From: a beta proteobacterium MWH-UniP1
GTDB taxonomy: Bacteria; Pseudomonadota; Gammaproteobacteria; Burkholderiales; Burkholderiaceae_A
Direction: 5' to 3'
NCBI GenBank assembly: GCA_036362785.1
Contig: CP143625.1
Span: forward strand, 249,401-313,400
Length of the DNA: 64,000 nucleotides
In this document: piece after piece, positions 1-64,000 of the stretch
How the letters are laid out: each line of letters starts with the position of its first letter
How positions within the stretch are numbered: position 1 is the stretch's first letter
Program-made: the position numbers and the translations under genes
Notes under the pieces: generated by a model
Database searches by the model: none
What the model saw: only the letters and a program-made list of their open reading frames with translations
What the model was told of the DNA's origin: nothing

Positions 1-444
1 TTTTACGTCACTGTTTGGGAATATTTCAAATTGACCAGATGAGTTGCTTAATCCAAAGTTGAAAGTCTCGATATTTTTGAAATCAGATGTGTTTCTCCTT
101 AACAAATCAAAGTTTTCTGGCATCGGTTCGAAGCAATAGATCTTTGCCTTTGGATATTTTTGAGCGAGCCAAATCGCTGTGATTCCAATATTCGCGCCAA
201 TATCAAAGATCGTTGTGGGCGAAACCTGTTCGGCAACATAATATTCAGCGTCTTGGCTTTTCCGGATTAAAATTTCATATATCAGCCCACGATCACTTGT
301 CCCGGGGCGATAATGAACGCTGTGCCCATTCCACTGAAATGTATAGAGTTCATCCCCACGCCGTTTCGGCGAATAGTTTTTCGCACGGACAAAATCGAGG
401 GATTTGCTTCGTATTAGTACTTTTAGATCGTGTAGAAATGACAT
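1..444 (-). CDS. FkbM-family SAM-dependent methyltransferase (3' part lies outside the window)
   Basis: Reading the minus strand from the ATG at 444 gives an open frame of 148 codons that runs off the left edge. The protein has the SAM-binding motif I DIGANIG (residues 81-87) and a following FEPM (105-108), the signature order of FkbM methyltransferases. This family often O-methylates sugars in polysaccharides or glycolipids; the substrate cannot be told here. It is divergent from the glycosyltransferase at 470 and belongs to the surface-glycan cluster. The family is clear from the motifs; the specific role is inference from the neighbourhood. Confidence 0.85.
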   Translation of the reverse strand, partial: MSFLHDLKVLIRSKSLDFVRAKNYSPKRRGDELYTFQWNGHSVHYRPGTSDRGLIYEILIRKSQDAEYYVAEQVSPTTIFDIGANIGITAIWLAQKYPKAKIYCFEPMPENFDLLRRNTSDFKNIETFNFGLSNSSGQFEIFPNSDVK

Positions 445-469
445 TTGTGATCCACTTTTAGGAGGGGGC

Positions 470-1282
470 TTGGCTACCAAACCTAACAATTACGGAGTTA
501 GATACCCGACAATCGTATTTTTTCTGCGTTCGGTGATCAAGGTTATCGGAAATCTATCTAAACTTTTTTCTTACGTCATACATTTTTTTGCGCCTAGGCT
601 ACGGTTGTACCTTCCAAGCACTTCTTTACCATTTTTATCCAAAACCTCAAATTCTGGGGTAAGTAAAATTATTTGGCAGACAAATTTCACGGGCCGGGTG
701 ACCTTGCCTGTTTATCTGAATTATCTTTTTAATCGTTGTATGGCGCCATCTTTCGCTTATCGGTTCATGGTAACGGAGGATCGTGATCGGTTCATCAAAT
801 CTAACTTTGATCAAACCATTTACGACACGTACACCAAAATTCAAATTGGTGCCGCTCAGGCTGATTTTTGGCGTCTTCTAGTGCTCTACAAGTACGGTGG
901 TGTCTATATGGATATTGATGCCCACTTGGTTTGGCCGCTATCTTGGATTTTAAAAGATGCGGACAAAGAGCTTTATTTGAAAATCAAAACGGGCGAGATT
1001 AGCAACTACTTTATTGCGAGTGCGCCCGGAAACCCCAATCTGTTGGATGTGATCAATCAGGTCTGTCACAACATTAATCACAGCACCTCAACGAATGTCT
1101 ATGACTTGACGGGCCCGGGGGTGTTTAACAAGGTCTTCAAAGATCGAGATGTACCAACGCGTTACTATCTTTACACCTGCAACCAAGGTAACTTCACAAA
1201 CGAGTACTTTCAGTACATTGATAAACTGCAGGGTAAGTGGACGAAAGAACAGCAGAAAGTGGATGTTATCCGGCGGGATTAG
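470..1282 (+). CDS. DXD-containing sugar transferase (GT32/Gly_transf_sug type)
   Basis: About 270 residues. The N-terminal KIIWQTNF and the central GGVYMDIDAHL (D148-I-D150 counted from the TTG) match glycosyltransferases that use a DXD motif to bind a metal-nucleotide sugar, such as the OCH1/capsular sugar-transferase group. I chose TTG 470 because GGAGGGGG lies just upstream; the frame is open from 404, but that start would overlap the divergent methyltransferase, and GTG 533 is also possible. The C terminus overlaps the convergent gene by 17 bp. It is the only plus-strand gene in this part of the cluster and is visibly AT-rich, which suggests recent acquisition. Sugar and acceptor are unknown. 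Confidence 0.8.
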   Translation: MATKPNNYGVRYPTIVFFLRSVIKVIGNLSKLFSYVIHFFAPRLRLYLPSTSLPFLSKTSNSGVSKIIWQTNFTGRVTLPVYLNYLFNRCMAPSFAYRFMVTEDRDRFIKSNFDQTIYDTYTKIQIGAAQADFWRLLVLYKYGGVYMDIDAHLVWPLSWILKDADKELYLKIKTGEISNYFIASAPGNPNLLDVINQVCHNINHSTSTNVYDLTGPGVFNKVFKDRDVPTRYYLYTCNQGNFTNEYFQYIDKLQGKWTKEQQKVDVIRRD

Positions 1283-2330
1283 CCAGCATTTCTTTTAATC
1301 TGTAGAACGCATCTAACGTTTTAATGTTGCCACCACGGTGATCCACTAGCCCATATCCGGGTGCGACCAATTGGTGCCAGTAGACACGAGCCACCACACC
1401 GGATTGTTGGGCAATCCGAAGGTAATTCAACATATAGCGCTGGTATTGCTCTTGTGAGACACACTCGGTTTCACTGGTGGGCGCATAGGGCGCAGTGCCT
1501 TTTAGTGGCCAGTTAACCTCGGTAATGTAGGCTCCCTTGGTTTTAACCTTCTTGGACAGTACGCTCAAGCTGCTCAGCAAGCGCATCTTCCGGTCTGTAT
1601 CAAAAAAACCATATTGCTTGTTGGTGGGTGAACCCATGCGATCAACATACAGCAGCGCTGATAGGCGGTCGAATACCACCCCGGACTGATTAAATAGCGC
1701 ACGAATTGTGAAGTGGTATTCGAAGTCGATGACGGCCGGACCGATCAATCGATAGGTAGAGAATTCGGTATCGCGAATCGCCTGCACAGTCTTGAAAAAG
1801 GCAAGGTACTCCTGAACTGAAAAGAAACCCCATTTCATGCGATTAATCGCGTTACCCACTTGAAATTCATCTGAAATGCCAGAAAATGCAGCGAAAATAT
1901 GGCGAATATTTTTTTGAAGCAAGTCCGGATTTTCAATATGCTCGCGGTCTTGCAAAATATTAATCAGCACGGTCTTGTTGCGCTGCTTGAATTCAGAGGC
2001 AAATTCAAGGTAGGCAGTTATGTTGCCAATATCCCAGAGCGGAACCCGGATCAGCACATGCTTCACGCCAAGCTCGTCAATTAAATCAGCCTGGGAACCG
2101 CCTTTATCAAGATTGACCCCCATACCAACGAGGTCCCGCATCGCAACAGCCGGTTCTTTTGGCTTGCTCAATGCCATATGAACAAGCCCCGCGGGAAATA
2201 CCGCTGCAGATGTTGCCAGCATTTTTAGGAAATCCGGCAGGTATCGCAGTCGCATGCGCCGCTTAAAAGCGTTGTCACGAATGATCTTGGGCTGATCAGA
2301 GAACTCATCCCACTCAAACGGGGGCATCAC
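1266..2330 (-). CDS. Glycoside-hydrolase-like (TIM-barrel) protein of the polysaccharide cluster
   Basis: The 354-residue protein resembles clan-A glycosidases in its late strand motif ITEVNWP (269-275, candidate nucleophile Glu271). A GNAINR motif (159-164) sits where such enzymes usually have Asn-Glu, so the usual acid/base Glu appears replaced by Ala. A hydrophobic stretch near 38-53 could be a membrane anchor or uncleaved signal. Its start overlaps the stop of the GT9 gene by 4 bp, so the two are co-transcribed. A role in trimming or sensing a surface glycan is inference; no family name is certain. Confidence 0.6.
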   Translation of the reverse strand: MMPPFEWDEFSDQPKIIRDNAFKRRMRLRYLPDFLKMLATSAAVFPAGLVHMALSKPKEPAVAMRDLVGMGVNLDKGGSQADLIDELGVKHVLIRVPLWDIGNITAYLEFASEFKQRNKTVLINILQDREHIENPDLLQKNIRHIFAAFSGISDEFQVGNAINRMKWGFFSVQEYLAFFKTVQAIRDTEFSTYRLIGPAVIDFEYHFTIRALFNQSGVVFDRLSALLYVDRMGSPTNKQYGFFDTDRKMRLLSSLSVLSKKVKTKGAYITEVNWPLKGTAPYAPTSETECVSQEQYQRYMLNYLRIAQQSGVVARVYWHQLVAPGYGLVDHRGGNIKTLDAFYRLKEMLANPAG

Positions 2331-3262
2331 GATAGCAGCTCCAGCATGGCAGCTTCGATTGTGTTGTAAGTATCTGCAGAGTAATCGGCACTCAGCATAA
2401 AGTTGCGCTGTCTTTGCGGCTCACTAATCGTGGCCCATCTGCGGCTGCTGGCAAAGACACTAGCGCCAAAAAAAGAAAGGGTTGGGGTGTTGACTGCGCC
2501 TGCAAGATGCATCGGGCCGGTTGAGGTACTGATAAAAAGCCGACTCTCGGCAAGAATTTGGCAAAATTCCATCAGGCTAAGCTTGCTTTGCAATAGCGTT
2601 GCGGGGAAGTCCAAGTGGCTTTGAATCCAGTCATGGCTTGCCTGGTCATCGGGCCCAAAGGTGAACATGACTTCCATTCCAGGGATTTCGGCTGCCCGCC
2701 TGCCAAGCCGAAGATAGTCTTCTAGCCGGATATTACCGTCACTGCTCCCCCCAAACCCGGGGTGTAACACCACTCGGTTTTTGGGGCTAAGATTTTCAAA
2801 CTGGATAAGCGGTGGGGCAAATTCGAACTTCTGGTTTGGGAATAGCCCAGCGCCAAGATCGATGTTGTAGCGCCACTCTGTTTTTTCGACATGGCTGCGC
2901 CGCTGTGTAACGGTAGCGTTGAAAAACAGCTGCGCAAACTTTGTGGCGGGGGCAACGCGCTTCGGAATGCCGGCCCGCCAAAGTAACCAACCCAACCGAC
3001 TATCAATAAAGCAGCTAATGCTTGCATCAAACTTTTGCTGCTTAATCTGCCGAAGCGTCTTGTCAAAATCGGCATCCAACAGAATTACATCATCAATAAA
3101 GTCAAGTTCTTTAGCAAACTCAAAGTTTACTTTGGAAACAAGCACCGCAAGATAAATATCCGGGAATGCTTCTTTAATTGCTTTGCACAGGGGAAGTGCC
3201 AGCACGAAATCCCCGATTTTATCGTGGCGAGTGATCAGTAGCCGTTGAACTGTCGGGGTCAT
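2327..3262 (-). CDS. GT9-family glycosyltransferase (heptosyltransferase-like)
   Basis: 311 residues with the layout of ADP-heptose:LPS heptosyltransferases. The N-terminal LLITRHDKIGDFVLALPL is the usual acceptor-side start, HPGFGGS (167-173) follows the linker, and STGPMHLAGA (247-256) is the sugar-nucleotide loop. Such enzymes act on the cytoplasmic face of the inner membrane, adding heptose to the lipid A-Kdo core. It is translationally coupled to the downstream glycosidase-like gene and lies 52 bp from the GT2 gene. The family is solid; whether it is a WaaC, WaaF or WaaQ type, or uses another sugar, cannot be decided here. Confidence 0.85.
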   Translation of the reverse strand: MTPTVQRLLITRHDKIGDFVLALPLCKAIKEAFPDIYLAVLVSKVNFEFAKELDFIDDVILLDADFDKTLRQIKQQKFDASISCFIDSRLGWLLWRAGIPKRVAPATKFAQLFFNATVTQRRSHVEKTEWRYNIDLGAGLFPNQKFEFAPPLIQFENLSPKNRVVLHPGFGGSSDGNIRLEDYLRLGRRAAEIPGMEVMFTFGPDDQASHDWIQSHLDFPATLLQSKLSLMEFCQILAESRLFISTSTGPMHLAGAVNTPTLSFFGASVFASSRRWATISEPQRQRNFMLSADYSADTYNTIEAAMLELLS

Positions 3263-3314
3263 TGGTTATCTCGCTGTCTGAGGGCAATAGAATTATTTTG
3301 GCCAGCACAGTTTG

Positions 3315-4076
3315 TTAATCATCGGCCAGTTCCCGGTTGGCTTCATAAAGTTTCATGTACTTGTAGAAGTTTGTCGCCATATGCGAAAAGGCAATGATCA
3401 AACCCACGTGGCCGTCTAAAAATCCGCGTTTTAACACATAGGTTCTAAAAAACGAATAAAAACCGTTAAGAATCGCTTTGGCGGGGCTCGAAGACTTTAT
3501 GCCACGGTGACTCTGCGCAAATAGGGTGGAGTAACGGTCCACTTTGACGATGAAGTCAGAGATGCTGTGGTAGCTATAGTGCAACATGCTGCCACCTTGA
3601 AGCTCTGCGAGCTTTAGCCCGACGTCGATCAGATTTTCATGGACATGGTTGTCTGTAAACCGGGTGTTACCACGGTGGTACAGCCTCCGAATTTTCTGGT
3701 TGTTCCAGCCGCAATGTTTGACCTGATAGTTTTTATAAAAAGCTTTGAAATTTACGACATAGATGGTTGAAGGGTCTAATGTCGACTGGTGCACAGCGGT
3801 GGCTAGTTCCGGCTCGATCGCCTCGTCTGAGTCGATGATGAGCACCCAATCGTGCTTGGCGAGACTTGCGGCTTTGTTTTTGGTTGGCCCAAAGCCTTCG
3901 AATTCGCCCTCTATCAATCGGACATTGGGGAATCGCCGTGCGATTTCGGCGGTTTGATCGGTCGAGCCATTATCAAACACCACGACATCATCGAAGCTAG
4001 CAAGGCTTGACAGGCTTTGCTCAATAGTCGCTGCCCCATTTTTCACGATCATGACTGCGGAGATTAAATTGGCCAT
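3315..4076 (-). CDS. GT2 glycosyltransferase, WaaE/LgtF-like (LPS core beta-glucosyltransferase)
   Basis: 253 residues. The N terminus ISAVMIVKNGAATIEQSL and DNGSTDQT (35-42) form the GT-A nucleotide-binding fold, and IDSDE (81-85) is the DXD metal site. The central GWNNQKIRRLY and DNHVHENL segments are typical of the WaaE/LgtF group that adds glucose to heptose I of the LPS core. It sits in a minus-strand run with a heptosyltransferase-like GT9 and a WaaP-type kinase, which fits inner-core assembly. Confidence in the subgroup is good; the donor sugar is inferred from the family. Confidence 0.85.
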   Translation of the reverse strand: MANLISAVMIVKNGAATIEQSLSSLASFDDVVVFDNGSTDQTAEIARRFPNVRLIEGEFEGFGPTKNKAASLAKHDWVLIIDSDEAIEPELATAVHQSTLDPSTIYVVNFKAFYKNYQVKHCGWNNQKIRRLYHRGNTRFTDNHVHENLIDVGLKLAELQGGSMLHYSYHSISDFIVKVDRYSTLFAQSHRGIKSSSPAKAILNGFYSFFRTYVLKRGFLDGHVGLIIAFSHMATNFYKYMKLYEANRELADD

Positions 4077-4106
4077 TGTGTCACTGACTATCCGGTTCAG
4101 TAGGGC

Positions 4107-4958
4107 TTAGTGGAGATGCAGCAGGGTCTTGATCCGCTCTTTGCGGTTAGCCCGCTGTTTATGGGCATTGGAAGAGGATATCGCTTTTTCGATTAGTGTC
4201 GTAGCAGCTTCGCCACTTGCTGTCGCGTAGGCAGAAATAATGATGTTTAAATCGTCATCGTCTGCCCACAGCATTTTAAAGTTTTCCATCCGGGCGTCCA
4301 AAGATAGCGGCCTAAATTCCATTCGGTTCACATCTACCAGGCAAAATTGCCACTGACCTGCGCCATTTTGCTTCCCGCTGGCCGTACCGCTTGATTTTGA
4401 AAACAGAATATTTCCTGGCGAGAAATCTCGGTGATAAACCTGGTGCTGATGAAGCTTCCAGGCAAATCTGCCAAAGGCTTTAAGAATCTCCCGCCGATTA
4501 GGGTGGTTTGGGTTAGTGAGTGGGTCCCGAATGGTCTGTGCATTTGGCCAGGCATGGCTGACATAAAAGCTTTCATACAGCCCTCCCGATCGGTGATGCT
4601 CAATAAACCCTACAGGGCTTGGCGTGGGAAGATCAAGTGATTGCAGCCTTACCGCGTTGTTGAATGATTTTTGTGCTTTGGACTGCCGAAAGCGCCCGTA
4701 GATTAATCGACGCAACGCGTCTGGAACACCAAAAGATTTGACAATTAAAACGTCACCGTCAACAGTAAATTCTTTTAGTTCGTTTCGGGCGTGGTAGATT
4801 GTGCTGCCTTGCTGCGCAAATGTAGTGTTCAGCGCCAACAAGAAATCGACAAATCTTTCCTGACCTGGGGCAATCTGCCAGACGGTATTATCGGCGCCAG
4901 ACATAGTTGCCCCGAATCTTGCGCCATAAGCCAAATACCGTTGTTCTTGGAAAGACAT
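4107..4958 (-). CDS. Lipopolysaccharide sugar kinase, WaaP/Kdo-kinase family
   Basis: 283 residues of the small atypical kinase fold used to phosphorylate heptose or Kdo in LPS. The catalytic loop YHRDFSPGNILF holds HRD at 176-178, and CLVDVNR with Asp209 is the metal-binding DFG equivalent. The start at 4958 overlaps the upstream GT4-deacetylase gene by 71 bp; a second ATG at 4904 would cut this to 17 bp and still keep the whole kinase fold, so the start is uncertain. Context is LPS core synthesis with the GT2 and GT9 genes downstream. Confidence 0.8.
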   Translation of the reverse strand: MSFQEQRYLAYGARFGATMSGADNTVWQIAPGQERFVDFLLALNTTFAQQGSTIYHARNELKEFTVDGDVLIVKSFGVPDALRRLIYGRFRQSKAQKSFNNAVRLQSLDLPTPSPVGFIEHHRSGGLYESFYVSHAWPNAQTIRDPLTNPNHPNRREILKAFGRFAWKLHQHQVYHRDFSPGNILFSKSSGTASGKQNGAGQWQFCLVDVNRMEFRPLSLDARMENFKMLWADDDDLNIIISAYATASGEAATTLIEKAISSSNAHKQRANRKERIKTLLHLH

Positions 4959-6702
4959 TAATCCTGCGGATCTGGAATGCGTCTTGGTGCATGGCCCTTG
5001 GGCCGCTATCCGTTGCTACTGCGAACTGGTAGCCAGCCGCCATTACCTGGCGTTTGGCGCTGTCGTTTAAGTTTCCAAAGGGATACGCAAATGACAGTAT
5101 GGGGTGGCCCAGGATTTCTTCTAGTACTCGTTTGTTTTCGACAATCTCTTTGCACTGCTCAGCTTCTGGAAGTTCATCAAGCTTGGCGTGGGACAGGGTG
5201 TGGCCACCAATCTCAACCCGGCCTGAGGCATCTAGGGCACGAATTTCATCGGCTGTCAGCAGCGGGACCTTGGTGTCTGGGTTGGTGGGGTGCTCTGTGT
5301 CCCAACGATTATGAGTTTCATTGCTGACTACATAGACCGTGGCCTTCATGTCGTACTTTTCAAGTAAGGGCAACATGCGGGTGAGATTGTCCCGATAGCC
5401 GTCGTCTGCTGTGATCATTAAGAACTTCTTTCCTGGTGTCAGACGGTGTATGAACCCCTTTTGGGCAAGGTCTTTAAACGTCAAGGTTTCAAATCCAAGG
5501 CGCTTGATCAGTTGCAAATGCTTTTCAAACATCTCGACAGTGATCCACGTTCCGTGTACACCCTTTTCTGCTGGGTCTCCGATAAACCGGTGGTACATCA
5601 AAATTGGCATCTCACGCTGTAGAGTCTCAACGACTGCGTCTTGGTAGATGAATTCCAATTGACCAACAACCTGGGCCAATCCGTAGTACTTGACGGCCAA
5701 GTGACGCAGATCTGGCGCGATCGGATTGTTTATAAAAGCAGCAATCTGATTGCCCACTTGCCTGAAGTCAATGTCTAACTCCTGGGGCCCAACATCACCA
5801 AAGTTGCTGGCCATTGCAAGCTCAAGATTGTCTTTTGTAACCAGCCCTATCGATTTTGCTTCCCCGATGGCAAATACAGGGGTTCCCACCATCAAGCTCT
5901 CTACTGCAACGCGGCCGGCGCCAATGACCAAGTCGCTATTGGCCATAATTTTCGCAACATTGTCTGTATAGCCGGGGAAGCTGACCCAAGACTTAAATTT
6001 TTCAAATCTTTCCGGAATAGCGCTACCGGTGATGATCTGAACCTCGGCACGATTTTTTAGCTCGGTCTTAGAGAGGATTTCGTCTAATAAACGAAAGCAG
6101 AGATCGCCTTTTGGGCCGCTAAGCCTGCCGATAATGGATACCAAGAACTTCCGATTTTCAGACGTTTGCTCCGGCGCTGCTAATGCGGATTGGTGGGGTC
6201 GAGCGTGCTGGACAAATAGTGCGGGGTCAACGGCATTGGGCAGTACCGAAACTTTATTTGGAGCCACACCTAAGGCAGAAATAATTTGATCTCGGATGTC
6301 CTCACAAACTGCGATCGCTCGATAGCCCAGCGCATGAAAGGCCTTGCGAGATGCATGAACGGGCTGGCGCCCGTGCACGGTGGTGACCATGGGCGTGTTC
6401 GTGATTTTGCAGGCCACATAGCAGCTCCAGCCTGAAGCCCTAGAATGGGCATGCACCAATTGAATCTGATGCTTCTTAATTAGGTAAATGAGTTTCGCGA
6501 CATGCCACAGCCGCCTTGGTAGGCTGCGCTTGTTAAAAGTGAGCGGAATAAAGCGGCCGGTGACCGGTTTGGTTAGTGTGTCAGAGACATAGAAAATGGC
6601 ATGGCCCCGCCGAGAGAGCTCGTTGCCAATGGTCGTGGCATAAACCTCGGCGCCAGTAACTTCCAGCTGGGATAGGGCCATTAGGATATTCATAAACTCC
6701 AA
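4888..6702 (-). CDS. Fusion of a GT4 glycosyltransferase with a NodB-type polysaccharide deacetylase
   Basis: 604 residues in two parts. Residues 1-355 are a GT4/GT-B glycosyltransferase: LVHAHSRASGW (82-92) in the N-lobe, IIGRLSGPKGD (190-200) at the lobe junction, and GAGRVAVESLMVGTPV (261-276) in the donor loop. Residues 365-604 are a CE4 deacetylase: MYHRF near 369-373, TADDGY (431-436, usually TFDDGY), the zinc motif HTLSH (501-505) and AYPFG (539-543). CE4 enzymes remove N-acetyl or O-acetyl groups from glycans. One polypeptide could add a sugar and deacetylate it. The deacetylase part has no signal peptide, so it is predicted to act in the cytoplasm, which is unusual for the family. 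Confidence 0.85.
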   Translation of the reverse strand: MEFMNILMALSQLEVTGAEVYATTIGNELSRRGHAIFYVSDTLTKPVTGRFIPLTFNKRSLPRRLWHVAKLIYLIKKHQIQLVHAHSRASGWSCYVACKITNTPMVTTVHGRQPVHASRKAFHALGYRAIAVCEDIRDQIISALGVAPNKVSVLPNAVDPALFVQHARPHQSALAAPEQTSENRKFLVSIIGRLSGPKGDLCFRLLDEILSKTELKNRAEVQIITGSAIPERFEKFKSWVSFPGYTDNVAKIMANSDLVIGAGRVAVESLMVGTPVFAIGEAKSIGLVTKDNLELAMASNFGDVGPQELDIDFRQVGNQIAAFINNPIAPDLRHLAVKYYGLAQVVGQLEFIYQDAVVETLQREMPILMYHRFIGDPAEKGVHGTWITVEMFEKHLQLIKRLGFETLTFKDLAQKGFIHRLTPGKKFLMITADDGYRDNLTRMLPLLEKYDMKATVYVVSNETHNRWDTEHPTNPDTKVPLLTADEIRALDASGRVEIGGHTLSHAKLDELPEAEQCKEIVENKRVLEEILGHPILSFAYPFGNLNDSAKRQVMAAGYQFAVATDSGPRAMHQDAFQIRRINVFPRTTVFGLWRKIRGNYVWRR

Positions 6703-6730
6703 ATCTTACCCCGATGAATTCTTTCGGAGC

Positions 6731-6759
6731 CTGACAGTATTCAGGATAAGTAATATACT
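6731..6759 (+). promoter_or_regulatory. Predicted sigma70 promoter of the WecA-like gene
   Basis: CTGACA at 6731-6736, a 17-bp spacer and TATACT at 6754-6759 make a near-consensus promoter. Transcription would start near 6766, about 34 bases before the GTG start of the next gene. It lies in the 97-bp gap between divergent genes. Confidence 0.65.
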
Positions 6760-6799
6760 TGTCCCAAATGAGTATCGGCCCTTCTTTGAGATCTTTCGT

Positions 6800-7873
6800 G
6801 TGATTGTTGACGCAGTAACCCGGTTTTTGCCGCTGATTGGATATTCCTTCCTCTTGAGTGGGTTCATCGTTGTGACGCAGCGCATTCACGCGAAATGGAC
6901 TCATGATCCGGTCAACGGGTGTCAAAAAGTTCATGAGCAACCCGTCCCACGAATTGGTGGTGTGGCGGTCTATGGTGGTGCGGTGCTGGCCTACTATTTC
7001 TCTGCGCTGGATCTGCAGGTTCAATCCCTCTTAAAAGTTCTGATCGTCGCAGGCTTTGCTGCTTTTGCAATTGGCCTTGCCGAAGATCTAAGCAAGCGGG
7101 TGTCGGTGCTGACACGCCTGTTGGTCACCATGTCGGCGGGGCTTTATGCGGTCGTTTTGTCGAATTACTCCATCCAGTCGCTTGGCCTGGGGGGCTGGGA
7201 GCGTTCCCTGCTGGACTGGCGTCTTTTTTCGATCGCTTTTACGGCTTTTGCAGTTGCGGGGGTGGTCAACGCGACCAACATCATTGACGGAGCAAATGGC
7301 CTAGCGTCCGGAGTGGTGCTGGTGATGCTAGCCGCCTTTGCTTTTATCTCTGTTGGCGTAGGTGACACCACTTTGGCGCTGCTTTGCGGGCTGATGGCAG
7401 CGCTTACCGTTGGTTTTTTTGTCTGGAATTGGCCATTCGGAAAAATATTTCTGGGGGATGGCGGCGCGTATTTCCTGGGGTTTGTTGTCGCCTGGATTGC
7501 CGTGATGTTGCCCGTAAGAAATCCGTCGATCTCCCCGTGGGCGAGTCTATTGATTCTTGCTTACCCAGTCATTGAGACGATTTTTTCAATGACCCGTCGC
7601 CGGCACAGGTCCCATCACCCGGGTCTTCCAGATCGGCTGCACCTGCACAGTTTGATATGTGCCCGCGTCGTCCGCAGGCTAGTGCCCAGGTCTTGTAACG
7701 CCGTCTGCCGAAATTCCGTTTCGGGTCTTTTGTGTGTGCTGTTCGCCCTGCCGCCAGCAGCCTGGGCGTATCTTGTCCCAACGAACACCCCGTATTTGAT
7801 CGCTGGGTTTGCCGTAACAGCCGTGGGCTACTGGCTGGTCTATCGGCGACTAACCCGATTTCACTGGGGTTGA
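6800..7873 (+). CDS. Undecaprenyl-phosphate glycosyl-1-phosphate transferase (WecA/MraY family)
   Basis: 357 residues with about ten hydrophobic segments. Family motifs are NATNIIDGANGL (157-168), FLGDGGAYFLG (217-227) and DRLHLH (278-283) in the cytoplasmic loop. It transfers a HexNAc-1-phosphate from UDP-sugar to undecaprenyl phosphate at the inner membrane, starting a repeat unit for O-antigen or exopolysaccharide. The start is GTG 6800. It has its own promoter and ends 6 bp from the convergent wzz gene. The exact sugar is not predictable from sequence. Confidence 0.9.
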   Translation: MIVDAVTRFLPLIGYSFLLSGFIVVTQRIHAKWTHDPVNGCQKVHEQPVPRIGGVAVYGGAVLAYYFSALDLQVQSLLKVLIVAGFAAFAIGLAEDLSKRVSVLTRLLVTMSAGLYAVVLSNYSIQSLGLGGWERSLLDWRLFSIAFTAFAVAGVVNATNIIDGANGLASGVVLVMLAAFAFISVGVGDTTLALLCGLMAALTVGFFVWNWPFGKIFLGDGGAYFLGFVVAWIAVMLPVRNPSISPWASLLILAYPVIETIFSMTRRRHRSHHPGLPDRLHLHSLICARVVRRLVPRSCNAVCRNSVSGLLCVLFALPPAAWAYLVPTNTPYLIAGFAVTAVGYWLVYRRLTRFHWG

Positions 7874-7879
7874 TTCGGG

Positions 7880-8728
7880 TTAGGAATTCACTTTGTTTCG
7901 GTTCTCGTAGGCATTGACCACAAAAACCCCCAACACCCCAACAAACCCACCGGCCAGTAGTGCTACCAAGGTCACCAGATTTGTCTTTGGATAGACCGGG
8001 CTGTCAGACGCATAAATCGGGGTGACTGGGCCAGTCTTGAAGTTGCTTTGCTCAAGTAGATTTGCTTCGGCCTGATTCACTTTTGCAACCAGTTCTAAGC
8101 GGCGATCATTGAGCTGCTGCTGGGCCTGATTGAAAATAATGTAGCTCAGGGGGTCGGCTTTGCCGTTGGCGGTTTGTTGGCCCTGTTTGTTTAGCTGAGC
8201 AATGGCTTGCGTAACCAAGCCAAGCTCTCTATTGGCCTGATTGATGGCTTTCGATAGCGCCCGCTCAATCGGCTCTGCCAGCACTGCATGGTCTTCTTGG
8301 AGCAATCGAATCACAGCCTCTGTGACTTGCCGGGCCTGCTCGGGGGTGGCGGCGCGTACATCAAGTTTCACTAGCTTCGTGTTTTTTACAGCAGTGGCCT
8401 GTAGTGATGCGCCATTGCCCACTGTGCTTTTTAAGCGTTGGGCAAAGCCGCTGCTGTTGGCCCGCTCTGCAAGGGTTTGGGGCGACTCGACATCAGAACC
8501 AGAACCAGAACCAGAACCAAAGGGAATGTTGCCCAGCCGACCAATCTGGATCAGGGTACTGGCTTGATACTGGTTTGGAACAAATTGGCACGCGATAAAG
8601 GCTACTGCCGCACTGGCCAAGGCCAAGCCGGCAATCCAGAGCCAGCGCTTGCGAAGTATCTCAACCAAATCAAAAAGCGAAATCTCATCATCAAAATCTT
8701 GCACATCCGGTTTCATTGATTTCCCCAA
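7880..8728 (-). CDS. Wzz-type polysaccharide chain-length determinant
   Basis: 282 residues with two membrane segments (about 30-50 and 250-272) flanking a periplasmic alpha-helical domain. The N terminus SLFDLVEILRKRW and the C-terminal VYPKTNLVTLVALLAGG are typical of Wzz. Such proteins set the modal length of Wzy-polymerised chains. There is no C-terminal tyrosine kinase domain. A (Gly-Ser)4 tract at residues 71-78 comes from a hexanucleotide repeat. The gene starts 12 bp after nadD and so appears attached to a housekeeping operon. Confidence 0.85.
   Translation of the reverse strand: MGKSMKPDVQDFDDEISLFDLVEILRKRWLWIAGLALASAAVAFIACQFVPNQYQASTLIQIGRLGNIPFGSGSGSGSDVESPQTLAERANSSGFAQRLKSTVGNGASLQATAVKNTKLVKLDVRAATPEQARQVTEAVIRLLQEDHAVLAEPIERALSKAINQANRELGLVTQAIAQLNKQGQQTANGKADPLSYIIFNQAQQQLNDRRLELVAKVNQAEANLLEQSNFKTGPVTPIYASDSPVYPKTNLVTLVALLAGGFVGVLGVFVVNAYENRNKVNS
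8495..8518. repeat. Four tandem copies of hexamer AGAACC inside wzz
   Basis: Four perfect AGAACC units read on the minus strand as Gly-Ser repeated four times. The unit is 6 bp, so gain or loss of copies keeps the reading frame. It lies in the periplasmic part just after the first membrane segment. Confidence 0.95.
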
Positions 8729-8740
8729 ACCATTTGATGG

Positions 8741-9460
8741 TTATCGATATAAATTTTGGCTCTGAATATACCCGATCACCGACTTGGGTACCCAGTCTTG
8801 GATAGAGTGCTGCTGGCGGACTGCATCTCGGATCGAAGTCGATGAGACAGGGTCTTGGGTAAACCGTATCCAGTGAATCACGCCCCCGGCAGCCTGAATG
8901 CGCTGCGCTGTCTCGCCGCCTTGTGCTTCTGGCCGCGCGCATACGGCTAACTCTACATTCTTCACCAACCACTCCCAGCGGGACCAGGTCTGGAAGTCTT
9001 GCAGCTGGTCTTCGCCCAGGATCCAAATCAGTGTTCGCCCGGGCTGCTCGGCCTGAATCGCGGCCACCGTGTCGGCTGTATAGCTGGGCTTGCCGGTTTT
9101 TGCAGCCGCGATGATCTCTCGGTCATCGGCCTGCATGCGGGGGTCATCCAGTTCGCCAAGCGCGCGATTGACCATGGCCAAACGGTGCTGGGCAGGCGCC
9201 ACGGCTGATTTATGGACTGGATCGCCGGTCACAATCCAGCGAATCTCGTGTAACCCAAGCTGGTCGGCAACTGCGAGTGCTACGCGTAAATGGGCGCGGT
9301 GCACCGGATCAAAACGCCCGCCGAAAAGACCAAGCGGGCCGGGATTGGAATCTGACTGCTTGCCACGCGTCTCTGGCGTTAACACCGAGGATGCTGGCTC
9401 GCTAATTCGCTTAGACGTAGGCTGAGTCAAACCCCGGCCTTTTGCGCCATGCCCAGCCAA
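8741..9460 (-). CDS. nadD: Nicotinate-nucleotide adenylyltransferase
   Basis: Makes deamido-NAD+ from nicotinate mononucleotide and ATP in NAD synthesis. The nucleotidyltransferase motif [12 protein letters not shown] lies at 47-58, and the C-terminal SSTSIRDAV is the second ATP-binding motif. The core starts near residue 42, so about 40 residues of polar N-terminal extension precede it; the true start may be further inside, or the extension is lineage-specific. The start as given overlaps hemF by 34 bp. In many betaproteobacteria rsfS and rlmH follow nadD; here wzz follows and rsfS-rlmH lies 38 kb away. Confidence 0.95.
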
Positions 9461-10371
9461 TCACGCGGTTTGATCGCCTGATAGATTTTCGCCTCTGGGC
9501 TATTTGGTTCGGGCGACCAGTTGTAACGCCAAGTCACGATGGGCGGCATCGACATTAAGATGCTTTCAGACCTGCCGCCACTTTGCAGACCAAAGTGGGT
9601 GCCGCGGTCAAAGACCAGATTAAATTCCACATAACGGCCACGGCGATACGCTTGAAAGTCCCGTTCGCGTTCGCCATAGGGGGTGTCTTTGCGGCGCTCG
9701 ACAATCGGCGTGTAGGCCTTCAAAAATGCATCGCCTGTGGCTTTCATCATGGCAAAGCTTTTCTCAAAGCCAAGTTCAGAAAAATCGTCAAAAAATACGC
9801 CGCCAATGCCGCGGGCTTCCTCGCGATGTTTTAGATAGAAGTATTCATCACACCATTTCTTAAACCGTGGGTAGTACTCTGAGCCGAATGGTGCCAGCGC
9901 ATCTGCACAGGTCTGATGGAAATGCACGGCGTCTTCATCAAAGGGGTAGTAAGGGGTTAGATCCATGCCACCGCCAAACCACCAGACATCTTCTTCACCG
10001 GCTTTCACACCCTTGGCCACAAAGGACCGCACATTCATGTGCACAGTGGGGATATAGGGGTTGCGGGGATGAAAGACGAGCGACACACCGATTGCTTCAA
10101 AGCCACGGCTCTGAAGTTCTGGCCGGTTTTGCGTGGCCGATGGCGGCAGCTTATCGCCGCGCACATGGGAAAATCCCACACCAGCGCGCTCGAAGATATT
10201 GCCGTTTTCTAGAATTCTGGATCGGCCATTACCTTTAAGCGGAGAGTCTTCCGGCTTTTGCCAGGCATCTTCTAAAAAGGGTTTGCCGTCGACGTCAGCA
10301 ATCTTCGTGGTGATTCGGTCTTGTAGACCGAGAAAATAATCCCGCAGGGCACTGACAGATACGCCGGACAT
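9427..10371 (-). CDS. hemF: Oxygen-dependent coproporphyrinogen III oxidase
   Basis: 314 residues. Converts coproporphyrinogen III to protoporphyrinogen IX with O2 in haem synthesis; cytoplasmic dimer. Diagnostic segments visible are [49 protein letters not shown] and the C-terminal MSMPPIVTW. Length matches the family. It is third in the yebC-purD-hemF-nadD run, 13 bp after purD. Its presence implies aerobic haem synthesis; no hemN is in the window. Confidence 0.98.
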
Positions 10372-10384
10372 TCAAGTCTCCTAG

Positions 10385-11662
10385 TTAACGCCGAATCGCC
10401 CGATAACCAATATCGCGGCGTGCCTGCATGCCATTAAATTTCACTTCGTCCACCGCTTGATAGGCACGCTTCTGTGCCATTAGTACCGTGCCGCCCAGTG
10501 CGGTCACGCAGAGTACCCGGCCACCACTGGTGACTAAGCTGCCATCCTTAATCGACGTGCTCGCATGGAAGGTGACGCAGTCATCACTGTCTTGGGGAAG
10601 TGCATTGATGGCATCGCCTGTGCGAACTGTATCGGGGTAGCCATGGGCAGCGCAGACCACGCCAAGTGCCGTGCGGGAGTCCCAATCGGCCTCAGTCGCA
10701 TCAAGTTTCCGCGCAATTGCGGCTTCCAACAGTATTGTGAAATCACTCTTCAGTCGCATCAGAATCGGCTGGGTTTCGGGGTCGCCCATGCGGCAGTTAA
10801 ATTCCAACACCTTGATCTCGCCATTGGGTTTGATCATCAGGCCGGCATAAAGAAACCCGGTATAGGGCGTGCCCTTTGCGGCCATGCCTTTGAGGACTGG
10901 ATTGATCACTTCCCGCAAGACTTTCGCGTGAATCTCTGGCGTCACCACTGGGGCTGGGGAGTAAGCACCCATGCCACCGGTGTTCGGGCCCTGGTCTTGA
11001 TCGAGCAATCGCTTATGGTCTTGGCTAGTGGCCATGGGCAGTGCGGATTTGCCGTCGCACATAACGATGAAACTTGCCTCTTCACCATCTAGAAATTCTT
11101 CAATCACCACGCGTGCGCCGGCGTCCCCAAACTTATTGTCCAAGAGCATCATGTCAACCGCATCGTGGGCTTCTTTTGCGCTCATGGCCACGACCACGCC
11201 TTTGCCCGCTGCCAGGCCATCGGCCTTGATCACAATCGGTGCGCCCTTCGCATCAATATAGGCATGGGCCTTTTGCGGGTCTGCGAAGGTCTCGAATTCC
11301 GCGGTGGGAATGCCATGCTCTTGCATAAAGCGTTTGGCAAAGTCTTTGGAGGACTCCAATTGTGCCGCAGCGGCAACGGGGCCAAAGATGGCAAGGTTTT
11401 CTTTGCGGAAAGTATCGACAATGCCTGCGGCTAGTGGCGCTTCTGGCCCAACAACAGTAAGCGCAATATTGTTTTGTTTAACAAAATCTGCAACGGATTG
11501 TGGATGCTTAACGGGATCAAGCGCTAAATTTTCTAATCTGGCGTCACGCGCTGTGCCGCCATTGCCGGGGGCCACATAGACTTTTGTCACGCGCGGGGAC
11601 TTGGCCAAGCACCAGGCCATGGCGTGTTCACGGCCACCGCCGCCAATCACTAAGACTTTCAT
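10385..11662 (-). CDS. purD: Phosphoribosylamine-glycine ligase
   Basis: 425 residues, the standard length for GARS, the ATP-grasp enzyme that joins glycine to phosphoribosylamine in purine synthesis. The N terminus [17 protein letters not shown] is the nucleotide-binding start. [15 protein letters not shown] and [11 protein letters not shown] are the ATP-grasp and metal-binding signatures. It overlaps yebC by 4 bp, so the two are translationally coupled. No oddities seen. Confidence 0.98.
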
Positions 11663-12381
11663 GAAATCACCGCGTTCGTGTAGACCTCTTGCACGTCATC
11701 TAGATTTTCAAGAGCGTCTAAAAGTTTTTGCATCTTGGCGCCATCATCACCGGCAAGCTCGGTGTCGGTGGATGCCCGCATGGTGACCTCCGCCACTTCG
11801 GGCTTAAGACCTGCGGCCTCTAATGCTTTTTTAACGGATTCAAAATCTGCGGGGGCGCAGATGACTTCCACTGCACCATCGTCATCGGTCACCACATCCT
11901 CTGCACCGGCCTCAAGTGCTGCTTCCATGACCTTGTCTTCCGAGGTGCCGGGGGCAAAGACAAACTGGCCGCAGTGTTTGAACATGAAGGCTACTGAGCC
12001 ATCGGTTCCAAGATTGCCGCCGTGTTTGGAAAATGCGTGCCGAACTTCGGCCACGGTGCGGGTACGGTTGTCGGTCAAACAGTCCACGATCACGGCTGCG
12101 CCACCAATGCCATAGCCTTCGTAGCGGATCTCTTCGTAGTCCACGCCTTCCATGGCGCCGGTGCCGCGTTTGATCGCATCCATGACCTTGTCTTTGGTCA
12201 TGTTGGCGTCGCTGGCTTTGTCCATGGCCAGCCGAAGCCGGGGGTTGCTGGCTGGGTCCCCACCGCCCATTTTGGCGGCGACCGTGATTTCTTTGATTAG
12301 TCGGGTAAAGATTCGGCCCCGTTTTTCATCCTGGCGACCTTTGCGGTGCTGGATATTGGCCCACTTGGAATGACCTGCCAT
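11659..12381 (-). CDS. yebC: YebC/PmpR family regulatory protein (TACO1-like)
   Basis: 240 residues starting with the family hallmark [18 protein letters not shown]. The rest (three-domain TACO1 fold, [19 protein letters not shown]) is collinear with YebC. Members have been described as DNA-binding regulators and, more recently, as ribosome-associated factors easing translation of proline-rich stretches. Which applies here is not visible, though EF-P and EarP are encoded in the same window. It is the first gene of the purD-hemF-nadD operon. Confidence 0.95.
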
Positions 12382-12594
12382 AACGTGCTGACTGCCTTTT
12401 ATGCTGAATTTGCGGGGTAAAACCCCAAGGGCTGCATTTTACTGGAGGCCCAGATTAGCGTCTTGTGAGGCGCTCCGGCTGGATATTTCGAGTAGTTGTG
12501 GGCGACCCTAGGCGTCTCTTGCCGTCTTGGGGGTTGGGCGGAGATTTCTTAAGTGGGCAAATCGATCACAAGATAGAGCATCGAAAATGATGAT

Positions 12595-12624
12595 TTGATG
12601 CGTTGATGATAAAGTGAGTAAAGT
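12595..12624 (+). promoter_or_regulatory. Weak candidate promoter of the first VapBC module
   Basis: TTGATG (12595-12600), an 18-bp spacer and TAAAGT (12619-12624) lie 30 bp before the vapB start. The surrounding 272-bp gap (12382-12653) also holds a small GGGGT-AAA-ACCCC hairpin at 12414-12426 and repeated GATGAT/TTGATG words that could be an operator. No other gene is seen in the gap. Confidence 0.35.
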
Positions 12625-12653
12625 GATGGGAAATGTAATGGGGGATTAACGCG

Positions 12654-12929
12654 ATGCGAACCACAGTGGATTTAGATCCGGACGTTTTGCAGGCGGTCAA
12701 AGACCTGGCCCGCGCCCGTGGGCAGACCTTTGGGCGTGTGCTGTCTGATGTCGCCCGAAAGGGCATGGTGGGCCCCGTGGGGGGTACGGGTGCCTTTGGG
12801 GCATTGACCGCCCGGGATTCGGCCACCGAAGACGTCTTCACCAAGCTTGGCTTCGATCCGCTGCCAACAGGTGGGAAGCTCGTTGGCAATACCCTGGTCG
12901 ACGAAATTCGGGACGAAGAGGGGCTGTGA
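12654..12929 (+). CDS. VapB-type antitoxin (ribbon-helix-helix)
   Basis: 91 residues. The N terminus MRTTVDLDPDVLQAVKDLARARGQTFGRVLSDVARKG is a ribbon-helix-helix DNA-binding domain; the C-terminal tail would wrap the toxin. GGGGGA lies 8 bp before the ATG. It overlaps the PIN toxin gene by 4 bp. Likely represses its own promoter together with VapC. Confidence 0.85.
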   Translation: MRTTVDLDPDVLQAVKDLARARGQTFGRVLSDVARKGMVGPVGGTGAFGALTARDSATEDVFTKLGFDPLPTGGKLVGNTLVDEIRDEEGL

Positions 12930-13372
12930 TCGTGTCCAAACGCGCCCTGCTCGATGTCAACGTGTTGATCGCGCTCTTGGATGCCAATCATATTCATCAC
13001 ACGACAGCGAAACAGTGGTTAACTGAAAACGCGGCTGCCGGTTGGGCATCCTGCCCAATCACACAAAATGGTTGTGTGCGCATTCTGTCTGCCCCGAAGT
13101 ACCCCAATGCCACCACGGTGCAAGATGCGATTCGTCGGCTGAGCCAGGCCACGTCCATGCCGGCACATGTGTTTTGGCCCGATGCTTTTAGTTTGTTTGA
13201 GCCGGGGCTGATCAATTGGCAAAAGGCGCTGAGCTCGCGAACGATCACGGACGCTTATCTGCTGGCCCTTGCAGTGAAAAATCAAGGCCGACTGGTCACA
13301 TTTGATCGTGGCATTACGGCCGAATTTGTCGATGGGGCCAGCCCGGCCAATTTAGTGGTGCTGGCGCCGTAG
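12926..13372 (+). CDS. VapC-type PIN-domain toxin (ribonuclease)
   Basis: 148 residues. The PIN-domain acidic sites are seen in ALLDVNVLIALLDAN (Asp near 10), RTITDAYLLALAV and LVTFDRGI, as expected for a metal-dependent ribonuclease that cuts tRNA or rRNA. Starts at GTG 12926, overlapping the vapB stop, or GTG 12932. It is convergent with gcvT, only 3 bp separating the stops, and no terminator is visible between them. Confidence 0.88.
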   Translation: MIVSKRALLDVNVLIALLDANHIHHTTAKQWLTENAAAGWASCPITQNGCVRILSAPKYPNATTVQDAIRRLSQATSMPAHVFWPDAFSLFEPGLINWQKALSSRTITDAYLLALAVKNQGRLVTFDRGITAEFVDGASPANLVVLAP

Positions 13373-13375
13373 TGT

Positions 13376-14569
13376 TTAACGCTTGTAGCGCTTGGGCACA
13401 AAGGGAAGCTTGGTGATTTCAACGGCAAGCTTCTTATCCCGAACGATAGCAAACAGGGGTTCATTTACCGCTTTGCTGTCGATCAGGGCCAGCAAGATGG
13501 GGTGGCCAAGGCTGGGGGACACGGTGCCGCTGGTCACTTCACCAACTTCAGTCCCATCGGCTTTGACAATCTTGGCATGCGAGCGAATGGGCACGGGCTC
13601 ACGCGAAATCATGCCCACCAATTTGCGCGGGGCACCGTTGGCCAAATGCCCAAGCACCGTATCGGCGCCCGGAAAGCTACCAGTCTTGGTGGGCTGAGTT
13701 GTGGTGCCATCGGCATTGGTTTTGGGAAGTCGGCGCGATGGCGCAATGCCAAAGGCCAGCGACCCCTCAATGGGCGAGACGGTTGGCGAAATATCGTTGC
13801 CGTGCAGCGGCAGGCCAGCCTCTAAACGAAGCGTATCGCGGGCACCAAGACCAACGGGCTGCACTCGGGAATCTTTCATCAGTTCACGAACAATTCGCAG
13901 CGCGTCTTTGGCGGGAAGCGAAATCTCATAGCCGTCTTCACCCGTATAGCCCGATCGGGTGGTGAAGCAGGTGACCCCGCAGAGCGACAAATCGGCGGCT
14001 TGCATGAAGGTCATATCAGCCGCCTTGGGATCGAGCTTGGCTAAGACACTCTCGGCATCGGGCCCCTGTAGCGCAACCAGTGCCGCATCGACCCACTCGA
14101 ATTTCAGCTGTGGCGCGAGTTTTTGCAGCAACGCTAAGTCCGCATCACGGTTGCCGGCATTGACCACCATGCGCACTTCTGGCGTTCCAGCGGGAAGATC
14201 CGCCAAGCCACTGGCTGAGCCGGGCTTGACGGTCGAGCCATCACGCCAGACCAGCATCAGGTCGTCTTCAATGCCGCCTTGGGGGTTCAACAACAACGAG
14301 TAGCGCTGAACATCATTGGGCCAGCCATCAAAATCGCATGGAAGAGCCGCCTCTAATGCCTTGCGCAGCGCTGTGCCGCTGGCGTCACCAGGGCAGGTGA
14401 TACGCAGCTGCCCCATATGCGAGACATCAAATAGACCGGCGTGGGTGCGGGTGTGCAGATGCTCGGCCTTGAGCCCCATGGGGTATTGAATGGGCATGTT
14501 GTAGCCGGCAAAGGGGCCGAACTTCGCACCGAGTTCTTGGTGCAGGGATTCCAGGGGAATAGTTTTCAT
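13376..14569 (-). CDS. gcvT: Glycine cleavage system T protein (aminomethyltransferase)
   Basis: 397 residues. Transfers the methylene group from the aminomethyl-lipoyl H protein to tetrahydrofolate and releases ammonia. FGPFAGYNMPIQYPMGLKAEH and FDVSHMGQL at the N terminus, and TRSGYTGEDGYEISLP in the middle, are family marks. It is the third gene of the gcvH-gcvP-gcvT operon. A strong hairpin lies in the 116-bp gap before it, so its expression may be set lower than gcvP. Confidence 0.97.
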   Translation of the reverse strand: MKTIPLESLHQELGAKFGPFAGYNMPIQYPMGLKAEHLHTRTHAGLFDVSHMGQLRITCPGDASGTALRKALEAALPCDFDGWPNDVQRYSLLLNPQGGIEDDLMLVWRDGSTVKPGSASGLADLPAGTPEVRMVVNAGNRDADLALLQKLAPQLKFEWVDAALVALQGPDAESVLAKLDPKAADMTFMQAADLSLCGVTCFTTRSGYTGEDGYEISLPAKDALRIVRELMKDSRVQPVGLGARDTLRLEAGLPLHGNDISPTVSPIEGSLAFGIAPSRRLPKTNADGTTTQPTKTGSFPGADTVLGHLANGAPRKLVGMISREPVPIRSHAKIVKADGTEVGEVTSGTVSPSLGHPILLALIDSKAVNEPLFAIVRDKKLAVEITKLPFVPKRYKR

Positions 14570-14603
14570 GTGGCAATGATCGTTTTTATAAATTTAAGTG
14601 AGA

Positions 14604-14634
14604 GCCCCTGTGCCGAGTGGATCGGCGCAGGGGC
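14604..14634 (-). promoter_or_regulatory. Strong intercistronic hairpin between gcvP and gcvT
   Basis: Arms GCCCCTGTGCCGA (14604-14616) and TCGGCGCAGGGGC (14622-14634) pair over 13 positions with one wobble, leaving a 5-nt loop. No uridine tract follows directly, so it looks more like an RNA-stability or processing element, or a weak attenuator, than a full terminator. Confidence 0.6.
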
Positions 14635-14685
14635 ATGATCGAGGTAAGACGTTTTAAGCGTATACAGAAGTGAGTTGATGCCTTT

Positions 14686-17622
14686 TTAGGCGTACTCGGA
14701 AACCGGTGGACAGGTGCAGACCAGATTGCGATCACCGGCCGCGTTGTCAATCCGTTTCACGCTGGGCCAGAACTTTGCACCACGCACCCATGCCAACGGG
14801 AATGCCGCTACTTCACGGGAATAGCCGTGGGCCCACTCACCGGCAATCTCTTGCGAGGTATGGGGTGCGCATTTCAGTGGGTTATCCATTGCATCAAACT
14901 CACCACTCTTCACCTTTTGTAATTCCCCGTGAATCGCAATCATGGCATCACAGAAGCGATCGAGTTCTGCCTTTGATTCGGATTCGGTGGGCTCCACCAT
15001 TAACGTATCCACCACAGGGAAGGACAGCGTTGGCGCATGGAAACCGTAGTCCATCAGGCGCTTGGCAATGTCTTCTGCAGTGATGCCGTATTCCGCTTTG
15101 AAATTACGCAGATCCAAAATGCACTCATGCGCGATACGGCCGTTCTCGCCTTTGTACAAAATCGAGTAGTACTTCTCTAAACGCGCCGCCACATAGTTGG
15201 CATTCAGGATCGCCAATTCGGTGGCCTTACGAATGCCGCTGGCACCCATCATGCGGATATACATCCAGGAAATGGTCGTGATCAATGCGCTACCAAAGGG
15301 CGCGGCTGACACGCTATTCGCGATCTGGTTGAGCGCAGCCTTGCTGCTATCACCGCCACTTAAGTTGCGATTACCTGCCTGATACGGATCAACAGACAAA
15401 TACGGCGCCAAATGCTTCGCTACGGCAATCGGGCCCATACCGGGGCCACCACCACCGTGGGGGATACAGAAGGTCTTGTGCAGATTCATGTGGCAGACAT
15501 CGGCACCGATATCGCCTGGTCGTGTGAGTCCCGCCTGGGCATTCAGGTTAGCGCCGTCCATATAAACCTGGCCACCTGCATCGTGAACCATTTTGCAGAT
15601 ATCTTTGATCGCAGACTCAAACACGCCATGGGTCGATGGATAGGTCACCATCAGCGCACTTAACTGGTCTTTGTGGGCCTCGATCTTGGCTTTGAGATCC
15701 GCCACATCCACGTTGCCCTGGCTATCGCAGGCCACCACCACAATCTTCATGCCCATCATCTGGGCACTCGCTGGATTGGTGCCATGGGCAGAAGACGGAA
15801 TCAGGCAAACATCGCGATGGCCCTGGCCCTGGGATTGCTGATAGAAACGAATGGCTAAGAGACCAGCGTACTCGCCTTGCGCGCCGGAGTTGGGCTGGAA
15901 AGACACGGCATCAAAGCCAGTGATTTCAGCCAACCACTTGCCCAGTTGCGAGAGCATCTCGGCATAGCCCTTGGCTTGATTGCTGGGTGCAAAGGGGTGC
16001 AGTGCTGCGAACTCGGGCCAGGTCACGGGCGCCATCTCGGCCGCCGCATTGAGCTTCATAGTGCAAGAGCCCAGCGGAATCATGGAGTGCACCAGTGAAA
16101 CGTCTTTGTTCTCTAAACGCTTCATGTAGCGCACAAAGTCGGTCTCACTGTGATAGCTATTAAACACGGGGTGTGTGAGCACAGGGTCGTTACGTAGCAG
16201 ACCTGCAGGAACTGATTCTGGCTGGGTCGTCAGCTTTAATGCTTTCAGCGCATCTACCGTGGTGGTGTTGCCGGTGAGCACATAGACCAAGTCGGTCACA
16301 TCACACAGGCTGGTGGTCTCGTCACAAGCCAGACCCACATCACCGTGATCAAAGTAGCGCAGATTGATCTTGCGCTCAGTTGCGCGCGACTGCACACCCG
16401 CCAGACCACCTTTCACCGCAGCAATCGTGTTCGTGGCAAAAGTGACAGTGTCAAAAAATTGTTGTTGAACTGGCGATAAGCCAGACGCTTTCACAACCAG
16501 TCGGGCCATGGCATTGGCACGCAACGCAATCCGGTGCAGGCCCTGTGGGCCGTGATAGACCGCAAAGAAAGACGCCATATTGGCGAGCAGTGCCTGGGCT
16601 GTACAGATGTTGCTGGTCGCCTTGTCTCGGCGAATGTGCTGCTCGCGGGTCTGCAGCGACATGCGATAGGCGGGCTTGCCGATAGCATCCACCGACACGC
16701 CAATAATGCGGCCGGGCATCATGCGCACCAGATCCTCTTTCACCGCCATAAAGGCAGCGTGTGGGCCGCCATAGCCCATGGGAATACCAAAGCGCTGGGC
16801 GGAGCCAATCGCTACGTCGGCACCCATGCTGCCCGGGGATTTCACGAGCATGAGTGAGAGCAGATCGGCACCAACACAGAGTCGTGCACCCTGGGCATGC
16901 AGCGCGTCAGCCAGAGCCGTGACATCGCGTAACTCGCCACGGGTATCGGGCGTTTGCACGTGGGCACCATAAAACTCTTTGTTGGGTGCAAAGGTGTTGG
17001 CATCACCAATCACCACGTCAATGCCCATCCACTCGGCGCGGGTGTGCATGACCGCAATCACCTGTGGGTGGACCCACTGATCGATAAAAAACTTGTTCGC
17101 GTTAGCGACTTTCGAAGCCCGCTTCATCGTGGCCATGGCTTCGGCAGCGGCAGTGGCTTCGTCTAAGAGCGATGCATTCGATGTGTGCATGCCGGTCAGA
17201 TCGACCACCATCTGTTGGAAGTTCATCAATGCTTCCAAGCGGCCCTGGGCCACTTCGGCCTGATAGGGCGTATACGCTGTATACCAGCCGGGGTTTTCTA
17301 AAACGTTGCGGCGAATGGGCTCGGGCGTAAACGTGCCGTGATAGCCTGCACCGATGTAAGAGCGCCAGATTTCATTTTGATTGGCAAGACCTTTTAGCTC
17401 GGCAAGTGCATCGGCCTCGGTTGCAGGCTCGGGCAGATTAAGCAGATTGCTTTTCAGAATTGATGCCGGCACCGTTTCCTTAATCAGTTGCTCGCGGGAT
17501 GCCGCACCGATTTTTTCCAGCATCTGGGCTTCAGTCGCCTGATTGGGGCCCAGGTGACGGCCGTGGAATTCATCATGGCCAAACAGGCTATCAATATTGT
17601 CAATGGGTTCGTAAGCGTGCAT
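14686..17622 (-). CDS. gcvP: Glycine dehydrogenase (decarboxylating), P protein
   Basis: 978 residues, the fused alpha-beta P protein of proteobacteria. Decarboxylates glycine with PLP and passes the aminomethyl group to lipoyl-GcvH. The PLP lysine is in MNLHKTFCIPHGGGGPGMGP. GRHLGPN at the N terminus and GSCTMKLNAAAEM in the C-terminal half are conserved. AGGAG lies 5 bp before the ATG. Second gene of the riboswitch-controlled operon. Confidence 0.98.
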   Translation of the reverse strand: MHAYEPIDNIDSLFGHDEFHGRHLGPNQATEAQMLEKIGAASREQLIKETVPASILKSNLLNLPEPATEADALAELKGLANQNEIWRSYIGAGYHGTFTPEPIRRNVLENPGWYTAYTPYQAEVAQGRLEALMNFQQMVVDLTGMHTSNASLLDEATAAAEAMATMKRASKVANANKFFIDQWVHPQVIAVMHTRAEWMGIDVVIGDANTFAPNKEFYGAHVQTPDTRGELRDVTALADALHAQGARLCVGADLLSLMLVKSPGSMGADVAIGSAQRFGIPMGYGGPHAAFMAVKEDLVRMMPGRIIGVSVDAIGKPAYRMSLQTREQHIRRDKATSNICTAQALLANMASFFAVYHGPQGLHRIALRANAMARLVVKASGLSPVQQQFFDTVTFATNTIAAVKGGLAGVQSRATERKINLRYFDHGDVGLACDETTSLCDVTDLVYVLTGNTTTVDALKALKLTTQPESVPAGLLRNDPVLTHPVFNSYHSETDFVRYMKRLENKDVSLVHSMIPLGSCTMKLNAAAEMAPVTWPEFAALHPFAPSNQAKGYAEMLSQLGKWLAEITGFDAVSFQPNSGAQGEYAGLLAIRFYQQSQGQGHRDVCLIPSSAHGTNPASAQMMGMKIVVVACDSQGNVDVADLKAKIEAHKDQLSALMVTYPSTHGVFESAIKDICKMVHDAGGQVYMDGANLNAQAGLTRPGDIGADVCHMNLHKTFCIPHGGGGPGMGPIAVAKHLAPYLSVDPYQAGNRNLSGGDSSKAALNQIANSVSAAPFGSALITTISWMYIRMMGASGIRKATELAILNANYVAARLEKYYSILYKGENGRIAHECILDLRNFKAEYGITAEDIAKRLMDYGFHAPTLSFPVVDTLMVEPTESESKAELDRFCDAMIAIHGELQKVKSGEFDAMDNPLKCAPHTSQEIAGEWAHGYSREVAAFPLAWVRGAKFWPSVKRIDNAAGDRNLVCTCPPVSEYA

Positions 17623-17683
17623 GGCCGCTCCTAGTGGGAAACGTGTTGTTTATTAAAAAGTCGGTCGCAAAAATTCAGGTGTT

Positions 17684-17704
17684 GCGCAACCCAAGGGGTT
17701 GCGC
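17684..17704 (-). promoter_or_regulatory. Hairpin between gcvH and gcvP
   Basis: GCGCAACCC (17684-17692) and GGGTTGCGC (17696-17704) form a 9-bp stem with a 3-nt loop. On the minus strand a short T-rich run follows about 10 nt later. Possible partial terminator or RNA-stability element. Confidence 0.5.
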
Positions 17705-17717
17705 TGGCCTCAGGCGC

Positions 17718-18110
17718 TTACGCTGCGCCGTGTTCTTTTTTGTACTGGTCTACGGTCAGCAGTGACTTCTCGGCACCTGCGGTGGCGGGCTTCAGCTTAA
17801 ATAGCCAGCCGGACTCATAAGGCGACTCGTTCACTGACTGTGGCGCACCGGAGAGCGCGTCATTGACCGCAACGACTTCACCAGCAACAGGGGAGTAAAC
17901 ATCGGATGCAGCCTTGGTGGATTCCACCACAGCGCAAGACTCGGCAGCGGCCAGGCTGCGGCCCACGGCGGGCAGGTCCACATAGACTAGTTCGCCAAGT
18001 GAGTCCTGGGCCAGATCGGTAATGCCCACGGTCAGGGTGCCATCGGCTTCAGTACGGACCCATTCATGAGAAGCGGTGTAATGCAAATCGTTGGGGAAAT
18101 TCACGGTCAA
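17718..18110 (-). CDS. gcvH: Glycine cleavage system H protein (lipoyl carrier)
   Basis: 130 residues. The lipoylated lysine is Lys66 in ESTKAASD, flanked by ESCAVVE and VYSPVAGEVVAVN, the usual lipoyl-domain hairpin. Shuttles the aminomethyl group between P, T and L proteins. The frame starts at TTG 18110; GTG 18104, which starts at VNFPNDL, is 9 bp from GGAG and may be the true start. It is first in the operon, ahead of gcvP and gcvT, unlike the gcvT-gcvH-gcvP order of Escherichia coli. Confidence 0.97.
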   Translation of the reverse strand: MTVNFPNDLHYTASHEWVRTEADGTLTVGITDLAQDSLGELVYVDLPAVGRSLAAAESCAVVESTKAASDVYSPVAGEVVAVNDALSGAPQSVNESPYESGWLFKLKPATAGAEKSLLTVDQYKKEHGAA

Positions 18111-18231
18111 GTCTCCAGTTACGCAGGGCGCATCAAATTCGGTTCAAGGGGAGTTCATCAAGCATTTAGTGCGCGGATCTTGCGGTCGGCTTTTCGTGCG
18201 AGCCGGCACAGATTCCTTGCGGTCATGCTTG

Positions 18232-18396
18232 CCCCCTCTGTCCTTGGTGCCTGAGACATTAACCTTCGGCGGGCCCTTTGATTTCAAGGGTCTCTCTCCA
18301 GAGAGCCTGACAAGCGCGCAGTCCTTTTGCCTGAGAGTTTTTGGGGCTTTACACCTTCGGCGTTGCAGGGGAAACCCGCTGCAATCTCTCCTGCGC
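18232..18396 (-). ncRNA. Tandem glycine riboswitch upstream of gcvH-gcvP-gcvT
   Basis: On the minus strand the first aptamer starts GGAGAG (18391-18386) and runs through CGCCGAAGG to AACTCTCAGG and AAAAGGAC near 18314. The second starts CTCTGGAGAGAG near 18305 and runs through CGCCGAAGG to CTCAGGC and GGACAGAGGGGG ending near 18232. These are the conserved blocks of two consecutive glycine aptamers joined by a short linker. In this family glycine binding usually turns on gcv expression. About 120 nt follow before the gcvH start, enough for an expression platform. Confidence 0.93.
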
Positions 18397-18416
18397 GCAA
18401 GAGTAGACTGTCGCCA

Positions 18417-18445
18417 AGTTTCCGGGGGCATGCGCAGGCTGTCAA
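18417..18445 (-). promoter_or_regulatory. Predicted promoter of the gcv operon
   Basis: On the minus strand TTGACA (18445-18440), a 17-bp spacer and GAAACT (18422-18417). The -35 box is perfect and the -10 box weak. Transcription would begin near 18410, about 15-20 nt before the first glycine aptamer. Confidence 0.55.
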
Positions 18446-18573
18446 GTCAGAACCAACGACAATACCCACCGTAAACTGGCGCCCCGGTCTTGGTCCGGAT
18501 TTGACCAGCAGGCCTTGGGCGAAGCTAAAGTAAAACCTTAAGAATAAAAATTACGTACTTTGGAGCAATTGCA

Positions 18574-19551
18574 ATGTCGCAGACGGTAAAAGCTATTCGT
18601 GTAGATGCCTTTGGGGGCCCAGAAGTCTTAAAAATGATCGATCTCACCCTGCCCGAGTTGGGCGAGGGACAGGCCTTGGTCGAGCACAAGGCCTGTGGCC
18701 TGAATTACATCGACATCTATCACCGCACGGGTGTCTACCCCAATGCCCTGCCGTATTACCCCGGCATGGAGGGCTCCGGCATTGTGAAGGCTGTGGGCAA
18801 GGGGGTGAAGCACGTGAAAGTCGGCGACCGCGTGGCCTATGTGGCCACGCCCCCGGGCTCGTATTCTGAAGCTCGAGTGGTCAATGCCCAGCGGCTGATC
18901 AAGATCCCCAAGGCGATTTCTTTTGAAACGGGCGCCGCCATGATGCTAAAAGGCATGACGGCGTCTTACCTGCTCAAACGCACAGCCAACCTTCAAAAGG
19001 GCCACACCATTTTGTTCCACGCGGCGGCAGGCGGCGTGGGCTTAATCGCCATTCAGATTGCCAAGCTGATGGGCGTGACCGTGATTGGCACGGTGGGCTC
19101 GGATGAAAAAGCAAAACTTGCGAAGAAATGGGGCTGTGACCACACGATTGTCTATACCCGCGAGAACTTTGCGGAAGAGGTAAAGAAAATCACCAAGGGC
19201 CGCGGTGTAGATGTGGTCTATGACTCGGTCGGCAAAGACACTTTCCAGGGCTCTCTGGATTCGCTGCGTAAATACGGGTTGATGGTGAGCTATGGCAATG
19301 CTTCGGGCAAGGTCGCGCCGTTTACAACGGATGCCATGCGCGGGTCGCTGTTCATTACCCGGCCATCGCTCTTCCCATATATCGAGACACGCGAAGAGTT
19401 AGAACTCACCGCGAACGATTTGGTGAAGATGGTGGCGAGCAAAAAGCTGATTATTCCCGTGGAGCGGACGTATAAGCTTTCCGATGTGCAGCAGGCCCAT
19501 CGTGATCTCGAGGGCCGCAAGACCACGGGTTGTTCGGTGTTGATTCCTTAA
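18574..19551 (+). CDS. NADPH:quinone oxidoreductase (zinc-independent MDR family)
   Basis: 325 residues. [17 protein letters not shown] and the NADPH-binding [19 protein letters not shown] are signatures of QorA-type enzymes, which reduce quinones by one electron. No zinc-binding cysteines are seen. GGAG lies about 9 bp before the ATG at 18574. It is divergent from the gcv operon, sharing the 463-bp gap 18111-18573 that holds the riboswitch. It overlaps the convergent fbp by 4 bp at the stops. Physiological substrate unknown. Confidence 0.9.
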
Positions 19552-20528
19552 GCGTGGTAGCCGGTCACCCGATCAATTTCGTTTTTCGACCCGAGAAATA
19601 CCGCCACCCGCTGGTGCAATTTCTCGGGCTGAATTTCTAGAATCCGCTTTCGGCCATTCGTTGACGCGCCGCCTGCCTGCTCCACCAGCAGGCTCATTGG
19701 GTTGGCTTCGTACATCAGGCGAAGCTTGCCGGGCTTATCAGGCTCACGGGCATCGCGTGGATACATAAAGGTGCCACCGCGTGTCAGCACGCGGTGGACA
19801 TCCGCCACCATGCTGGCAATCCAGCGCATGTTGAAGTCCTTACCCAGCGGCCCCGTCTTGCCCGCCAGCATTTCATCAATGTAGCGTTTGACAGGCGGCT
19901 CCCAATGCCGCGCGTTAGATGCATTGATCGCGAACTCTTTGGTGTCTTGCGGGATCTGCATCCGCTCGGTGGTGCACCACCATTTGTGCTTATCCAGGGT
20001 AAAGGCGGTGGTGCCGTTCCCTAAGCTGATCACAAGCTGGGTCGATGGGCCATAGGCCACATAACCCGCAGCGATCTGCTGCGTGCCCGGCTGCAGGAAT
20101 GCGTTCTGAATTACGGCCGCATCGGAACTTGCCGTAATGCTTGCGGGTTTTTTCAGAATCGAAAAAATGGTGCCAATCGACACATTGACATCAATGTTCG
20201 ATGAACCATCTAGCGGATCAAAGAGCAGGAGATAGTCGTTGATGGCATTCGAATTGACTACCGGTGTCTCCATCTCTTCCGAGGCCACGGCAAACACACC
20301 GGCTTTTTCGCCGGCAGCAAGCAAGATGTCGTTGGCAATTACATCCAGTTTCTTTTGATGCTCGCCCTGCACGTTGTCGCTGCCGGCCTCGCCTAGAATG
20401 CCGGCCAGCGCGCCACGGCGGACTTCCTGGCTAATGGTGTCGCAGGCGGCAAGCACGCGGGTGATCACGTTGCAGAGTTCGGCGGGCGCTTTGGCCTGGG
20501 CCAGGTAATCAGAAATGTCGCTTGGCAT
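19548..20528 (-). CDS. fbp: Fructose-1,6-bisphosphatase class 1
   Basis: 326 residues. Hydrolyses fructose-1,6-bisphosphate in gluconeogenesis. The metal site [24 protein letters not shown] is perfect for class 1, and [21 protein letters not shown] near the C terminus is the substrate and second metal region. Length is normal. Divergent from tcdA with a 53-bp gap, convergent with the quinone reductase. Confidence 0.98.
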
Positions 20529-20581
20529 GGCTATGCTCTATTCCGGGGTGATTTGAGAAATGATTCACAATTATCCCCATT

Positions 20582-21331
20582 ATGAAATCCAACCCAGTAA
20601 GTCGCCAATTTGCCAGTACCGCCCGGCTGTTTTCTCAGCAGGCTTATGCGAGTCTTCGCGCTGCTCACATTGGGGTGGTGGGTGTGGGTGGGGTGGGTTC
20701 CTGGGCGGCCGAGGCCCTGTGCCGCTCTGGCGTGGGTCGACTGACCCTGGTGGATATGGACCACGTGGCCGAATCCAATCTGAATCGGCAGATTCAGGCC
20801 CTGCACTCGGGGTTAGGGGCTTCGAAAGTCCAGGCGCTCAAAGAGCGATTTGCTGATATCGCGCCCGACTGTATGGTGGCGACAGTTGATGATTTTGTAA
20901 CCCCGGAGAACGTGGCTTCAATATTGAAGTCAGATGGCCCAGACATCTGGATTGACGCGACCGATGACCTTGCCGCCAAGCGGGCCATGGTTCTGTGGAT
21001 GAAGGACCAAAAGCGTTTGAAGGATTTGGTGGTGAGCGGTGCGGCAGGCGGGAAGACTGACCCGACCCGTATTCAGGTGGCAGATTTATCAGAGACCGTG
21101 CAAGACGCCTTGCTCTCCAGTCTGCGGTATGACCTGCGCAAGCAGCACGGTTTTCCGCGGGAGGGCCGCATGCGCATCCAGGCGGTGTTTTCTTCGCAGC
21201 CCACGATTAAGTCGGAAGACTGCGACCCAGCCGCAAAGCTCGCCTGTGCGGGCTATGGGTCTTTGGTCACCATTACCGCCACGATGGGTATGGTTGCTGC
21301 GAACTTGGCCATGCAGTTGGCGTCCAAGTGA
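20582..21331 (+). CDS. tcdA: tRNA threonylcarbamoyladenosine dehydratase
   Basis: 249 residues of the E1-like ThiF/MoeB fold. GVGGVGSWAAEAL (34-46) binds ATP; DMDHVAESNLNRQ (58-70) is the adenylation site. TcdA cyclises t6A37 of ANN-decoding tRNAs to ct6A. There is no rhodanese domain, which separates it from MoeB-type proteins. A lone gene 105 bp upstream of pepN. Confidence 0.92.
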   Translation: MKSNPVSRQFASTARLFSQQAYASLRAAHIGVVGVGGVGSWAAEALCRSGVGRLTLVDMDHVAESNLNRQIQALHSGLGASKVQALKERFADIAPDCMVATVDDFVTPENVASILKSDGPDIWIDATDDLAAKRAMVLWMKDQKRLKDLVVSGAAGGKTDPTRIQVADLSETVQDALLSSLRYDLRKQHGFPREGRMRIQAVFSSQPTIKSEDCDPAAKLACAGYGSLVTITATMGMVAANLAMQLASK

Positions 21332-21436
21332 ACAAGCCCGCATGCAATTTAAGACCCTCAGGCCAACAAAAGTCTAATTCTTGCTGTTCTTGAAGTAGTG
21401 CCCGATTCCGAATTACGTATTTCAAAAGGTAAACCC

Positions 21437-24301
21437 ATGAGCGTCCGTGATGCACTGAACCCCGCCCTGACCACACCGGTTGTGATCCGTCGGCACGACT
21501 ACCAGCCCCCAACCCATCGCGTTGATTCGGTCAGGCTTGATTTCAAATTGGGGTTGGAAGCCACTCGGGTCGTGAATGAATTTACGTTTGCGCGCACGGG
21601 CAATCAAAGCGCTTTGCGCCTGTATGGTGACGAGCTGACCTTTGTCAGTGTTGCGGTTGATGGCCGCACACTCGCGCCAACCGAATTTGATGTGTCGCCC
21701 CAACACTTAGAAATTTTTAATCTGCCAGAGTCGGGCCTGCTGCGTGTCGAGACCCTGATCAATCCCACAGCCAATACCGCCTTAATGGGGCTTTATGCAT
21801 CCCGTGGTGGGCTCTTTACCCAGTGTGAGTCTGAGGGTTTTCGCCGCATTACGTACTTCTTAGATCGGCCCGATGTCATGGCCACTTACCGGGTGGTGTT
21901 GCGGGGTTCGAAAGAAGACTTCCCGGTCATGCTGTCCAACGGCAATTTGGTTTCAGAAAAAGATTTGGGCAATGGCCTGCACGAGGCCCATTGGCACGAC
22001 CCCTTTCCGAAACCCAGTTATCTGTTTGCCTTGGTCGCCGCCAAGCTTGACCGAATTGAAGAGACTGTTACAACGGCAAGCGGCAAACAGGCATTGCTTC
22101 AGGTCTACACCCGTAAAGAAGACCTATCTCAAGCTGACTTTGCCATGCAGTCGCTCAAGCGCGCTATTTTCTGGGATGAGCAGCGATATGGACTCGAGCT
22201 TGATCTTGAGCGTTTCATGATCGTGGCCGTGCCGGATTTCAACTCTGGCGCGATGGAAAACAAGGGGCTGAATCTTTTTAACACCAAGTTTGTGTTGGCA
22301 GATCCGCAGTTGGCGACCGACGTGGACTATGACGGCATTGAGTCCGTGGTTGCCCATGAGTATTTCCACAACTGGACTGGCAATCGCATCACCTGCCGGG
22401 ATTGGTTTCAGTTGACCTTAAAAGAGGGCCTAACGGTATTTCGGGATTCAGAGTTTTCATCTGATATGGCCGCCCAGGGGCTCTCACCCAAAGAGGCTGC
22501 CTCTGCACGGTCGGTGCGCCGAATCGATTCAGTCCGTGTGCTGCGGGCTGCGCAATTTCCGGAAGATGCTGGTCCCATGTCTCACCCGATTCGACCGGAT
22601 AGCTATCAAGAAATTCGTAATTTCTACACGGCGACGGTCTATGAAAAGGGTGCCGAAGTCATTCGCATGCTTCAGACCCTGCTGTCGGTGGATGGTTTTC
22701 GCCGTGGCATGGATTTGTATTTCGCAAGGCATGATGGCCAGGCCGTGACGTGTGACGATTTTGTAGCTGCGATGTTTGATGCCAATCCTGAGCAGTCGGC
22801 AGCGTTAGTCGGTAACAGCGCAAAAGCAGCCGAACTGTTTATGCGCTGGTATGACACGTCAGGCACACCTCAAGTCCAGGTGTCAGACACCTGGGATGAG
22901 CAGTCTGGTGTTTATCAATTGCACTTCACACAGCGCATCTCAAAAACCAGCCCATCACAAAAACCGCTAATGATCCCGATTGCGCTGGGGTTGGTAGACC
23001 CAAGCGGCAACGAGATTTCATTTGCAAACGCGCAAGGATCCGCTGTGGTGTCCGCAACGGCGATAGGCAGGGTGTCAGACACCGCAGGCAAGGTGTCTGA
23101 CACCCTGCCTGAAACCTCGGAAGACGAGGCCCGGATGGGCGCTGCAAAATTGCAAGGCAATCTGTTTGTATTGATGGGGGAAACTGCAAGTCTGCAGGTG
23201 CCATCAGCAAGCGGGCGGCCCACGCCGTCTCTGTTGCGCGACTTCTCGGCCCCTGTCGCGCTGAATTACGACTATTCGGAAGGTCAGCTCTTGCATCTGC
23301 TGGCCCATGATGCAGACCCTTTTAATCGTTGGGAGGCAGGGCAACGGCTGATGTTGGGCGAGATTTTGAAAAGTGCGGCTGTATCAGTAGCGGTGTCAGG
23401 CACGGTGTCAGACACCTCTGGGGGGAATGCCCTGGAGGGTGTCTCAGGGGAATCGCTTGCGCCAATTTTGAATGCCTTTAAATCAATCGTTGCCGATTCA
23501 ACGCTGGACAATGCTTATAAGGCGGCGATGTTGACGTTGCCCTCTGAGCAATACATTGCGGAGCAGGTTGATGTGATTGAACCCCAGGCAATTCGCAATG
23601 CGCGCAATAGTCTGCGTTTGGCCTTAGCCAAGCACCTCAAGCTTGAGCTCCAGGCAATTGATCAGGCATTGCGCACACCGCCGGGCTCGACCTATTCGCC
23701 CGACCCCATCTCAACAGGCCGTCGATCCCTTGCCAATCTGGCCCAGCACTGGCTTGCGGTATCCGGCGAACTCACGGCAAAGGATTTGTTAGCTCGTTAT
23801 CAGTCCGTCACCAACATGACCGATCGTATGGCGGTATTGCAGGCACTCGTAGAAGTGGGCGGTCCAGAGTCGGAAGAAGCGTTGGGGCTTTATTTAGAGC
23901 AGTTCAAAGAACACGCGTTAGCTTTGGACAAATGGTTCACGGTGCAGGTCACCATGACATCTGACACGGCGTTAGACGTGGTGAATCGCCTGCTCACCCA
24001 TCCACAGTTTGATGCGGCCAATCCCAATCGTGTCCGCTCGGTATTGGGGGCATTTTTCCACCAAAATCTGGCGGGTTTTCACCGTGCCGATGGCCGGGGC
24101 TATGCGCTTTGGGCTGAGCAGGTGATTGCGATTGATCGGAAGAACTCTCAATTGGCATCTCGCATGGCCCGCGCACTGGATCGCTGGTCTCGATTCGAAC
24201 CCGTTCGCAAAGCCGCTATGAAGCAGGCCCTTGAGCAAGTCGCGGCAGATGAGAAACTCTCACCCGATGTGCGCGAGGTGGTCTCGAAGGCGCTTTCCTA
24301 G
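21437..24301 (+). CDS. pepN: Aminopeptidase N (M1 family), carrying repeat-derived inserts
   Basis: 954 residues from ATG 21437, chosen because AAAGG lies 7 bp upstream; an in-frame GTG at 21398 has no such site. GAMENKG is the exopeptidase motif, and HEYFHNWTGNR with KEGLTVFRD gives the HExxH-(18)-E zinc site. It removes N-terminal residues from peptides in the cytoplasm. RWYDTSGTPQV marks the proteobacterial type. Four repeat cores lie inside, each read Val-Ser-Asp-Thr at residues 482, 546, 553 and 657. They fall in variable loops after the catalytic domain, so the enzyme probably still works. earP follows directly. Confidence 0.96.
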   Translation: MSVRDALNPALTTPVVIRRHDYQPPTHRVDSVRLDFKLGLEATRVVNEFTFARTGNQSALRLYGDELTFVSVAVDGRTLAPTEFDVSPQHLEIFNLPESGLLRVETLINPTANTALMGLYASRGGLFTQCESEGFRRITYFLDRPDVMATYRVVLRGSKEDFPVMLSNGNLVSEKDLGNGLHEAHWHDPFPKPSYLFALVAAKLDRIEETVTTASGKQALLQVYTRKEDLSQADFAMQSLKRAIFWDEQRYGLELDLERFMIVAVPDFNSGAMENKGLNLFNTKFVLADPQLATDVDYDGIESVVAHEYFHNWTGNRITCRDWFQLTLKEGLTVFRDSEFSSDMAAQGLSPKEAASARSVRRIDSVRVLRAAQFPEDAGPMSHPIRPDSYQEIRNFYTATVYEKGAEVIRMLQTLLSVDGFRRGMDLYFARHDGQAVTCDDFVAAMFDANPEQSAALVGNSAKAAELFMRWYDTSGTPQVQVSDTWDEQSGVYQLHFTQRISKTSPSQKPLMIPIALGLVDPSGNEISFANAQGSAVVSATAIGRVSDTAGKVSDTLPETSEDEARMGAAKLQGNLFVLMGETASLQVPSASGRPTPSLLRDFSAPVALNYDYSEGQLLHLLAHDADPFNRWEAGQRLMLGEILKSAAVSVAVSGTVSDTSGGNALEGVSGESLAPILNAFKSIVADSTLDNAYKAAMLTLPSEQYIAEQVDVIEPQAIRNARNSLRLALAKHLKLELQAIDQALRTPPGSTYSPDPISTGRRSLANLAQHWLAVSGELTAKDLLARYQSVTNMTDRMAVLQALVEVGGPESEEALGLYLEQFKEHALALDKWFTVQVTMTSDTALDVVNRLLTHPQFDAANPNRVRSVLGAFFHQNLAGFHRADGRGYALWAEQVIAIDRKNSQLASRMARALDRWSRFEPVRKAAMKQALEQVAADEKLSPDVREVVSKALS
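22879..22891. repeat. Palindromic repeat core in pepN (single copy)
   Basis: Exact GGTGTCAGACACC, read V-S-D-T at PepN residue 482. It lies just after the conserved DTSGTPQV motif. Same family as the copies at 23071, 40535, 48140, 51640 and 57792. Confidence 0.9.
23066..23109. repeat. Inverted pair of palindromic repeats in pepN
   Basis: An 18-bp arm at 23066-23083 and its perfect reverse complement at 23092-23109 are separated by 8 bp. Each arm contains the 13-bp palindrome, at 23071 and 23092, 21 bp apart. The segment adds a hydrophilic VSDTAGKVSDT stretch to PepN. Confidence 0.95.
23392..23416. repeat. Repeat half-unit plus core in pepN
   Basis: GGTGTCAGGCAC (23392-23403) is followed at once by GGTGTCAGACACC (23404-23416). 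The reading is VSGT-VSDT. The 12-bp step from half-unit to core recurs at 40560, 51672 and 57781. Confidence 0.95.
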
Positions 24302-25387
24302 ATGACGACCTGGATCATCTTCTGTCGCGTTGTCGACCACTTTGGTGATGCCGGGTTTTGTTGGCGCTTGTCCGTGGCTTTGCGCCAACTTGGCATTGAT
24401 CGTGTGATTCTGGTGATTGATCGATTAAATGTCTTGGATGATCTGCGGGGTAGTCAGCGTGTTGATGGCGTGATGGTCATGCCCTGGAATGTGGTGGAAG
24501 AGCGGTGGGCCCAGCATGGTGTGCCCCCCGAGCATCAGGCGGATGTGGTGATCGAGGCCTTTGCCTGCAATCCACCGATTGCTTACCTGCAGTCACTCAA
24601 ACCTAATGCGCAATGGTTAACGCTGGATTATTTGGCAACAGAACCCTGGGCGGATTCCGTCCATGGTCAGCTGTCCCCATCGCCCGCGTTAAATCACCCT
24701 GCAGCCAAGACCCGCCGCTGGGCCGTACCTGGTTTTTCTGCAGGAACCGGCGGACTCTTGCACGGCAGTTGGCGCCATATCTTGCCCACTGAGCGCCGGG
24801 CCTGGCGGGCACGACTGGCCGGCCAGCCCATTGAAGACGATGTCTTCTTGGTGTTGGCTTTCGGCTATCAAGATGCACCATGGTCAGAGTTAGAAAAGCT
24901 GCTCGCAGAGCAACTGCCCACAGGTTTTTCGAGTTATCGATTCTGGCGACCCAAGGGCATTGAATACGCTCAGTTGGCGTTTGACCAGATCTTGCAGTCC
25001 TGTGACCTGAACTTCGTTCGGGGTGAAGACTCGTTTGTGCGGGCCCACTGGGCATCGGCTGGCCCGTGGCAGGTCCCCTTTGTCTGGCAGCCCTATCGCC
25101 AAGAGGACAAGGCCCATGGCCATAAGCTGGCGGGCTGGCTCAATCAGATGGTCTGCAGCCCCGCCTTAAAGCCATTGGAAGCCATGCATTGGGCTTGGAA
25201 CGGCATTCGGCCAACCGATGCCTACGAGACCCTGACACTGGCCCAGGCCTGGCGGGGGCTTGCAGGTCAGCTCGACAAGGTCTCAGACGGCCTTCACCAT
25301 GCCTGCTTGGGGTTGGCTGGGCGGCCCAGCTTAGAGGAACATCTGATCGGCATGGCTAACTCGTCCGATTTGACCAAAAAAACTTGA
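24302..25387 (+). CDS. earP: EF-P arginine rhamnosyltransferase
   Basis: 361 residues. EarP is a GT-B inverting enzyme that moves L-rhamnose from dTDP-rhamnose onto Arg32 of EF-P, needed for full rescue of ribosomes stalled at polyproline. The N terminus WIIFCRVVDHFGDAGFCWRL and the C-terminal FVRGEDSFVRAHWA with PFVWQPYRQED match the family and its donor-binding pocket. It begins immediately after the pepN stop. efp lies about 1 kb downstream, interrupted only by a toxin-antitoxin pair. The donor-making rfbBDAC genes are 6-10 kb further on. Confidence 0.95.
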   Translation: MTTWIIFCRVVDHFGDAGFCWRLSVALRQLGIDRVILVIDRLNVLDDLRGSQRVDGVMVMPWNVVEERWAQHGVPPEHQADVVIEAFACNPPIAYLQSLKPNAQWLTLDYLATEPWADSVHGQLSPSPALNHPAAKTRRWAVPGFSAGTGGLLHGSWRHILPTERRAWRARLAGQPIEDDVFLVLAFGYQDAPWSELEKLLAEQLPTGFSSYRFWRPKGIEYAQLAFDQILQSCDLNFVRGEDSFVRAHWASAGPWQVPFVWQPYRQEDKAHGHKLAGWLNQMVCSPALKPLEAMHWAWNGIRPTDAYETLTLAQAWRGLAGQLDKVSDGLHHACLGLAGRPSLEEHLIGMANSSDLTKKT

Positions 25388-25412
25388 TAAAGTAAGGAAA
25401 AATCCTTACAAT
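25384..25412 (+). promoter_or_regulatory. Promoter and operator of prlF-yhaV
   Basis: TTGATA (25384-25389), a 17-bp spacer and TACAAT (25407-25412) make a strong sigma70 promoter. Inside it GTAAGGA (25392-25398) and TCCTTAC (25403-25409) form an inverted repeat with a 4-bp centre, overlapping the spacer and the -10 box. This is where an autoregulating PrlF dimer would be expected to bind. Confidence 0.75.
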
Positions 25413-25437
25413 CTGTGCTGCAAACAGGAGACATCCC

Positions 25438-25758
25438 ATGCCCGCGATCGAAGAAGTGGCCACCATCACGTCAAAAGGTCAAATCACCTTACCCAAAGCC
25501 ATCCGCCAAGCATTGGGTGTGGACTATGGTGGCAAGGTTGCCTTCGCCCTCCAGGGCTCGCGGGTGATCGTTACCCGGGCCCAGGATTCAGCGCATGAAG
25601 ACCCCGCCATTGGTAGTTTCTTGGCACTATTAGAGTCGGATATCCGGGCGGGCAAGCGCGTCACGACCCTGCCAGATGACCTGGTAAATGCCATGCTGGC
25701 GACCTTAAAACAACCCGCAGACTTGACCAGTGAGATTGAAGGCGACGTGGCACTGTGA
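25438..25758 (+). CDS. prlF: PrlF-type antitoxin (AbrB/SpoVT fold)
   Basis: 106 residues. ITSKGQITLPKAIRQALGV is the swapped-hairpin AbrB DNA-binding domain. The C-terminal half matches the size expected for YhaV binding. AGGAG lies just upstream of the ATG. Stop and yhaV start overlap by 4 bp, a sign of coupled translation. It likely neutralises YhaV and represses the operon at the inverted repeat upstream. Confidence 0.85.
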   Translation: MPAIEEVATITSKGQITLPKAIRQALGVDYGGKVAFALQGSRVIVTRAQDSAHEDPAIGSFLALLESDIRAGKRVTTLPDDLVNAMLATLKQPADLTSEIEGDVAL

Positions 25759-26207
25759 TTCAACGACATGGGTGGACGCTGCTCTTTCACGAGTGTTTGG
25801 TGGAGCAGCTCCGCAGGCTTCATGCTGCCGTTACGCGTGTTCAGCAAAAAGACCCGAGTGGCTTTGAGTCAAATGCCAATACTCGGCTGTTTGCTGCGCT
25901 GTCAAAGTTGATTTTTGAGACGGTGCCCAGCGATCCAAATCGCGAGGAATATCGTCAGGGCAACACTAAGGTAACTGCCTTTCGCCACTGGCGGCGGGCG
26001 AAAGTTGGGCGTCGATTTAGGTTATTTTTTCGATTTGATTCGAAAGCCAAGATCATCGTATTTGCCTGGGTTAACGACGAAAACGGCCTGCGCTCTTCGG
26101 GGAGCAAAACCGACCCCTACGTTGTTTTTCAAAGGATGCTTGAGCGGGGGCACCCCCCGGACGATTGGTCTAAGTTGGTCTTGGAAAGCCAAGAAGACTG
26201 GCAATAA
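25755..26207 (+). CDS. yhaV: YhaV-type toxin ribonuclease
   Basis: 150 residues. GRRFRLFFRFDSKAKIIVFAWVNDENGLR and KTDPYVVFQRMLERGHPPDDW follow the E. coli YhaV pattern closely, a RelE-like ribosome-dependent mRNA nuclease. Starts at GTG 25755 within the prlF stop. The module is wedged between earP and efp, two genes that work together, so it probably inserted later. Confidence 0.88.
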   Translation: MIQRHGWTLLFHECLVEQLRRLHAAVTRVQQKDPSGFESNANTRLFAALSKLIFETVPSDPNREEYRQGNTKVTAFRHWRRAKVGRRFRLFFRFDSKAKIIVFAWVNDENGLRSSGSKTDPYVVFQRMLERGHPPDDWSKLVLESQEDWQ

Positions 26208-26352
26208 GCCAAAAAACCGGGCCTGAAACGGCTAGAATTAAGGGTTTCGCGCAAGCCCGCTCCAGTAAGGTGACAATTTCGAATCTGAGTCGGCAGCCTG
26301 GCATTGGCAGGGCCAGCACGCGCCCCTTCAAAAATCTTTTGGAACAAGTTTT

Positions 26353-26913
26353 ATGAAAATCGCACAAGAACTCCGCGTTGGCAACGTCGTTATGGTCGGC
26401 GCCGACCCCATGGTCGTTTTAAAGACCGAATACAACAAGTCTGGCCGTAATGCCGCCGTTGTGAAATTGAAGATGAAAAATTTGCTCTCCGGCTCTGGCC
26501 AAGAGACGGTTTATAAAGCCGATGAAAAATTCGACACCGTGGTGCTGGACCGCAAGGAAGTCACGTACTCCTATTTTGCAGACCCCATGTATGTCTTCAT
26601 GGATGCCGATTACAACCAGTACGAAGTCGAAGCCGAGTCCATGGGCGATGCACTGAACTACGTGGAAGAGGGCATGGCCTGTGAAGCAGTCTTTTACGAG
26701 GGCCGCGCCATCTCGGTGGAACTGCCCACCACGGTTGTGCGTGAAGTGGCTTACACCGAGCCTGCTGTGAAGGGTGATACTTCTGGCAAGGTCATGAAGC
26801 CAGCACGTATTGCGCCCACGAATTTTGAAATCTCCGTGCCCGCGTTTGTGGACATTGGCGACAAAATCGAAATCGATACCCGCACCGCTGAATACCGTAA
26901 CCGGGTGAAGTAA
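26353..26913 (+). CDS. efp: Translation elongation factor P (Arg32 type)
   Basis: 186 residues, three beta domains. Residue 32 at the tip of domain I is Arg ([10 protein letters not shown]), the site rhamnosylated by EarP, rather than the Lys used in beta-lysylation. It stimulates peptide-bond formation at proline stretches. The C-terminal domain III ends with the family signature [17 protein letters not shown] terminator-like hairpin follows. It probably has its own promoter in the 145-bp gap after yhaV. Confidence 0.98.
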
Positions 26914-26917
26914 TTCC

Positions 26918-26939
26918 AAGGCCCGTTACAACGGGCCTT
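26918..26939 (+). terminator. Hairpin terminator after efp
   Basis: AAGGCCCGTT and AACGGGCCTT form a 10-bp inverted repeat around AC, 5 bp after the efp stop. The following bases are only moderately T-rich, so termination may be partial. Confidence 0.65.
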
Positions 26940-26974
26940 GATGTAGTTCTTCATAACAGAGGCGCTCCTGTCCG

Positions 26975-28450
26975 ATGGCAAACGATAGTTTTCTAAAAGA
27001 AGTCGAAGCCGTTGTTGGAGCGGCCTATGTCAAGACCAAACCGGCGGATGTAGAAAATTATTCCGTCGATTGGAAAAAGCGCTATTTCGGTAAACCTCTA
27101 GCGGTCGTATTACCTGCCAACACCGAGCAGGTGGCCGCTGTTGTTCAGCTCGCTAACCAATATCAAGTTGGCCTGGTTCCCCAGGGCGGTAATACCGGCT
27201 TGACTGGTGCCGGTGTGCCCGATGACTCCGGCACTCAGGTGGTGCTGTCTTTGTCACGCCTGAAAGCCATTCGCGCTAAAGATACAGAAAACAAAACACT
27301 CACGTTAGAAGTCGGCATCACCTTGCAGCAGGTTCAAGAGATCGCCGATAGCATGGGCCTGTTGTTTCCCTTAAGTCTGGGTGCCGAAGGCACCGCAACG
27401 ATCGGTGGAAATCTCTCGACCAATGCGGGCGGTACTGGCGTGCTTCGTTATGGTAACGCCCGCGATCTCTGCCTGGGAGTTGAGGTGGTCACTGCAACTG
27501 GCGAAGTCTGGAACGGTCTGCGGGCCCTGCGCAAAGACAACACTGGCTATGACTTGCGCGATCTGTTTGTGGGTAGCGAAGGCACGCTTGGCATTATTAC
27601 CGCTGCTGTCTTAAAGCTGTTTCCGAAGCCGGCCGGAGTCATGACTGCACTGGCCCAGGTGAGTGGCCCGAAAGACGCATTACGGCTTTTGCAGATTGCA
27701 CAAAAGCGGTGTGACGCAGCACTGACTGGCTTTGAGTTCATGGCAAGCACAAGCACTCAGTTTGTCACGACCTATTACCCCGATGTCGCCCGGTTTGCCT
27801 TCCCAATTATTGGTGGTGGCGACAGCGGCGTTCCGCTATCAGACTGTGTGCTTCTGGAGATCTCCCATCCAGAGTCTGAGCAGGCGGCGACACAAATGTT
27901 AGAGGCGGTGATGGAGCAGGCGATTGAAGAAAGCATTGTGAGTGATGCCATCGTTGCCCAATCGCAAAGCCAGGCCAAAGCCATGTGGCATATGCGGGAG
28001 ACGATCACACTCGGTGCAGCTGAGGATGGCGCGCAAGCGAAGCATGATATTGCAGTGCCAATTTCATCGATTTTGGACTTTATCGAGCAGATGGATGCCG
28101 AGCTTTTGGCTGCTTATCCCGGTGTTCGTATCAGCAACTTTGGCCACTTTGGTGATGGCAACCTGCATTACAACATCGCCCCACCGGCAGCTTTAGCGGT
28201 GGGTAAAACACGGGCAGAGCGTCACGCGGCGTTCAACGATTACTTGGCCAAGTTTGAGGACGATATTCACAAGCGGGTCCATGATCGTGTGGCAAGCCTC
28301 AATGGTTCAATTAGCGCGGAACATGGCCTGGGTGTAATGCGCCGGGACGAGGCCAAGCGTTATAAAAGCCCGATAGAGCTGCAATTGATGAAGACCATCA
28401 AGCAGGCGCTCGACCCCAAGGGGATTCTGAATCCGGGGAAAGTGCTTTAG
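26975..28450 (+). CDS. FAD-linked oxidase of the GlcD/D-2-hydroxyacid dehydrogenase type
   Basis: 491 residues. The PCMH-type FAD domain shows VPQGGNTGLTGAGVPD and GAEGTATIGGNLSTNAGGTGVLRYGN. The C-terminal part has ISNFGHFGDGNLHYN with metal-binding His, and ends GSISAEHGLGVMRRDEAKRYKSPIELQLMKTIKQALDPKGILNPGK, cut short here, as in D-2-hydroxyglutarate and D-lactate dehydrogenases. Substrate is probably a D-2-hydroxyacid. It stands alone, without GlcE or GlcF subunits beside it. Confidence 0.88.
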   Translation: MANDSFLKEVEAVVGAAYVKTKPADVENYSVDWKKRYFGKPLAVVLPANTEQVAAVVQLANQYQVGLVPQGGNTGLTGAGVPDDSGTQVVLSLSRLKAIRAKDTENKTLTLEVGITLQQVQEIADSMGLLFPLSLGAEGTATIGGNLSTNAGGTGVLRYGNARDLCLGVEVVTATGEVWNGLRALRKDNTGYDLRDLFVGSEGTLGIITAAVLKLFPKPAGVMTALAQVSGPKDALRLLQIAQKRCDAALTGFEFMASTSTQFVTTYYPDVARFAFPIIGGGDSGVPLSDCVLLEISHPESEQAATQMLEAVMEQAIEESIVSDAIVAQSQSQAKAMWHMRETITLGAAEDGAQAKHDIAVPISSILDFIEQMDAELLAAYPGVRISNFGHFGDGNLHYNIAPPAALAVGKTRAERHAAFNDYLAKFEDDIHKRVHDRVASLNGSISAEHGLGVMRRDEAKRYKSPIELQLMKTIKQALDPKGILNPGKVL

Positions 28451-28454
28451 GGTG

Positions 28455-28482
28455 TTGACGCGCCTCTCATAATAGCTAAAAT
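28455..28482 (+). promoter_or_regulatory. Promoter of the Phd-CcdB module
   Basis: TTGACG (28455-28460), 16 bp and TAAAAT (28477-28482). A short inverted repeat TAGC/GCTA (28473-28487) overlaps the -10 box, consistent with autorepression by the antitoxin. Confidence 0.55.
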
Positions 28483-28513
28483 GGCTAATTATGACCAAAC
28501 GGAGGGCGGTCCC

Positions 28514-28783
28514 ATGAGAGTTACGGCAACAGAAGCAAAAAATCGTTTCGGAGCGATTTGTGCTCAAGCAAAGGCTGAGCCCGTCTTTGTAGAAAAAGAC
28601 GGAAGGGTGGACACGGTTGTGCTATCCGTTGAGGCATTTGAGCAGCTGCGCGCCCAAAGTGAGCAGAAGTCTATCGAGGCCCGCCGTTCAGAGTTCGAGA
28701 AAAAACACGCCAAATGGTTTTCTCAGCAGGTGAAAGACATCGAGACCTATGGTGTCTGGTCTGATGGACTTCGCGTTTGGTAG
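28514..28783 (+). CDS. Phd/YefM-type antitoxin with a CcdA-like tail
   Basis: 89 residues from ATG 28514, chosen because GGAGGGCGG lies just upstream; an in-frame ATG at 28481 falls at the promoter. The N terminus MRVTATEAKNRFGAICAQA and VDTVVLSVEAFEQL are the Phd/YefM fold that binds DNA. The C-terminal FEKKHAKWFSQQVKDIETYG with SDGLRVW resembles the toxin-wrapping tail of CcdA rather than of Phd. The next gene is CcdB-like, so this is a mixed module. Confidence 0.82.
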   Translation: MRVTATEAKNRFGAICAQAKAEPVFVEKDGRVDTVVLSVEAFEQLRAQSEQKSIEARRSEFEKKHAKWFSQQVKDIETYGVWSDGLRVW

Positions 28784-28789
28784 GGGTTT

Positions 28790-29104
28790 ATGCAGTACGA
28801 CGTTTACCCCAATCCAAGTTCTGGAACGCGTGAGATTTATCCATATGTTGTGGACGTTCAAAGTGATCTGTTAAGTAATTTTCAAACACGACTAGTGATT
28901 CCGCTGAGATTACACGAGTCAGATCTGGACGATTTACCGAATCGAATGTCACCAGTTTTTGTAATCAAAAATACCAGGGTATTTTTAACCCCAAATTTGG
29001 CAACTGCAATTCATAAAAAAAATCTCAAAAAGTCTGTTGCGAATCTGCGTTCTCAATCACACGAAATTACCTCCGCTATCGACTCCGTTATTTCCGGTGT
29101 CTGA
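28790..29104 (+). CDS. CcdB-family toxin (gyrase poison)
   Basis: 104 residues. MQYDVYPNPSSGTREIYPYVVDVQSDLL and TRLVIPL are typical of CcdB, which binds GyrA and blocks DNA gyrase. The usual C-terminal Trp-Gly-Ile is replaced by SVISGV, and the last three gyrase-contact residues matter in F-plasmid CcdB, so activity is uncertain. The stop codon lies in a near-copy of the palindromic repeat (29096-29108). The repeat may therefore have replaced the original C terminus. Confidence 0.82.
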   Translation: MQYDVYPNPSSGTREIYPYVVDVQSDLLSNFQTRLVIPLRLHESDLDDLPNRMSPVFVIKNTRVFLTPNLATAIHKKNLKKSVANLRSQSHEITSAIDSVISGV

Positions 29105-29108
29105 CATC
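29096..29108. repeat. Near-copy of the palindromic repeat at the ccdB stop
   Basis: GGTGTCTGACATC differs by one base from the core. Here it is read Gly-Val-stop, not VSDT, and it supplies the TGA of the ccdB-like gene. Confidence 0.6.
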
Positions 29109-29131
29109 TTTGGGCGAGGAAAGAAAAATTT

Positions 29132-30580
29132 ATGGCCGCATCATCAATCATCCCAGTGATTCTCTCCGGCGGTTCAGGATCCCGGCTCTGGCCACTATCG
29201 CGTGCGCTTCGCCCAAAGCAATTTCTTGGCCTGACCGATGAGCTCACACTCTTTCAGTTAACGCTTGAGCGGCTGCGCGGCTTGGTGGACCCCCTGCAAC
29301 CCATCGTGGTTGCGAATGATGATCACCGGTTCTTGGTCGCGGAGCAGTGCTTAGAGCACGGTGTGAAGCCCAGCGCATTAATTCTGGAGCCAATCGCCCG
29401 CAATACGGCACCAGCAATCGCGGCGGCTGCGTTAGCAGCCAAGGCACACGCAGGGGCTCAGAACGCAGACCCAGTGTTACTCGTGCTGCCATCCGACCAT
29501 GTCTTTAAAAACAATCAAGCCTTTCAGCAAGCAGTTCGCGTTGGTGAGCAGGCGGCCCTTGCGGGCGCGATGGTCACGTTTGGTATTGTGCCAACCGCGC
29601 CAGAGACCGGTTATGGCTATGTGAAAGCATCCGCCAGTCAGACTGCGGCGCACGTGACACCCGGCAGCCAAGCCGTGGAAGCCTTTGTAGAAAAACCAAA
29701 TCTCGAGACCGCGAAAAAGTATTTAGCCAGCGGTAATTATTTTTGGAACAGCGGCATGTTTATGTTCCGGGCATCTACCTATCTCGCTGAGTTGAAGAGC
29801 CACAACCCCGCCATGTATGCCGCCTGCGAGCAGGCCTTAGCCCTTGCAAAGAAAGATTTGGATTTCGTTCGGCTAGACAAAGACACATTTGCCCAGAGCC
29901 CGTCTGACTCCATTGACTATGCCGTGATGGAGAAAACCAAAAAGGCAGTGGTCGTGCCGCTTGATGCGGGCTGGAGCGATGTCGGTGCCTGGTCCGCCGT
30001 ATGGGAAGTGTTACCCCAGGATGCAAACGGTAACCCGGTGCGTGGCGATGTCATGGTTGAGGGCTCTAAGAACTGTTATGTCCATGCCGATTACCGGTTG
30101 GTGTCATTGCTGGGTGTGGAAAATGTGGTGGTGATTGAGACATCTGATGCGGTCTTGGTCGCCCATAAAGACAAGGCTCAGGATGTGAAAAAGCTTGTCG
30201 ATCGGCTAAAAGCAGAGGGCCGCAGCGAAGTCCAAATGCACCGCGAAGTCTTTCGCCCCTGGGGCTCTTACGACTCGGTTGATAATGGCCACCGTTATCA
30301 GGTCAAACGCATTACGGTGAAACCCGGTGCCAAACTGTCACTGCAGATGCATCATCACCGCGCTGAGCACTGGGTGGTGGTCAGTGGTACAGCGAAAGTC
30401 CGCCTTGGTGATAAAGATGTGTTGCTCAGCGAAAACCAATCGATTTATATTCCGATCGGTGAAGTCCACTCGCTTGAAAACCCGGGCAAGGTTAACCTAG
30501 AACTGATCGAAGTTCAGTCGGGCTCTTACCTGGGTGAAGACGACATTGTTCGGCTGGAAGACAAGTACGGCCGGGCTTAA
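29132..30580 (+). CDS. manC: Mannose-1-phosphate guanylyltransferase / mannose-6-phosphate isomerase
   Basis: 482 residues. The N-terminal nucleotidyltransferase half has [21 protein letters not shown] and [12 protein letters not shown]. The C-terminal cupin half has [10 protein letters not shown] and [17 protein letters not shown], as in ManC/AlgA/CpsB fusions. It makes GDP-mannose for surface polysaccharide. GAGGAAAG precedes the ATG. Convergent with ugd, overlapping by 4 bp. Confidence 0.95.
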
Positions 30581-31743
30581 TCTACGCCAAATAAATCACG
30601 GGTGTAGACCTTAGCGGTTACATCCCGAATGTCTGCCGTGATTCGGTTGGCCACGATCAAATCTGCCTGCGCCTTAAATTGTTCCAAATCATTGACAACA
30701 CGAGAGCGATAAAAATCGGGCTCTTGTAAGACGGGCTCGTACACAATTACCTCGATGCCTTTGGCCTTGAGCCGCTTCATAATCCCTTGCACACTGCTGG
30801 CCCGATAGTTATCGCTACCGGCCTTCATCACCAGGCGATAAATACCCACTACCTGGGGGTTGTGTTTCAGGATGTCAAAGGCAATCACATCTTTGCGGGT
30901 GCTATTGGCATCCACAATCGCCGAAATTAAATTGTTGGGGACTTGATCAAAGTTGGCCAACAGTTGCTTGGTGTCTTTGGGAAGACAGTAACCTCCGTAG
31001 CCAAAAGATGGATTGTTGTAGTGCTGGCCAATTCGTGGGTCAAGACACACACCATCAATAATCTGCCGGGAGTCGAGCCCATGAGACATGGCATAGCTAT
31101 CGAGTTCATTGAAGTAGGCCACACGCATGGCCAGATATGTATTCGCAAATAGCTTAATGGCCTCTGCTTCGGTGCTGCCCGTGAGCAAAACGGGAATGTC
31201 TTTCTTAAGGGCGCCCTGCACTAGCAAATCTGCGACCATTTGGCCGCGCGGGGAATTTTCCCCCACCACGACACGGGATGGGTGCAGATTGTCGTAGAGC
31301 GCCCGGCCTTCCCGAAGAAACTCTGGTGAAAAGATCAGATTTTGGGTGCCGTATTTTTCTCGCATCCGGCTGGTAAAACCAACCGGTATAGTCGATTTGA
31401 TCACCATAAGTGCTGCTGGATTGGCCTTCATCACCGCTTCAATGACGGACTCGACGGTTTTGGTATTGAAGTAGTTGGTCTGCGGATCGTAATCGGTTGG
31501 CGTGGCAATAATGACCAGTTCTGCGTTGGCGTAGGCAGCATGGGCATCCAGTGTTGCCGATAGATTCAAGGGTTTATTGGCCAGATAGTCTTCTAGCTCT
31601 GCGTCTTCGATGGGGCTTTCTCGCCGATTAATCATGTCCACCTTCTCTGGCACGATATCGACTGCGACAACATGGTGATTTTGGGCAAGGAGCACTGCGT
31701 TGCTCATGCCGACATAACCGGTTCCTGCGATAGCGATATTCAT
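30577..31743 (-). CDS. ugd: UDP-glucose 6-dehydrogenase, enterobacterial type
   Basis: 388 residues, the same length as the E. coli Ugd, which is shorter than the roughly 430-450 residues of many betaproteobacterial Ugd. The Rossmann start is [17 protein letters not shown]; the catalytic cysteine lies in [16 protein letters not shown]. Long blocks such as [21 protein letters not shown] and [13 protein letters not shown] follow the E. coli protein almost word for word. It oxidises UDP-glucose to UDP-glucuronate. Likely acquired from gammaproteobacteria. Confidence 0.95.
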
Positions 31744-31864
31744 AGTTTTAAATATGGTGAAAAGTTGAACTTATCATTTTTGAGTGAAGCGGATATTACA
31801 GGCCCAACGTCCGTGGGTTAGGGGCAACAATTAAAGACTCTGGCTGCTTTGGCGGTTGGTTTAG

Positions 31865-32437
31865 TCAGTCAAACAGTTTGGCCGACTTGAGCGTTGGCGC
31901 CGCCTGGTCCTTGGGAGATAACTGAAGGGTACCAAGTACCTCTTTAGGCCACTCGATACCAATCGTTGGGTCGTTCCAGGCCACGCTGGCTTCCGACTCC
32001 GGTGCATAGAAATCCGTCGTTTTGTAAAGAAAATCGGTGCTGTCTTCCAGCGTGACAAAGCCGTGGCCAAACCCCGGTGGAATCCAGAGCATTTCCCCGC
32101 CAGTGGCAGTCAATGTGTGGCCAACCCATTTGCCAAAAGTGGGGGATGATCGGCGCAGATCCACTGCCACATCAAAGGCAGAGCCATTGGCGACCCGCAC
32201 CAGCTTTCCCTGGACATGGGGCGCTAATTGGTAGTGAATACCGCGCAGTACACCCTTGCTGGAGCGCGAGTGATTGTCTTGCACGAATATCGGATTTAAG
32301 CCGGTGGACTGGGCAAAAGTTTTTGCGTTAAAGCTTTCCACAAAAAAACCACGGGCATCGCCAAAGACTTTGTTTGTGATGAGTAGCACATCCTTAAACG
32401 GTTCAAGTGGTGTGACGTTTAGTACGGCAGAGCTCAT
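31865..32437 (-). CDS. rfbC: dTDP-4-dehydrorhamnose 3,5-epimerase
   Basis: 190 residues. FFVESFNAKTFAQ, FVQDNHSRSSKGVLRGIHYQ and the C-terminal LEDSTDFLYKTTDFYAPESEASVAWNDP are RmlC marks, with the catalytic His in RGIHYQ. Third step of dTDP-L-rhamnose synthesis. Last gene of the rfbB-rfbD-rfbA-rfbC run, 63 bp after rfbA. Confidence 0.97.
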   Translation of the reverse strand: MSSAVLNVTPLEPFKDVLLITNKVFGDARGFFVESFNAKTFAQSTGLNPIFVQDNHSRSSKGVLRGIHYQLAPHVQGKLVRVANGSAFDVAVDLRRSSPTFGKWVGHTLTATGGEMLWIPPGFGHGFVTLEDSTDFLYKTTDFYAPESEASVAWNDPTIGIEWPKEVLGTLQLSPKDQAAPTLKSAKLFD

Positions 32438-32500
32438 CGCTGATTTGTCTTTGTTTAAGTCTAAATTACGGCTGTATTTGTTTTGGTAATTCGGCGCTTT

Positions 32501-33382
32501 TCAGAATACCCGGTCATTCAAAATATCTAGTAAATATTTTCCATAGCCGCTCTTGGCTAGGGGTGCAGCAAGTTTTTCGAGATCTTCGCTCGTGATCCAT
32601 TTCTGGCGCCAGGCAATTTCCTCTGGGCAGGCCACTTTTAATCCCTGGCGTTTTTCAATCGTCTGAATGAATTGGCTGGCTTCCAATAACGACTCGTGCG
32701 TGCCGGTATCCAGCCAGGCATGGCCGCGGCCCATGACCACGACATCAAGCTTGCCAGCTTCCAAGTAACGCCGATTGACATCGGTGATCTCGAGCTCGCC
32801 GCGGGCGGAGGGCTTTAGGCTCTTTGCGATTTCCACGACTTGTGGGTCGTAGAAATAAAGCCCAGTTACAGCGTAGCGCGACTTGGGCTTACTTGGTTTT
32901 TCTTCCAAAGAGATGGCGCGGCCAGCAGCATCAAACTCCACCACACCGTAACGCTCTGGGTCATGCACAGGATAGGCAAATACCGTTGCGCCGGTGGTCT
33001 TCTTGTCAGCCTGGGTGAGTGATTGCGCAAAGTCGTGGCCATAAAAGACGTTATCGCCAAGTACGAGTGCACTTGGATCTTGACCCACGAATTTCTCGCC
33101 GATGATAAAAGCTTGGGCCAAGCCGTCGGGTGATGGTTGAACCGCGTACTGAATCTCAATTCCCCACTGTTTACCGTTGCCCAGTAACTGCTCGAACCGC
33201 GGTGTGTCTTGGGGCGTGGAGATCAACAGAATCTCTCGAATACCGGCCAGCATCAGCGTGCTCAGTGGATAAAACACCATTGGCTTATCGTAGATTGGCA
33301 GCAGCTGCTTTGAGACCGCTAGCGTTGCCGGGTGCAGTCGGGTACCAGAGCCGCCTGCCAAAATGATGCCTTTGCGTTTCAT
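32501..33382 (-). CDS. rfbA: Glucose-1-phosphate thymidylyltransferase
   Basis: 293 residues. [16 protein letters not shown] is the nucleotidyltransferase signature, with [18 protein letters not shown] and [23 protein letters not shown]. It makes dTDP-glucose, the first step toward dTDP-L-rhamnose. Gap to rfbD 20 bp, consistent with one operon. Confidence 0.97.
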
Positions 33383-33402
33383 AGTCTTAAGATTAAATTT
33401 AT

Positions 33403-34347
33403 CTAGTTTCCGGGCGCAATTTCCAGCTTCTGTTTTTCTGTCTCGATCAGCACCTGGCCAACCGTCATGATCACATCGTCTTGCCAGTCGGGCGATGTTG
33501 TTTTAAGCACGGTCTGAAGCTTGCGGGTATCCAACCGAGAGTTCAGTGGCCGGCGGGCAGCCGTGGGGTAGTTCGCTGTTGTGATGGGTGTGATTTTCTT
33601 GCAAGTGTTTGCTGCGCCATGGGCCTTGGCGGTGTTAATCACGAGTCTTGCGTATTCAAACCAGTTGGTCTCTCCGCTTGGGGCGCAGTGGTAGATGCCC
33701 CAGGGGGGAAGACTGTTTGACCCAGAACCAAAACCAGGTGTGGCTAGATTGATCAAATCAAGCGTGGTCGCAGCCAAATAGTCGACATGGGTGGGCACCC
33801 CCCACTGATCGCTCACCACCTGAATCTCTTCCTTGGTGTCAGCAAGCCGCAGCATGGTCTTTAAAAAGTTATTGCCGCGGCTGCTATAGACCCAACTGGT
33901 CCGCAGAATAAGGTGTCTGACACCGCTGGTGGTGATCGCGGCCTCACCGGCGAGCTTGGTCTTGCCATAGACCGACAGTGGTGCGCATGCGTCGGTCTCT
34001 TTCCAGGGCGTTGTGCCTGACCCATCAAAGACATAGTCGGTGGAGTAGTGCACCAAGAGTGAATCGATCTTGGCAGCGATCTGGGCGATTACCCCCACGG
34101 CCCTTGCGTTAACGGCTTCGGCCTGTGCAGGCTCGGACTCTGCCTTATCCACAGCAGTGTAGGCCGCCGCATTGATGATGATCTCTGGCCGCAGGTCCAT
34201 CAGGGTCTGGGTGATGCCCGCTGTGTCGGTAATGTCGCCACAGTAATCAGCGCTGTCACGGCTTAAAAATACGTGCTCCGGCGCTTCCCCGATTTGTTCT
34301 TGTAATGCCTGGCCAAGCTGCCCCTGGCTACCAAAGACCACAATCAT
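33403..34347 (-). CDS. rfbD: dTDP-4-dehydrorhamnose reductase
   Basis: 314 residues. SDR fold: [13 protein letters not shown] at the N terminus, STDYVFDG, and Tyr-Lys in [10 protein letters not shown]. The last step, giving dTDP-L-rhamnose. Contains a Gly-Ser-rich short insert FGSGSNS near residue 211, and one exact repeat core at 33912 read Gly-Val-Arg-His inside the otherwise normal [11 protein letters not shown] motif. Overlaps rfbB by 4 bp. Confidence 0.97.
33912..33924. repeat. Repeat core inside the conserved [11 protein letters not shown] region of rfbD
   Basis: Exact GGTGTCTGACACC, but read in a different frame (G-V-R-H, residues 142-145) from all other genic copies. The protein keeps its normal family motif here, so this may be a chance or gene-converted match rather than an insertion. 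Confidence 0.6.
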
Positions 34348-35528
34348 TGTTGTTGGGCTCGCTGTTGATCAACTGCGCTGGTTCCGGGCGCTGGTTCCTG
34401 CGGCGCCAATGTGCCAGCTGCTTTGGGGCGCTGTGTTTGTGGCGATTGTGAGTGGCTGTATTGCTTCGCAATCCAATCCCGATAGGCGCCACTTTGCACA
34501 TGCTGGACCCAGTCTTGATGGTTTAAATACCAATCCACCGTCTTGGCAATGCCGCTGGTAAAGGTCTCGGCAGGTTTCCAGCCCAGTTCACGGGAGATTT
34601 TCTCGGCATTGATGGCATAGCGCCGATCATGGCCGGGCCGATCTTTTACATAAGTGATCAGCATTTCGTGCTTGCCGCCAGCACGCTTTGCGGTCTCGGG
34701 GGATTTTTGATCCAACAGGGCGCAGATCGTTTTGACAATCTCAATGTTCGGCATTTCATTCCAGCCGCCAACGTTATAGACCTGGCCCACTTCACCGTTG
34801 GCGAGTACCGTGCGAATGGCGCTGCAGTGGTCTTTCACAAACAACCAGTCGCGGACATTCATGCCATCGCCATAAATCGGTAGCGGCTTTCCAGCCAGTG
34901 CATTGGCAATTACCAGCGGAATGAGTTTTTCTGGAAACTGATAGGGCCCGTAGTTGTTCGAGCAGTTGGTGGTGAGCACTGGCAGCCCATAAGTGTGGTG
35001 CCAGGCACGCACCAAATGATCACTTGCTGCTTTGCTTGCGGAATAAGGGCTATTGGGCTGATACGGTGTGGTCTCGGTAAAGGCGGGGTCTCGGGGGCCA
35101 AGCGACCCGTAGACTTCGTCGGTGCTGACATGCAGAAAACGAAACGCCTTGGCGTGTTGCTCGGGCAGGCCTTGCCAATAGGCCCGGGTACATTCCAACA
35201 AATTAAACGTGCCCTGAATATTGGTTTGAATAAAATCCGCAGGCCCGTGGATGGAGCGATCCACATGGGACTCGGCTGCGAAGTTGACGATCGCCCGCGG
35301 CTTGTGGGTGCTCAATAAAGTAGCGACAAGCGCCTGGTCACCGATATTGCCGTGAATAAATTGATGCAGCGGCTGGTTGGCCAGACTTGCCAGGTTTTCT
35401 TGGTTGCCCGCATAGGTAAGGGCATCCAGATTAATCACGCCCTCATGGGCAGTGTATGGATTAGCGAACCAATCCAACACAAAATTTGCGCCGATAAAGC
35501 CGGCCCCGCCAGTCACTAAAATCATCAC
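34344..35528 (-). CDS. rfbB: dTDP-glucose 4,6-dehydratase
   Basis: 394 residues. [15 protein letters not shown] binds [13 protein letters not shown] and [19 protein letters not shown] carry the catalytic Asp-Glu and Tyr-x3-Lys. Second step of dTDP-rhamnose synthesis. About 40 residues at the C terminus are a Pro/Gln/Ala-rich tail beyond the usual end (after [10 protein letters not shown]), probably disordered. First gene of the rfbBDAC operon; hns lies upstream behind a terminator. Confidence 0.97.
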
Positions 35529-35541
35529 TAAAGGATATACG

Positions 35542-35569
35542 AAAAAAGGGGCCGATCGGTGTCGGCCCC
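35542..35569 (-). terminator. Rho-independent terminator of hns
   Basis: On the minus strand the stem GGGGCCGA/TCGGCCCC (35569-35548) is followed by six T residues (35547-35542). It separates hns from rfbB. Confidence 0.85.
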
Positions 35570-35595
35570 TGTTTCAGGCGGATTTGGTTTTCTTA

Positions 35596-36018
35596 CTAAA
35601 TTGCGAAGTCGGTGATTTTTTTGCCTGCTTTGATATAGGCCGCCAACCACTTGGGCTGCTTACCGCGGCCAGTCCAGGTCATGCCAGTTGCTGAATCACG
35701 ATACTTGGGGGCGACCACGCTGCGTTTGTCAGCGCCTTTCTTGGCTTTTTTAGCGCCCGCTTTGGCTGCTGCAGGGCGGCCCGGTTTGCGGCCGCGCTTA
35801 GCACCTGCTTTTGCTACAGCGGGGCGGCCGGGTTTGCGGCCACGTTTGCTGCCTTTGCCAATCAAGCTGGTGAGCCCCAGGTCTTCTGCGGTGAGACCGA
35901 AGGTCTTGATCGCGTGTTTGATATTGGCGATGGTTTCGGCGATTTCACGCTTGCGGGCGGCTTCCGCTTCTTTTTGCAGCTTTTCGATTTGGGCTTGGAG
36001 TTGGGTATACGAGGACAT
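35596..36018 (-). CDS. H-NS family nucleoid protein with two GRKPGRP linker motifs
   Basis: 140 residues. Residues 5-40 are a coiled-coil oligomerisation region, and 107-140 the H-NS DNA-binding domain with TWTGRGKQPKWL (114-125). Between them the linker carries RGRKPGRP twice (59-66, 75-82) with Ala/Lys spacers, resembling AT-hooks. Such proteins silence AT-rich foreign genes; the glycan loci nearby are plausible targets. AAGGA lies about 9 bp before the start. Own promoter and terminator visible. Confidence 0.93.
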   Translation of the reverse strand: MSSYTQLQAQIEKLQKEAEAARKREIAETIANIKHAIKTFGLTAEDLGLTSLIGKGSKRGRKPGRPAVAKAGAKRGRKPGRPAAAKAGAKKAKKGADKRSVVAPKYRDSATGMTWTGRGKQPKWLAAYIKAGKKITDFAI

Positions 36019-36071
36019 GAGAGTTTTTCCTTGGTTGGCGTAAAAATATTCTTATTTTCAGACGCCATCCT

Positions 36072-36101
36072 AGTATAAACAATAATTCATAGAGCAGCCA
36101 A
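36072..36101 (-). promoter_or_regulatory. Predicted hns promoter
   Basis: Minus strand: TTGGCT (36101-36096), 18-bp spacer, TATACT (36077-36072). Leader of about 50 nt before the hns ATG. Confidence 0.55.
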
Positions 36102-36118
36102 AGAACAATCTGAGTTTG

Positions 36119-36850
36119 CTAGTCTGTCCAAAAGTAACTCGCAAAAAAAACGCACGCTAAAAATAGATGAGCGAACCATCTTCCTTTGTAGTAGCTTAAA
36201 AAACAAGGCCACCACTCCTCTTTGTTCGTGTTGTCAAGACTACGTCCAAGTGCTGGATCCGCATAAAACGCTTGAATTAGAGTGCCGAAACCATGAATAA
36301 GCATGTAGAGCTGAGAGAGAGTTAACCTGTAATCTGGAATAAGGCTCGCAAAATAAAAAGCAATAAAAAATCCTGAGGCCAAAAATAGATTAAGAAAAAA
36401 TCCCACCCAGAAATATTTACTCTTGTTAACAACGAGGACCCCTTCCAAACCTGACTTTCTGCTGGGCGACACTCTTGCGTATCTTAAAATGGTGAGCCAA
36501 ACATGTTTTGAAGTCTGAGACAATGTTATCGCCGAGTCCAGCCAGGATAAAATTTGAAATCGCAATAAATAAAGCAAGCCGAGCAAGATACAAACCCCTG
36601 CCTGAGCTAGTGTCACCATGAGCAGGTAATTTTTCGTCGAGAAAACTGATTCTGTTATGTAGCCAAGGATCGGCGCAAAAAGCGTAAGAAAGATTATCGA
36701 AACAAGTTGTGAAATTTTTTCAAGAGACTGTGATAGGAAGGGTTTTTGAGTCAATTTACCGGCAATCCGGGCAAAAAGGCTTGCTGCAGAAAAAAAATGC
36801 GCCAAGGAAAAAAATGCGATACAAAGTAAAATTAGTATGTACGGCGCCAT
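36119..36850 (-). CDS. Multi-spanning membrane protein, possibly Amj-type lipid flippase
   Basis: 243 residues with about six hydrophobic segments. The N-terminal HFFSAASLFARIAGKLTQKPFLSQSLEKI followed by APILGYITESVF resembles the Amj (DUF2837) lipid II flippase family in pattern (His, RxAG, PxLG). The match is by eye and distant. The gene is markedly AT-rich compared with its neighbours and lies next to hns and a NusG paralogue, so it is probably an acquired part of the glycan locus, where a lipid-linked-glycan flippase would fit. Other membrane protein families are possible. Confidence 0.5.
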   Translation of the reverse strand: MAPYILILLCIAFFSLAHFFSAASLFARIAGKLTQKPFLSQSLEKISQLVSIIFLTLFAPILGYITESVFSTKNYLLMVTLAQAGVCILLGLLYLLRFQILSWLDSAITLSQTSKHVWLTILRYARVSPSRKSGLEGVLVVNKSKYFWVGFFLNLFLASGFFIAFYFASLIPDYRLTLSQLYMLIHGFGTLIQAFYADPALGRSLDNTNKEEWWPCFLSYYKGRWFAHLFLACVFFASYFWTD

Positions 36851-37221
36851 AATGAGCGTTTCTCTTATTTGGTGAATTTATTTTTCTGTTTTAGACCGGG
36901 ATCAGAAACCTACGCCATCTTCGATGTCGTAGGCACAAGTTTAAGCGTATCGCATCAATCTAAAATAAGCAGGGTTGTCATATTTCATGCGCTGACTTGT
37001 AATAGGGCATTGAATTAAACAGCCGACAACCCTGCTGGGGGTAAAGATTGATTGCTGTAACCGAATACAGCTAGTTCGGATGCCCAGATTTCGCCGGAAA
37101 TCTCTAATTTTTGAATATCCAAAATTTTTTTTGGGGGGCAATTGAAATTTGGGTGCTCTCGCCTTCAGTTGCACTTGGCTCAACTATAATTTCAGGATTT
37201 ATTTTAATTTAAAAAGTCTAA
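36851..37221. other. AT-rich 371-bp gap without a convincing gene; long inverted repeat
   Basis: Contains a perfect 12-bp inverted repeat, AGCAGGGTTGTC (36968-36979) and GACAACCCTGCT (37025-37036), with a 45-bp loop. A small hairpin AGATTTC-GCCG-GAAATCT (37086-37103) is followed by a T-rich run. An 80-codon minus-strand frame at 36941-37183 has no visible ribosome site or family and is probably spurious. The gap must hold the promoter of the NusG-like gene, but none stands out. Confidence 0.6.
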
Positions 37222-37722
37222 ATGGGAAGTGCAGTCTGGTACGTGGCTTATACCAAGCCAAAGCAAGAGCTGATGGCTCAGGATAATCTCCTGCGGCAAA
37301 ATTATCATGTTCGGCTGCCTTTGGTGCGTAAGATTGTTCGCCGGAAAGTCACACTGGAGCCACTCTTTCCCCGGTACATCTTTCTTCAGCCCGCTACAGT
37401 TGAGCAGTCACTTTCACCGGTTCGCTCAACGACTGGCGTGAGTTCAATCATTCGGTTCGGCATGGAGTTGGCAGTCTTGCGCGAAGAAACCTGCCAGCGC
37501 ATTATGGATTTTGCTGAAGCCCAACAGCAAGGCGGTTTGGAATCGCTGCTGTCTGTTCAGGGTATTGAAGTCGGTGACAAGGTGCTGATCAAAAGCGGCC
37601 CTTTCGCTGGCCTGGAGGGCCTGGTCTCCGCCATTGCGAAAGACCGGGTGCTCGTGCTGATGAGTCTTTTAGGCAAAGAGCAGTCGATCAAGTTTCAGGC
37701 GACTGATTTATCGACGCTTTGA
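37222..37722 (+). CDS. NusG-family antiterminator, RfaH-like
   Basis: 166 residues. The N-terminal NGN domain has WYVAYTKPKQELMAQDNL and PLFPRYIFLQPA; the C-terminal KOW domain shows GIEVGDKVLIKSGPFAGLEGLVSAI. The RNA-polymerase-facing LVRKIVRRKVTLEPLFPRYIF replaces the NusG version, as in RfaH and other specialised paralogues. Such proteins load at ops sites and let polymerase run through long polysaccharide operons. An ops element lies at 63686 in this window. No good ribosome site is seen, but ATG 37222 fits the fold. Confidence 0.88.
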   Translation: MGSAVWYVAYTKPKQELMAQDNLLRQNYHVRLPLVRKIVRRKVTLEPLFPRYIFLQPATVEQSLSPVRSTTGVSSIIRFGMELAVLREETCQRIMDFAEAQQQGGLESLLSVQGIEVGDKVLIKSGPFAGLEGLVSAIAKDRVLVLMSLLGKEQSIKFQATDLSTL

Positions 37723-37731
37723 AAATTCTAG

Positions 37732-37848
37732 TCTGGGGTTTACGGCGGGCCCAGGCTCACCGCTAACACGCCTGACGTTTAAGTCAGCCCCAAGGTAACC
37801 GCCACCATGCCTGACGTTTAAGTCAGCCCCAAGCTCACCGCCACCACG
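37732..37848. repeat. Three 39-bp tandem units at the 3' end of chrA
   Basis: Units at 37732-37770 (degenerate), 37771-37809 and 37810-37848. The last includes the true chrA end. Two units are almost identical and carry CTGACGTTTAAGTCAG, a palindrome with arms CTGAC/GTCAG. Read on the minus strand each good unit codes for V-A-V-(S/T)-L-G-L-T-stop, so the chrA terminus with its stop codon has been duplicated downstream. Confidence 0.9.
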
Positions 37849-39188
37849 CCCAACAGGGTGCTGGCCACAATGGTGGTCGCCATGCCCAGCCGGTATTGCA
37901 AAAGCAGTAGCGATGCAATCACGGTAATAAATAGCGCCACCAAATCCAAGCTTCGCCACGACCACAGGTTTCCATCGGGGAAAAAGGTGTGTTGGGCAAA
38001 GACCAATCCCAAGTCAATGATCACGCCCACCACGGCGGCACTGATTGCGGTGAGTGGGGCTGCAAGCGACAGGCTGCGCCGCGTTGCTTCTACGATCGGT
38101 GCGCCCATCAGAATAAATACGAAGGATGGCAAAAAAGTAAAGACCGTCACCACGATGGCCCCAAGCGCACCCGCCCAGGTGATGGGAAGGAAAGCAAGGC
38201 TTGTGTGCTGTGCAGCCCCCATGAAGCCCACAAAGGCATTGATCATCACAAGTGGCCCAGGGGTAGTTTCACCCAGTGCCAAGCCGTCCATCATCTGGGC
38301 CGCGGTGACCCACTGATAGTTGTTCACCGCGTTATCAAATACATAGGGCAGCACGGCATAGGCACCGCCAAAAGTGATCAGCGCGACCTTGGTGAAAAAC
38401 GCCGCCATATCGGTCAGCACATAAGGCGCAAATTGGTTCACGGCGCTGTAGAGCATTGCCCAAAGCGCAATGCCTGTGCCGAGTGTCATGGCCATGTGGC
38501 GGCCATCGGTGCGAACGAACTTTGGCGTAGGGGTGTGATCGTCGATGATGTAGCCGACGGGCTCGGGTGTAGCTGTATTGGCCGCAGCCCGCACCGAACT
38601 CTCGCGCTTTACGCCACTCATGGTTTCCAGTCCCTTGATGGGTGTGCGTGATAACAAGTGCGTTAACCAGCCAACCAAAGCGGCGATGGTGATGATCGTG
38701 AGAAACGACAGACCAATCAGGAGCCCAAATAGTGCACCAGCGGCAATCCCCCACCAGAGTGGGCCGCGCAGCACACGCTGGCCCAATCGAAGACAGGCGG
38801 CAAACACAATCGCGATCACGGCAGGTTTGATGCCATACAGCAGCGCCTGAATTTCAGGCAGTTGACCATAGAGCACATAAAGTGACCCCACCGCGATCAT
38901 GATGACGAGCGATGGCAGCACAAACAGTACGCCCGCCAAAATACCGCCGACAGCACCATGACTGAGCCACCCCAGATAGGTGGCTAACTGCTGGGCCTCT
39001 GGGCCGGGCAGGACCATGCAGTAGTTCAGTGCATGCAAAAACCGGCCGTCCGAAATCCAACGGCGCCGCTCCACCAGTTCCCTATGCATGAGTGCAATTT
39101 GGGCCGCTGGGCCACCAAACGAGATCAGTCCAATTTTGAACCAGACCCGCAGGCTATCGGCCAATGAGATTTTTGATGTCGCTTGCAA
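37818..39188 (-). CDS. chrA: Chromate transporter (two-domain CHR)
   Basis: 456 residues, long ChrA with two homologous halves of about six membrane segments. N half: FGGPAAQIALMHRELVERRRWISDGRFLHALNYCMVLPGPEAQQLATYLGWL. C half: FFTKVALITFGGAYAVLPYVFD and GLALGETTPGPLVMINAFVGFMG. It exports chromate, or a related oxyanion, from the cytoplasm. Start overlaps the SCO stop by 35 bp. The 3' end is tandemly duplicated (see repeat). Confidence 0.93.
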   Translation of the reverse strand: MQATSKISLADSLRVWFKIGLISFGGPAAQIALMHRELVERRRWISDGRFLHALNYCMVLPGPEAQQLATYLGWLSHGAVGGILAGVLFVLPSLVIMIAVGSLYVLYGQLPEIQALLYGIKPAVIAIVFAACLRLGQRVLRGPLWWGIAAGALFGLLIGLSFLTIITIAALVGWLTHLLSRTPIKGLETMSGVKRESSVRAAANTATPEPVGYIIDDHTPTPKFVRTDGRHMAMTLGTGIALWAMLYSAVNQFAPYVLTDMAAFFTKVALITFGGAYAVLPYVFDNAVNNYQWVTAAQMMDGLALGETTPGPLVMINAFVGFMGAAQHTSLAFLPITWAGALGAIVVTVFTFLPSFVFILMGAPIVEATRRSLSLAAPLTAISAAVVGVIIDLGLVFAQHTFFPDGNLWSWRSLDLVALFITVIASLLLLQYRLGMATTIVASTLLGVVAVSLGLT

Positions 39189-39819
39189 GTTTATCTACTG
39201 GAAGATCATGGGGCACAACCAAACGCAACTTCCCTTGGCCGTCGAACACATAGGTAAACGTGGTGTGGTCAATGGTGTAGGCCATGGGGTCTTTGGCGCT
39301 GTCTTTGGTCGGCACTTTTTTATAAAAGACCCGAAAGTCTTTGGTGATCGCCTCCGTTTGCTCGACTGTGCCGCGCAGACCCACGATCGTGGGGTCAAAC
39401 GAAGCGAGATATTTTTTCAGGTTGTCTGGCGTATCGCGCTCAGGGTCTACCGTGACAAACACGAGCTGAAGCTTGTCTGCGTCTTTGCCCAGGGCTTTTT
39501 TAAGTTCACCCATTTTGGTGAGATGTGTGGGACAGGCATCGGGGCAATACATAAACCCAAAAAAGAGCGCGGTGACCTTGCCTGGAAAATCTTTTGGGGT
39601 GACTATCTTGCCGTTGAGATCGGGCAGGCTGTAGTTCTGGCCCCAAGGGGCATCGGTGACATCCATGGCGTTGAATTTGGTCTTGGTCTCGCCACAGCCC
39701 GATAGTAAAAATGGTACTAACAAACCACTGACGCCGAGCAGCACTGCACCCAGCCATTGGCGTTTTGATCGCCGGCTGCCCGCTGGAAATTTGCTCCTGA
39801 GAGTGCTTCGTGTTGTCAT
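39154..39819 (-). CDS. SCO1/SenC copper-chaperone lipoprotein
   Basis: 221 residues. N-terminal lipoprotein signal with LLSGC (Cys42). Thioredoxin fold with copper ligands Cys92 and Cys96 (CPDAC) and His185 (DHTTFTYVF). SCO proteins deliver copper to the CuA site of cytochrome oxidase or protect it from oxidation. It is upstream of chrA, overlapping it. Its start is only 8 bp from the divergent MnmC-like gene. Confidence 0.92.
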   Translation of the reverse strand: MTTRSTLRSKFPAGSRRSKRQWLGAVLLGVSGLLVPFLLSGCGETKTKFNAMDVTDAPWGQNYSLPDLNGKIVTPKDFPGKVTALFFGFMYCPDACPTHLTKMGELKKALGKDADKLQLVFVTVDPERDTPDNLKKYLASFDPTIVGLRGTVEQTEAITKDFRVFYKKVPTKDSAKDPMAYTIDHTTFTYVFDGQGKLRLVVPHDLPVDKLASDIKNLIGR

Positions 39820-39827
39820 AGACGCTT

Positions 39828-41015
39828 ATGGTAACCCGCACCGACATTGCTGTGATTGGCGCAGGCCTGGCAGGCGCAGCCTGTGCCAGGGTTTTGGCGC
39901 GGGCGGGCCTTCAGGTCACCGTGTTCGAGGCCGCATCAAGCCCGGCAACCGGTGCATCGGGCAATCCGATTGGGATCTTGCATCCCCTGGTGTCCAAAGA
40001 CCACAACTTGGCGAGCCAGCTGGTGGAATTAGGCATGGCGACCACGCTGCGCTGGCTTCGTGAGCTTGCCCCAATTGCGCAAGTAAAAGGCATTGGCGCT
40101 TTGGGGAAATCCTGCGGTGTGCTGCAACTCAGTGGCGATGCCAGTGAGTTGGTTTTGTGGGACCCGACAGGGGCCTGGATTAAACCACAACGATTCGTTC
40201 AAGCATGTTTAATGGAGGCACAGGCGCATGGCGCGCAAGTTCATTACGACCATCCGGTTGCGTCGATATCACACAAGGGTGATCTGACTTTTGCAGATGG
40301 ATCAGCCAAGTCGTTTGATGCAGTAGTGGTCTGCAATGCCTATCAGATGGATGCGCTGCTTCCCGGGCATGTGCTGATGCTCAACGCAATTCGGGGAACA
40401 GTGAGCCGATATGCTGTTGCTTCAGAGCATTCCTTGCCCTGCGTGATGTGCGCATCCGGTTATGCCACTCCCGTGGTCGAGGGCGAGATGGTGGTTGGGG
40501 CGAGTTATGAACGCGTGCCGAGTGCGTCAGGCGCGGTGTCAGACACCCGAGATACGAGCGCGTCAGGCACGGTGTCAGACACCGCGTCTCGGGTGTCTGA
40601 CACCGTGTCGGTCACCGATGATTCATCGATAGACCCTGGTGAAACTAACGAGATGAGCAATTTAGATCGCCTACGGATTATGGATAGCCGGCTTGCGGAT
40701 CTCTGCGCTGGTCTTCCCGCCCAGGAGCGCACGAGCATTCGAAGCGCCACGCTTGACCGCATGCCCCATATGGGCCCGGTTCTGGATACACGGGTACCGC
40801 TATTGCCCCGCGTCTCTCAGTTGCATCAGATGCCCAGAAGCGAACGGATCTGGGTGCTGGGGGGCTTGGGTTCGCGGGGTTTGAGTTTTGCCCCCTTGGG
40901 GGCCGAGGTCATTACCGCTCAGATTCTGGAACAACCCCTGCCCATTTCAGACCGATTGGCCCGCGCCGTGGATCCGGTACGGTTTGCCCTGCGGCGGCAT
41001 CAGCGCCGGAAATAA
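39828..41015 (+). CDS. FAD-dependent oxidoreductase, stand-alone MnmC C-domain type
   Basis: 395 residues. DIAVIGAGLAGAACARVLARAG is the FAD-binding start, GASGNPIGILHPLVSKD and GAWIKPQRFVQACL follow MnmC, and the C terminus GLGSRGLSFAPLGAEVI is diagnostic of the cmnm5U34 oxidoreductase domain. In E. coli MnmC this is fused to a methyltransferase, which is missing here. A repeat-derived stretch of about 40 residues (237-270), with VSDT at 237, 249 and 256, interrupts the domain. The other 16 bp to cysB suggest co-transcription. Confidence 0.8.
   Translation: MVTRTDIAVIGAGLAGAACARVLARAGLQVTVFEAASSPATGASGNPIGILHPLVSKDHNLASQLVELGMATTLRWLRELAPIAQVKGIGALGKSCGVLQLSGDASELVLWDPTGAWIKPQRFVQACLMEAQAHGAQVHYDHPVASISHKGDLTFADGSAKSFDAVVVCNAYQMDALLPGHVLMLNAIRGTVSRYAVASEHSLPCVMCASGYATPVVEGEMVVGASYERVPSASGAVSDTRDTSASGTVSDTASRVSDTVSVTDDSSIDPGETNEMSNLDRLRIMDSRLADLCAGLPAQERTSIRSATLDRMPHMGPVLDTRVPLLPRVSQLHQMPRSERIWVLGGLGSRGLSFAPLGAEVITAQILEQPLPISDRLARAVDPVRFALRRHQRRK
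40524..40607. repeat. Repeat cluster with three cores in the MnmC-like gene
   Basis: Cores at 40535-40547, 40571-40583 and 40592-40604. The last two form an inverted pair (16-bp arms 40568-40583 and 40592-40607) with an 8-bp loop. Half-units GCGTCAGGC(A/G)C precede the first two. All are read V-S-D-T. Confidence 0.95.
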
Positions 41016-41030
41016 GCCAGAATTAGCCCT

Positions 41031-41969
41031 ATGAATTTCCAACAGCTACGTATTATTCGCGAGACTGCCCGCCGGCGGTTTAACCTGACCGAGGTCTCGG
41101 CCGCTTTGTTCACGTCCCAGTCGGGCGTGAGTAAACACATCAAAGACCTCGAAGACGAGTTAGGTGTGGCCCTGTTTGCACGAAAGGGAAAGCGCCTGCT
41201 GGGCTTAACGGAACCCGGCAAAGAAGTCTTGAAATACGCCGAGCGTATTTTGCAAGAGGCTGAAAATCTGCAGTCGGTTGCAGCCAGCTTTTCCAAGCAA
41301 GACGAAGGCCGATTGGTGTTGGCCACCACCCACACCCAGGCCCGCTATGCCTTACCTGAAATTGTGCGGCGTTTTCGGGAAGAGTTTCCAAAAGTACATT
41401 TGGTGATGCATCAGGCAACACCGTCTGAAATCGCAACCTTGCTGGAAAGTGATCAGGCGGACCTGGGCATTGCTACGGAGTCGTTGCGCAATAACGAGTC
41501 TTTTGCGACATTCCCGTTTTATCGTTGGTATCACGGCGTGATTGTGCCGGTGGGCCACCCGTTGACCAAACTCAAACACCTGACCCTGAAGGCGATTGCG
41601 CAGTACCCCATCGTGACTTATCACGAAGGCTTCACCGGCAGGGCGATGATTGACGAGACCTTTGCCAAGGCGGGGCTGACACCTGAGATTGCGATGGTGG
41701 CGCTGGATGCCGATGTGATCAAAGCCTATGTGGCACTGGGCATGGGCGTGGGCATTGTGGCGTCGATGGCCTTTGATGATGACCAAGACAAGCACCTGAA
41801 GTTATTAGATGCGAGTGAACTGTTTAAGGAAAACACAACAGTCTTAGCTTTGCGCAAAGGTCGTTTTCTGCGGGGCTATGTGAAGCGGTTTGTGACCCTG
41901 TGTGTGCGTAATCTTTCAGAAAAAGAACTTCAAAAGGCGGTTGCAGATGAGCAATTACGGCGTGAATGA
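41031..41969 (+). CDS. cysB: CysB-type LysR regulator of sulfur assimilation
   Basis: 312 residues. The N terminus MNFQQLRIIRETARRRFNLTEVS and ALFTSQSGVSKHIKDLEDELG is the CysB winged helix. The effector domain has ATTHTQARYALP, the site for O-acetylserine or sulfate recognition. It activates cysteine biosynthesis genes under sulfur limitation. It overlaps panB by 23 bp; no cys genes are adjacent. Confidence 0.92.
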   Translation: MNFQQLRIIRETARRRFNLTEVSAALFTSQSGVSKHIKDLEDELGVALFARKGKRLLGLTEPGKEVLKYAERILQEAENLQSVAASFSKQDEGRLVLATTHTQARYALPEIVRRFREEFPKVHLVMHQATPSEIATLLESDQADLGIATESLRNNESFATFPFYRWYHGVIVPVGHPLTKLKHLTLKAIAQYPIVTYHEGFTGRAMIDETFAKAGLTPEIAMVALDADVIKAYVALGMGVGIVASMAFDDDQDKHLKLLDASELFKENTTVLALRKGRFLRGYVKRFVTLCVRNLSEKELQKAVADEQLRRE

Positions 41970-42801
41970 TTCTTCTAAGGCGGCAGGCGTTGGTGCTGAG
42001 CGCAAGGCAGTGAATCTGATTGACTTGAAATCACGCCGTGCATCAGGCGATCGCATTGTCATGCTCACCTGTTATGACGCCAGCTTTACCCGCCTGTTAG
42101 ATGACTGCGGCGTGGATGTGCTTTTGATTGGCGACTCATTGGGCATGGTCTTGCAGGGCCAAAGTTCCACTCTGCCGGTCACCATGGATCAGATGGTTTA
42201 TCACACCGAGTGTGTTGCCCGCGCCAAGCCCAAGGCGTGGATTCTGGCGGACATGCCCTTTGGCAGTTATCAAGAGTCACCCGCTCAAGCGTATGCCAAT
42301 GCTGCTCGATTGATCGCAGCGGGTGCGCAGATGGTGAAGATCGAAGGCGGCGGCTGGCTTGCCCCCACCGTTGAATTTTTGACTCAGCGTGGCATTTCTG
42401 TTTGTGCGCATTTGGGGTTAACACCACAGTCGGTCCATCAGCTGGGTGGTTATCGCGTGCAGGGCAGGGATCAATCTGGTGCGGATCAGCTGATTGCAGA
42501 TGCAAAGCAGTTGGAAGCCAGTGGCGCCGATATGGTGCTGGTGGAATTAATCCCAACCCCACTGGGCGCGCGATTAACCGAGTCACTCTCGGTTCCAACA
42601 ATCGGTATCGGCGCCGGGCCGCATATGACCGGCCAGGTCTTGGTGCTGCACGATATTTTGGATGTCACGCCTGGCAAAAAGGCGCGGTTTGTAAAAAACT
42701 ACATGCGTGGCGCGGGCAGCATTCGGGAAGCCGTGTCTCGATACGTGCAGGAAGTAAAGTCTGGCGCCTATCCCGGCCCAGAGCACGGGTTTGAGTCTTA
42801 A
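41947..42801 (+). CDS. panB: 3-methyl-2-oxobutanoate hydroxymethyltransferase
   Basis: 284 residues from ATG 41947. Upstream in-frame codons lie within cysB. MLTCYDASFTRLLDDCGVDVLLIGDSLGMVLQG and IGIGAGPHMTGQVLVLHD are the PanB signatures. It adds hydroxymethyl to 2-ketoisovalerate to give ketopantoate for coenzyme A. The 23-bp overlap with cysB suggests coupled expression. Terminator follows. Confidence 0.97.
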   Translation: MSNYGVNDSSKAAGVGAERKAVNLIDLKSRRASGDRIVMLTCYDASFTRLLDDCGVDVLLIGDSLGMVLQGQSSTLPVTMDQMVYHTECVARAKPKAWILADMPFGSYQESPAQAYANAARLIAAGAQMVKIEGGGWLAPTVEFLTQRGISVCAHLGLTPQSVHQLGGYRVQGRDQSGADQLIADAKQLEASGADMVLVELIPTPLGARLTESLSVPTIGIGAGPHMTGQVLVLHDILDVTPGKKARFVKNYMRGAGSIREAVSRYVQEVKSGAYPGPEHGFES

Positions 42802-42814
42802 TAGTTAATCAATC

Positions 42815-42830
42815 TCGGCCGTTTGGCCGA
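42815..42830 (+). terminator. Hairpin terminator after panB
   Basis: TCGGCC-GTTT-GGCCGA is followed by TTTCC. A short GC-rich hairpin 13 bp after the panB stop. Confidence 0.6.
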
Positions 42831-42870
42831 TTTCCAGGCTGTTTCGTGGGAGTTAAGTTGGCTGTGCTTG

Positions 42871-42908
42871 CTCGTAAAACCTCTTTACGAGAAGTAATCG
42901 ATCGATTA
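42871..42908 (+). promoter_or_regulatory. Two palindromes upstream of the higBA-like module
   Basis: CTCGTAAA/TTTACGAG (42871-42891, 5-bp centre) and the perfect 14-bp palindrome TAATCGATCGATTA (42895-42908) abut the toxin start codon. Likely operators for the HigA-like XRE repressor. Confidence 0.65.
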
Positions 42909-42910
42909 CA

Positions 42911-43240
42911 ATGCACATGCCTTCCCCAAAACAAACCCCCCAGTTTTCGAAATGGATTCGATCAATCTCTGATATTCCGACTCAGGTTCGCTTGGTTCGT
43001 CGAATTGATCGTTTGAGTTACGGATTAATGGGGGACGTGAAGTCAGTTGGCGATGGCGTGTTCGAATTACGCGAATCCTTTGGTCCTGGCTGGCGGATTT
43101 ATTTCAGTCGTTTGGATGCTGACACCTTGGTTTTGCTTTGGGGTGGATCGAAGAAAAACCAGTCTGTAGATATTGAGATTGCGAAAAAACTCTGGAGATC
43201 GTTAAGGGGTGAAGCTCATGAAAAAGACGATGGTCAATAA
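42911..43240 (+). CDS. RelE/ParE-superfamily toxin (HigB/addiction-module killer type)
   Basis: 109 residues. FSKWIRSISDIPTQVRLVRRIDRLSYGLMGDVKSVGDGVFELRESFGPGWRIYF follows the Gp49-like addiction killer group that pairs with a downstream HigA-like protein. Probably a ribosome-dependent mRNA nuclease. Overlaps the antitoxin gene by 23 bp, with toxin first, the usual hig order. Starts at ATG 42911 or 42917; both fit. Confidence 0.85.
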   Translation: MHMPSPKQTPQFSKWIRSISDIPTQVRLVRRIDRLSYGLMGDVKSVGDGVFELRESFGPGWRIYFSRLDADTLVLLWGGSKKNQSVDIEIAKKLWRSLRGEAHEKDDGQ

Positions 43241-43520
43241 AAAACTTCAGTCTTTCGATGTCGCTGATTTTTTACAAAACCCCAAGTTTTTGGCTGAGTA
43301 TTTGCGTCAGGTCTTAGAGGAGGGGAACGCTTCGGAACTCGCCGCTGCTCTTGGCCATATCGCCAAATCCCGAGGCATGGCCGAAATCGCCAAAGAAACG
43401 GGAATCACTCGCGAGGCGCTATATAAGGCGTTGCGCGGGGACAGCCAGCCCCGCTTAGATACCTTGCAGCGGGTGTGTAAAGCAATGGGTGTCAAGCTGA
43501 CTATCGAACCGGTTGCCTAA
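43218..43520 (+). CDS. HigA-type XRE antitoxin
   Basis: 100 residues from ATG 43218; an in-frame GTG at 43209 is the other choice. AEIAKETGITREALYKALRGDSQPRLDTLQRVCKAMG is a helix-turn-helix of the addiction-module antidote family. It would bind the palindromes upstream and the toxin. AAGGGG precedes the start. Confidence 0.85.
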   Translation: MKKTMVNKKLQSFDVADFLQNPKFLAEYLRQVLEEGNASELAAALGHIAKSRGMAEIAKETGITREALYKALRGDSQPRLDTLQRVCKAMGVKLTIEPVA

Positions 43521-43540
43521 AAGCGAAAGCAGGCTACTGT

Positions 43541-44665
43541 CTAAGGGGTCGCTTTGACGAACGTGATTCTACCGTTCTGAATCAAGCGCTCTAGTTTGCC
43601 TGCATGCCAAAGATAATTTAAGTGGGCAATGGTCTCGCCCATGGCAAAGGTGAGCTGGTGCAAGTCAAGCTGACGCTTAAAGAGCACCGGCATGATCTGA
43701 GTGGCGCTTTGGGGTTCCGTGCAGGCTTGCAGGGTTTCATCTAACCGCTCTTGGTGGTGATCGCGCAGTTGTTGCAGCCTGACTTTAATTCCACCATCCT
43801 GACTACCTGACGCTGCCCCAAACGGTTTTCCGTGTGAGGGCAAAACTATCACGTCATCGGGTAGTGGTTCGTAAGCCGCCAAAGAGTCCAAATAGAGCTT
43901 CAGTGGATTGGCGTCGGGTTCTTGGGCCCAGACGGACATGTTGGTGGAAATCTTTGGCAAGACCATGTCGCCAGAAATCAAAACATTTAATTTTTCACAA
44001 TAAAGCGCGCTGTGTTGCGGGGAGTGGCCATAGCCCGGGATGACCCGCCAGGTGTTCGCGCCAATCGTAATATCTTCATTGGGGAAAATTCTGCGAAAAC
44101 TTCCCGGCACAGATGGCACCAGTGATGGGTAGTGGTTTTTTCTGGCGCGAAGTTTTTCTAGAGTGTCTGGGTCGCTAATGCCATGCCGCTCGAAGTGATT
44201 GGCCATATTGGCGGCTTTTGCTTGTTCTTCGGGCGATGATTTTCCCCAGGTGGGCTCCACTCCTTCGTCGATCAGCACGCGGGCGGTGGCGTATTCCGAA
44301 TAATCGACCCACAGGGGTGCCTGCCACGCTGCATTACCCGCGCCCTTGCACAACCAATCGGCCAGCCCAATATGATCGGGGTGGAAGTGGGTACAGAGCA
44401 CTCGCACAATCGGCAGGCCACGCAAGTGCTTCCCAATGATGGATTGCCAGATGCCCCTGGTCTGATCGTTTGACACGCCGGTATCAATAGCGGTCCAGCC
44501 GGCTTTGCCTTCGAAATGATCTTCCAAGAGCCAGAGATTGATGTGATCCAGCGCGAACGGCAGCGGCATGCGTATCCAATACACACCGTCTTTAATTTTG
44601 GTGAGTTCTCCGGGTTCGGGGAGCTGCAGGTCTAGGTAACGGATTGCGTGTTCGGGACTGTTCAT
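43541..44665 (-). CDS. MBL-fold metallo-hydrolase
   Basis: 374 residues. THFHPDHIGLADWL is the HxHxDH zinc motif; GYGHSPQHSALY and SGDMVLPKIS follow in the right order. The C-terminal 100 residues form the helical domain common in LACTB2-like and related hydrolases. Substrate unknown. Alone on the minus strand between higA and an MFS gene. Confidence 0.85.
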   Translation of the reverse strand: MNSPEHAIRYLDLQLPEPGELTKIKDGVYWIRMPLPFALDHINLWLLEDHFEGKAGWTAIDTGVSNDQTRGIWQSIIGKHLRGLPIVRVLCTHFHPDHIGLADWLCKGAGNAAWQAPLWVDYSEYATARVLIDEGVEPTWGKSSPEEQAKAANMANHFERHGISDPDTLEKLRARKNHYPSLVPSVPGSFRRIFPNEDITIGANTWRVIPGYGHSPQHSALYCEKLNVLISGDMVLPKISTNMSVWAQEPDANPLKLYLDSLAAYEPLPDDVIVLPSHGKPFGAASGSQDGGIKVRLQQLRDHHQERLDETLQACTEPQSATQIMPVLFKRQLDLHQLTFAMGETIAHLNYLWHAGKLERLIQNGRITFVKATP

Positions 44666-44751
44666 GAATTAATTCTGTACAAAGTGTTCACGCGAAAAAT
44701 GTGTTGGCAAAAAAGATGCCCAAAAATTAAGAGGCGTTTTTAAAAAAAAGT

Positions 44752-45936
44752 TTAAGCCCGCTGTTTATCTATTGCCTGCTGAATACGCTTTTCCGAAGGC
44801 AGCCAGCTGATCGTAAATGCCGTGAAGCAGGCAATAATCGCCATGGAAAAAAGCAGGGTCTCAAAGCCTGTTGCCTTCACAATTGGTCCAAGCAGATACA
44901 CGGCAATACCGCTCACCCCAAAAGCCGTGGCGATTCGGATGCCTGCGACCCGGCTGCGCATGCGGTCATCTACATAGCGGACCACCACTGCATCTAAAAA
45001 TGGAATGGCACCAAAGATTGCGGCCATATAGCCCAGGGCGCAGAAAAAGAGCACCCAGCCAGTCGAATTCGATGCGATAAAGAGCAGAACGATTTGGCTG
45101 GCAATAATGCCCAAGTACAGTGGTTTCATCGGTACTTTATCTAAGAGCCACCCCACCACAACTTGGCTAAACGCAGCCACGGCATAAATCACCGCCAACA
45201 AGATCCCGAGCGTGGCCGGATCCGAGATGATTCCCGTGAACCGCTCACGCAGCAACTCATTGTTGCCATTGGTCGTGAAGTTAAACAGCAGTGCGCCAGA
45301 TGTTGCGGCAATCGTGATCACTAAGAGTGCACGAATGGTGATGTGTCGCGGAATCGGGTGGGGTTCGGATTTCTTCTTGGCGGGGGCCTCTGCTTCGGCG
45401 GGGGCATATTTGGCAAACATCAGCCCCATGACTGCGGACAACATCGCCGGCAGAATAAATGCAGCCTGCCAGCCGAAATACTTGACCATAAAACCAGTCA
45501 GCACAGCGGCAATGGCCAAGCCCATGTTGCCCGCAAGATTATTCCAGCCAATGGTCATGCCGGTTTTCACGGCAGATTTCAGCAGCATGGGAATGCCCAC
45601 CGGGTGATAGATGGATGAAAACGCCCCCATGATCGTGAGTGCAATGGCCATTTGAATATGGTTCTGGGAAAACGCAATCACCAGGCAAGAAACAGCAATG
45701 CCCCAGAAAAAGACCAGCATCATTTTGCGGCGGCCCCAGAGATCACCCAGCCGGCCCGAGGGAATAGAGCCAATGCCAAACATAATGAAGGCGCCCGCCG
45801 TGTAGGGCATCAGGTCTTCCCAGCGCTCAAACCCAAAATCGGCCGCGATCGCCGTCACAGCCGAAGCAAAGACCAGCAAGACCAGGTGATCCAAGGCGTG
45901 GGCGGCGTTAAGCAGCAAAGAGGTCGGCCGATTCAT
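44752..45936 (-). CDS. Major facilitator superfamily transporter
   Basis: 394 residues from ATG 45936; the frame is open upstream to 45987, but that start would reach into the divergent gene. Twelve hydrophobic segments, with GSIPSGRLGDLWGRRKMMLVFF as the loop 2-3 motif. Substrate unknown. Divergent from another MFS gene, with only 36 bp between the starts. Confidence 0.82.
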   Translation of the reverse strand: MNRPTSLLLNAAHALDHLVLLVFASAVTAIAADFGFERWEDLMPYTAGAFIMFGIGSIPSGRLGDLWGRRKMMLVFFWGIAVSCLVIAFSQNHIQMAIALTIMGAFSSIYHPVGIPMLLKSAVKTGMTIGWNNLAGNMGLAIAAVLTGFMVKYFGWQAAFILPAMLSAVMGLMFAKYAPAEAEAPAKKKSEPHPIPRHITIRALLVITIAATSGALLFNFTTNGNNELLRERFTGIISDPATLGILLAVIYAVAAFSQVVVGWLLDKVPMKPLYLGIIASQIVLLFIASNSTGWVLFFCALGYMAAIFGAIPFLDAVVVRYVDDRMRSRVAGIRIATAFGVSGIAVYLLGPIVKATGFETLLFSMAIIACFTAFTISWLPSEKRIQQAIDKQRA

Positions 45937-45972
45937 GTCGCGGATTGTACGGGGCAAAGGTACACTTGCGCG

Positions 45973-47220
45973 ATGTCTTCTCAACAACCCCGGTCAACTA
46001 GTCCGCTCAACTTCGCCCTGTGGGTCATGCTGATCTGCGGCTGTCTTATTGGGCTGATTTCCTTTGGTACACGGTCCTCTTTTGGTTTGTTTGTCGACCC
46101 GGTATCGGGCCCTGCGGGCTTTAATTTTGGCCGTGAGAGCTTTGCCATGGCGATTGCTCTGCAGAACCTTTTCTGGGGCATCGGCCAGCCGATCGCGGGT
46201 GCTTTGTCGGACAAGTTTGGCCCCTGGCGGGTGATTGCCGTGGGTGGAGCGCTCTTTGCCTGTGGCCTGGCGCTGATGACAGTCTCAAGCGACCCCACGA
46301 GTTTTTCATTAACGGCAGGCATTCTGATTGGCCTGGGCATGAGTGGGGCCGGGCACAACACGGTGCTTGCTGCGTTTGCCCAGATCATGCCGGTGGACCG
46401 CAGGCCCTGGGCCATGGGCTTGGCCACATCCATGGCCAGTCTTGGCCAGTTCATGGTCGTGCCATTGGGCCAGGCCTTTATCGAGGCCTATGGTTGGGCG
46501 ACTGCGATTTTGATTCTGGCGGTGGCTATGGCGACCACGCCTGCCTTAGCGCTTGCGCTTCGCACCAAGGCCAGGGGCAAGGATGCGCCACCCCCAACGA
46601 CATCTACTGCAGGGTCTTTTAAAGAGTCCCTAAAGCAGGCCTTTGGCCACTCGAGTTACTGGCTGCTTCTGAGCGGATTTTTTGTCTGTGGTTTTCAGTT
46701 GGCATTTATTACCGTGCACTTTCCGCCGTACTTGAGTGACATGGGCGTGTCGGCCAGCACAGCGAGTTGGGGCTTGGCCATGATCGGGTTATTCAATGTG
46801 ATTGGCAGTTATTTAAGTGGCCCGTTGAGTGCACGTTGGTCGCGCAAGGTCTTGCTCTCGGTGATTTACATGTCGCGGGCAACCGTCATCACCATCTTTT
46901 TGTTGGTGCCACTTTCAACGGCAAGTGTCTTAATTTTTGGTGCGGCGATGGGTGTGCTGTGGTTATCGACCGTGCCGCCCACAGCACAGTTGGTGGGGGT
47001 GATGTTTGGTAACCGTTATCTATCGATGCTTTTCGGGTTTGTGTTTTTATCGCATCAGATTGGCGGGTTTTTCGGCGTGTTACTTGGTGGATTAATTTTC
47101 ACTTCGACTGGTAGTTATCTGCCAATCTGGTGGGGTGGTGTGGCGCTTGCGGTGATGGCTTCATTTTTGCACCTGCCCATTCGAGAACAACTCTGGGCGC
47201 CGAAGTTGCAACGGGCGTGA
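45973..47220 (+). CDS. Major facilitator superfamily transporter (monocarboxylate/oxalate-formate type)
   Basis: 415 residues from ATG 45973; the frame is open to 45652 but the true gene starts here, where the first membrane segment begins shortly after. GALSDKFGPWRVIAVGG is the MFS signature loop, and the sequence resembles the oxalate:formate and monocarboxylate subgroup. Substrate not known. Twelve segments; the central loop is hydrophilic and charged. Confidence 0.82.
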   Translation: MSSQQPRSTSPLNFALWVMLICGCLIGLISFGTRSSFGLFVDPVSGPAGFNFGRESFAMAIALQNLFWGIGQPIAGALSDKFGPWRVIAVGGALFACGLALMTVSSDPTSFSLTAGILIGLGMSGAGHNTVLAAFAQIMPVDRRPWAMGLATSMASLGQFMVVPLGQAFIEAYGWATAILILAVAMATTPALALALRTKARGKDAPPPTTSTAGSFKESLKQAFGHSSYWLLLSGFFVCGFQLAFITVHFPPYLSDMGVSASTASWGLAMIGLFNVIGSYLSGPLSARWSRKVLLSVIYMSRATVITIFLLVPLSTASVLIFGAAMGVLWLSTVPPTAQLVGVMFGNRYLSMLFGFVFLSHQIGGFFGVLLGGLIFTSTGSYLPIWWGGVALAVMASFLHLPIREQLWAPKLQRA

Positions 47221-47298
47221 TAGACGTTGTGAAGCATCTTTTGCTGAAGCTTTGGTGTTTTGATAAGCATTTGATGAGCGCGTGATGAGAAGACCGGC

Positions 47299-47643
47299 AT
47301 GACATTCAAACGATCATCTACTCATCTCGCTGGCGTTGGACTGTTACTTGCCACTTTTGCATTGGGTCTTGTGATCTGGGTCGCTGTTCAATCAACCCGC
47401 ACCGAACCTTTACCCACACTCGTCTGGGCCACCGGTGTACCAGACGGGCAGATCATGTCCGCGGGGCCGGTTGTGCTGGATCGGCTGGGGGCGGGCTGGT
47501 GGTGGGTCTACGCGACACCGCAAGACCGCCACGCCCTTCGGTCGTTGGGTGCCCAATTGGCGCTCGCCATGCCCACCCCACTTGCCCAAATGGCGGGCTG
47601 CTCGGTGCCCGCAGCCAGTGGGGCGGCCAATCTTCCACAATGA
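47299..47643 (+). CDS. Hypothetical single-anchor protein
   Basis: 114 residues. One hydrophobic segment near 11-31 then a short polar domain with WWWVYATPQDRHAL. No family recognised. The reading frame precedes rsfS by 44 bp and may be co-transcribed. A coding region is likely but not certain. Confidence 0.5.
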   Translation: MTFKRSSTHLAGVGLLLATFALGLVIWVAVQSTRTEPLPTLVWATGVPDGQIMSAGPVVLDRLGAGWWWVYATPQDRHALRSLGAQLALAMPTPLAQMAGCSVPAASGAANLPQ

Positions 47644-47687
47644 ATCTAGTGCTGCCCAGCTTGCAGATTCAGACTTAGAATACCGGC

Positions 47688-48356
47688 ATGAATATCGACA
47701 AACTCCAACGCATCGTTATTGACGCCCTGGAAGACATCAAGGGCCAACATATTCTGGTCTTTGATGCCCAGCCCATTACATCCATGTTTGACCGCGTGGT
47801 GATTGCCAGCGGTACCTCCAACCGGCAGACCCGCGCGCTTGCGAAGAACCTGCACGACAAGGTGAAGGCCGCAGGTGGCTGGGTCAATGCGATTGAGGGC
47901 GATGAAACTGGCGAATGGATTCTGGTGGACTTGGGCGATATCGTGGTCCATATCATGCAGCCCGCGATTCGTGATTACTACCGGTTGGAAGAGATCTGGG
48001 GCAAGTATCCGATCGACTGGGAAAAGATGCACAAGGGCAAACGCTCGGCTGCCAAGAAAGCGGCCGCGAAAAAATCTTCTGGTAAAAAGTCTGGAGCTAT
48101 GGCGGCCAATGAGTCTGGTGCTGATGCGCCGAAGGTGAAGGTGTCTGACACCAAGGAATCGAAACCTAAGGTTGCGGCAGCGAAGAAGCCTGCTGCCAAA
48201 AAACCAGGTTCAAAGACTTCCGGTGTTAAAAAACCTGCGGCTAAGAAACCAGCGGATAAGAAACCTGCCGGCAAAACGCCCGCTGCGAAAAAATCGCCTG
48301 CGAAGAAACCCGCCGCAACCAAATCCCCAGTAAAGAAGCCTGCCGCTAAAAAGTGA
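47688..48356 (+). CDS. rsfS: Ribosomal silencing factor RsfS with a long Lys/Ala/Pro tail
   Basis: 222 residues; normal RsfS has about 110. Residues 1-115 are the full domain (IVIDALEDIKGQHILVFDAQ, VIASGTSNRQTRALAKNLHD, LGDIVVHIMQPAIRDYYRLEEIWG), which binds uL14 and blocks subunit joining in starvation. Residues 118-222 are a disordered basic tail with many AAKKP/PAKK repeats, like histone H1 tails. A palindromic repeat in this tail is read VSDT at 152. rlmH overlaps by 4 bp. In many relatives rsfS follows nadD; here it does not. Confidence 0.92.
   Translation: MNIDKLQRIVIDALEDIKGQHILVFDAQPITSMFDRVVIASGTSNRQTRALAKNLHDKVKAAGGWVNAIEGDETGEWILVDLGDIVVHIMQPAIRDYYRLEEIWGKYPIDWEKMHKGKRSAAKKAAAKKSSGKKSGAMAANESGADAPKVKVSDTKESKPKVAAAKKPAAKKPGSKTSGVKKPAAKKPADKKPAGKTPAAKKSPAKKPAATKSPVKKPAAKK
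48140..48152. repeat. Palindromic repeat core in the rsfS tail
   Basis: Exact GGTGTCTGACACC, read V-S-D-T at residue 152, within the low-complexity basic tail. Confidence 0.9.
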
Positions 48357-48820
48357 TTCTGGTGCTTGCGGTCGGCCAAAAGCAGCCCGCCTGGGTCGAT
48401 CAGGTCTGCGCAGATTTCTTGGGTCGATTCCCAAAGGCGGATGCGGTTACCCTAAAAGAGATCAAAGCGGAAGTCCGCAGTAAAACCAAATCGGTCGCGG
48501 CACTGAAAGAAGACGAGGCCCAGCGTATCGAGAAAGAAATCCCGGCGGGTGCGGCGGTGATCGCTCTGGATGAGCGTGGCGAATCACTCACTACCGAAGC
48601 CTTTGGCCAGTTGGTCGATAAATATAAGACCCAATTCGGCAAGATGGTTTTTCTGATCGGCGGGCCAGACGGACTGGATGACCGATTAAAAGCCAAGTGC
48701 CACTATCAACTGCGGCTATCGGCCATGACCCTGCCCCATGGGCTAGTGCGGGTCATGTTGCTAGAGCAGCTGTACCGGGTGTGGTCGATAGCGAAGAATC
48801 ACCCCTATCACCGGGCGTAG
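48353..48820 (+). CDS. rlmH: 23S rRNA pseudouridine-1915 N3-methyltransferase
   Basis: 155 residues, the usual size of the SPOUT enzyme RlmH. LIGGPDGLDD and LRLSAMTLPHGLVRVMLLEQLYRVWSIAKNHPYHRA are its knot and C-terminal motifs. It methylates m3-pseudouridine 1915 in helix 69 of assembled ribosomes. Starts at a GTG/TTG-like codon within the rsfS stop, so translationally coupled. Confidence 0.96.
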   Translation: MILVLAVGQKQPAWVDQVCADFLGRFPKADAVTLKEIKAEVRSKTKSVAALKEDEAQRIEKEIPAGAAVIALDERGESLTTEAFGQLVDKYKTQFGKMVFLIGGPDGLDDRLKAKCHYQLRLSAMTLPHGLVRVMLLEQLYRVWSIAKNHPYHRA

Positions 48821-48889
48821 ACTCGCCCGCGCAAATTTCTTTTGGCAAGAGCGCAAACAAGCGCGCAACCGCCGGTAACGCGCGGGGAA

Positions 48890-49909
48890 TTAAAACGCTT
48901 CTTTTTCGGCCTCTAAAAACGCAAGACTGGTGTACTTGCCGATATTCGCATCGAATCCCGCAGTGCGTTTAGCCCGCGATGCCACCCGCGGGTCTTTCAT
49001 CACCAAGTCTTTGGCGGCGGACAAATCTTTTCCGTCTTTCACTGCTTGCAGGCAGGGTTCCCAAATACCCGCCATCAGCTCGCCATAGTCTTTGAGCAGT
49101 CCCTTGCCCGGGTTGCCGTGCCCTGGCAGCCAGAGTTGATCGCCTGTCGCTTTCTCTAATTCTTTGTAGTACTTAAATGTGCCGGGGTAAGAGCCGTCAT
49201 CAATATTGGCAATGCGGTTTTCCATGGCAATGTCACCGACATGCGTGACGCGGTCTTCCACCACTTCTACGGTTAAATCACATGGCGTGTGGGCCGTGCC
49301 ATAGAAATGCATTTTCAGTGTCGTGTCACCAAAGTCCATCACTTGACCATGCTTTACTTCGGTATTGGGCGGCACGATCTTAGTGCCAGCGGTCGCCTGG
49401 TTGGTCCAGCGCTCCATTAAGCCGCGCCAAAGGTTGCCTTCCGCGCCTTTAATACGCGAGATGTTCTCTGCAAGTGAATAAATGGGCAGGCCCGGATAGG
49501 CGTCTGCATAGGCGTGGTTCGCCAGCCAATGGTCGCCGTGATAGTGCGAGTTAAATACGGCAACCACTGGTTTGGTGGTTATCGTCTTAATCATGCGCAA
49601 GACCATTTCACCAATCTGGACTGACGCGCCTGAATCTAAAATCACCACACCCTTTTGTGTGACCACAAAGGTGATGTTGCACATCATGCCGCGGTTTTCT
49701 GGGGTGGGGAAACTGTCGGGGGAGTAGATCAACCAAACGCGTTTTGAGACCTGCTTAGGCTTAATGTCTTTCACTGGTGGGCCGCGCAAGAAGTCGTCTA
49801 CCTGTTGGGCAAAGAGCCGAACCTCAGGCACAAGGCTAAGTCCTGCGACACCAGTGCCGAGTGCAAGTCCTGTATTAACAGACCGTTGAATAAAGCCGCG
49901 ACGGTTCAT
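48890..49909 (-). CDS. Tat-exported MBL-fold hydrolase
   Basis: 339 residues. MNRRGFIQRSVNTGLALG is a twin-arginine signal with RRGFI, so the protein should be exported folded to the periplasm. NSHYHGDHWLANH is the zinc motif; WLPGHGNPGKG follows. Resembles the SoxH/quinoprotein-relay MBL group. Substrate unknown. Divergent from sulP. Confidence 0.86.
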   Translation of the reverse strand: MNRRGFIQRSVNTGLALGTGVAGLSLVPEVRLFAQQVDDFLRGPPVKDIKPKQVSKRVWLIYSPDSFPTPENRGMMCNITFVVTQKGVVILDSGASVQIGEMVLRMIKTITTKPVVAVFNSHYHGDHWLANHAYADAYPGLPIYSLAENISRIKGAEGNLWRGLMERWTNQATAGTKIVPPNTEVKHGQVMDFGDTTLKMHFYGTAHTPCDLTVEVVEDRVTHVGDIAMENRIANIDDGSYPGTFKYYKELEKATGDQLWLPGHGNPGKGLLKDYGELMAGIWEPCLQAVKDGKDLSAAKDLVMKDPRVASRAKRTAGFDANIGKYTSLAFLEAEKEAF

Positions 49910-49958
49910 AAGTCTCCCCTTATGTATTTATACGTATGGAACGCAATGCTACACTTCA

Positions 49959-51623
49959 TTGATCGTGCGTAGGTTGACGAAAATCAGTTTCCGCTTTCGG
50001 CCAAGGCTCCTAGATGACTTGGTGGCCTACGATCGCCACAAGCTTGCCCTGGACGTTTCGGCGGGCATCACGGTGGGCATTGTTGCGCTGCCACTAGCCA
50101 TGGCTTTTGCCATTGCCTCGGGTCTGCCACCCCAGGCCGGCCTCTTTACCGCCATTGTCGCGGGTTTCTTAATCTCTGCCCTGGGTGGCTCCTCAGTCCA
50201 AATTGGTGGCCCTGCGGGTGCCTTTATTGTGGTGGTCTTTAGCATTATCGAGCGCTATGGCATTGCCAACCTGATGATCGCCACGATCTGCGCTGGTGTA
50301 CTGATGATTGCGATGGGCCTACTGCGCTGGGGTGGGTTGGTGCGGTTAATCCCAGTGTCGATTGTGATCGGCTTTACCAATGGCATTGCTGTCTTAATTG
50401 GGCTGTCGCAGGTCAAAGAGTTTTTGGGTTTGAAGATTGACAGCCTGCCCGCCGAGTTCTTCCAGAAGATGGCGGCCATTGGCCAGACCATTTATACGGT
50501 GGATCCGGCAACGGTCATGATCTCACTGCTGTCGTTAGCGATTGTGGTCTTTTGGCCCAAGAGCTATGCGGCGCAGCGTTCATTTTTGGGAAGGTGGGTG
50601 GCGCGGCTGCCCGGCACGCTTGTAGCGCTCGCAGTGGGCACCATTTTGGTCTCTGCTTTCAATCTGCAGGTGGCAACAATCGGCACCGCGTTCGGGGAAA
50701 TTCCACAGGGGTTACCGCCGTTTGTGTTGCCCGCATTTGAGTGGGAGACCGTTCGGTATCTCTTTGCACCGATTCTGACCATTGCGTTTCTTGGTGCCGT
50801 GGAGTCGCTGCTTTGCGCCCGTGTTGCAGACTCTATGACCAAGGGCAAGCACGATCCGAATCAAGAGTTGATGGCCCAGGGCGTGGCCAATATCGCGGCA
50901 CCACTTTTTGGTGGGTTTTGCGCCACCGGTACGATTGCCCGCACGGTGACCAATATTCGCGCCGGCGGTAAGACGCCAATTGCGGGCATTGTCCATGCAA
51001 TAACGCTGCTCATCATTATGTTGGGTGCGGCGCCATTGGCCAGTAACGTGCCACTGGCAACGCTCTCTGGAATTCTGATGTTTGTTGCCTGGAATATGGG
51101 GGAGTGGCGGGAGTTTGCGCGGCTGAAAAACTTCTCTTATGCCTATCGCACTATTTTCTTGTCGACTTTTATTTTGACCGTGGTGATGGACATCACGGTG
51201 GCGGTGGAAGTTGGCTTAGTGATGGCTTGCTTGTTTTATATCACCCGCATGTCGTCGCTCACAAAAGTGGAACCGTTGACATCCCAAGAGCGGGCGGCCC
51301 TTGGCGTGGAGAGTCACGACACTGAGATTGTGCGGATTACCGGTAGCCTATTTTTTGGGTCGATCAGCAAACTCGAGCAATTTGCTGAAGGCCGCCACCC
51401 GCCCAAGGTCGTGATTTTGGATATGACCAATATGATTCAGTTGGACACTACGGGCGTTGAGGCACTCTCAACCCTGCATCAACACCTGCGGGATCACGGC
51501 ACGGAGTTGCGTATTGCCGGCGTGACCGGTCAGCCCCTATCGCTGATGGAACGATCCGAGTTTATGAGCCGGGTGGGGCCTGAGTTCTTTTTCAAGACGT
51601 TGGTGGACGCCTGTCGGCAGTAA
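49959..51623 (+). CDS. SulP-family anion transporter with STAS domain
   Basis: 554 residues. Membrane part with GITVGIVALPLAMAFAIASGLPPQAGLFTAIVAGFL and GGSSVQIGGPAGAFIVVVF; C-terminal STAS domain near 440-550 with VVILDMTNMIQLDTTGVEALSTLH. Carries sulfate, bicarbonate or dicarboxylate; which one is not visible. The start may be TTG 49959 or GTG 49965. Convergent with ppc across a repeat cluster; PEP carboxylase uses bicarbonate, so a bicarbonate role is plausible but unproven. Confidence 0.9.
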   Translation: MIVRRLTKISFRFRPRLLDDLVAYDRHKLALDVSAGITVGIVALPLAMAFAIASGLPPQAGLFTAIVAGFLISALGGSSVQIGGPAGAFIVVVFSIIERYGIANLMIATICAGVLMIAMGLLRWGGLVRLIPVSIVIGFTNGIAVLIGLSQVKEFLGLKIDSLPAEFFQKMAAIGQTIYTVDPATVMISLLSLAIVVFWPKSYAAQRSFLGRWVARLPGTLVALAVGTILVSAFNLQVATIGTAFGEIPQGLPPFVLPAFEWETVRYLFAPILTIAFLGAVESLLCARVADSMTKGKHDPNQELMAQGVANIAAPLFGGFCATGTIARTVTNIRAGGKTPIAGIVHAITLLIIMLGAAPLASNVPLATLSGILMFVAWNMGEWREFARLKNFSYAYRTIFLSTFILTVVMDITVAVEVGLVMACLFYITRMSSLTKVEPLTSQERAALGVESHDTEIVRITGSLFFGSISKLEQFAEGRHPPKVVILDMTNMIQLDTTGVEALSTLHQHLRDHGTELRIAGVTGQPLSLMERSEFMSRVGPEFFFKTLVDACRQ

Positions 51624-51639
51624 AGACTCCAGAGTACGA

Positions 51640-51771
51640 GGTGTCAGACACCCCGGTTGGCGGAGTTGAAAGGTGTCAGGTACGGTGTCAGACACCCACC
51701 ACGCGGTGTCAGACACCTGAGGCAGAGGCGCCCGGGTTTGGTGTCAGACACCCCCCGCGGTGTCTGACACC
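51640..51771. repeat. Five palindromic repeats in the sulP/ppc intergenic gap
   Basis: Cores at 51640, 51684, 51705, 51740 and 51759, plus a degenerate half-unit at 51672. The last two are a pair with a 6-bp loop. Spacings of 44, 21, 35 and 19 bp are not multiples of three, unlike the genic copies. The gap of 158 bp between convergent stops is almost filled by the array, so the RNA hairpins could stop transcription from both sides. Confidence 0.95.
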
Positions 51772-51781
51772 TTGGTACTAA

Positions 51782-54508
51782 TTACCCTGTATTCCGAAGC
51801 CCTGCTGCAATTCCGTTGATCGACAAGTGAATACCAATCTGTGTGCGGGAATCCCGCTGGCCCGCACGCCAGCGGCGCAGTAACTCAATCTGCAAGTGGT
51901 TAAGCGGATCAAGATAGGGAAAGCGGTGGGCGATTGACCAGGCCAGTGTAGCGTTGGTGGCCAGTCGTGTTTTATAGCCCGTGATTTTTTCCAAAGCCGC
52001 TAGCGTGCGGTCCCACTCGGCCTCAATCTGCTGAAAGATACGTTTGGCAAGTTTTTTATCTTGCACCAACTCGGTATAGCGGCTAGCCATGGCCAGGTCG
52101 GCCTTGGCCATCACCATGTCCATATTGGAAGTCAGTGTTGAGAAAAACGGCCACTCGGTTTGCATGCGTTTTAGTAAAGCCGTGTTTTTCTTAGGCGACG
52201 CTTCAATGAACGCTTCAATTGCAGACCCAAATCCATACCAGCCTGGAAGATTGACCCGGCTCTGGCCCCAGGAAAAGCCCCAAGGAATCGCCCGCAGGTC
52301 TTCAATTCGCCGGGAGTCTTTTCGGGATGCGGGCCGTGAACCGATATTCAGTTGTGCAATTTCACTAATTGGCGTGGCTTCAAAGAAGTAGTCGTTAAAG
52401 CCTGCGGTCTCGTATACAAGTGAACGATAAGCCCGCATGCTGGCCTCGGACAAAAAAGCAGCGGCATCGAGAAACTCGCGTGGCGGTTTGCTCTGCGAAG
52501 ACACCAGTGTTGCTTCCAGAACTGCTGAGACAAGCGTTTCTAAATTGCGCGCACCAATCTGCGGATTGGCGTATTTGTTGGCAATGATTTCGCCTTGCTC
52601 TGTCAGGCGCAGCTGGCCATTTACGGTGCCGGCGGGTTGGGCAAGGATGGCCTGGTAGCTCGGGCCACCACCACGGCCCACGGTGCCGCCACGGCCATGA
52701 AAAAGCCGCAGTTGAATATCAGGATAGTCTTGAAACAGCGCGACCAACTCGGTGGATGCCTGGTGAAGCTCCCAGTTGCTGGTAAAAAAGCCGCCATCTT
52801 TGTTGCTGTCGGAATAGCCCAGCATGATGTCTTGTTCGCCTGTAGATCTGGCAATCAGGTGAGTGATGCCAGGCAGTTCATAAAAGGCCCGCATAATGCC
52901 TGCCGCACAGCGCAGATCGTCAATCGTTTCAAAGAGCGGCACTACGATTAGCGACAAGAACCCCTCTTCTTTCAGGGTGCCTGACATTAATCCTGTTTCT
53001 TTTTGAATGAGCAGGACTTCTAACAGATCGCTCACGCTTTCGGTATGACTGATGATGGCATGCCGTATGGTCTCTGGCCCGAATCGCAGCAGAATCGAAA
53101 ATGCGGTTTCAAAGATCGAGAGTTCGCCTTCGGCCAGCTCTGAATAGACCACGTGTTTTGATCGAAGACTGCGGGCGTCATTAAGCAGCTCTATTAACAG
53201 CGCGATCTTTTTCTCTTCTGAGAGTTTTTCATAGTGTGCTTCTAACTTTGCGCCACGCAAAAGCTCGGCCACCACGTGTTCGTGAATCGCGGAGTTCTGG
53301 CGCAGATCAGTGGTGGCCATATGAAAGCCAAAGACCTGCACGGCCCGCATTAAGGGTTTGAGTCGTGCCCGTGTCAGGGTCTCACCGTGATGGGCGCAGA
53401 GGGACTCATAGATGATGGACAGATCGTCGTAAAGATCTTCCGGCTGGGCATAAGGGGCGGCCGGCTCAATTGCGTGGCGCAGGGCCTCGGTGCCCGTAAG
53501 TGCCGTCAGGGTGGAGGCCAGCCGGGCATACACCCCAATGAGTGCTTGACGATAGGGTTCATCTTGCCGGTGGGGGTTGTGATCGCCTGAGCGCTCCGCC
53601 AGCTCCTTGAGTGCTTCGGAGCAGCCCGCTAATGATTCACAGACAGAGAGTTCACTACCCAGCTCATGCACCTGAACCAGATAGTGCCGCAGCACGACTT
53701 CGCTATGCCGCGAGACCGTGCGGGCAAGCGTGACATCCACAACATTAGGGTTGCCATCCCGGTCACCACCAATCCAATTGCCCATACGAAAAAGCGTGGG
53801 TAAGTGAGTTACTTTGGCGTGTTGCTCAATGCGATCGTAAAGCCGTGGGACTTCTTGCAAAAAAGTGCTTTGGTAATACGAAAGCGCATTTTCAATCTCA
53901 TCATCCACACTCAGCTTTGATATGCGGATCAACCGTGTCTGCCAAAGCTGGGTCACCCGGGCGCGGATGGCATCTTCATTGTCTTTTCGGTCTTGCGGCC
54001 GGGTCAGGGTGTAATGTTTAGAGAGCAGTTCGCTAATCGCGCGTTTGGCATCCAGAATACTTTTGCGCTGCACTTCGGTCGGGTGGGCGGTTAACACCGG
54101 AGATACCCAGGCGTTTTGCAATGTGGCATGAATCTTTTTTGCGGGCACCCGCGCTTCTTTAAGCCGCACGAAAGTCCGGGTGAGATTGCCTTCAGCGGTC
54201 TCTGGGTCTTCGTTGGCATAGACGCGAAGATTAAATTGGTCTTCAGCCAGGTTGGCCAAGTGGGAAAAATAGGTAAACGCCCGGATCACACTCACGGTCT
54301 GGTCGGCGCTTAGCCCCTTGAGGATCTTATCGAGTGCCTTGCCCGCCGCAGCATCTGCGTCCCGCCGAAAGGCAACGCTGAGTTTGCGAATCTTCTCGAT
54401 TAGATCAAACGCCTCTTGCCCCTCTTGCTCCCGAATGGTGTCGCCCAGGATGCTGCCCAAGAATCGAATGTCATCACGCAGGCTTTGTTCAGAGGGTTGG
54501 GGCAACAT
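51782..54508 (-). CDS. ppc: Phosphoenolpyruvate carboxylase
   Basis: 908 residues. [21 protein letters not shown] holds the catalytic His; [16 protein letters not shown] and [19 protein letters not shown] are the PEP-binding and active-site loops. Refills oxaloacetate from PEP and bicarbonate. C-terminal NTG ending is the usual activator-site end. Convergent with sulP. Confidence 0.98.
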
Positions 54509-54582
54509 GGTGTTTCCTTGTCAGTTGACTGCGCTGCGGGCGCCACTAGCGGTGGCTGAATTTCATGAATGATATTTGCGGG

Positions 54583-55368
54583 CTATGAAGCCGTTGGTAA
54601 CGGCGTTTGATCTTTGGTAACGGTAGTTGCATCTGTCTTTTGCGGTAACAAGCTTGGGTCTAACGCCAAGCGTTCATCAAACACAAAACAGCTGCCATCG
54701 TAATGATGGGCATCGGTTTCTTCAAAGTATTTCAGAATCCCACCCTCTAGCTGATAGGTGTGTTCCAAGCCGATTTCACGCATGTAGATCGCGGCCTTTT
54801 CACAGCGGATACCGCCAGTACAAAAGCTGACAATGGTCTTGTCTTTTAGCTCGTTTTTGTGGGCGGCAATTGCATCGGGGAACTCAGTGAACTTGTTGAT
54901 GCGGTAGTCGATGGTGTTTTTAAAGGTGCCGAAATCCACTTCAAAGGCGTTCCGGGTGTCCAGAGTCACCACGGGGCGCCCCTCGTCATCATGGCCCTGA
55001 TCTAACCAACGATTTAATGTCTCGGCAGTGACCGCTGGCGCACGCCCGGCATGTGGCCGGATCGTGGGGTGATTCATGCGGATGATTTCTTTTTTAATCT
55101 TCACCAGCATCTTGCGGAAAGGCTGACTGTCGGACCAACTCTCTTTCGGGTCTAGATCGGCAAAGCGGGCATCTTCACGTAGCCAATTCACAACACCATG
55201 GATTTGCTCAGCAGTTCCAGCCAGAAATAGATTGATGCCTTCTTCGGCAATCAGGATAGTGCCCTTTAGACCAAGTGACTTGGTTTTATTAAGCAGGCGC
55301 TCCCGCAGATCGGGAAGATCGTTGATGGGGACAAACTTGTAAGAAGAGATGTTGAGAATGCGATTCAT
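54583..55368 (-). CDS. trhO: tRNA uridine-34 hydroxylase (rhodanese family)
   Basis: 261 residues. N-terminal ferredoxin-like domain ([20 protein letters not shown]), rhodanese domain with catalytic Cys in [15 protein letters not shown]. TrhO adds O2-derived hydroxyl to U34 of certain tRNAs giving ho5U. Good match in length to YceA of E. coli minus its C-terminal part, so shorter than the 350-residue version. Confidence 0.9.
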
Positions 55369-55463
55369 AGCGACATTTTAAATGCGCAATGCCGCGGAGC
55401 AATACCCCACGATATGGAATGTGATGCAACAAGTCCGGCTATTGGTAAGGCCGAATCAATTGA

Positions 55464-56462
55464 TTATTTGTTGACGTTCACTACCAGCCGCCCACGAATT
55501 TTCCCCGCCAGAATTTCTGGGGCGGCATCAATGGCTCGTGCAAGGCCGATTTCTTGAGTTATGGCATCCAGTTTGTCTGTAGCCAAGTCGCTTGCTAAGC
55601 GTGCCCAGGCAAGCTCTCTTCGCTCGCGCGGAGTGGTGACACTGTTAATGCCATAGAGCGTGACGCCACGCAGAATAAATGGCGCAACGGTCGACGGAAA
55701 GTCCATGCCTTGGGCAAGTCCGCAGGCGGCGACGGCGCCTTCCGCCTTGGTGGTGGCACAGGCATTGGCCAATGTGTGGCTGCCCACGCTATCGACCACG
55801 GCGGCCCAACGCTCTTTCCCTAAAGGCTTACCGGGGGAAGAGAGCTCGTTGCGATCGATTACCTCTTTGGCGCCAAGTGATTTTAAGTAGTCGGCCTCTT
55901 GGGTGCGGCCAGTAGAGGCCACGACATGAAAGCCAAGCTTTGCCAACACGGCGATGGCCACGCTACCCACACCACCGGCCGCGCCCGTGACCAGGACTTC
56001 ACCATCACTGGGTTTTACGCCATGGCGCTCGAGCGCCAAGATGCAGAGCATGGCGGTATAGCCCGCGGTGCCAATGGCCATGGCTTGTTTTGAAGAAAAT
56101 TGGGCAGGCTTTTTGATCAGCCAATCGCCCTTGACCTTTGCATACTGAGCCAGCCCGCCGGGGTGGGATTCGCCCACGCCCCAGCCATTGAGAATTACTT
56201 GATCACCAGCCTTGAATAAGGGGTGATCGCTTTGTTCCACTGTGCCCGTAAAATCAATGCCGGGAATCATGGGGAACTTGCGGATGATGGGCGACTTGCC
56301 GGTGATGGCTAGGCCGTCTTTGTAGTTGATGGTGGAGTAATCGACTTTTACCAGTACATCATGCTCGTTGGTTGTGGTTAATGCCGAGTCATTTACATGT
56401 TGAACGCCTGCTGTGTAGGACGTTTCGGTCTTGTTAATAAGGATTGCGTTGAAGTCTTTCAT
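55464..56462 (-). CDS. AcuI/YhdH-type acrylyl-CoA reductase
   Basis: 332 residues. VKVDYSTINYKDGLAITGKSPIIRKFPMIPGIDFTGTVE and TGAAGGVGSVAIAVLAKLGF identify the zinc-free MDR subgroup of AcuI. It reduces acryloyl-CoA to propionyl-CoA with NADPH, protecting from acrylate. Stands alone in the window, so the source of acrylate is unknown. Confidence 0.9.
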   Translation of the reverse strand: MKDFNAILINKTETSYTAGVQHVNDSALTTTNEHDVLVKVDYSTINYKDGLAITGKSPIIRKFPMIPGIDFTGTVEQSDHPLFKAGDQVILNGWGVGESHPGGLAQYAKVKGDWLIKKPAQFSSKQAMAIGTAGYTAMLCILALERHGVKPSDGEVLVTGAAGGVGSVAIAVLAKLGFHVVASTGRTQEADYLKSLGAKEVIDRNELSSPGKPLGKERWAAVVDSVGSHTLANACATTKAEGAVAACGLAQGMDFPSTVAPFILRGVTLYGINSVTTPRERRELAWARLASDLATDKLDAITQEIGLARAIDAAPEILAGKIRGRLVVNVNK

Positions 56463-56597
56463 GGTGTCTCCGAATTATTCTTTGTCTAATATTTTTAAGT
56501 AGCCGCATGCCGCAGCCCAGCCAACGAAACTTTTCCGCTGACAAGATCTAAATCAATTCGAACTTGGCGCATGACGAGCTCGGGGCGCTTTGCGAGT

Positions 56598-59534
56598 CTA
56601 GCGCAGCGAAAACTCTGCCCGGCCAGCCTCGCCAAGCTTTGATCCCATGACAAAGACTCGCTCTGCTGGAACGCCTTGTTTTACTAGCTGATTGCGCACG
56701 GCCCGGCTGCGCTGGTCGGCAAGGGCGAGCAGTTCGCTCTCCGCCACCTGAATATTCTCAAGCAGCAGGCGCTCCATTTCGGGAACCGGCTGGGCCTTGG
56801 TCATGAACATCAGGTTGCGTTCTTTTTTAAAGGGCGCTTTTTTGTAGACCTGGGTTAAGTACTTCGGGTATTCATCAGGGCTAACTTGAATATCACGCAG
56901 CGCAGCGGCGGACTCTCCTTTTTTAGCAAGTTCAGCCAGTTTTTCCGCGCGAACCTGCCGTTGAAGGATGGCCCTTTTGGCGCCGTCGGTGTCTTTGGTC
57001 GCGTTGGCGGTACCTGTGATTTCGAGTTTTAACGCGGGCCGATCGTTCATTGCTTTGGCAACACTCTCAATTGCTTTTGCGCTCTCTAAGCTAATCGATG
57101 CCAAGCCCGGTGCAAAGTCTATTTGTGACAAGTCTGCGCCGCCGCCAAATAGCGACGCGATCAAGCTAAACGGCGCGGTGGCCGCCTTCACAATCAAATT
57201 AATGAAGGCCTTAAACACAATGCTGCCGATTTTGAATTCTGGGTCGTTGATCGAGCCACTAATGGGCAGGTTAATATCGATTTCGCCACGGGAGTTTTTA
57301 AGCAGCGCGACGGCAAGCGATACCGGTGCCGAGATGGCATCTGGGCTTTCGACCTTGTCGCCAAGGGTGAGCTGATCTAGAAAGATTTTGTTCTCAGCTT
57401 TGAGCTGGCCACCCTGAAGAGAATAAGCCAAGTCCAGTGAGAGCTTGCCCTTTTCAATCGGGTAGGCCAGATACTTTACGGAATAGGGTGACATGGGTGG
57501 CATCTCGATGCCACGCGCGATCACTTTTAGATCCAGAAAGAGATCTCTGGCAAACGGATCTAATCGGCCCTGAATCGAGAGTGGGGCGGTGCGGTCAACC
57601 GTGCCCGTGATGTCGATACTGCCCGGCGCTCCCCCTTTGAGCGGGCCAAGTGTGCCAGCTAGATTGTTAAGGCTTGCCCGGAAGTTGGGTTTGGTAAATT
57701 GGTCATTGAACAGAACACTGCTATCGGTGAGCCGAATCTGACCGATTTCGATTGGTAGATCGGTTTTGGTTTTCCGTGAAGTGTCAGGCACGGTGTCTGA
57801 CACCTTGGGTGAGGTGTCTGACACCGTGCCTGACACCTTGGGGGTGGCGCTTGATGGTTTGGCTTGCATTGTCGAGCCCGCGCTGGGCTCACTCGTGGCC
57901 TGCGCTTCTAAGATATGCCGAAAATTAAGTTCGCCGCTTGGCAGAATCGTGATACGCCCAAACAGATTGTTTGCATTGATATCGCGAATACTTGCCTTAA
58001 ATGGGTTTGTCGCGACTTGTAGCCCACGAAGCTGGATCTGCTTCCAGCGGGCGATCTCGGCGCTGCTGGTTTGGTCCAGCAGACTGAAGTCGTTTAATGA
58101 TGCATTGCCGCTCACTCGTACAGCGGGTATCGCCTCACCCGATCTGCCCCCAGCCTGAGCGCCGATCAGGATCTTGCCTTCGAAGTTTGCCTGGCCACGG
58201 GTGAACAGTGCATTGTGCAAAAAACCGGCCACAAATCGCTGGAAGGCAATGACATCCACCTGGCTTGCTTGGACATCCAGGCTTCCTGCCGAGGTATTCA
58301 GATCTGACCACCCAGAGACATTGCCTTTCACTGCGACTTTGCCGCGTTGATTAATCTGTGCAGCAAGGTCAATTGCGGCTGGTGTTGCCCCGGAGAGTTC
58401 AATTGGATTTAGTTTAAGAGCGATGTTACTGGCAACAAATGGATTCACCCCTTTAAGCGTTGGATCGGCTAAGATCATGCGGCCGTTGGTGCCGCTTGCC
58501 AGCTCTATCGATTCAACCCGGCTTTTTGCCATCAGATCTGGCATAGCGATTTGCAGACCTTGCAGGTTCAAATTGAGTTCTTCAATCGTGCTGTGCAGGT
58601 GGCTGTCGGTTGGTTTGTGCGTGGCTGACAAATTTGCAAAACGAACATCCCCCTTTAGTTCGGTGGTTGCTGCTTGACCTTGTTCTTGTGTGAAGCTGAG
58701 TGCCAACTTGGTCGATACAGATCCCTTGGTGATTTTTAGCCCCGGAATCATGTCGGCATAGGTCTCAAGGCCGGCCAATGGGAAGTCTTGAATATTTAAG
58801 TCAAGCACGGCTTCTTTTTTCTCACCAAAGACATGGGTCTTTCCCTTGAGTTCAAAGGCTGCGCCATTCACCTTTGCGCTGATGCTGGGTTCGATCCAGA
58901 TTTCTTCCTTTGCCGGGAAGTTAATGACCACGGGCACGCCAATCGCTAAGTCACGAACGGTATGTGTTTTTTTCTTGATGCCATCTTGAAAGTCGATCGA
59001 CCCCTGGGTGAGCTGGATGTTGTGAACCGCAAAACGAAAGGGCTTTTCGGACTTTGGTGCTTTGGCTAGGGTCTCCAAAATGTCGGCAATGCTGAGTCGG
59101 CCTTTTCCATCGCGGGCAAGTTTGATATCTGGGCTATCGATTTTGAGTTCTTGCAACACCGGGGCACGATGAACGATCGATAAGCTGCTGAGATTGGCCG
59201 TGATGGTTTTGATCGCGAGCAGATGGTCTTGATTAGTGACTGACGAAGTGGTTTTGGTATTAGCGGCGCTGCTTGAATTTTTTTGAACTGCAGTCTGCTC
59301 AGGATTGCTGTTTTTGCTCTGTGCGATTCGAAAATCATGAAACCGAAGCTGCAGGATATATGGCGAGATTTGAATCTTGCCAATCGTTACTGTTCGGCCA
59401 AGTGATTGGCTAAGCGCCTGCTCAGTTTGGGTTTTGACATAGTCCGGTAGCCACAGCGCTCCGATCAATCCAAAACTGACCATCAGCACGGCAAGGCTGA
59501 TCAATGCAACGCGAAAACGGATGAGATATTTCAT
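56598..59534 (-). CDS. DUF748 (AsmA-like) envelope protein with repeat-derived insert
   Basis: 978 residues. One N-terminal membrane segment (about 10-30), then long beta-rich repeats of AsmA/DUF748 type: LGRTVTIGKIQISPYILQLRFHDFRI and ALSLDLAYSLQGG-like blocks. The C-terminal end has an OmpA-like stretch (LALADQRSRAVRNQLVKQGVPAERVFVMGSKLGEAG, cut to the key part). Such proteins are linked with lipid transport to the outer membrane. Residues 567-585 are repeat-derived VSGTVSDT...VSDTVPDT. Overlaps the photolyase by 4 bp. Confidence 0.82.
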   Translation of the reverse strand: MKYLIRFRVALISLAVLMVSFGLIGALWLPDYVKTQTEQALSQSLGRTVTIGKIQISPYILQLRFHDFRIAQSKNSNPEQTAVQKNSSSAANTKTTSSVTNQDHLLAIKTITANLSSLSIVHRAPVLQELKIDSPDIKLARDGKGRLSIADILETLAKAPKSEKPFRFAVHNIQLTQGSIDFQDGIKKKTHTVRDLAIGVPVVINFPAKEEIWIEPSISAKVNGAAFELKGKTHVFGEKKEAVLDLNIQDFPLAGLETYADMIPGLKITKGSVSTKLALSFTQEQGQAATTELKGDVRFANLSATHKPTDSHLHSTIEELNLNLQGLQIAMPDLMAKSRVESIELASGTNGRMILADPTLKGVNPFVASNIALKLNPIELSGATPAAIDLAAQINQRGKVAVKGNVSGWSDLNTSAGSLDVQASQVDVIAFQRFVAGFLHNALFTRGQANFEGKILIGAQAGGRSGEAIPAVRVSGNASLNDFSLLDQTSSAEIARWKQIQLRGLQVATNPFKASIRDINANNLFGRITILPSGELNFRHILEAQATSEPSAGSTMQAKPSSATPKVSGTVSDTSPKVSDTVPDTSRKTKTDLPIEIGQIRLTDSSVLFNDQFTKPNFRASLNNLAGTLGPLKGGAPGSIDITGTVDRTAPLSIQGRLDPFARDLFLDLKVIARGIEMPPMSPYSVKYLAYPIEKGKLSLDLAYSLQGGQLKAENKIFLDQLTLGDKVESPDAISAPVSLAVALLKNSRGEIDINLPISGSINDPEFKIGSIVFKAFINLIVKAATAPFSLIASLFGGGADLSQIDFAPGLASISLESAKAIESVAKAMNDRPALKLEITGTANATKDTDGAKRAILQRQVRAEKLAELAKKGESAAALRDIQVSPDEYPKYLTQVYKKAPFKKERNLMFMTKAQPVPEMERLLLENIQVAESELLALADQRSRAVRNQLVKQGVPAERVFVMGSKLGEAGRAEFSLR
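57781..57837. repeat. Complete symmetrical repeat unit in the DUF748 gene
   Basis: Half-unit GTGTCAGGCAC (57781-57791), core (57792-57804), 8-bp loop, core (57813-57825) and half-unit GTGCCTGACACC (57826-57837). The two 24-bp arms differ in one base. This is the fullest copy of the family and defines the unit: half, core, 8 bp, core, half. Confidence 0.95.
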
Positions 59535-61099
59535 GTAGTTTTGGCCAGTCGCCGATCAAGGTTTTTAATTTGCATCACCATACGCGGATTCTTGGCCAGA
59601 AGAGCCCGGTGACGCAATAGAAAATCCCAATACAGGCGTGTGAAGGGGCAGGCGCTCTCCCCAGTCGACTCGGCGGGGTTATATCGGCAGCCCTTGCAGT
59701 AGTTACTCATGCGGTCGATGTACTTGCCGGTGGCGGCATAGGGTTTGCTGGCCATTAGGCCACCATCCGCATATTGGCTCATGCCCAGGGTATTGGGCAG
59801 TTCCACCCATTCCACGGCATCGACATAAACACTCAGGTACCACTCATGGACCTGTTTCGGGTCAATACGAGCCAACAAGCAATACAGCCCTGTGACCATC
59901 AGCCGCTGAATATGGTGGGCATAGCCGGTTTCTAGGGTCTGGGTAATGGTGTCTCGCAGGCAGGCTGCATCGGTGTCGCCGGTCCAAAAGAAATCGGGGA
60001 GTGGGTTGGTCGCGTTTAGGTGGTTGCGCTCAAGATACCCCGGCATCTGGGTCCAGTAGACACCGCGGACGTATTCCCGCCAGCCAAGAATCTGTCGGAT
60101 AAAGCCCTCAACAGAAGATAGTGGTGCCTTGCCCTGGTGAAAGGCCTCTTCTGCCGCTGCGACCACTTCATGGCTGGATAGAAGTTTTAAATTAAGTGCG
60201 ACTGCCAGGTGTGAGTGAAAGAGCCAGGGTTCGCCCGCCCACATGGCGTCTTGATATTTGCCAAAGTAGAGCAGTCGCTCGTCGATAAACTCTTTGAGCA
60301 CCACCAACGCTTGCTCTCGATTTACCGGCCAACCAAAACCAGATTCGGTAGCACTTACAGTTCCAGGGTGATCAGCGAACTTGCTGTTCACCAGATCAAT
60401 CACTTCTTTTGTAAGCGCGTCTGGTTTAAACCGTGTGGGCTTTGGAATAGGTGGCGGGCCATCCTTGCCAAAGGACTCGCGATTGTCTTCGTCGAAATTC
60501 CATTGTCCGCCGATTGGTTGCTTTGATAACTTTGCATCCGATGCTGAAGACTTGGTCCCCTTAACAGCCGTATCCTTTTCCATCAGCACGCCAGTCTTTT
60601 GCCGTAATTCCCGGTACCAATATTCCAGCCGAACTTGTTTGCGGCCCTTGGCATGTTCCGCGAATTCGCGAACCGCGGAGAAGAAGTGGCGGTCTTCGCG
60701 GATGTCTAGCGGAATTCCATGCTTTGATGCTACAAGGCGAATCGACTCCAGCACCCGCCAATCGCCGGGCGCTGTCATTACTAAAGCCGTCGGTTTAAAA
60801 AACGCAATTGCGCGTGTTAATTCGCCCGCTAGGGACCCGGTGTTGTCCGGGTCGTCTAATTGCACATAGTGCAGCGGGATCTTTTTATTAAGCAGCTCAT
60901 CCCAGAAGTGCCGCATGGAGGATAGGAAGACCGCGATACGTTGTTTGGAAGACCAGACATGGGTTGATTCCTGGGCGACTTCTGCCATCCACACATGATC
61001 GCGCCCCGGATCGAACCCATCAAAACAGGATGCTTGATGATCGAGTTGATCGCCAAGCACAAGAATCAAGTGGCGGGTACGCGAAGGTGGGCTGGGCAT
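59531..61099 (-). CDS. FeS-type bacterial cryptochrome/photolyase (PhrB-like)
   Basis: 522 residues. The N terminus RHLILVLGDQLDHQASCFDGFDP and AEVAQESTHVWSSKQRIAVFLSSMRHF are typical of the PhrB group, with FAD-binding and a 4Fe-4S cluster. Cysteines in YCKGCRYNP and ACPFTRLYWDFL supply three ligands, and an upstream Cys in YCLLARIDPK the fourth. It repairs (6-4) photoproducts in known members. Translationally coupled to the DUF748 gene. Confidence 0.93.
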   Translation of the reverse strand: MPSPPSRTRHLILVLGDQLDHQASCFDGFDPGRDHVWMAEVAQESTHVWSSKQRIAVFLSSMRHFWDELLNKKIPLHYVQLDDPDNTGSLAGELTRAIAFFKPTALVMTAPGDWRVLESIRLVASKHGIPLDIREDRHFFSAVREFAEHAKGRKQVRLEYWYRELRQKTGVLMEKDTAVKGTKSSASDAKLSKQPIGGQWNFDEDNRESFGKDGPPPIPKPTRFKPDALTKEVIDLVNSKFADHPGTVSATESGFGWPVNREQALVVLKEFIDERLLYFGKYQDAMWAGEPWLFHSHLAVALNLKLLSSHEVVAAAEEAFHQGKAPLSSVEGFIRQILGWREYVRGVYWTQMPGYLERNHLNATNPLPDFFWTGDTDAACLRDTITQTLETGYAHHIQRLMVTGLYCLLARIDPKQVHEWYLSVYVDAVEWVELPNTLGMSQYADGGLMASKPYAATGKYIDRMSNYCKGCRYNPAESTGESACPFTRLYWDFLLRHRALLAKNPRMVMQIKNLDRRLAKTT

Positions 61100-61108
61100 C
61101 AGTATTGA

Positions 61109-61519
61109 TTAACAGTTAGCCGCCCAATTCTCGAGTTCAAGCGCAGGCACCCGCTCAAATTCCGATACGTTGTTGGTCACCAGCACCAAACCCTCGCTTC
61201 TGGCGTGTCCCGCAATGTGTAGGTCATTCACCCCGATAGGCTGGCCGACTTTTTCAAGGGCTGCACGGATGGCGCCGTAGTGCTGGGCAGCTTTCGCACC
61301 ATAGGGCAGGATTTCTAGGCGGCTGCAGAAGTCTTCGATGGCCGCCAGGTTTTCATTCACGCGTTGGCTTTTCTCGGCGCCGTGCATCAGTTCGGCTAGG
61401 GTGATCGACGAGACGGCCATTCGACCGGCGTTGGCGTTGAATGTCGAAAGCAACTCGAGCGGGCGACGCTTCAACACGTAGATAACGATATTGGTATCGA
61501 GCAGGTAGCGCAGCATCAA
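61109..61519 (-). CDS. VapC-type PIN-domain toxin
   Basis: 136 residues. YLLDTNIVIYVLKRRP carries the first Asp; SSITLAELMHGAEKS the Glu; IGVNDLHIAGHARSEGLVLVTNNVSEF the last acidic residues. A tRNA/rRNA nuclease of the VapC group. Overlaps vapB by 4 bp. Confidence 0.9.
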   Translation of the reverse strand: MMLRYLLDTNIVIYVLKRRPLELLSTFNANAGRMAVSSITLAELMHGAEKSQRVNENLAAIEDFCSRLEILPYGAKAAQHYGAIRAALEKVGQPIGVNDLHIAGHARSEGLVLVTNNVSEFERVPALELENWAANC

Positions 61520-61749
61520 AGCGCCTCGCGCTCTGTTTGCTGCTGGGGGGCGCGCTCGGGCAGGAAGTCTTCACTCACACGCGGCCCGCCCTGAAAGAAG
61601 CTGTCCCAGCTTTGTCCCAGGGGAGCGATGATGCGCTCATGACCTTTGACGCGAATTTCCACTTTATGTACGCCCTCGGGCAGGCGGACGTCTAAAGGAA
61701 GCCGGACGGCTTGGGTGCGGTTATTGACGAAAACGGTGCCGATGGACAT
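61516..61749 (-). CDS. VapB-type antitoxin (AbrB fold)
   Basis: 77 residues from ATG 61749; four more residues to 61761 are possible. MSIGTVFVNNRTQAVRLPLDVRLPEGVHKVEI is the AbrB-type DNA-binding domain seen with VapC partners; the C-terminal GQSWDSFFQGG is the toxin-binding part. Confidence 0.88.
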   Translation of the reverse strand: MSIGTVFVNNRTQAVRLPLDVRLPEGVHKVEIRVKGHERIIAPLGQSWDSFFQGGPRVSEDFLPERAPQQQTEREAL

Positions 61750-61768
61750 GGTGGACTCCACTGAAAAC

Positions 61769-61791
61769 TATATGGCAACAGTATATGGCAA
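61769..61791 (-). promoter_or_regulatory. Direct repeats TATATGGCAA upstream of vapB
   Basis: TATATGGCAA at 61769-61778 and 61782-61791, 13 bp apart, 20 bp upstream of the vapB start. Candidate operator of the VapBC complex. Confidence 0.55.
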
Positions 61792-61851
61792 GATCGATAA
61801 AAATTGAAGATGGCGATGCTTTCACCCCCAGGTGGCGGATAGGGTTCATAG

Positions 61852-63141
61852 TCAATTCAGAGAGGGCACTCGAACCCCATCAGGCGCATTCAGAAAAGCA
61901 AAGGGATTTAAGAACTGCCGACCCCAAAACATTGCACGATCCACTTCGTTTAAGTTCGCCTCATTACAAACAGCGTGCCATTTGTTTTCAATAACACTCA
62001 CTTGATGATTGACGATAGAAATCGCCTGCTCTCGCCCCAGCAAAAATGATGGGGCCGCGGCAATACAAGTGGCTACTTGACTGCTGCGTTCTGCCCCGTG
62101 AATAAGCATCGCTTGTGAGGCCTGCTGGCCCGAGCGTGATTGCGGGCAAATGTCGTAGGCAGGTGTTAGCTCCAGTTGATGGCCGTCCCAAAAGGCCGCA
62201 TGGTTGCGAGCATGATCGTCAGTGTTGCCGCACAAAATATTAAAGACGATCCGGGCAAATAATTCTCGTAAGGTCGCCTTTGGGTCTTTGAATCGATAGC
62301 GAATAATTTCCGCCAGTTTTTCGTAACTGGCATAAGCGGCCATCATTTCATCGAGCTCGAACATGGTCAGCGCAGACACCATAGCGCGTCTGCGCCAGCC
62401 GCTGTTATCTCGAATGCGGTCAAAGCGCTCAATCAGCAATACATCTTTGCCCAGAGCTTTTCGCAGTTCAACTGGCGCCACGTGTAGACCAGCCTTGTGG
62501 GCGAGCCGCATGGCGATGAATTCCGCTTTGACTACGCTGTAGAGATCGTTGCTAGCGGAAAACTTGGCGATGAACTTGCGTTTTCCGTCTTCGAGTAAGA
62601 CCTTGGGACGAGCGCCGCCAAGGGATGATCCGTGCAGCAAGGCCTGATCCAATTCGGATGAAAGCGGTACACCTTGTTCGATCTTTTCTGCGGCTGTTAA
62701 CAAATCATCAAGCGTTGCTTGCTGTGTATGTCTTGGCGCGTAGTGCGTTGGTGACTGCTGAAAATCTAGCGCACCAATTCGGTCGGAGCCTGACTCGAGC
62801 AGATAGGCTAATTCATCGAGCTCCGCCCCGGAAAGAGCCCCCCCTTTAACACCCAGTTTGCGATTGATCAGCACCCGACGCCCCCAAGCATCTGGGGACG
62901 CATCACGAATGCAGCTGGGCATGCTCAAGCCGGGTATCAGTGCGATGGCCCCCGGGCGCAGCGGAAGCTCTGGCGCATAGAGTGCAATTGCATCTTTACG
63001 AGCCAAGTAGCTGCGGCCATAGTTAAAGACCAGCTGTTGTCCCTGTTTGGACAGCAGACCCGCCACGACAGGTTGTAATGCGTTTGGAAGCCAGATCCAG
63101 ACATAGGCCTCTGAGTATTCGGGGCTGATCTCAGAAGTCAT
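61852..63141 (-). CDS. HipA-type serine/threonine kinase toxin
   Basis: 429 residues. SSLGGARPKVLLEDGKRKFIAKF is the P-loop and ATP site; NILCGNTDDHARNHAAFW the catalytic loop with Asp; LTPAYDICP the metal site. HipA kinases phosphorylate GltX or related tRNA synthetases to induce dormancy. Overlaps hipB by 11 bp. Second TA pair next to VapBC. Confidence 0.93.
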   Translation of the reverse strand: MTSEISPEYSEAYVWIWLPNALQPVVAGLLSKQGQQLVFNYGRSYLARKDAIALYAPELPLRPGAIALIPGLSMPSCIRDASPDAWGRRVLINRKLGVKGGALSGAELDELAYLLESGSDRIGALDFQQSPTHYAPRHTQQATLDDLLTAAEKIEQGVPLSSELDQALLHGSSLGGARPKVLLEDGKRKFIAKFSASNDLYSVVKAEFIAMRLAHKAGLHVAPVELRKALGKDVLLIERFDRIRDNSGWRRRAMVSALTMFELDEMMAAYASYEKLAEIIRYRFKDPKATLRELFARIVFNILCGNTDDHARNHAAFWDGHQLELTPAYDICPQSRSGQQASQAMLIHGAERSSQVATCIAAAPSFLLGREQAISIVNHQVSVIENKWHAVCNEANLNEVDRAMFWGRQFLNPFAFLNAPDGVRVPSLN

Positions 63142-63469
63142 CTTTTACTCCCTTTGGGCGGTTTCTTACGGCCTTGGGTAGCAGCACCATTTTTTCGCGA
63201 TGAAGCGCTAAGTGATTCATTAGCCGTTGCTGATCAGGGGTAAACAAGGGCACGCCGCAGATGGCGGCCACTTCAAACACTGTTCCAATGGCGCACCCCG
63301 GGTCCCCCCGCTCGATTCGTTGGAGCAATGTCCGTGAGATGCCGGCGCGCGCGGCCAGATCCGTTGTGGTCATTGCCTTGGCCAAACGGCCTTCGCGCAC
63401 GAGTTGCCCCAGTAGCTCAAGCGCATTCAGGCTGTACTGCGAATAGGTACGGTAAAGTGGTTTTGGCAT
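63131..63469 (-). CDS. HipB-type XRE antitoxin
   Basis: 112 residues. MTTTDLAARAGISRTLLQRIERGDPGCAIGTVFEVAAICG is the HTH; the C terminus ends in LPKAVRNRPKGVKDDF. It would repress hipBA at the repeated CATAAATAAG boxes upstream. Confidence 0.9.
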   Translation of the reverse strand: MPKPLYRTYSQYSLNALELLGQLVREGRLAKAMTTTDLAARAGISRTLLQRIERGDPGCAIGTVFEVAAICGVPLFTPDQQRLMNHLALHREKMVLLPKAVRNRPKGVKDDF

Positions 63470-63494
63470 ACGAATGATTTATTAATAATTCAAG

Positions 63495-63523
63495 AGTTTA
63501 TTTATGACTTATTTATGAGTCAA
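63495..63523 (-). promoter_or_regulatory. hipBA promoter with direct repeats
   Basis: Minus strand TTGACT (63523-63518), 17-bp spacer, TAAACT (63500-63495). The spacer holds two copies of CATAAATAA 11 bp apart, a probable HipB operator. Confidence 0.6.
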
Positions 63524-63685
63524 TAAGATTCAACTGCGAAACCCAGGACCTCGCTTTTTTCTGTTGCCCCAAGTCCAGGCGAAAGGCCCGAGCACAACCC
63601 GCTAACTAATCCTTATTCCGTATATACTTGTTCAAGTTTTAACAAATCTAGTCCATACAAGTTCCGGTCAAGTCTGACCCGGTGC

Positions 63686-63697
63686 GGCGGTAGCGTG
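63686..63697 (+). promoter_or_regulatory. ops element (RfaH loading site)
   Basis: GGCGGTAGCGTG matches the 12-nt ops consensus exactly. It lies 60 bp before the start of the MarR-type EPS regulator, in the leader. In enterobacteria RfaH binds the non-template ops in paused polymerase and then drives antitermination through long polysaccharide operons. A RfaH-like gene is at 37222. A TATACT at 63623 could be its -10 box, without a clear -35 box. Confidence 0.78.
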
Positions 63698-63757
63698 GCC
63701 AACAGTACCCCGGGAAACCCAAGGCTCCCAAGCCCACACGGCAAAAAACACAACAAC

Positions 63758-64000
63758 ATGACCAGTCGCCAAGCAAAGCTCCAGGAAGACACTGCCTTCC
63801 GGGTCATGCGCCTGCTTGAAGAAAACCCAGATCTGACCCAGCGCGAGCTGGCCGACCGGCTGGGCATCAGCGTGGGCGGCCTGAATTACTGCCTAAAGGC
63901 GCTGATGCAAAAGGGCTTGGTGAAGATGAAAAACTTCGCCAACTCTAAAAACAAGTTTGGCTATGCCTATGTGATCACGCCCATGGGGCTTGCCGAAAAA
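63758..64000 (+). CDS. MarR-type EPS-associated transcriptional regulator (5' part)
   Basis: 81 codons to the right edge. [48 protein letters not shown] is a winged helix of the MarR EPS-associated family (TIGR04176 type), found at the head of exopolysaccharide clusters in beta- and gammaproteobacteria. The ATG has no strong ribosome site. The ops element and this gene predict a long polysaccharide operon to the right of the window. Confidence 0.88.

Follow-up and report, generated by a model that had tools for sequence, protein, structure and literature searches.

A long lysine-, alanine- and proline-rich tail on the ribosomal silencing factor RsfS of a beta proteobacterium and its occurrence in other Burkholderiales

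What could a long basic tail do on a ribosomal silencing factor? The question is raised by the rsfS gene in a stretch of 64,000 nucleotides (the window) of the genome of the beta proteobacterium MWH-UniP1. Its product has 222 residues, against 105 to 152 residues in the solved non-mitochondrial RsfS chains, and the difference is due to the tail. The sequence-only reading of this locus had counted 110 residues of domain and 100 of tail, which is right within the domain border; we set this border at residue 106 and find 106 plus 116 residues.

The RsfS domain and its gene neighborhood

The features concerned are as follows, in window coordinates.

47299-47643, forward strand: open reading frame of 114 aa immediately 5' of rsfS; by eye, it seems to include a membrane segment
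47688-48356, forward strand: rsfS open reading frame, ATG start, 222 aa
47688..48005, forward strand: RsfS domain, residues 1-106 (PF02410, TIGR00090, uL14-contact residues)
48006..48353, forward strand: basic tail rich in K, A and P, residues 107-222, with a five-residue period of KKPAA-like units
48353..48356, forward strand: 4-nt overlap (GTGA) between the rsfS stop and the GTG start of rlmH
48353..48820, forward strand: rlmH, 23S rRNA pseudouridine-1915 methyltransferase (PF02590, NF000986)

In profile searches, residues 9-104 match PF02410 (RsfS) with 100.1 bits (cut-off 21.6) and residues 8-104 match TIGR00090 with 107.7 bits (cut-off 56.9), and this RsfS is the single PF02410 match in the whole genome of 2,049,113 bases. 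The residues E70, W77, D81, R95 and Y98 are all kept at the same numbering; in an alignment of 40 RsfS the first four never vary, and conservation of Y98 reaches at least 90%. The uL14-binding or most conserved residues of RsfS include Glu70, Asp81 and Tyr98 according to PMC7125091, and W77, D81 and R95 according to PMC3400551, in the excerpts available of both. In the AlphaFold2 model, made from the alignment of these 40 RsfS, the mean pLDDT per block is 94-98 over residues 1-110. The best Foldseek match of the model is 2id1_A (E 4.3e-14), 6sj6_9 is also found (E 8.8e-11), and the matches include 9ss4 and 6sj6, which are structures of RsfS on ribosomal subunits. The excerpts of PMC7125091 describe that docking of RsfS on uL14 stops joining of the 30S subunit, and one of its figure legends has uL14 and RsfS shown with helix 95 of 23S rRNA and bL19. 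With its uL14-contact residues kept, the window RsfS domain most likely still docks on the 50S subunit, beside rRNA. What it shares with RsfS/YbeB/Iojap is the whole domain, these contact residues, the predicted fold and the rlmH neighbor.

The latter lies directly 3' of rsfS, as expected of an RsfS gene, and scores 154.3 bits against PF02590 (cut-off 27) and 186.6 bits against NF000986 (cut-off 141). The rsfS stop and the rlmH start of a same-genus relative likewise overlap by 4 nt, in the sequence ATGA. In the sister genus, rlmH is on a different contig from rsfS in the seven genomes having both; none of the eight draft genomes of a third genus of the family (G018-G025) gave an rlmH (PF02590) match, and seven of them gave rsfS. 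The usual upstream neighbor of rsfS is nadD. The 114-aa open reading frame found at this side in the window matches no Pfam or NCBIfam profile, and a tblastn search of the same-genus locus L003 did not find it.

Composition and origin of the tail

The 116 residues of the tail comprise 35 K, 26 A, 13 P, 1 R and 7 D/E and carry a net charge of +29, against -4 for the RsfS domain alone. Basic residues at a spacing of five form 26 pairs (z 6.8 against 400 shuffles), and KK doublets are not enriched in the tail (12 against 9.9, with 460 of 2000 shuffles equally high). At its densest the tail has 8 K in 20 aa, a maximum that drops to 7 in the K/A/P part, and no run of lysines is longer than two. The AlphaFold2 block means are 82 and 68 over residues 111-130 and then 52-70, and the tail is predicted to be disordered apart from a helix at residues 111-127.

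The tail had been described as histone-H1-like. This holds for its composition and for the five-residue basic period, but not for membership of the curated histone-like families, as its scores stay below the cut-offs of PF07382 (HC2; 21.5 against 40 bits), NF038053 (Burkholderia-type H1-like; 23.8 against 80 bits) and NF038052 (18.7 against 135 bits). When the tailed RsfS of three relatives are compared to HC2, that of L196 passes (43.2 bits), that of L140 fails (37.8 bits) and that of L261 gives no match. Richness in K, A and P, five-residue units with two basic residues and variation in length are shared with Hc2 and the H1-like proteins of Bordetella and Burkholderia (PMC2848022, in part); here, however, the sequence is appended to another protein, scores below the cut-offs and has one Arg among 36 basic residues.

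Other proteins of the genome harbor similar stretches. The pattern KK[PAST]AAK occurs at 18 places, against 2 for a reversed-pattern control: 4 in this tail, 9 in a free H1-like protein, 3 in a sigma-70 factor, 1 in an HU-family protein and 1 in a short protein, which we take to be bL35. The H1-like, sigma-70 and HU-family proteins are encoded outside the window.

L149:1342-1803, at about 1843.7k of contig C1, reverse strand: free H1-like protein, HC2 with 46.4 bits against a cut-off of 40
L169:1-1890, at about 1769.5k of contig C1, reverse strand: sigma-70 factor, PF03979, PF00140 and PF04546 over cut-off
L168:1162-1794, at about 1469.8k of contig C1, reverse strand: HU-family protein, PF00216 with 42.9 bits

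The places in the sigma-70 factor lie N-terminal to region 1.1, in a long segment of, by eye, more than 200 K/A/P-rich residues. In the HU-family protein, which has a K/A/P-rich N-terminal extension of about 40 residues, the single place lies before the HU-family domain. The gene of the free H1-like protein is adjoined by an open reading frame (1932-3179) that looks, by eye, like the small chain of ribonucleotide reductase.

At the DNA level, Tandem Repeats Finder identifies one 15-nt unit in the tail (2.6 copies, 87%). Repeated 4-residue peptides of the tail (57 pairs) differ by 0.63 nt per codon, against 0.64 after codon shuffling, a value equally low in 117 of 300 shuffles and, in a second run, in 37.5% of 200. 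The synonymous codons are as mixed as shuffled ones, and the tail repeats are therefore not a fresh DNA duplication; judging from these codons, the five-residue pattern is kept, or built, at the protein level. The same test on the free H1-like gene gives 0.36 against 0.50 when shuffled, with none of 300 shuffles as low, pointing to duplication of its repeats at the DNA level. Recent microsatellite-like growth is thus rejected for the rsfS tail, given the one short unit and the negative codon test. Over the 37 long basic tails of the survey presented below, 23 were testable and 5 appear recently duplicated (L024, L027, L184, L213 and L326); microsatellite-like growth stays a candidate for these five. 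A recent origin of the tail by capture of the free H1-like gene is also rejected, because a tail-only search of the genome gives weak matches to that gene (E 0.0025 and 0.33), because the H1-like protein mixes K and R (52 K, 11 R, against 35 K and 1 R in the tail) and because the duplication signal is seen in the codons of the H1-like gene and not in those of the tail.

With regard to a phage origin, fourteen phage-labelled records match the query, none of which covers 80% of it, and among the ten phage matches listed the RsfS domain alone is matched. One phage-labelled record of 4.9 kb (MT838762.1) has an RsfS domain 61% identical to that of the window and is probably bacterial DNA in a phage preparation.

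Distribution of basic tails among RsfS

In the family of MWH-UniP1, 26 genomes were surveyed and RsfS was matched in 16. Absence of the tail from close relatives, which the sequence-only reading had named as the result that would speak against it, is not what we observe: basic tails are present in both RsfS of the same genus and in all seven of the sister genus. The two same-genus tails, including that of the window, have 116 and 45 aa on domains that are 84% identical; both are net-positive, and the shorter one is K/A/P as well. The net-positive tails of the sister genus have 25, 25, 40, 82, 86, 119 and 145 aa, and the tails of the third genus have only 0-15 aa in all seven matches. The tail is therefore present in close relatives but labile in length, even between near neighbors. 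RsfS was unseen in five of the seven genomes of the genus; four of these five are without rlmH and the fifth has only an end piece of it. Since rlmH is missing or incomplete as well, we consider an assembly gap at this position in the drafts more probable than loss of the rsfS gene, and set the latter aside.

These relatives also bear on an artefact of annotation or assembly, by which the tail would be made by a frameshift or a read-through. Low-complexity DNA is error-prone in general, but the separate same-genus record (L003/L023) has the same kind of tail, with its own stop overlapping rlmH, and basic tails are found in all the sister-genus matches and long ones in other Burkholderiales families; such an origin is hardly credible.

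At the level of the order, a long basic tail was defined as one of at least 40 aa, with at least 20% K+R and a net positive charge. The order search gave 393 matches, part of which were listed by E-value; from this list 30 loci were read as given and 80 more were picked, mostly one per genus and some for their long frames; all 16 own-family matches, 32 of 38 and 38 of 40 matches of two other families, and 3 more were also read, the unread matches of those two families having frames of 98-134 aa. Altogether 199 Burkholderiales RsfS of 40 family codes were read (189 in a first table and 10 later). Long basic tails are present in 37 of these 199, a non-random draw that does not give a population frequency, and they occur in 9 of the 40 families; 23 of the 37 have at least 60 aa. 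By family, the long basic tails among the RsfS read are as follows.

f30, which we take to be the Burkholderiaceae in the narrow sense: 21 of 32
f1, the own family: 7 of 16
f48: 2 of 2
f21: 2 of 2
f4: 1 of 38
f9: 1 of 3
f15: 1 of 3
f19: 1 of 8
f37: 1 of 5

The search for the tail in other RsfS, proposed at the outset, has thus revealed similar tails on other Burkholderiales RsfS, which the sequence-only reading did not mention. The basic tail on RsfS is real, recurrent and not unique to this genome.

The tails are heterogeneous. Of the 37 long basic tails, 19 show the basic period of five at z above 2 and 18 do not. The usual order after the domain in f30 is KPVRVKL-like residues, an acidic stretch and a K/A-rich end of a few to about 100 residues, and 8 of the 21 tails counted as long and basic in this family have only 40-50 aa with an acidic part. 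A KPVRVKL-like stretch directly follows the domain in most RsfS of both f4 (L211-L240, L386-L393) and f30 (L183-L210, L384-L385); in one family it mostly continues with LLPQS-like residues, in the other with the acidic stretch and the K/A-rich end. Among the first 189 RsfS, 7 have tails of at least 40 aa that fail the threshold (L050, L064, L118 with 147 aa and 19.7%, L198, L200, L203 and L219), and the 135 tails of 5-39 aa are net positive in 101 cases, neutral in 16 and negative in 18. Of the ten read later, both from f30 (14 aa) and one of the eight from f4 (23-30 aa) have net-positive tails.

A tree of the domains from the first 189 RsfS needs 14 changes of the long-basic label, against a mean of 34.2 in 200 shuffles (lowest 29); the tree is rough (106 columns, 87 of 185 inner branches open) and the 14 changes are approximate. 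By this count, the long basic tails are clustered on the tree, yet would have been gained or lost several times. A class-wide draw of 140 genomes gave 135 matches, 133 of them outside the order, and 1 of these 133 has a long basic tail (L261, 74 aa); 57 were read, and the remaining 76 were assessed from open frames no longer than 139 aa, two of which run into contig ends. Beyond the class, the phylum contributes 108 matches, and 5 of these, all of family code f209, have long basic tails; 65 of the 108 were read and the others assessed from frames that do not exceed 144 aa. Three RsfS elsewhere in the phylum (L298, L343 and L344) have long acidic tails with 38-50% D/E, and two of these (L343 and L344) share family code f209 with the lysine-rich-tailed RsfS.

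Such a distribution could be expected from nearly neutral drift, in which a C-terminus tolerant of length would gain low-complexity K/A/P repeats in prone lineages and have no specific role. The lability of tail length among near neighbors, the same kind of stretch in unrelated proteins of the genome (the sigma-70 N-terminus, the HU-family and H1-like proteins), the acidic tails that some RsfS have instead elsewhere in the phylum and the recent duplication in 5 of 23 testable tails are all consistent with it. However, the strong five-residue charge spacing with randomized codons in the window tail, its use of K 35 times and R once, and the concentration of tails in one order (37 of 199 in a biased draw, against 1 of 133 elsewhere in the class) argue for something more than drift, which we regard as unlikely, though it deserves serious consideration.

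Possible functions of the tail

Folded domains with an H1-like or lysine-repeat tail that binds nucleic acids are known from AlgP, PhaF, HupB and actinobacterial TopA (PMC9239181, PMC5676037 and PMC7398561, in part), the lysine-rich tails of HupB and TopA stabilizing their DNA complexes (PMC5676037), and Hc2 has RNA affinity and represses translation (PMC2848022). By analogy, nucleic-acid binding by the RsfS tail is plausible. AlgP, PhaF, HupB and TopA are linked to DNA, whereas RsfS is a ribosome factor, so rRNA would be the likelier target. The parts of the open-licence literature that were searched hold no description of a basic tail on RsfS, which is weak evidence of novelty.

The reading that we prefer, with a probability of about 0.45, is that the tail is an electrostatic anchor steadying RsfS on the rRNA of the 50S subunit. 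The folded domain would dock on uL14 and keep the 30S subunit off, and because this docking site is beside rRNA, the mostly disordered polycation of KKPAA-like units would most readily lie, loosely, along the nearby 23S rRNA. Non-specific charge attraction could then help RsfS to find and hold the 50S subunit at low RsfS levels or high salt; both the rRNA contact and a longer stay on the subunit would follow from this reading. It is supported by the charge of +29 on the tail against -4 on the domain, the predicted disorder, the five-residue pattern free of a trace of recent duplication and the long basic tails in 9 of the 40 Burkholderiales family codes read. Against it, E. coli RsfS, a tail-less chain of 105 aa, binds the 50S subunit, and tail length changes fast (116 and 45 aa in the same genus, 0-15 aa in the third genus). 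The recent duplication in 5 of 23 testable tails, the five-residue signal at or below z 2 in 18 of 37 and the 8 of 21 f30 tails that are short (40-50 aa) and partly acidic also speak against an anchor.

Alternatively, the tail could tether idle 50S-RsfS or free RsfS to the nucleoid, in the manner of AlgP, PhaF and HupB. Peptides of KPAA repeats bind to DNA in vitro, granule spacing depends on the AlgP tail (PMC9239181, in part), stable DNA binding by HupB requires its tail (PMC5676037), and the other K/A/P proteins of the genome include the HU-family protein and the HC2-type H1-like protein, both presumably DNA-binding. The published partner of the domain is nevertheless uL14 on the 50S subunit, where the nearest polyanion is rRNA, and a DNA tether is improbable.

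Polyphosphate may be considered as another ligand: in starvation the tail would bind it, thereby releasing or gathering RsfS and tying silencing to the polyphosphate level. Lysine-rich stretches of the ribosome-linked E. coli proteins YihI and RNase R bind polyphosphate (PMC12345225, in part), as do those of Pseudomonas aeruginosa EngA and SrmB (PMC12077175, in part), SrmB counting nine K over 20 aa, AlgP is associated with polyphosphate granules (PMC9239181), and the RsfS tail reaches 8 K in 20 aa. In the P. aeruginosa study, however, InfC (five lysines) and FadB (seven) tested negative, and the positives had four consecutive K (PMC12077175). With runs of at most two K and a maximum of 7 K per 20 aa in the K/A/P part, the RsfS tail is therefore borderline; RsfS has no occurrence in the main text of PMC12345225, PMC12077175 or PMC9239181. 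Polyphosphate binding seems to us slightly less probable still than the DNA tether. The thermal stability of Cupriavidus necator RsfS shifts between full and low-nitrogen medium, with text and legend disagreeing on the direction and no mention of a tail in the excerpts (PMC12576926, in part). In a wider and quite speculative version, which we hold to be very improbable, the tail of Burkholderiales RsfS would be a starvation sensor that binds accumulating polyphosphate, or nucleoid DNA, and moves RsfS and the 50S subunit into a stored, phase-separated or nucleoid-held pool. If true, this would be a second silencing switch, missing from the tail-less RsfS of E. coli.

The silencing factor RsfS is widely conserved, and its solved non-mitochondrial forms are too short to include a tail of this kind. 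Should a polycationic tail be present in many Burkholderiales, silencing in these bacteria may differ in affinity, in place or in regulation, and the natural long-tailed, short-tailed and tail-less RsfS with similar domains offer a direct way to find out what a disordered basic tail contributes to a ribosome factor.
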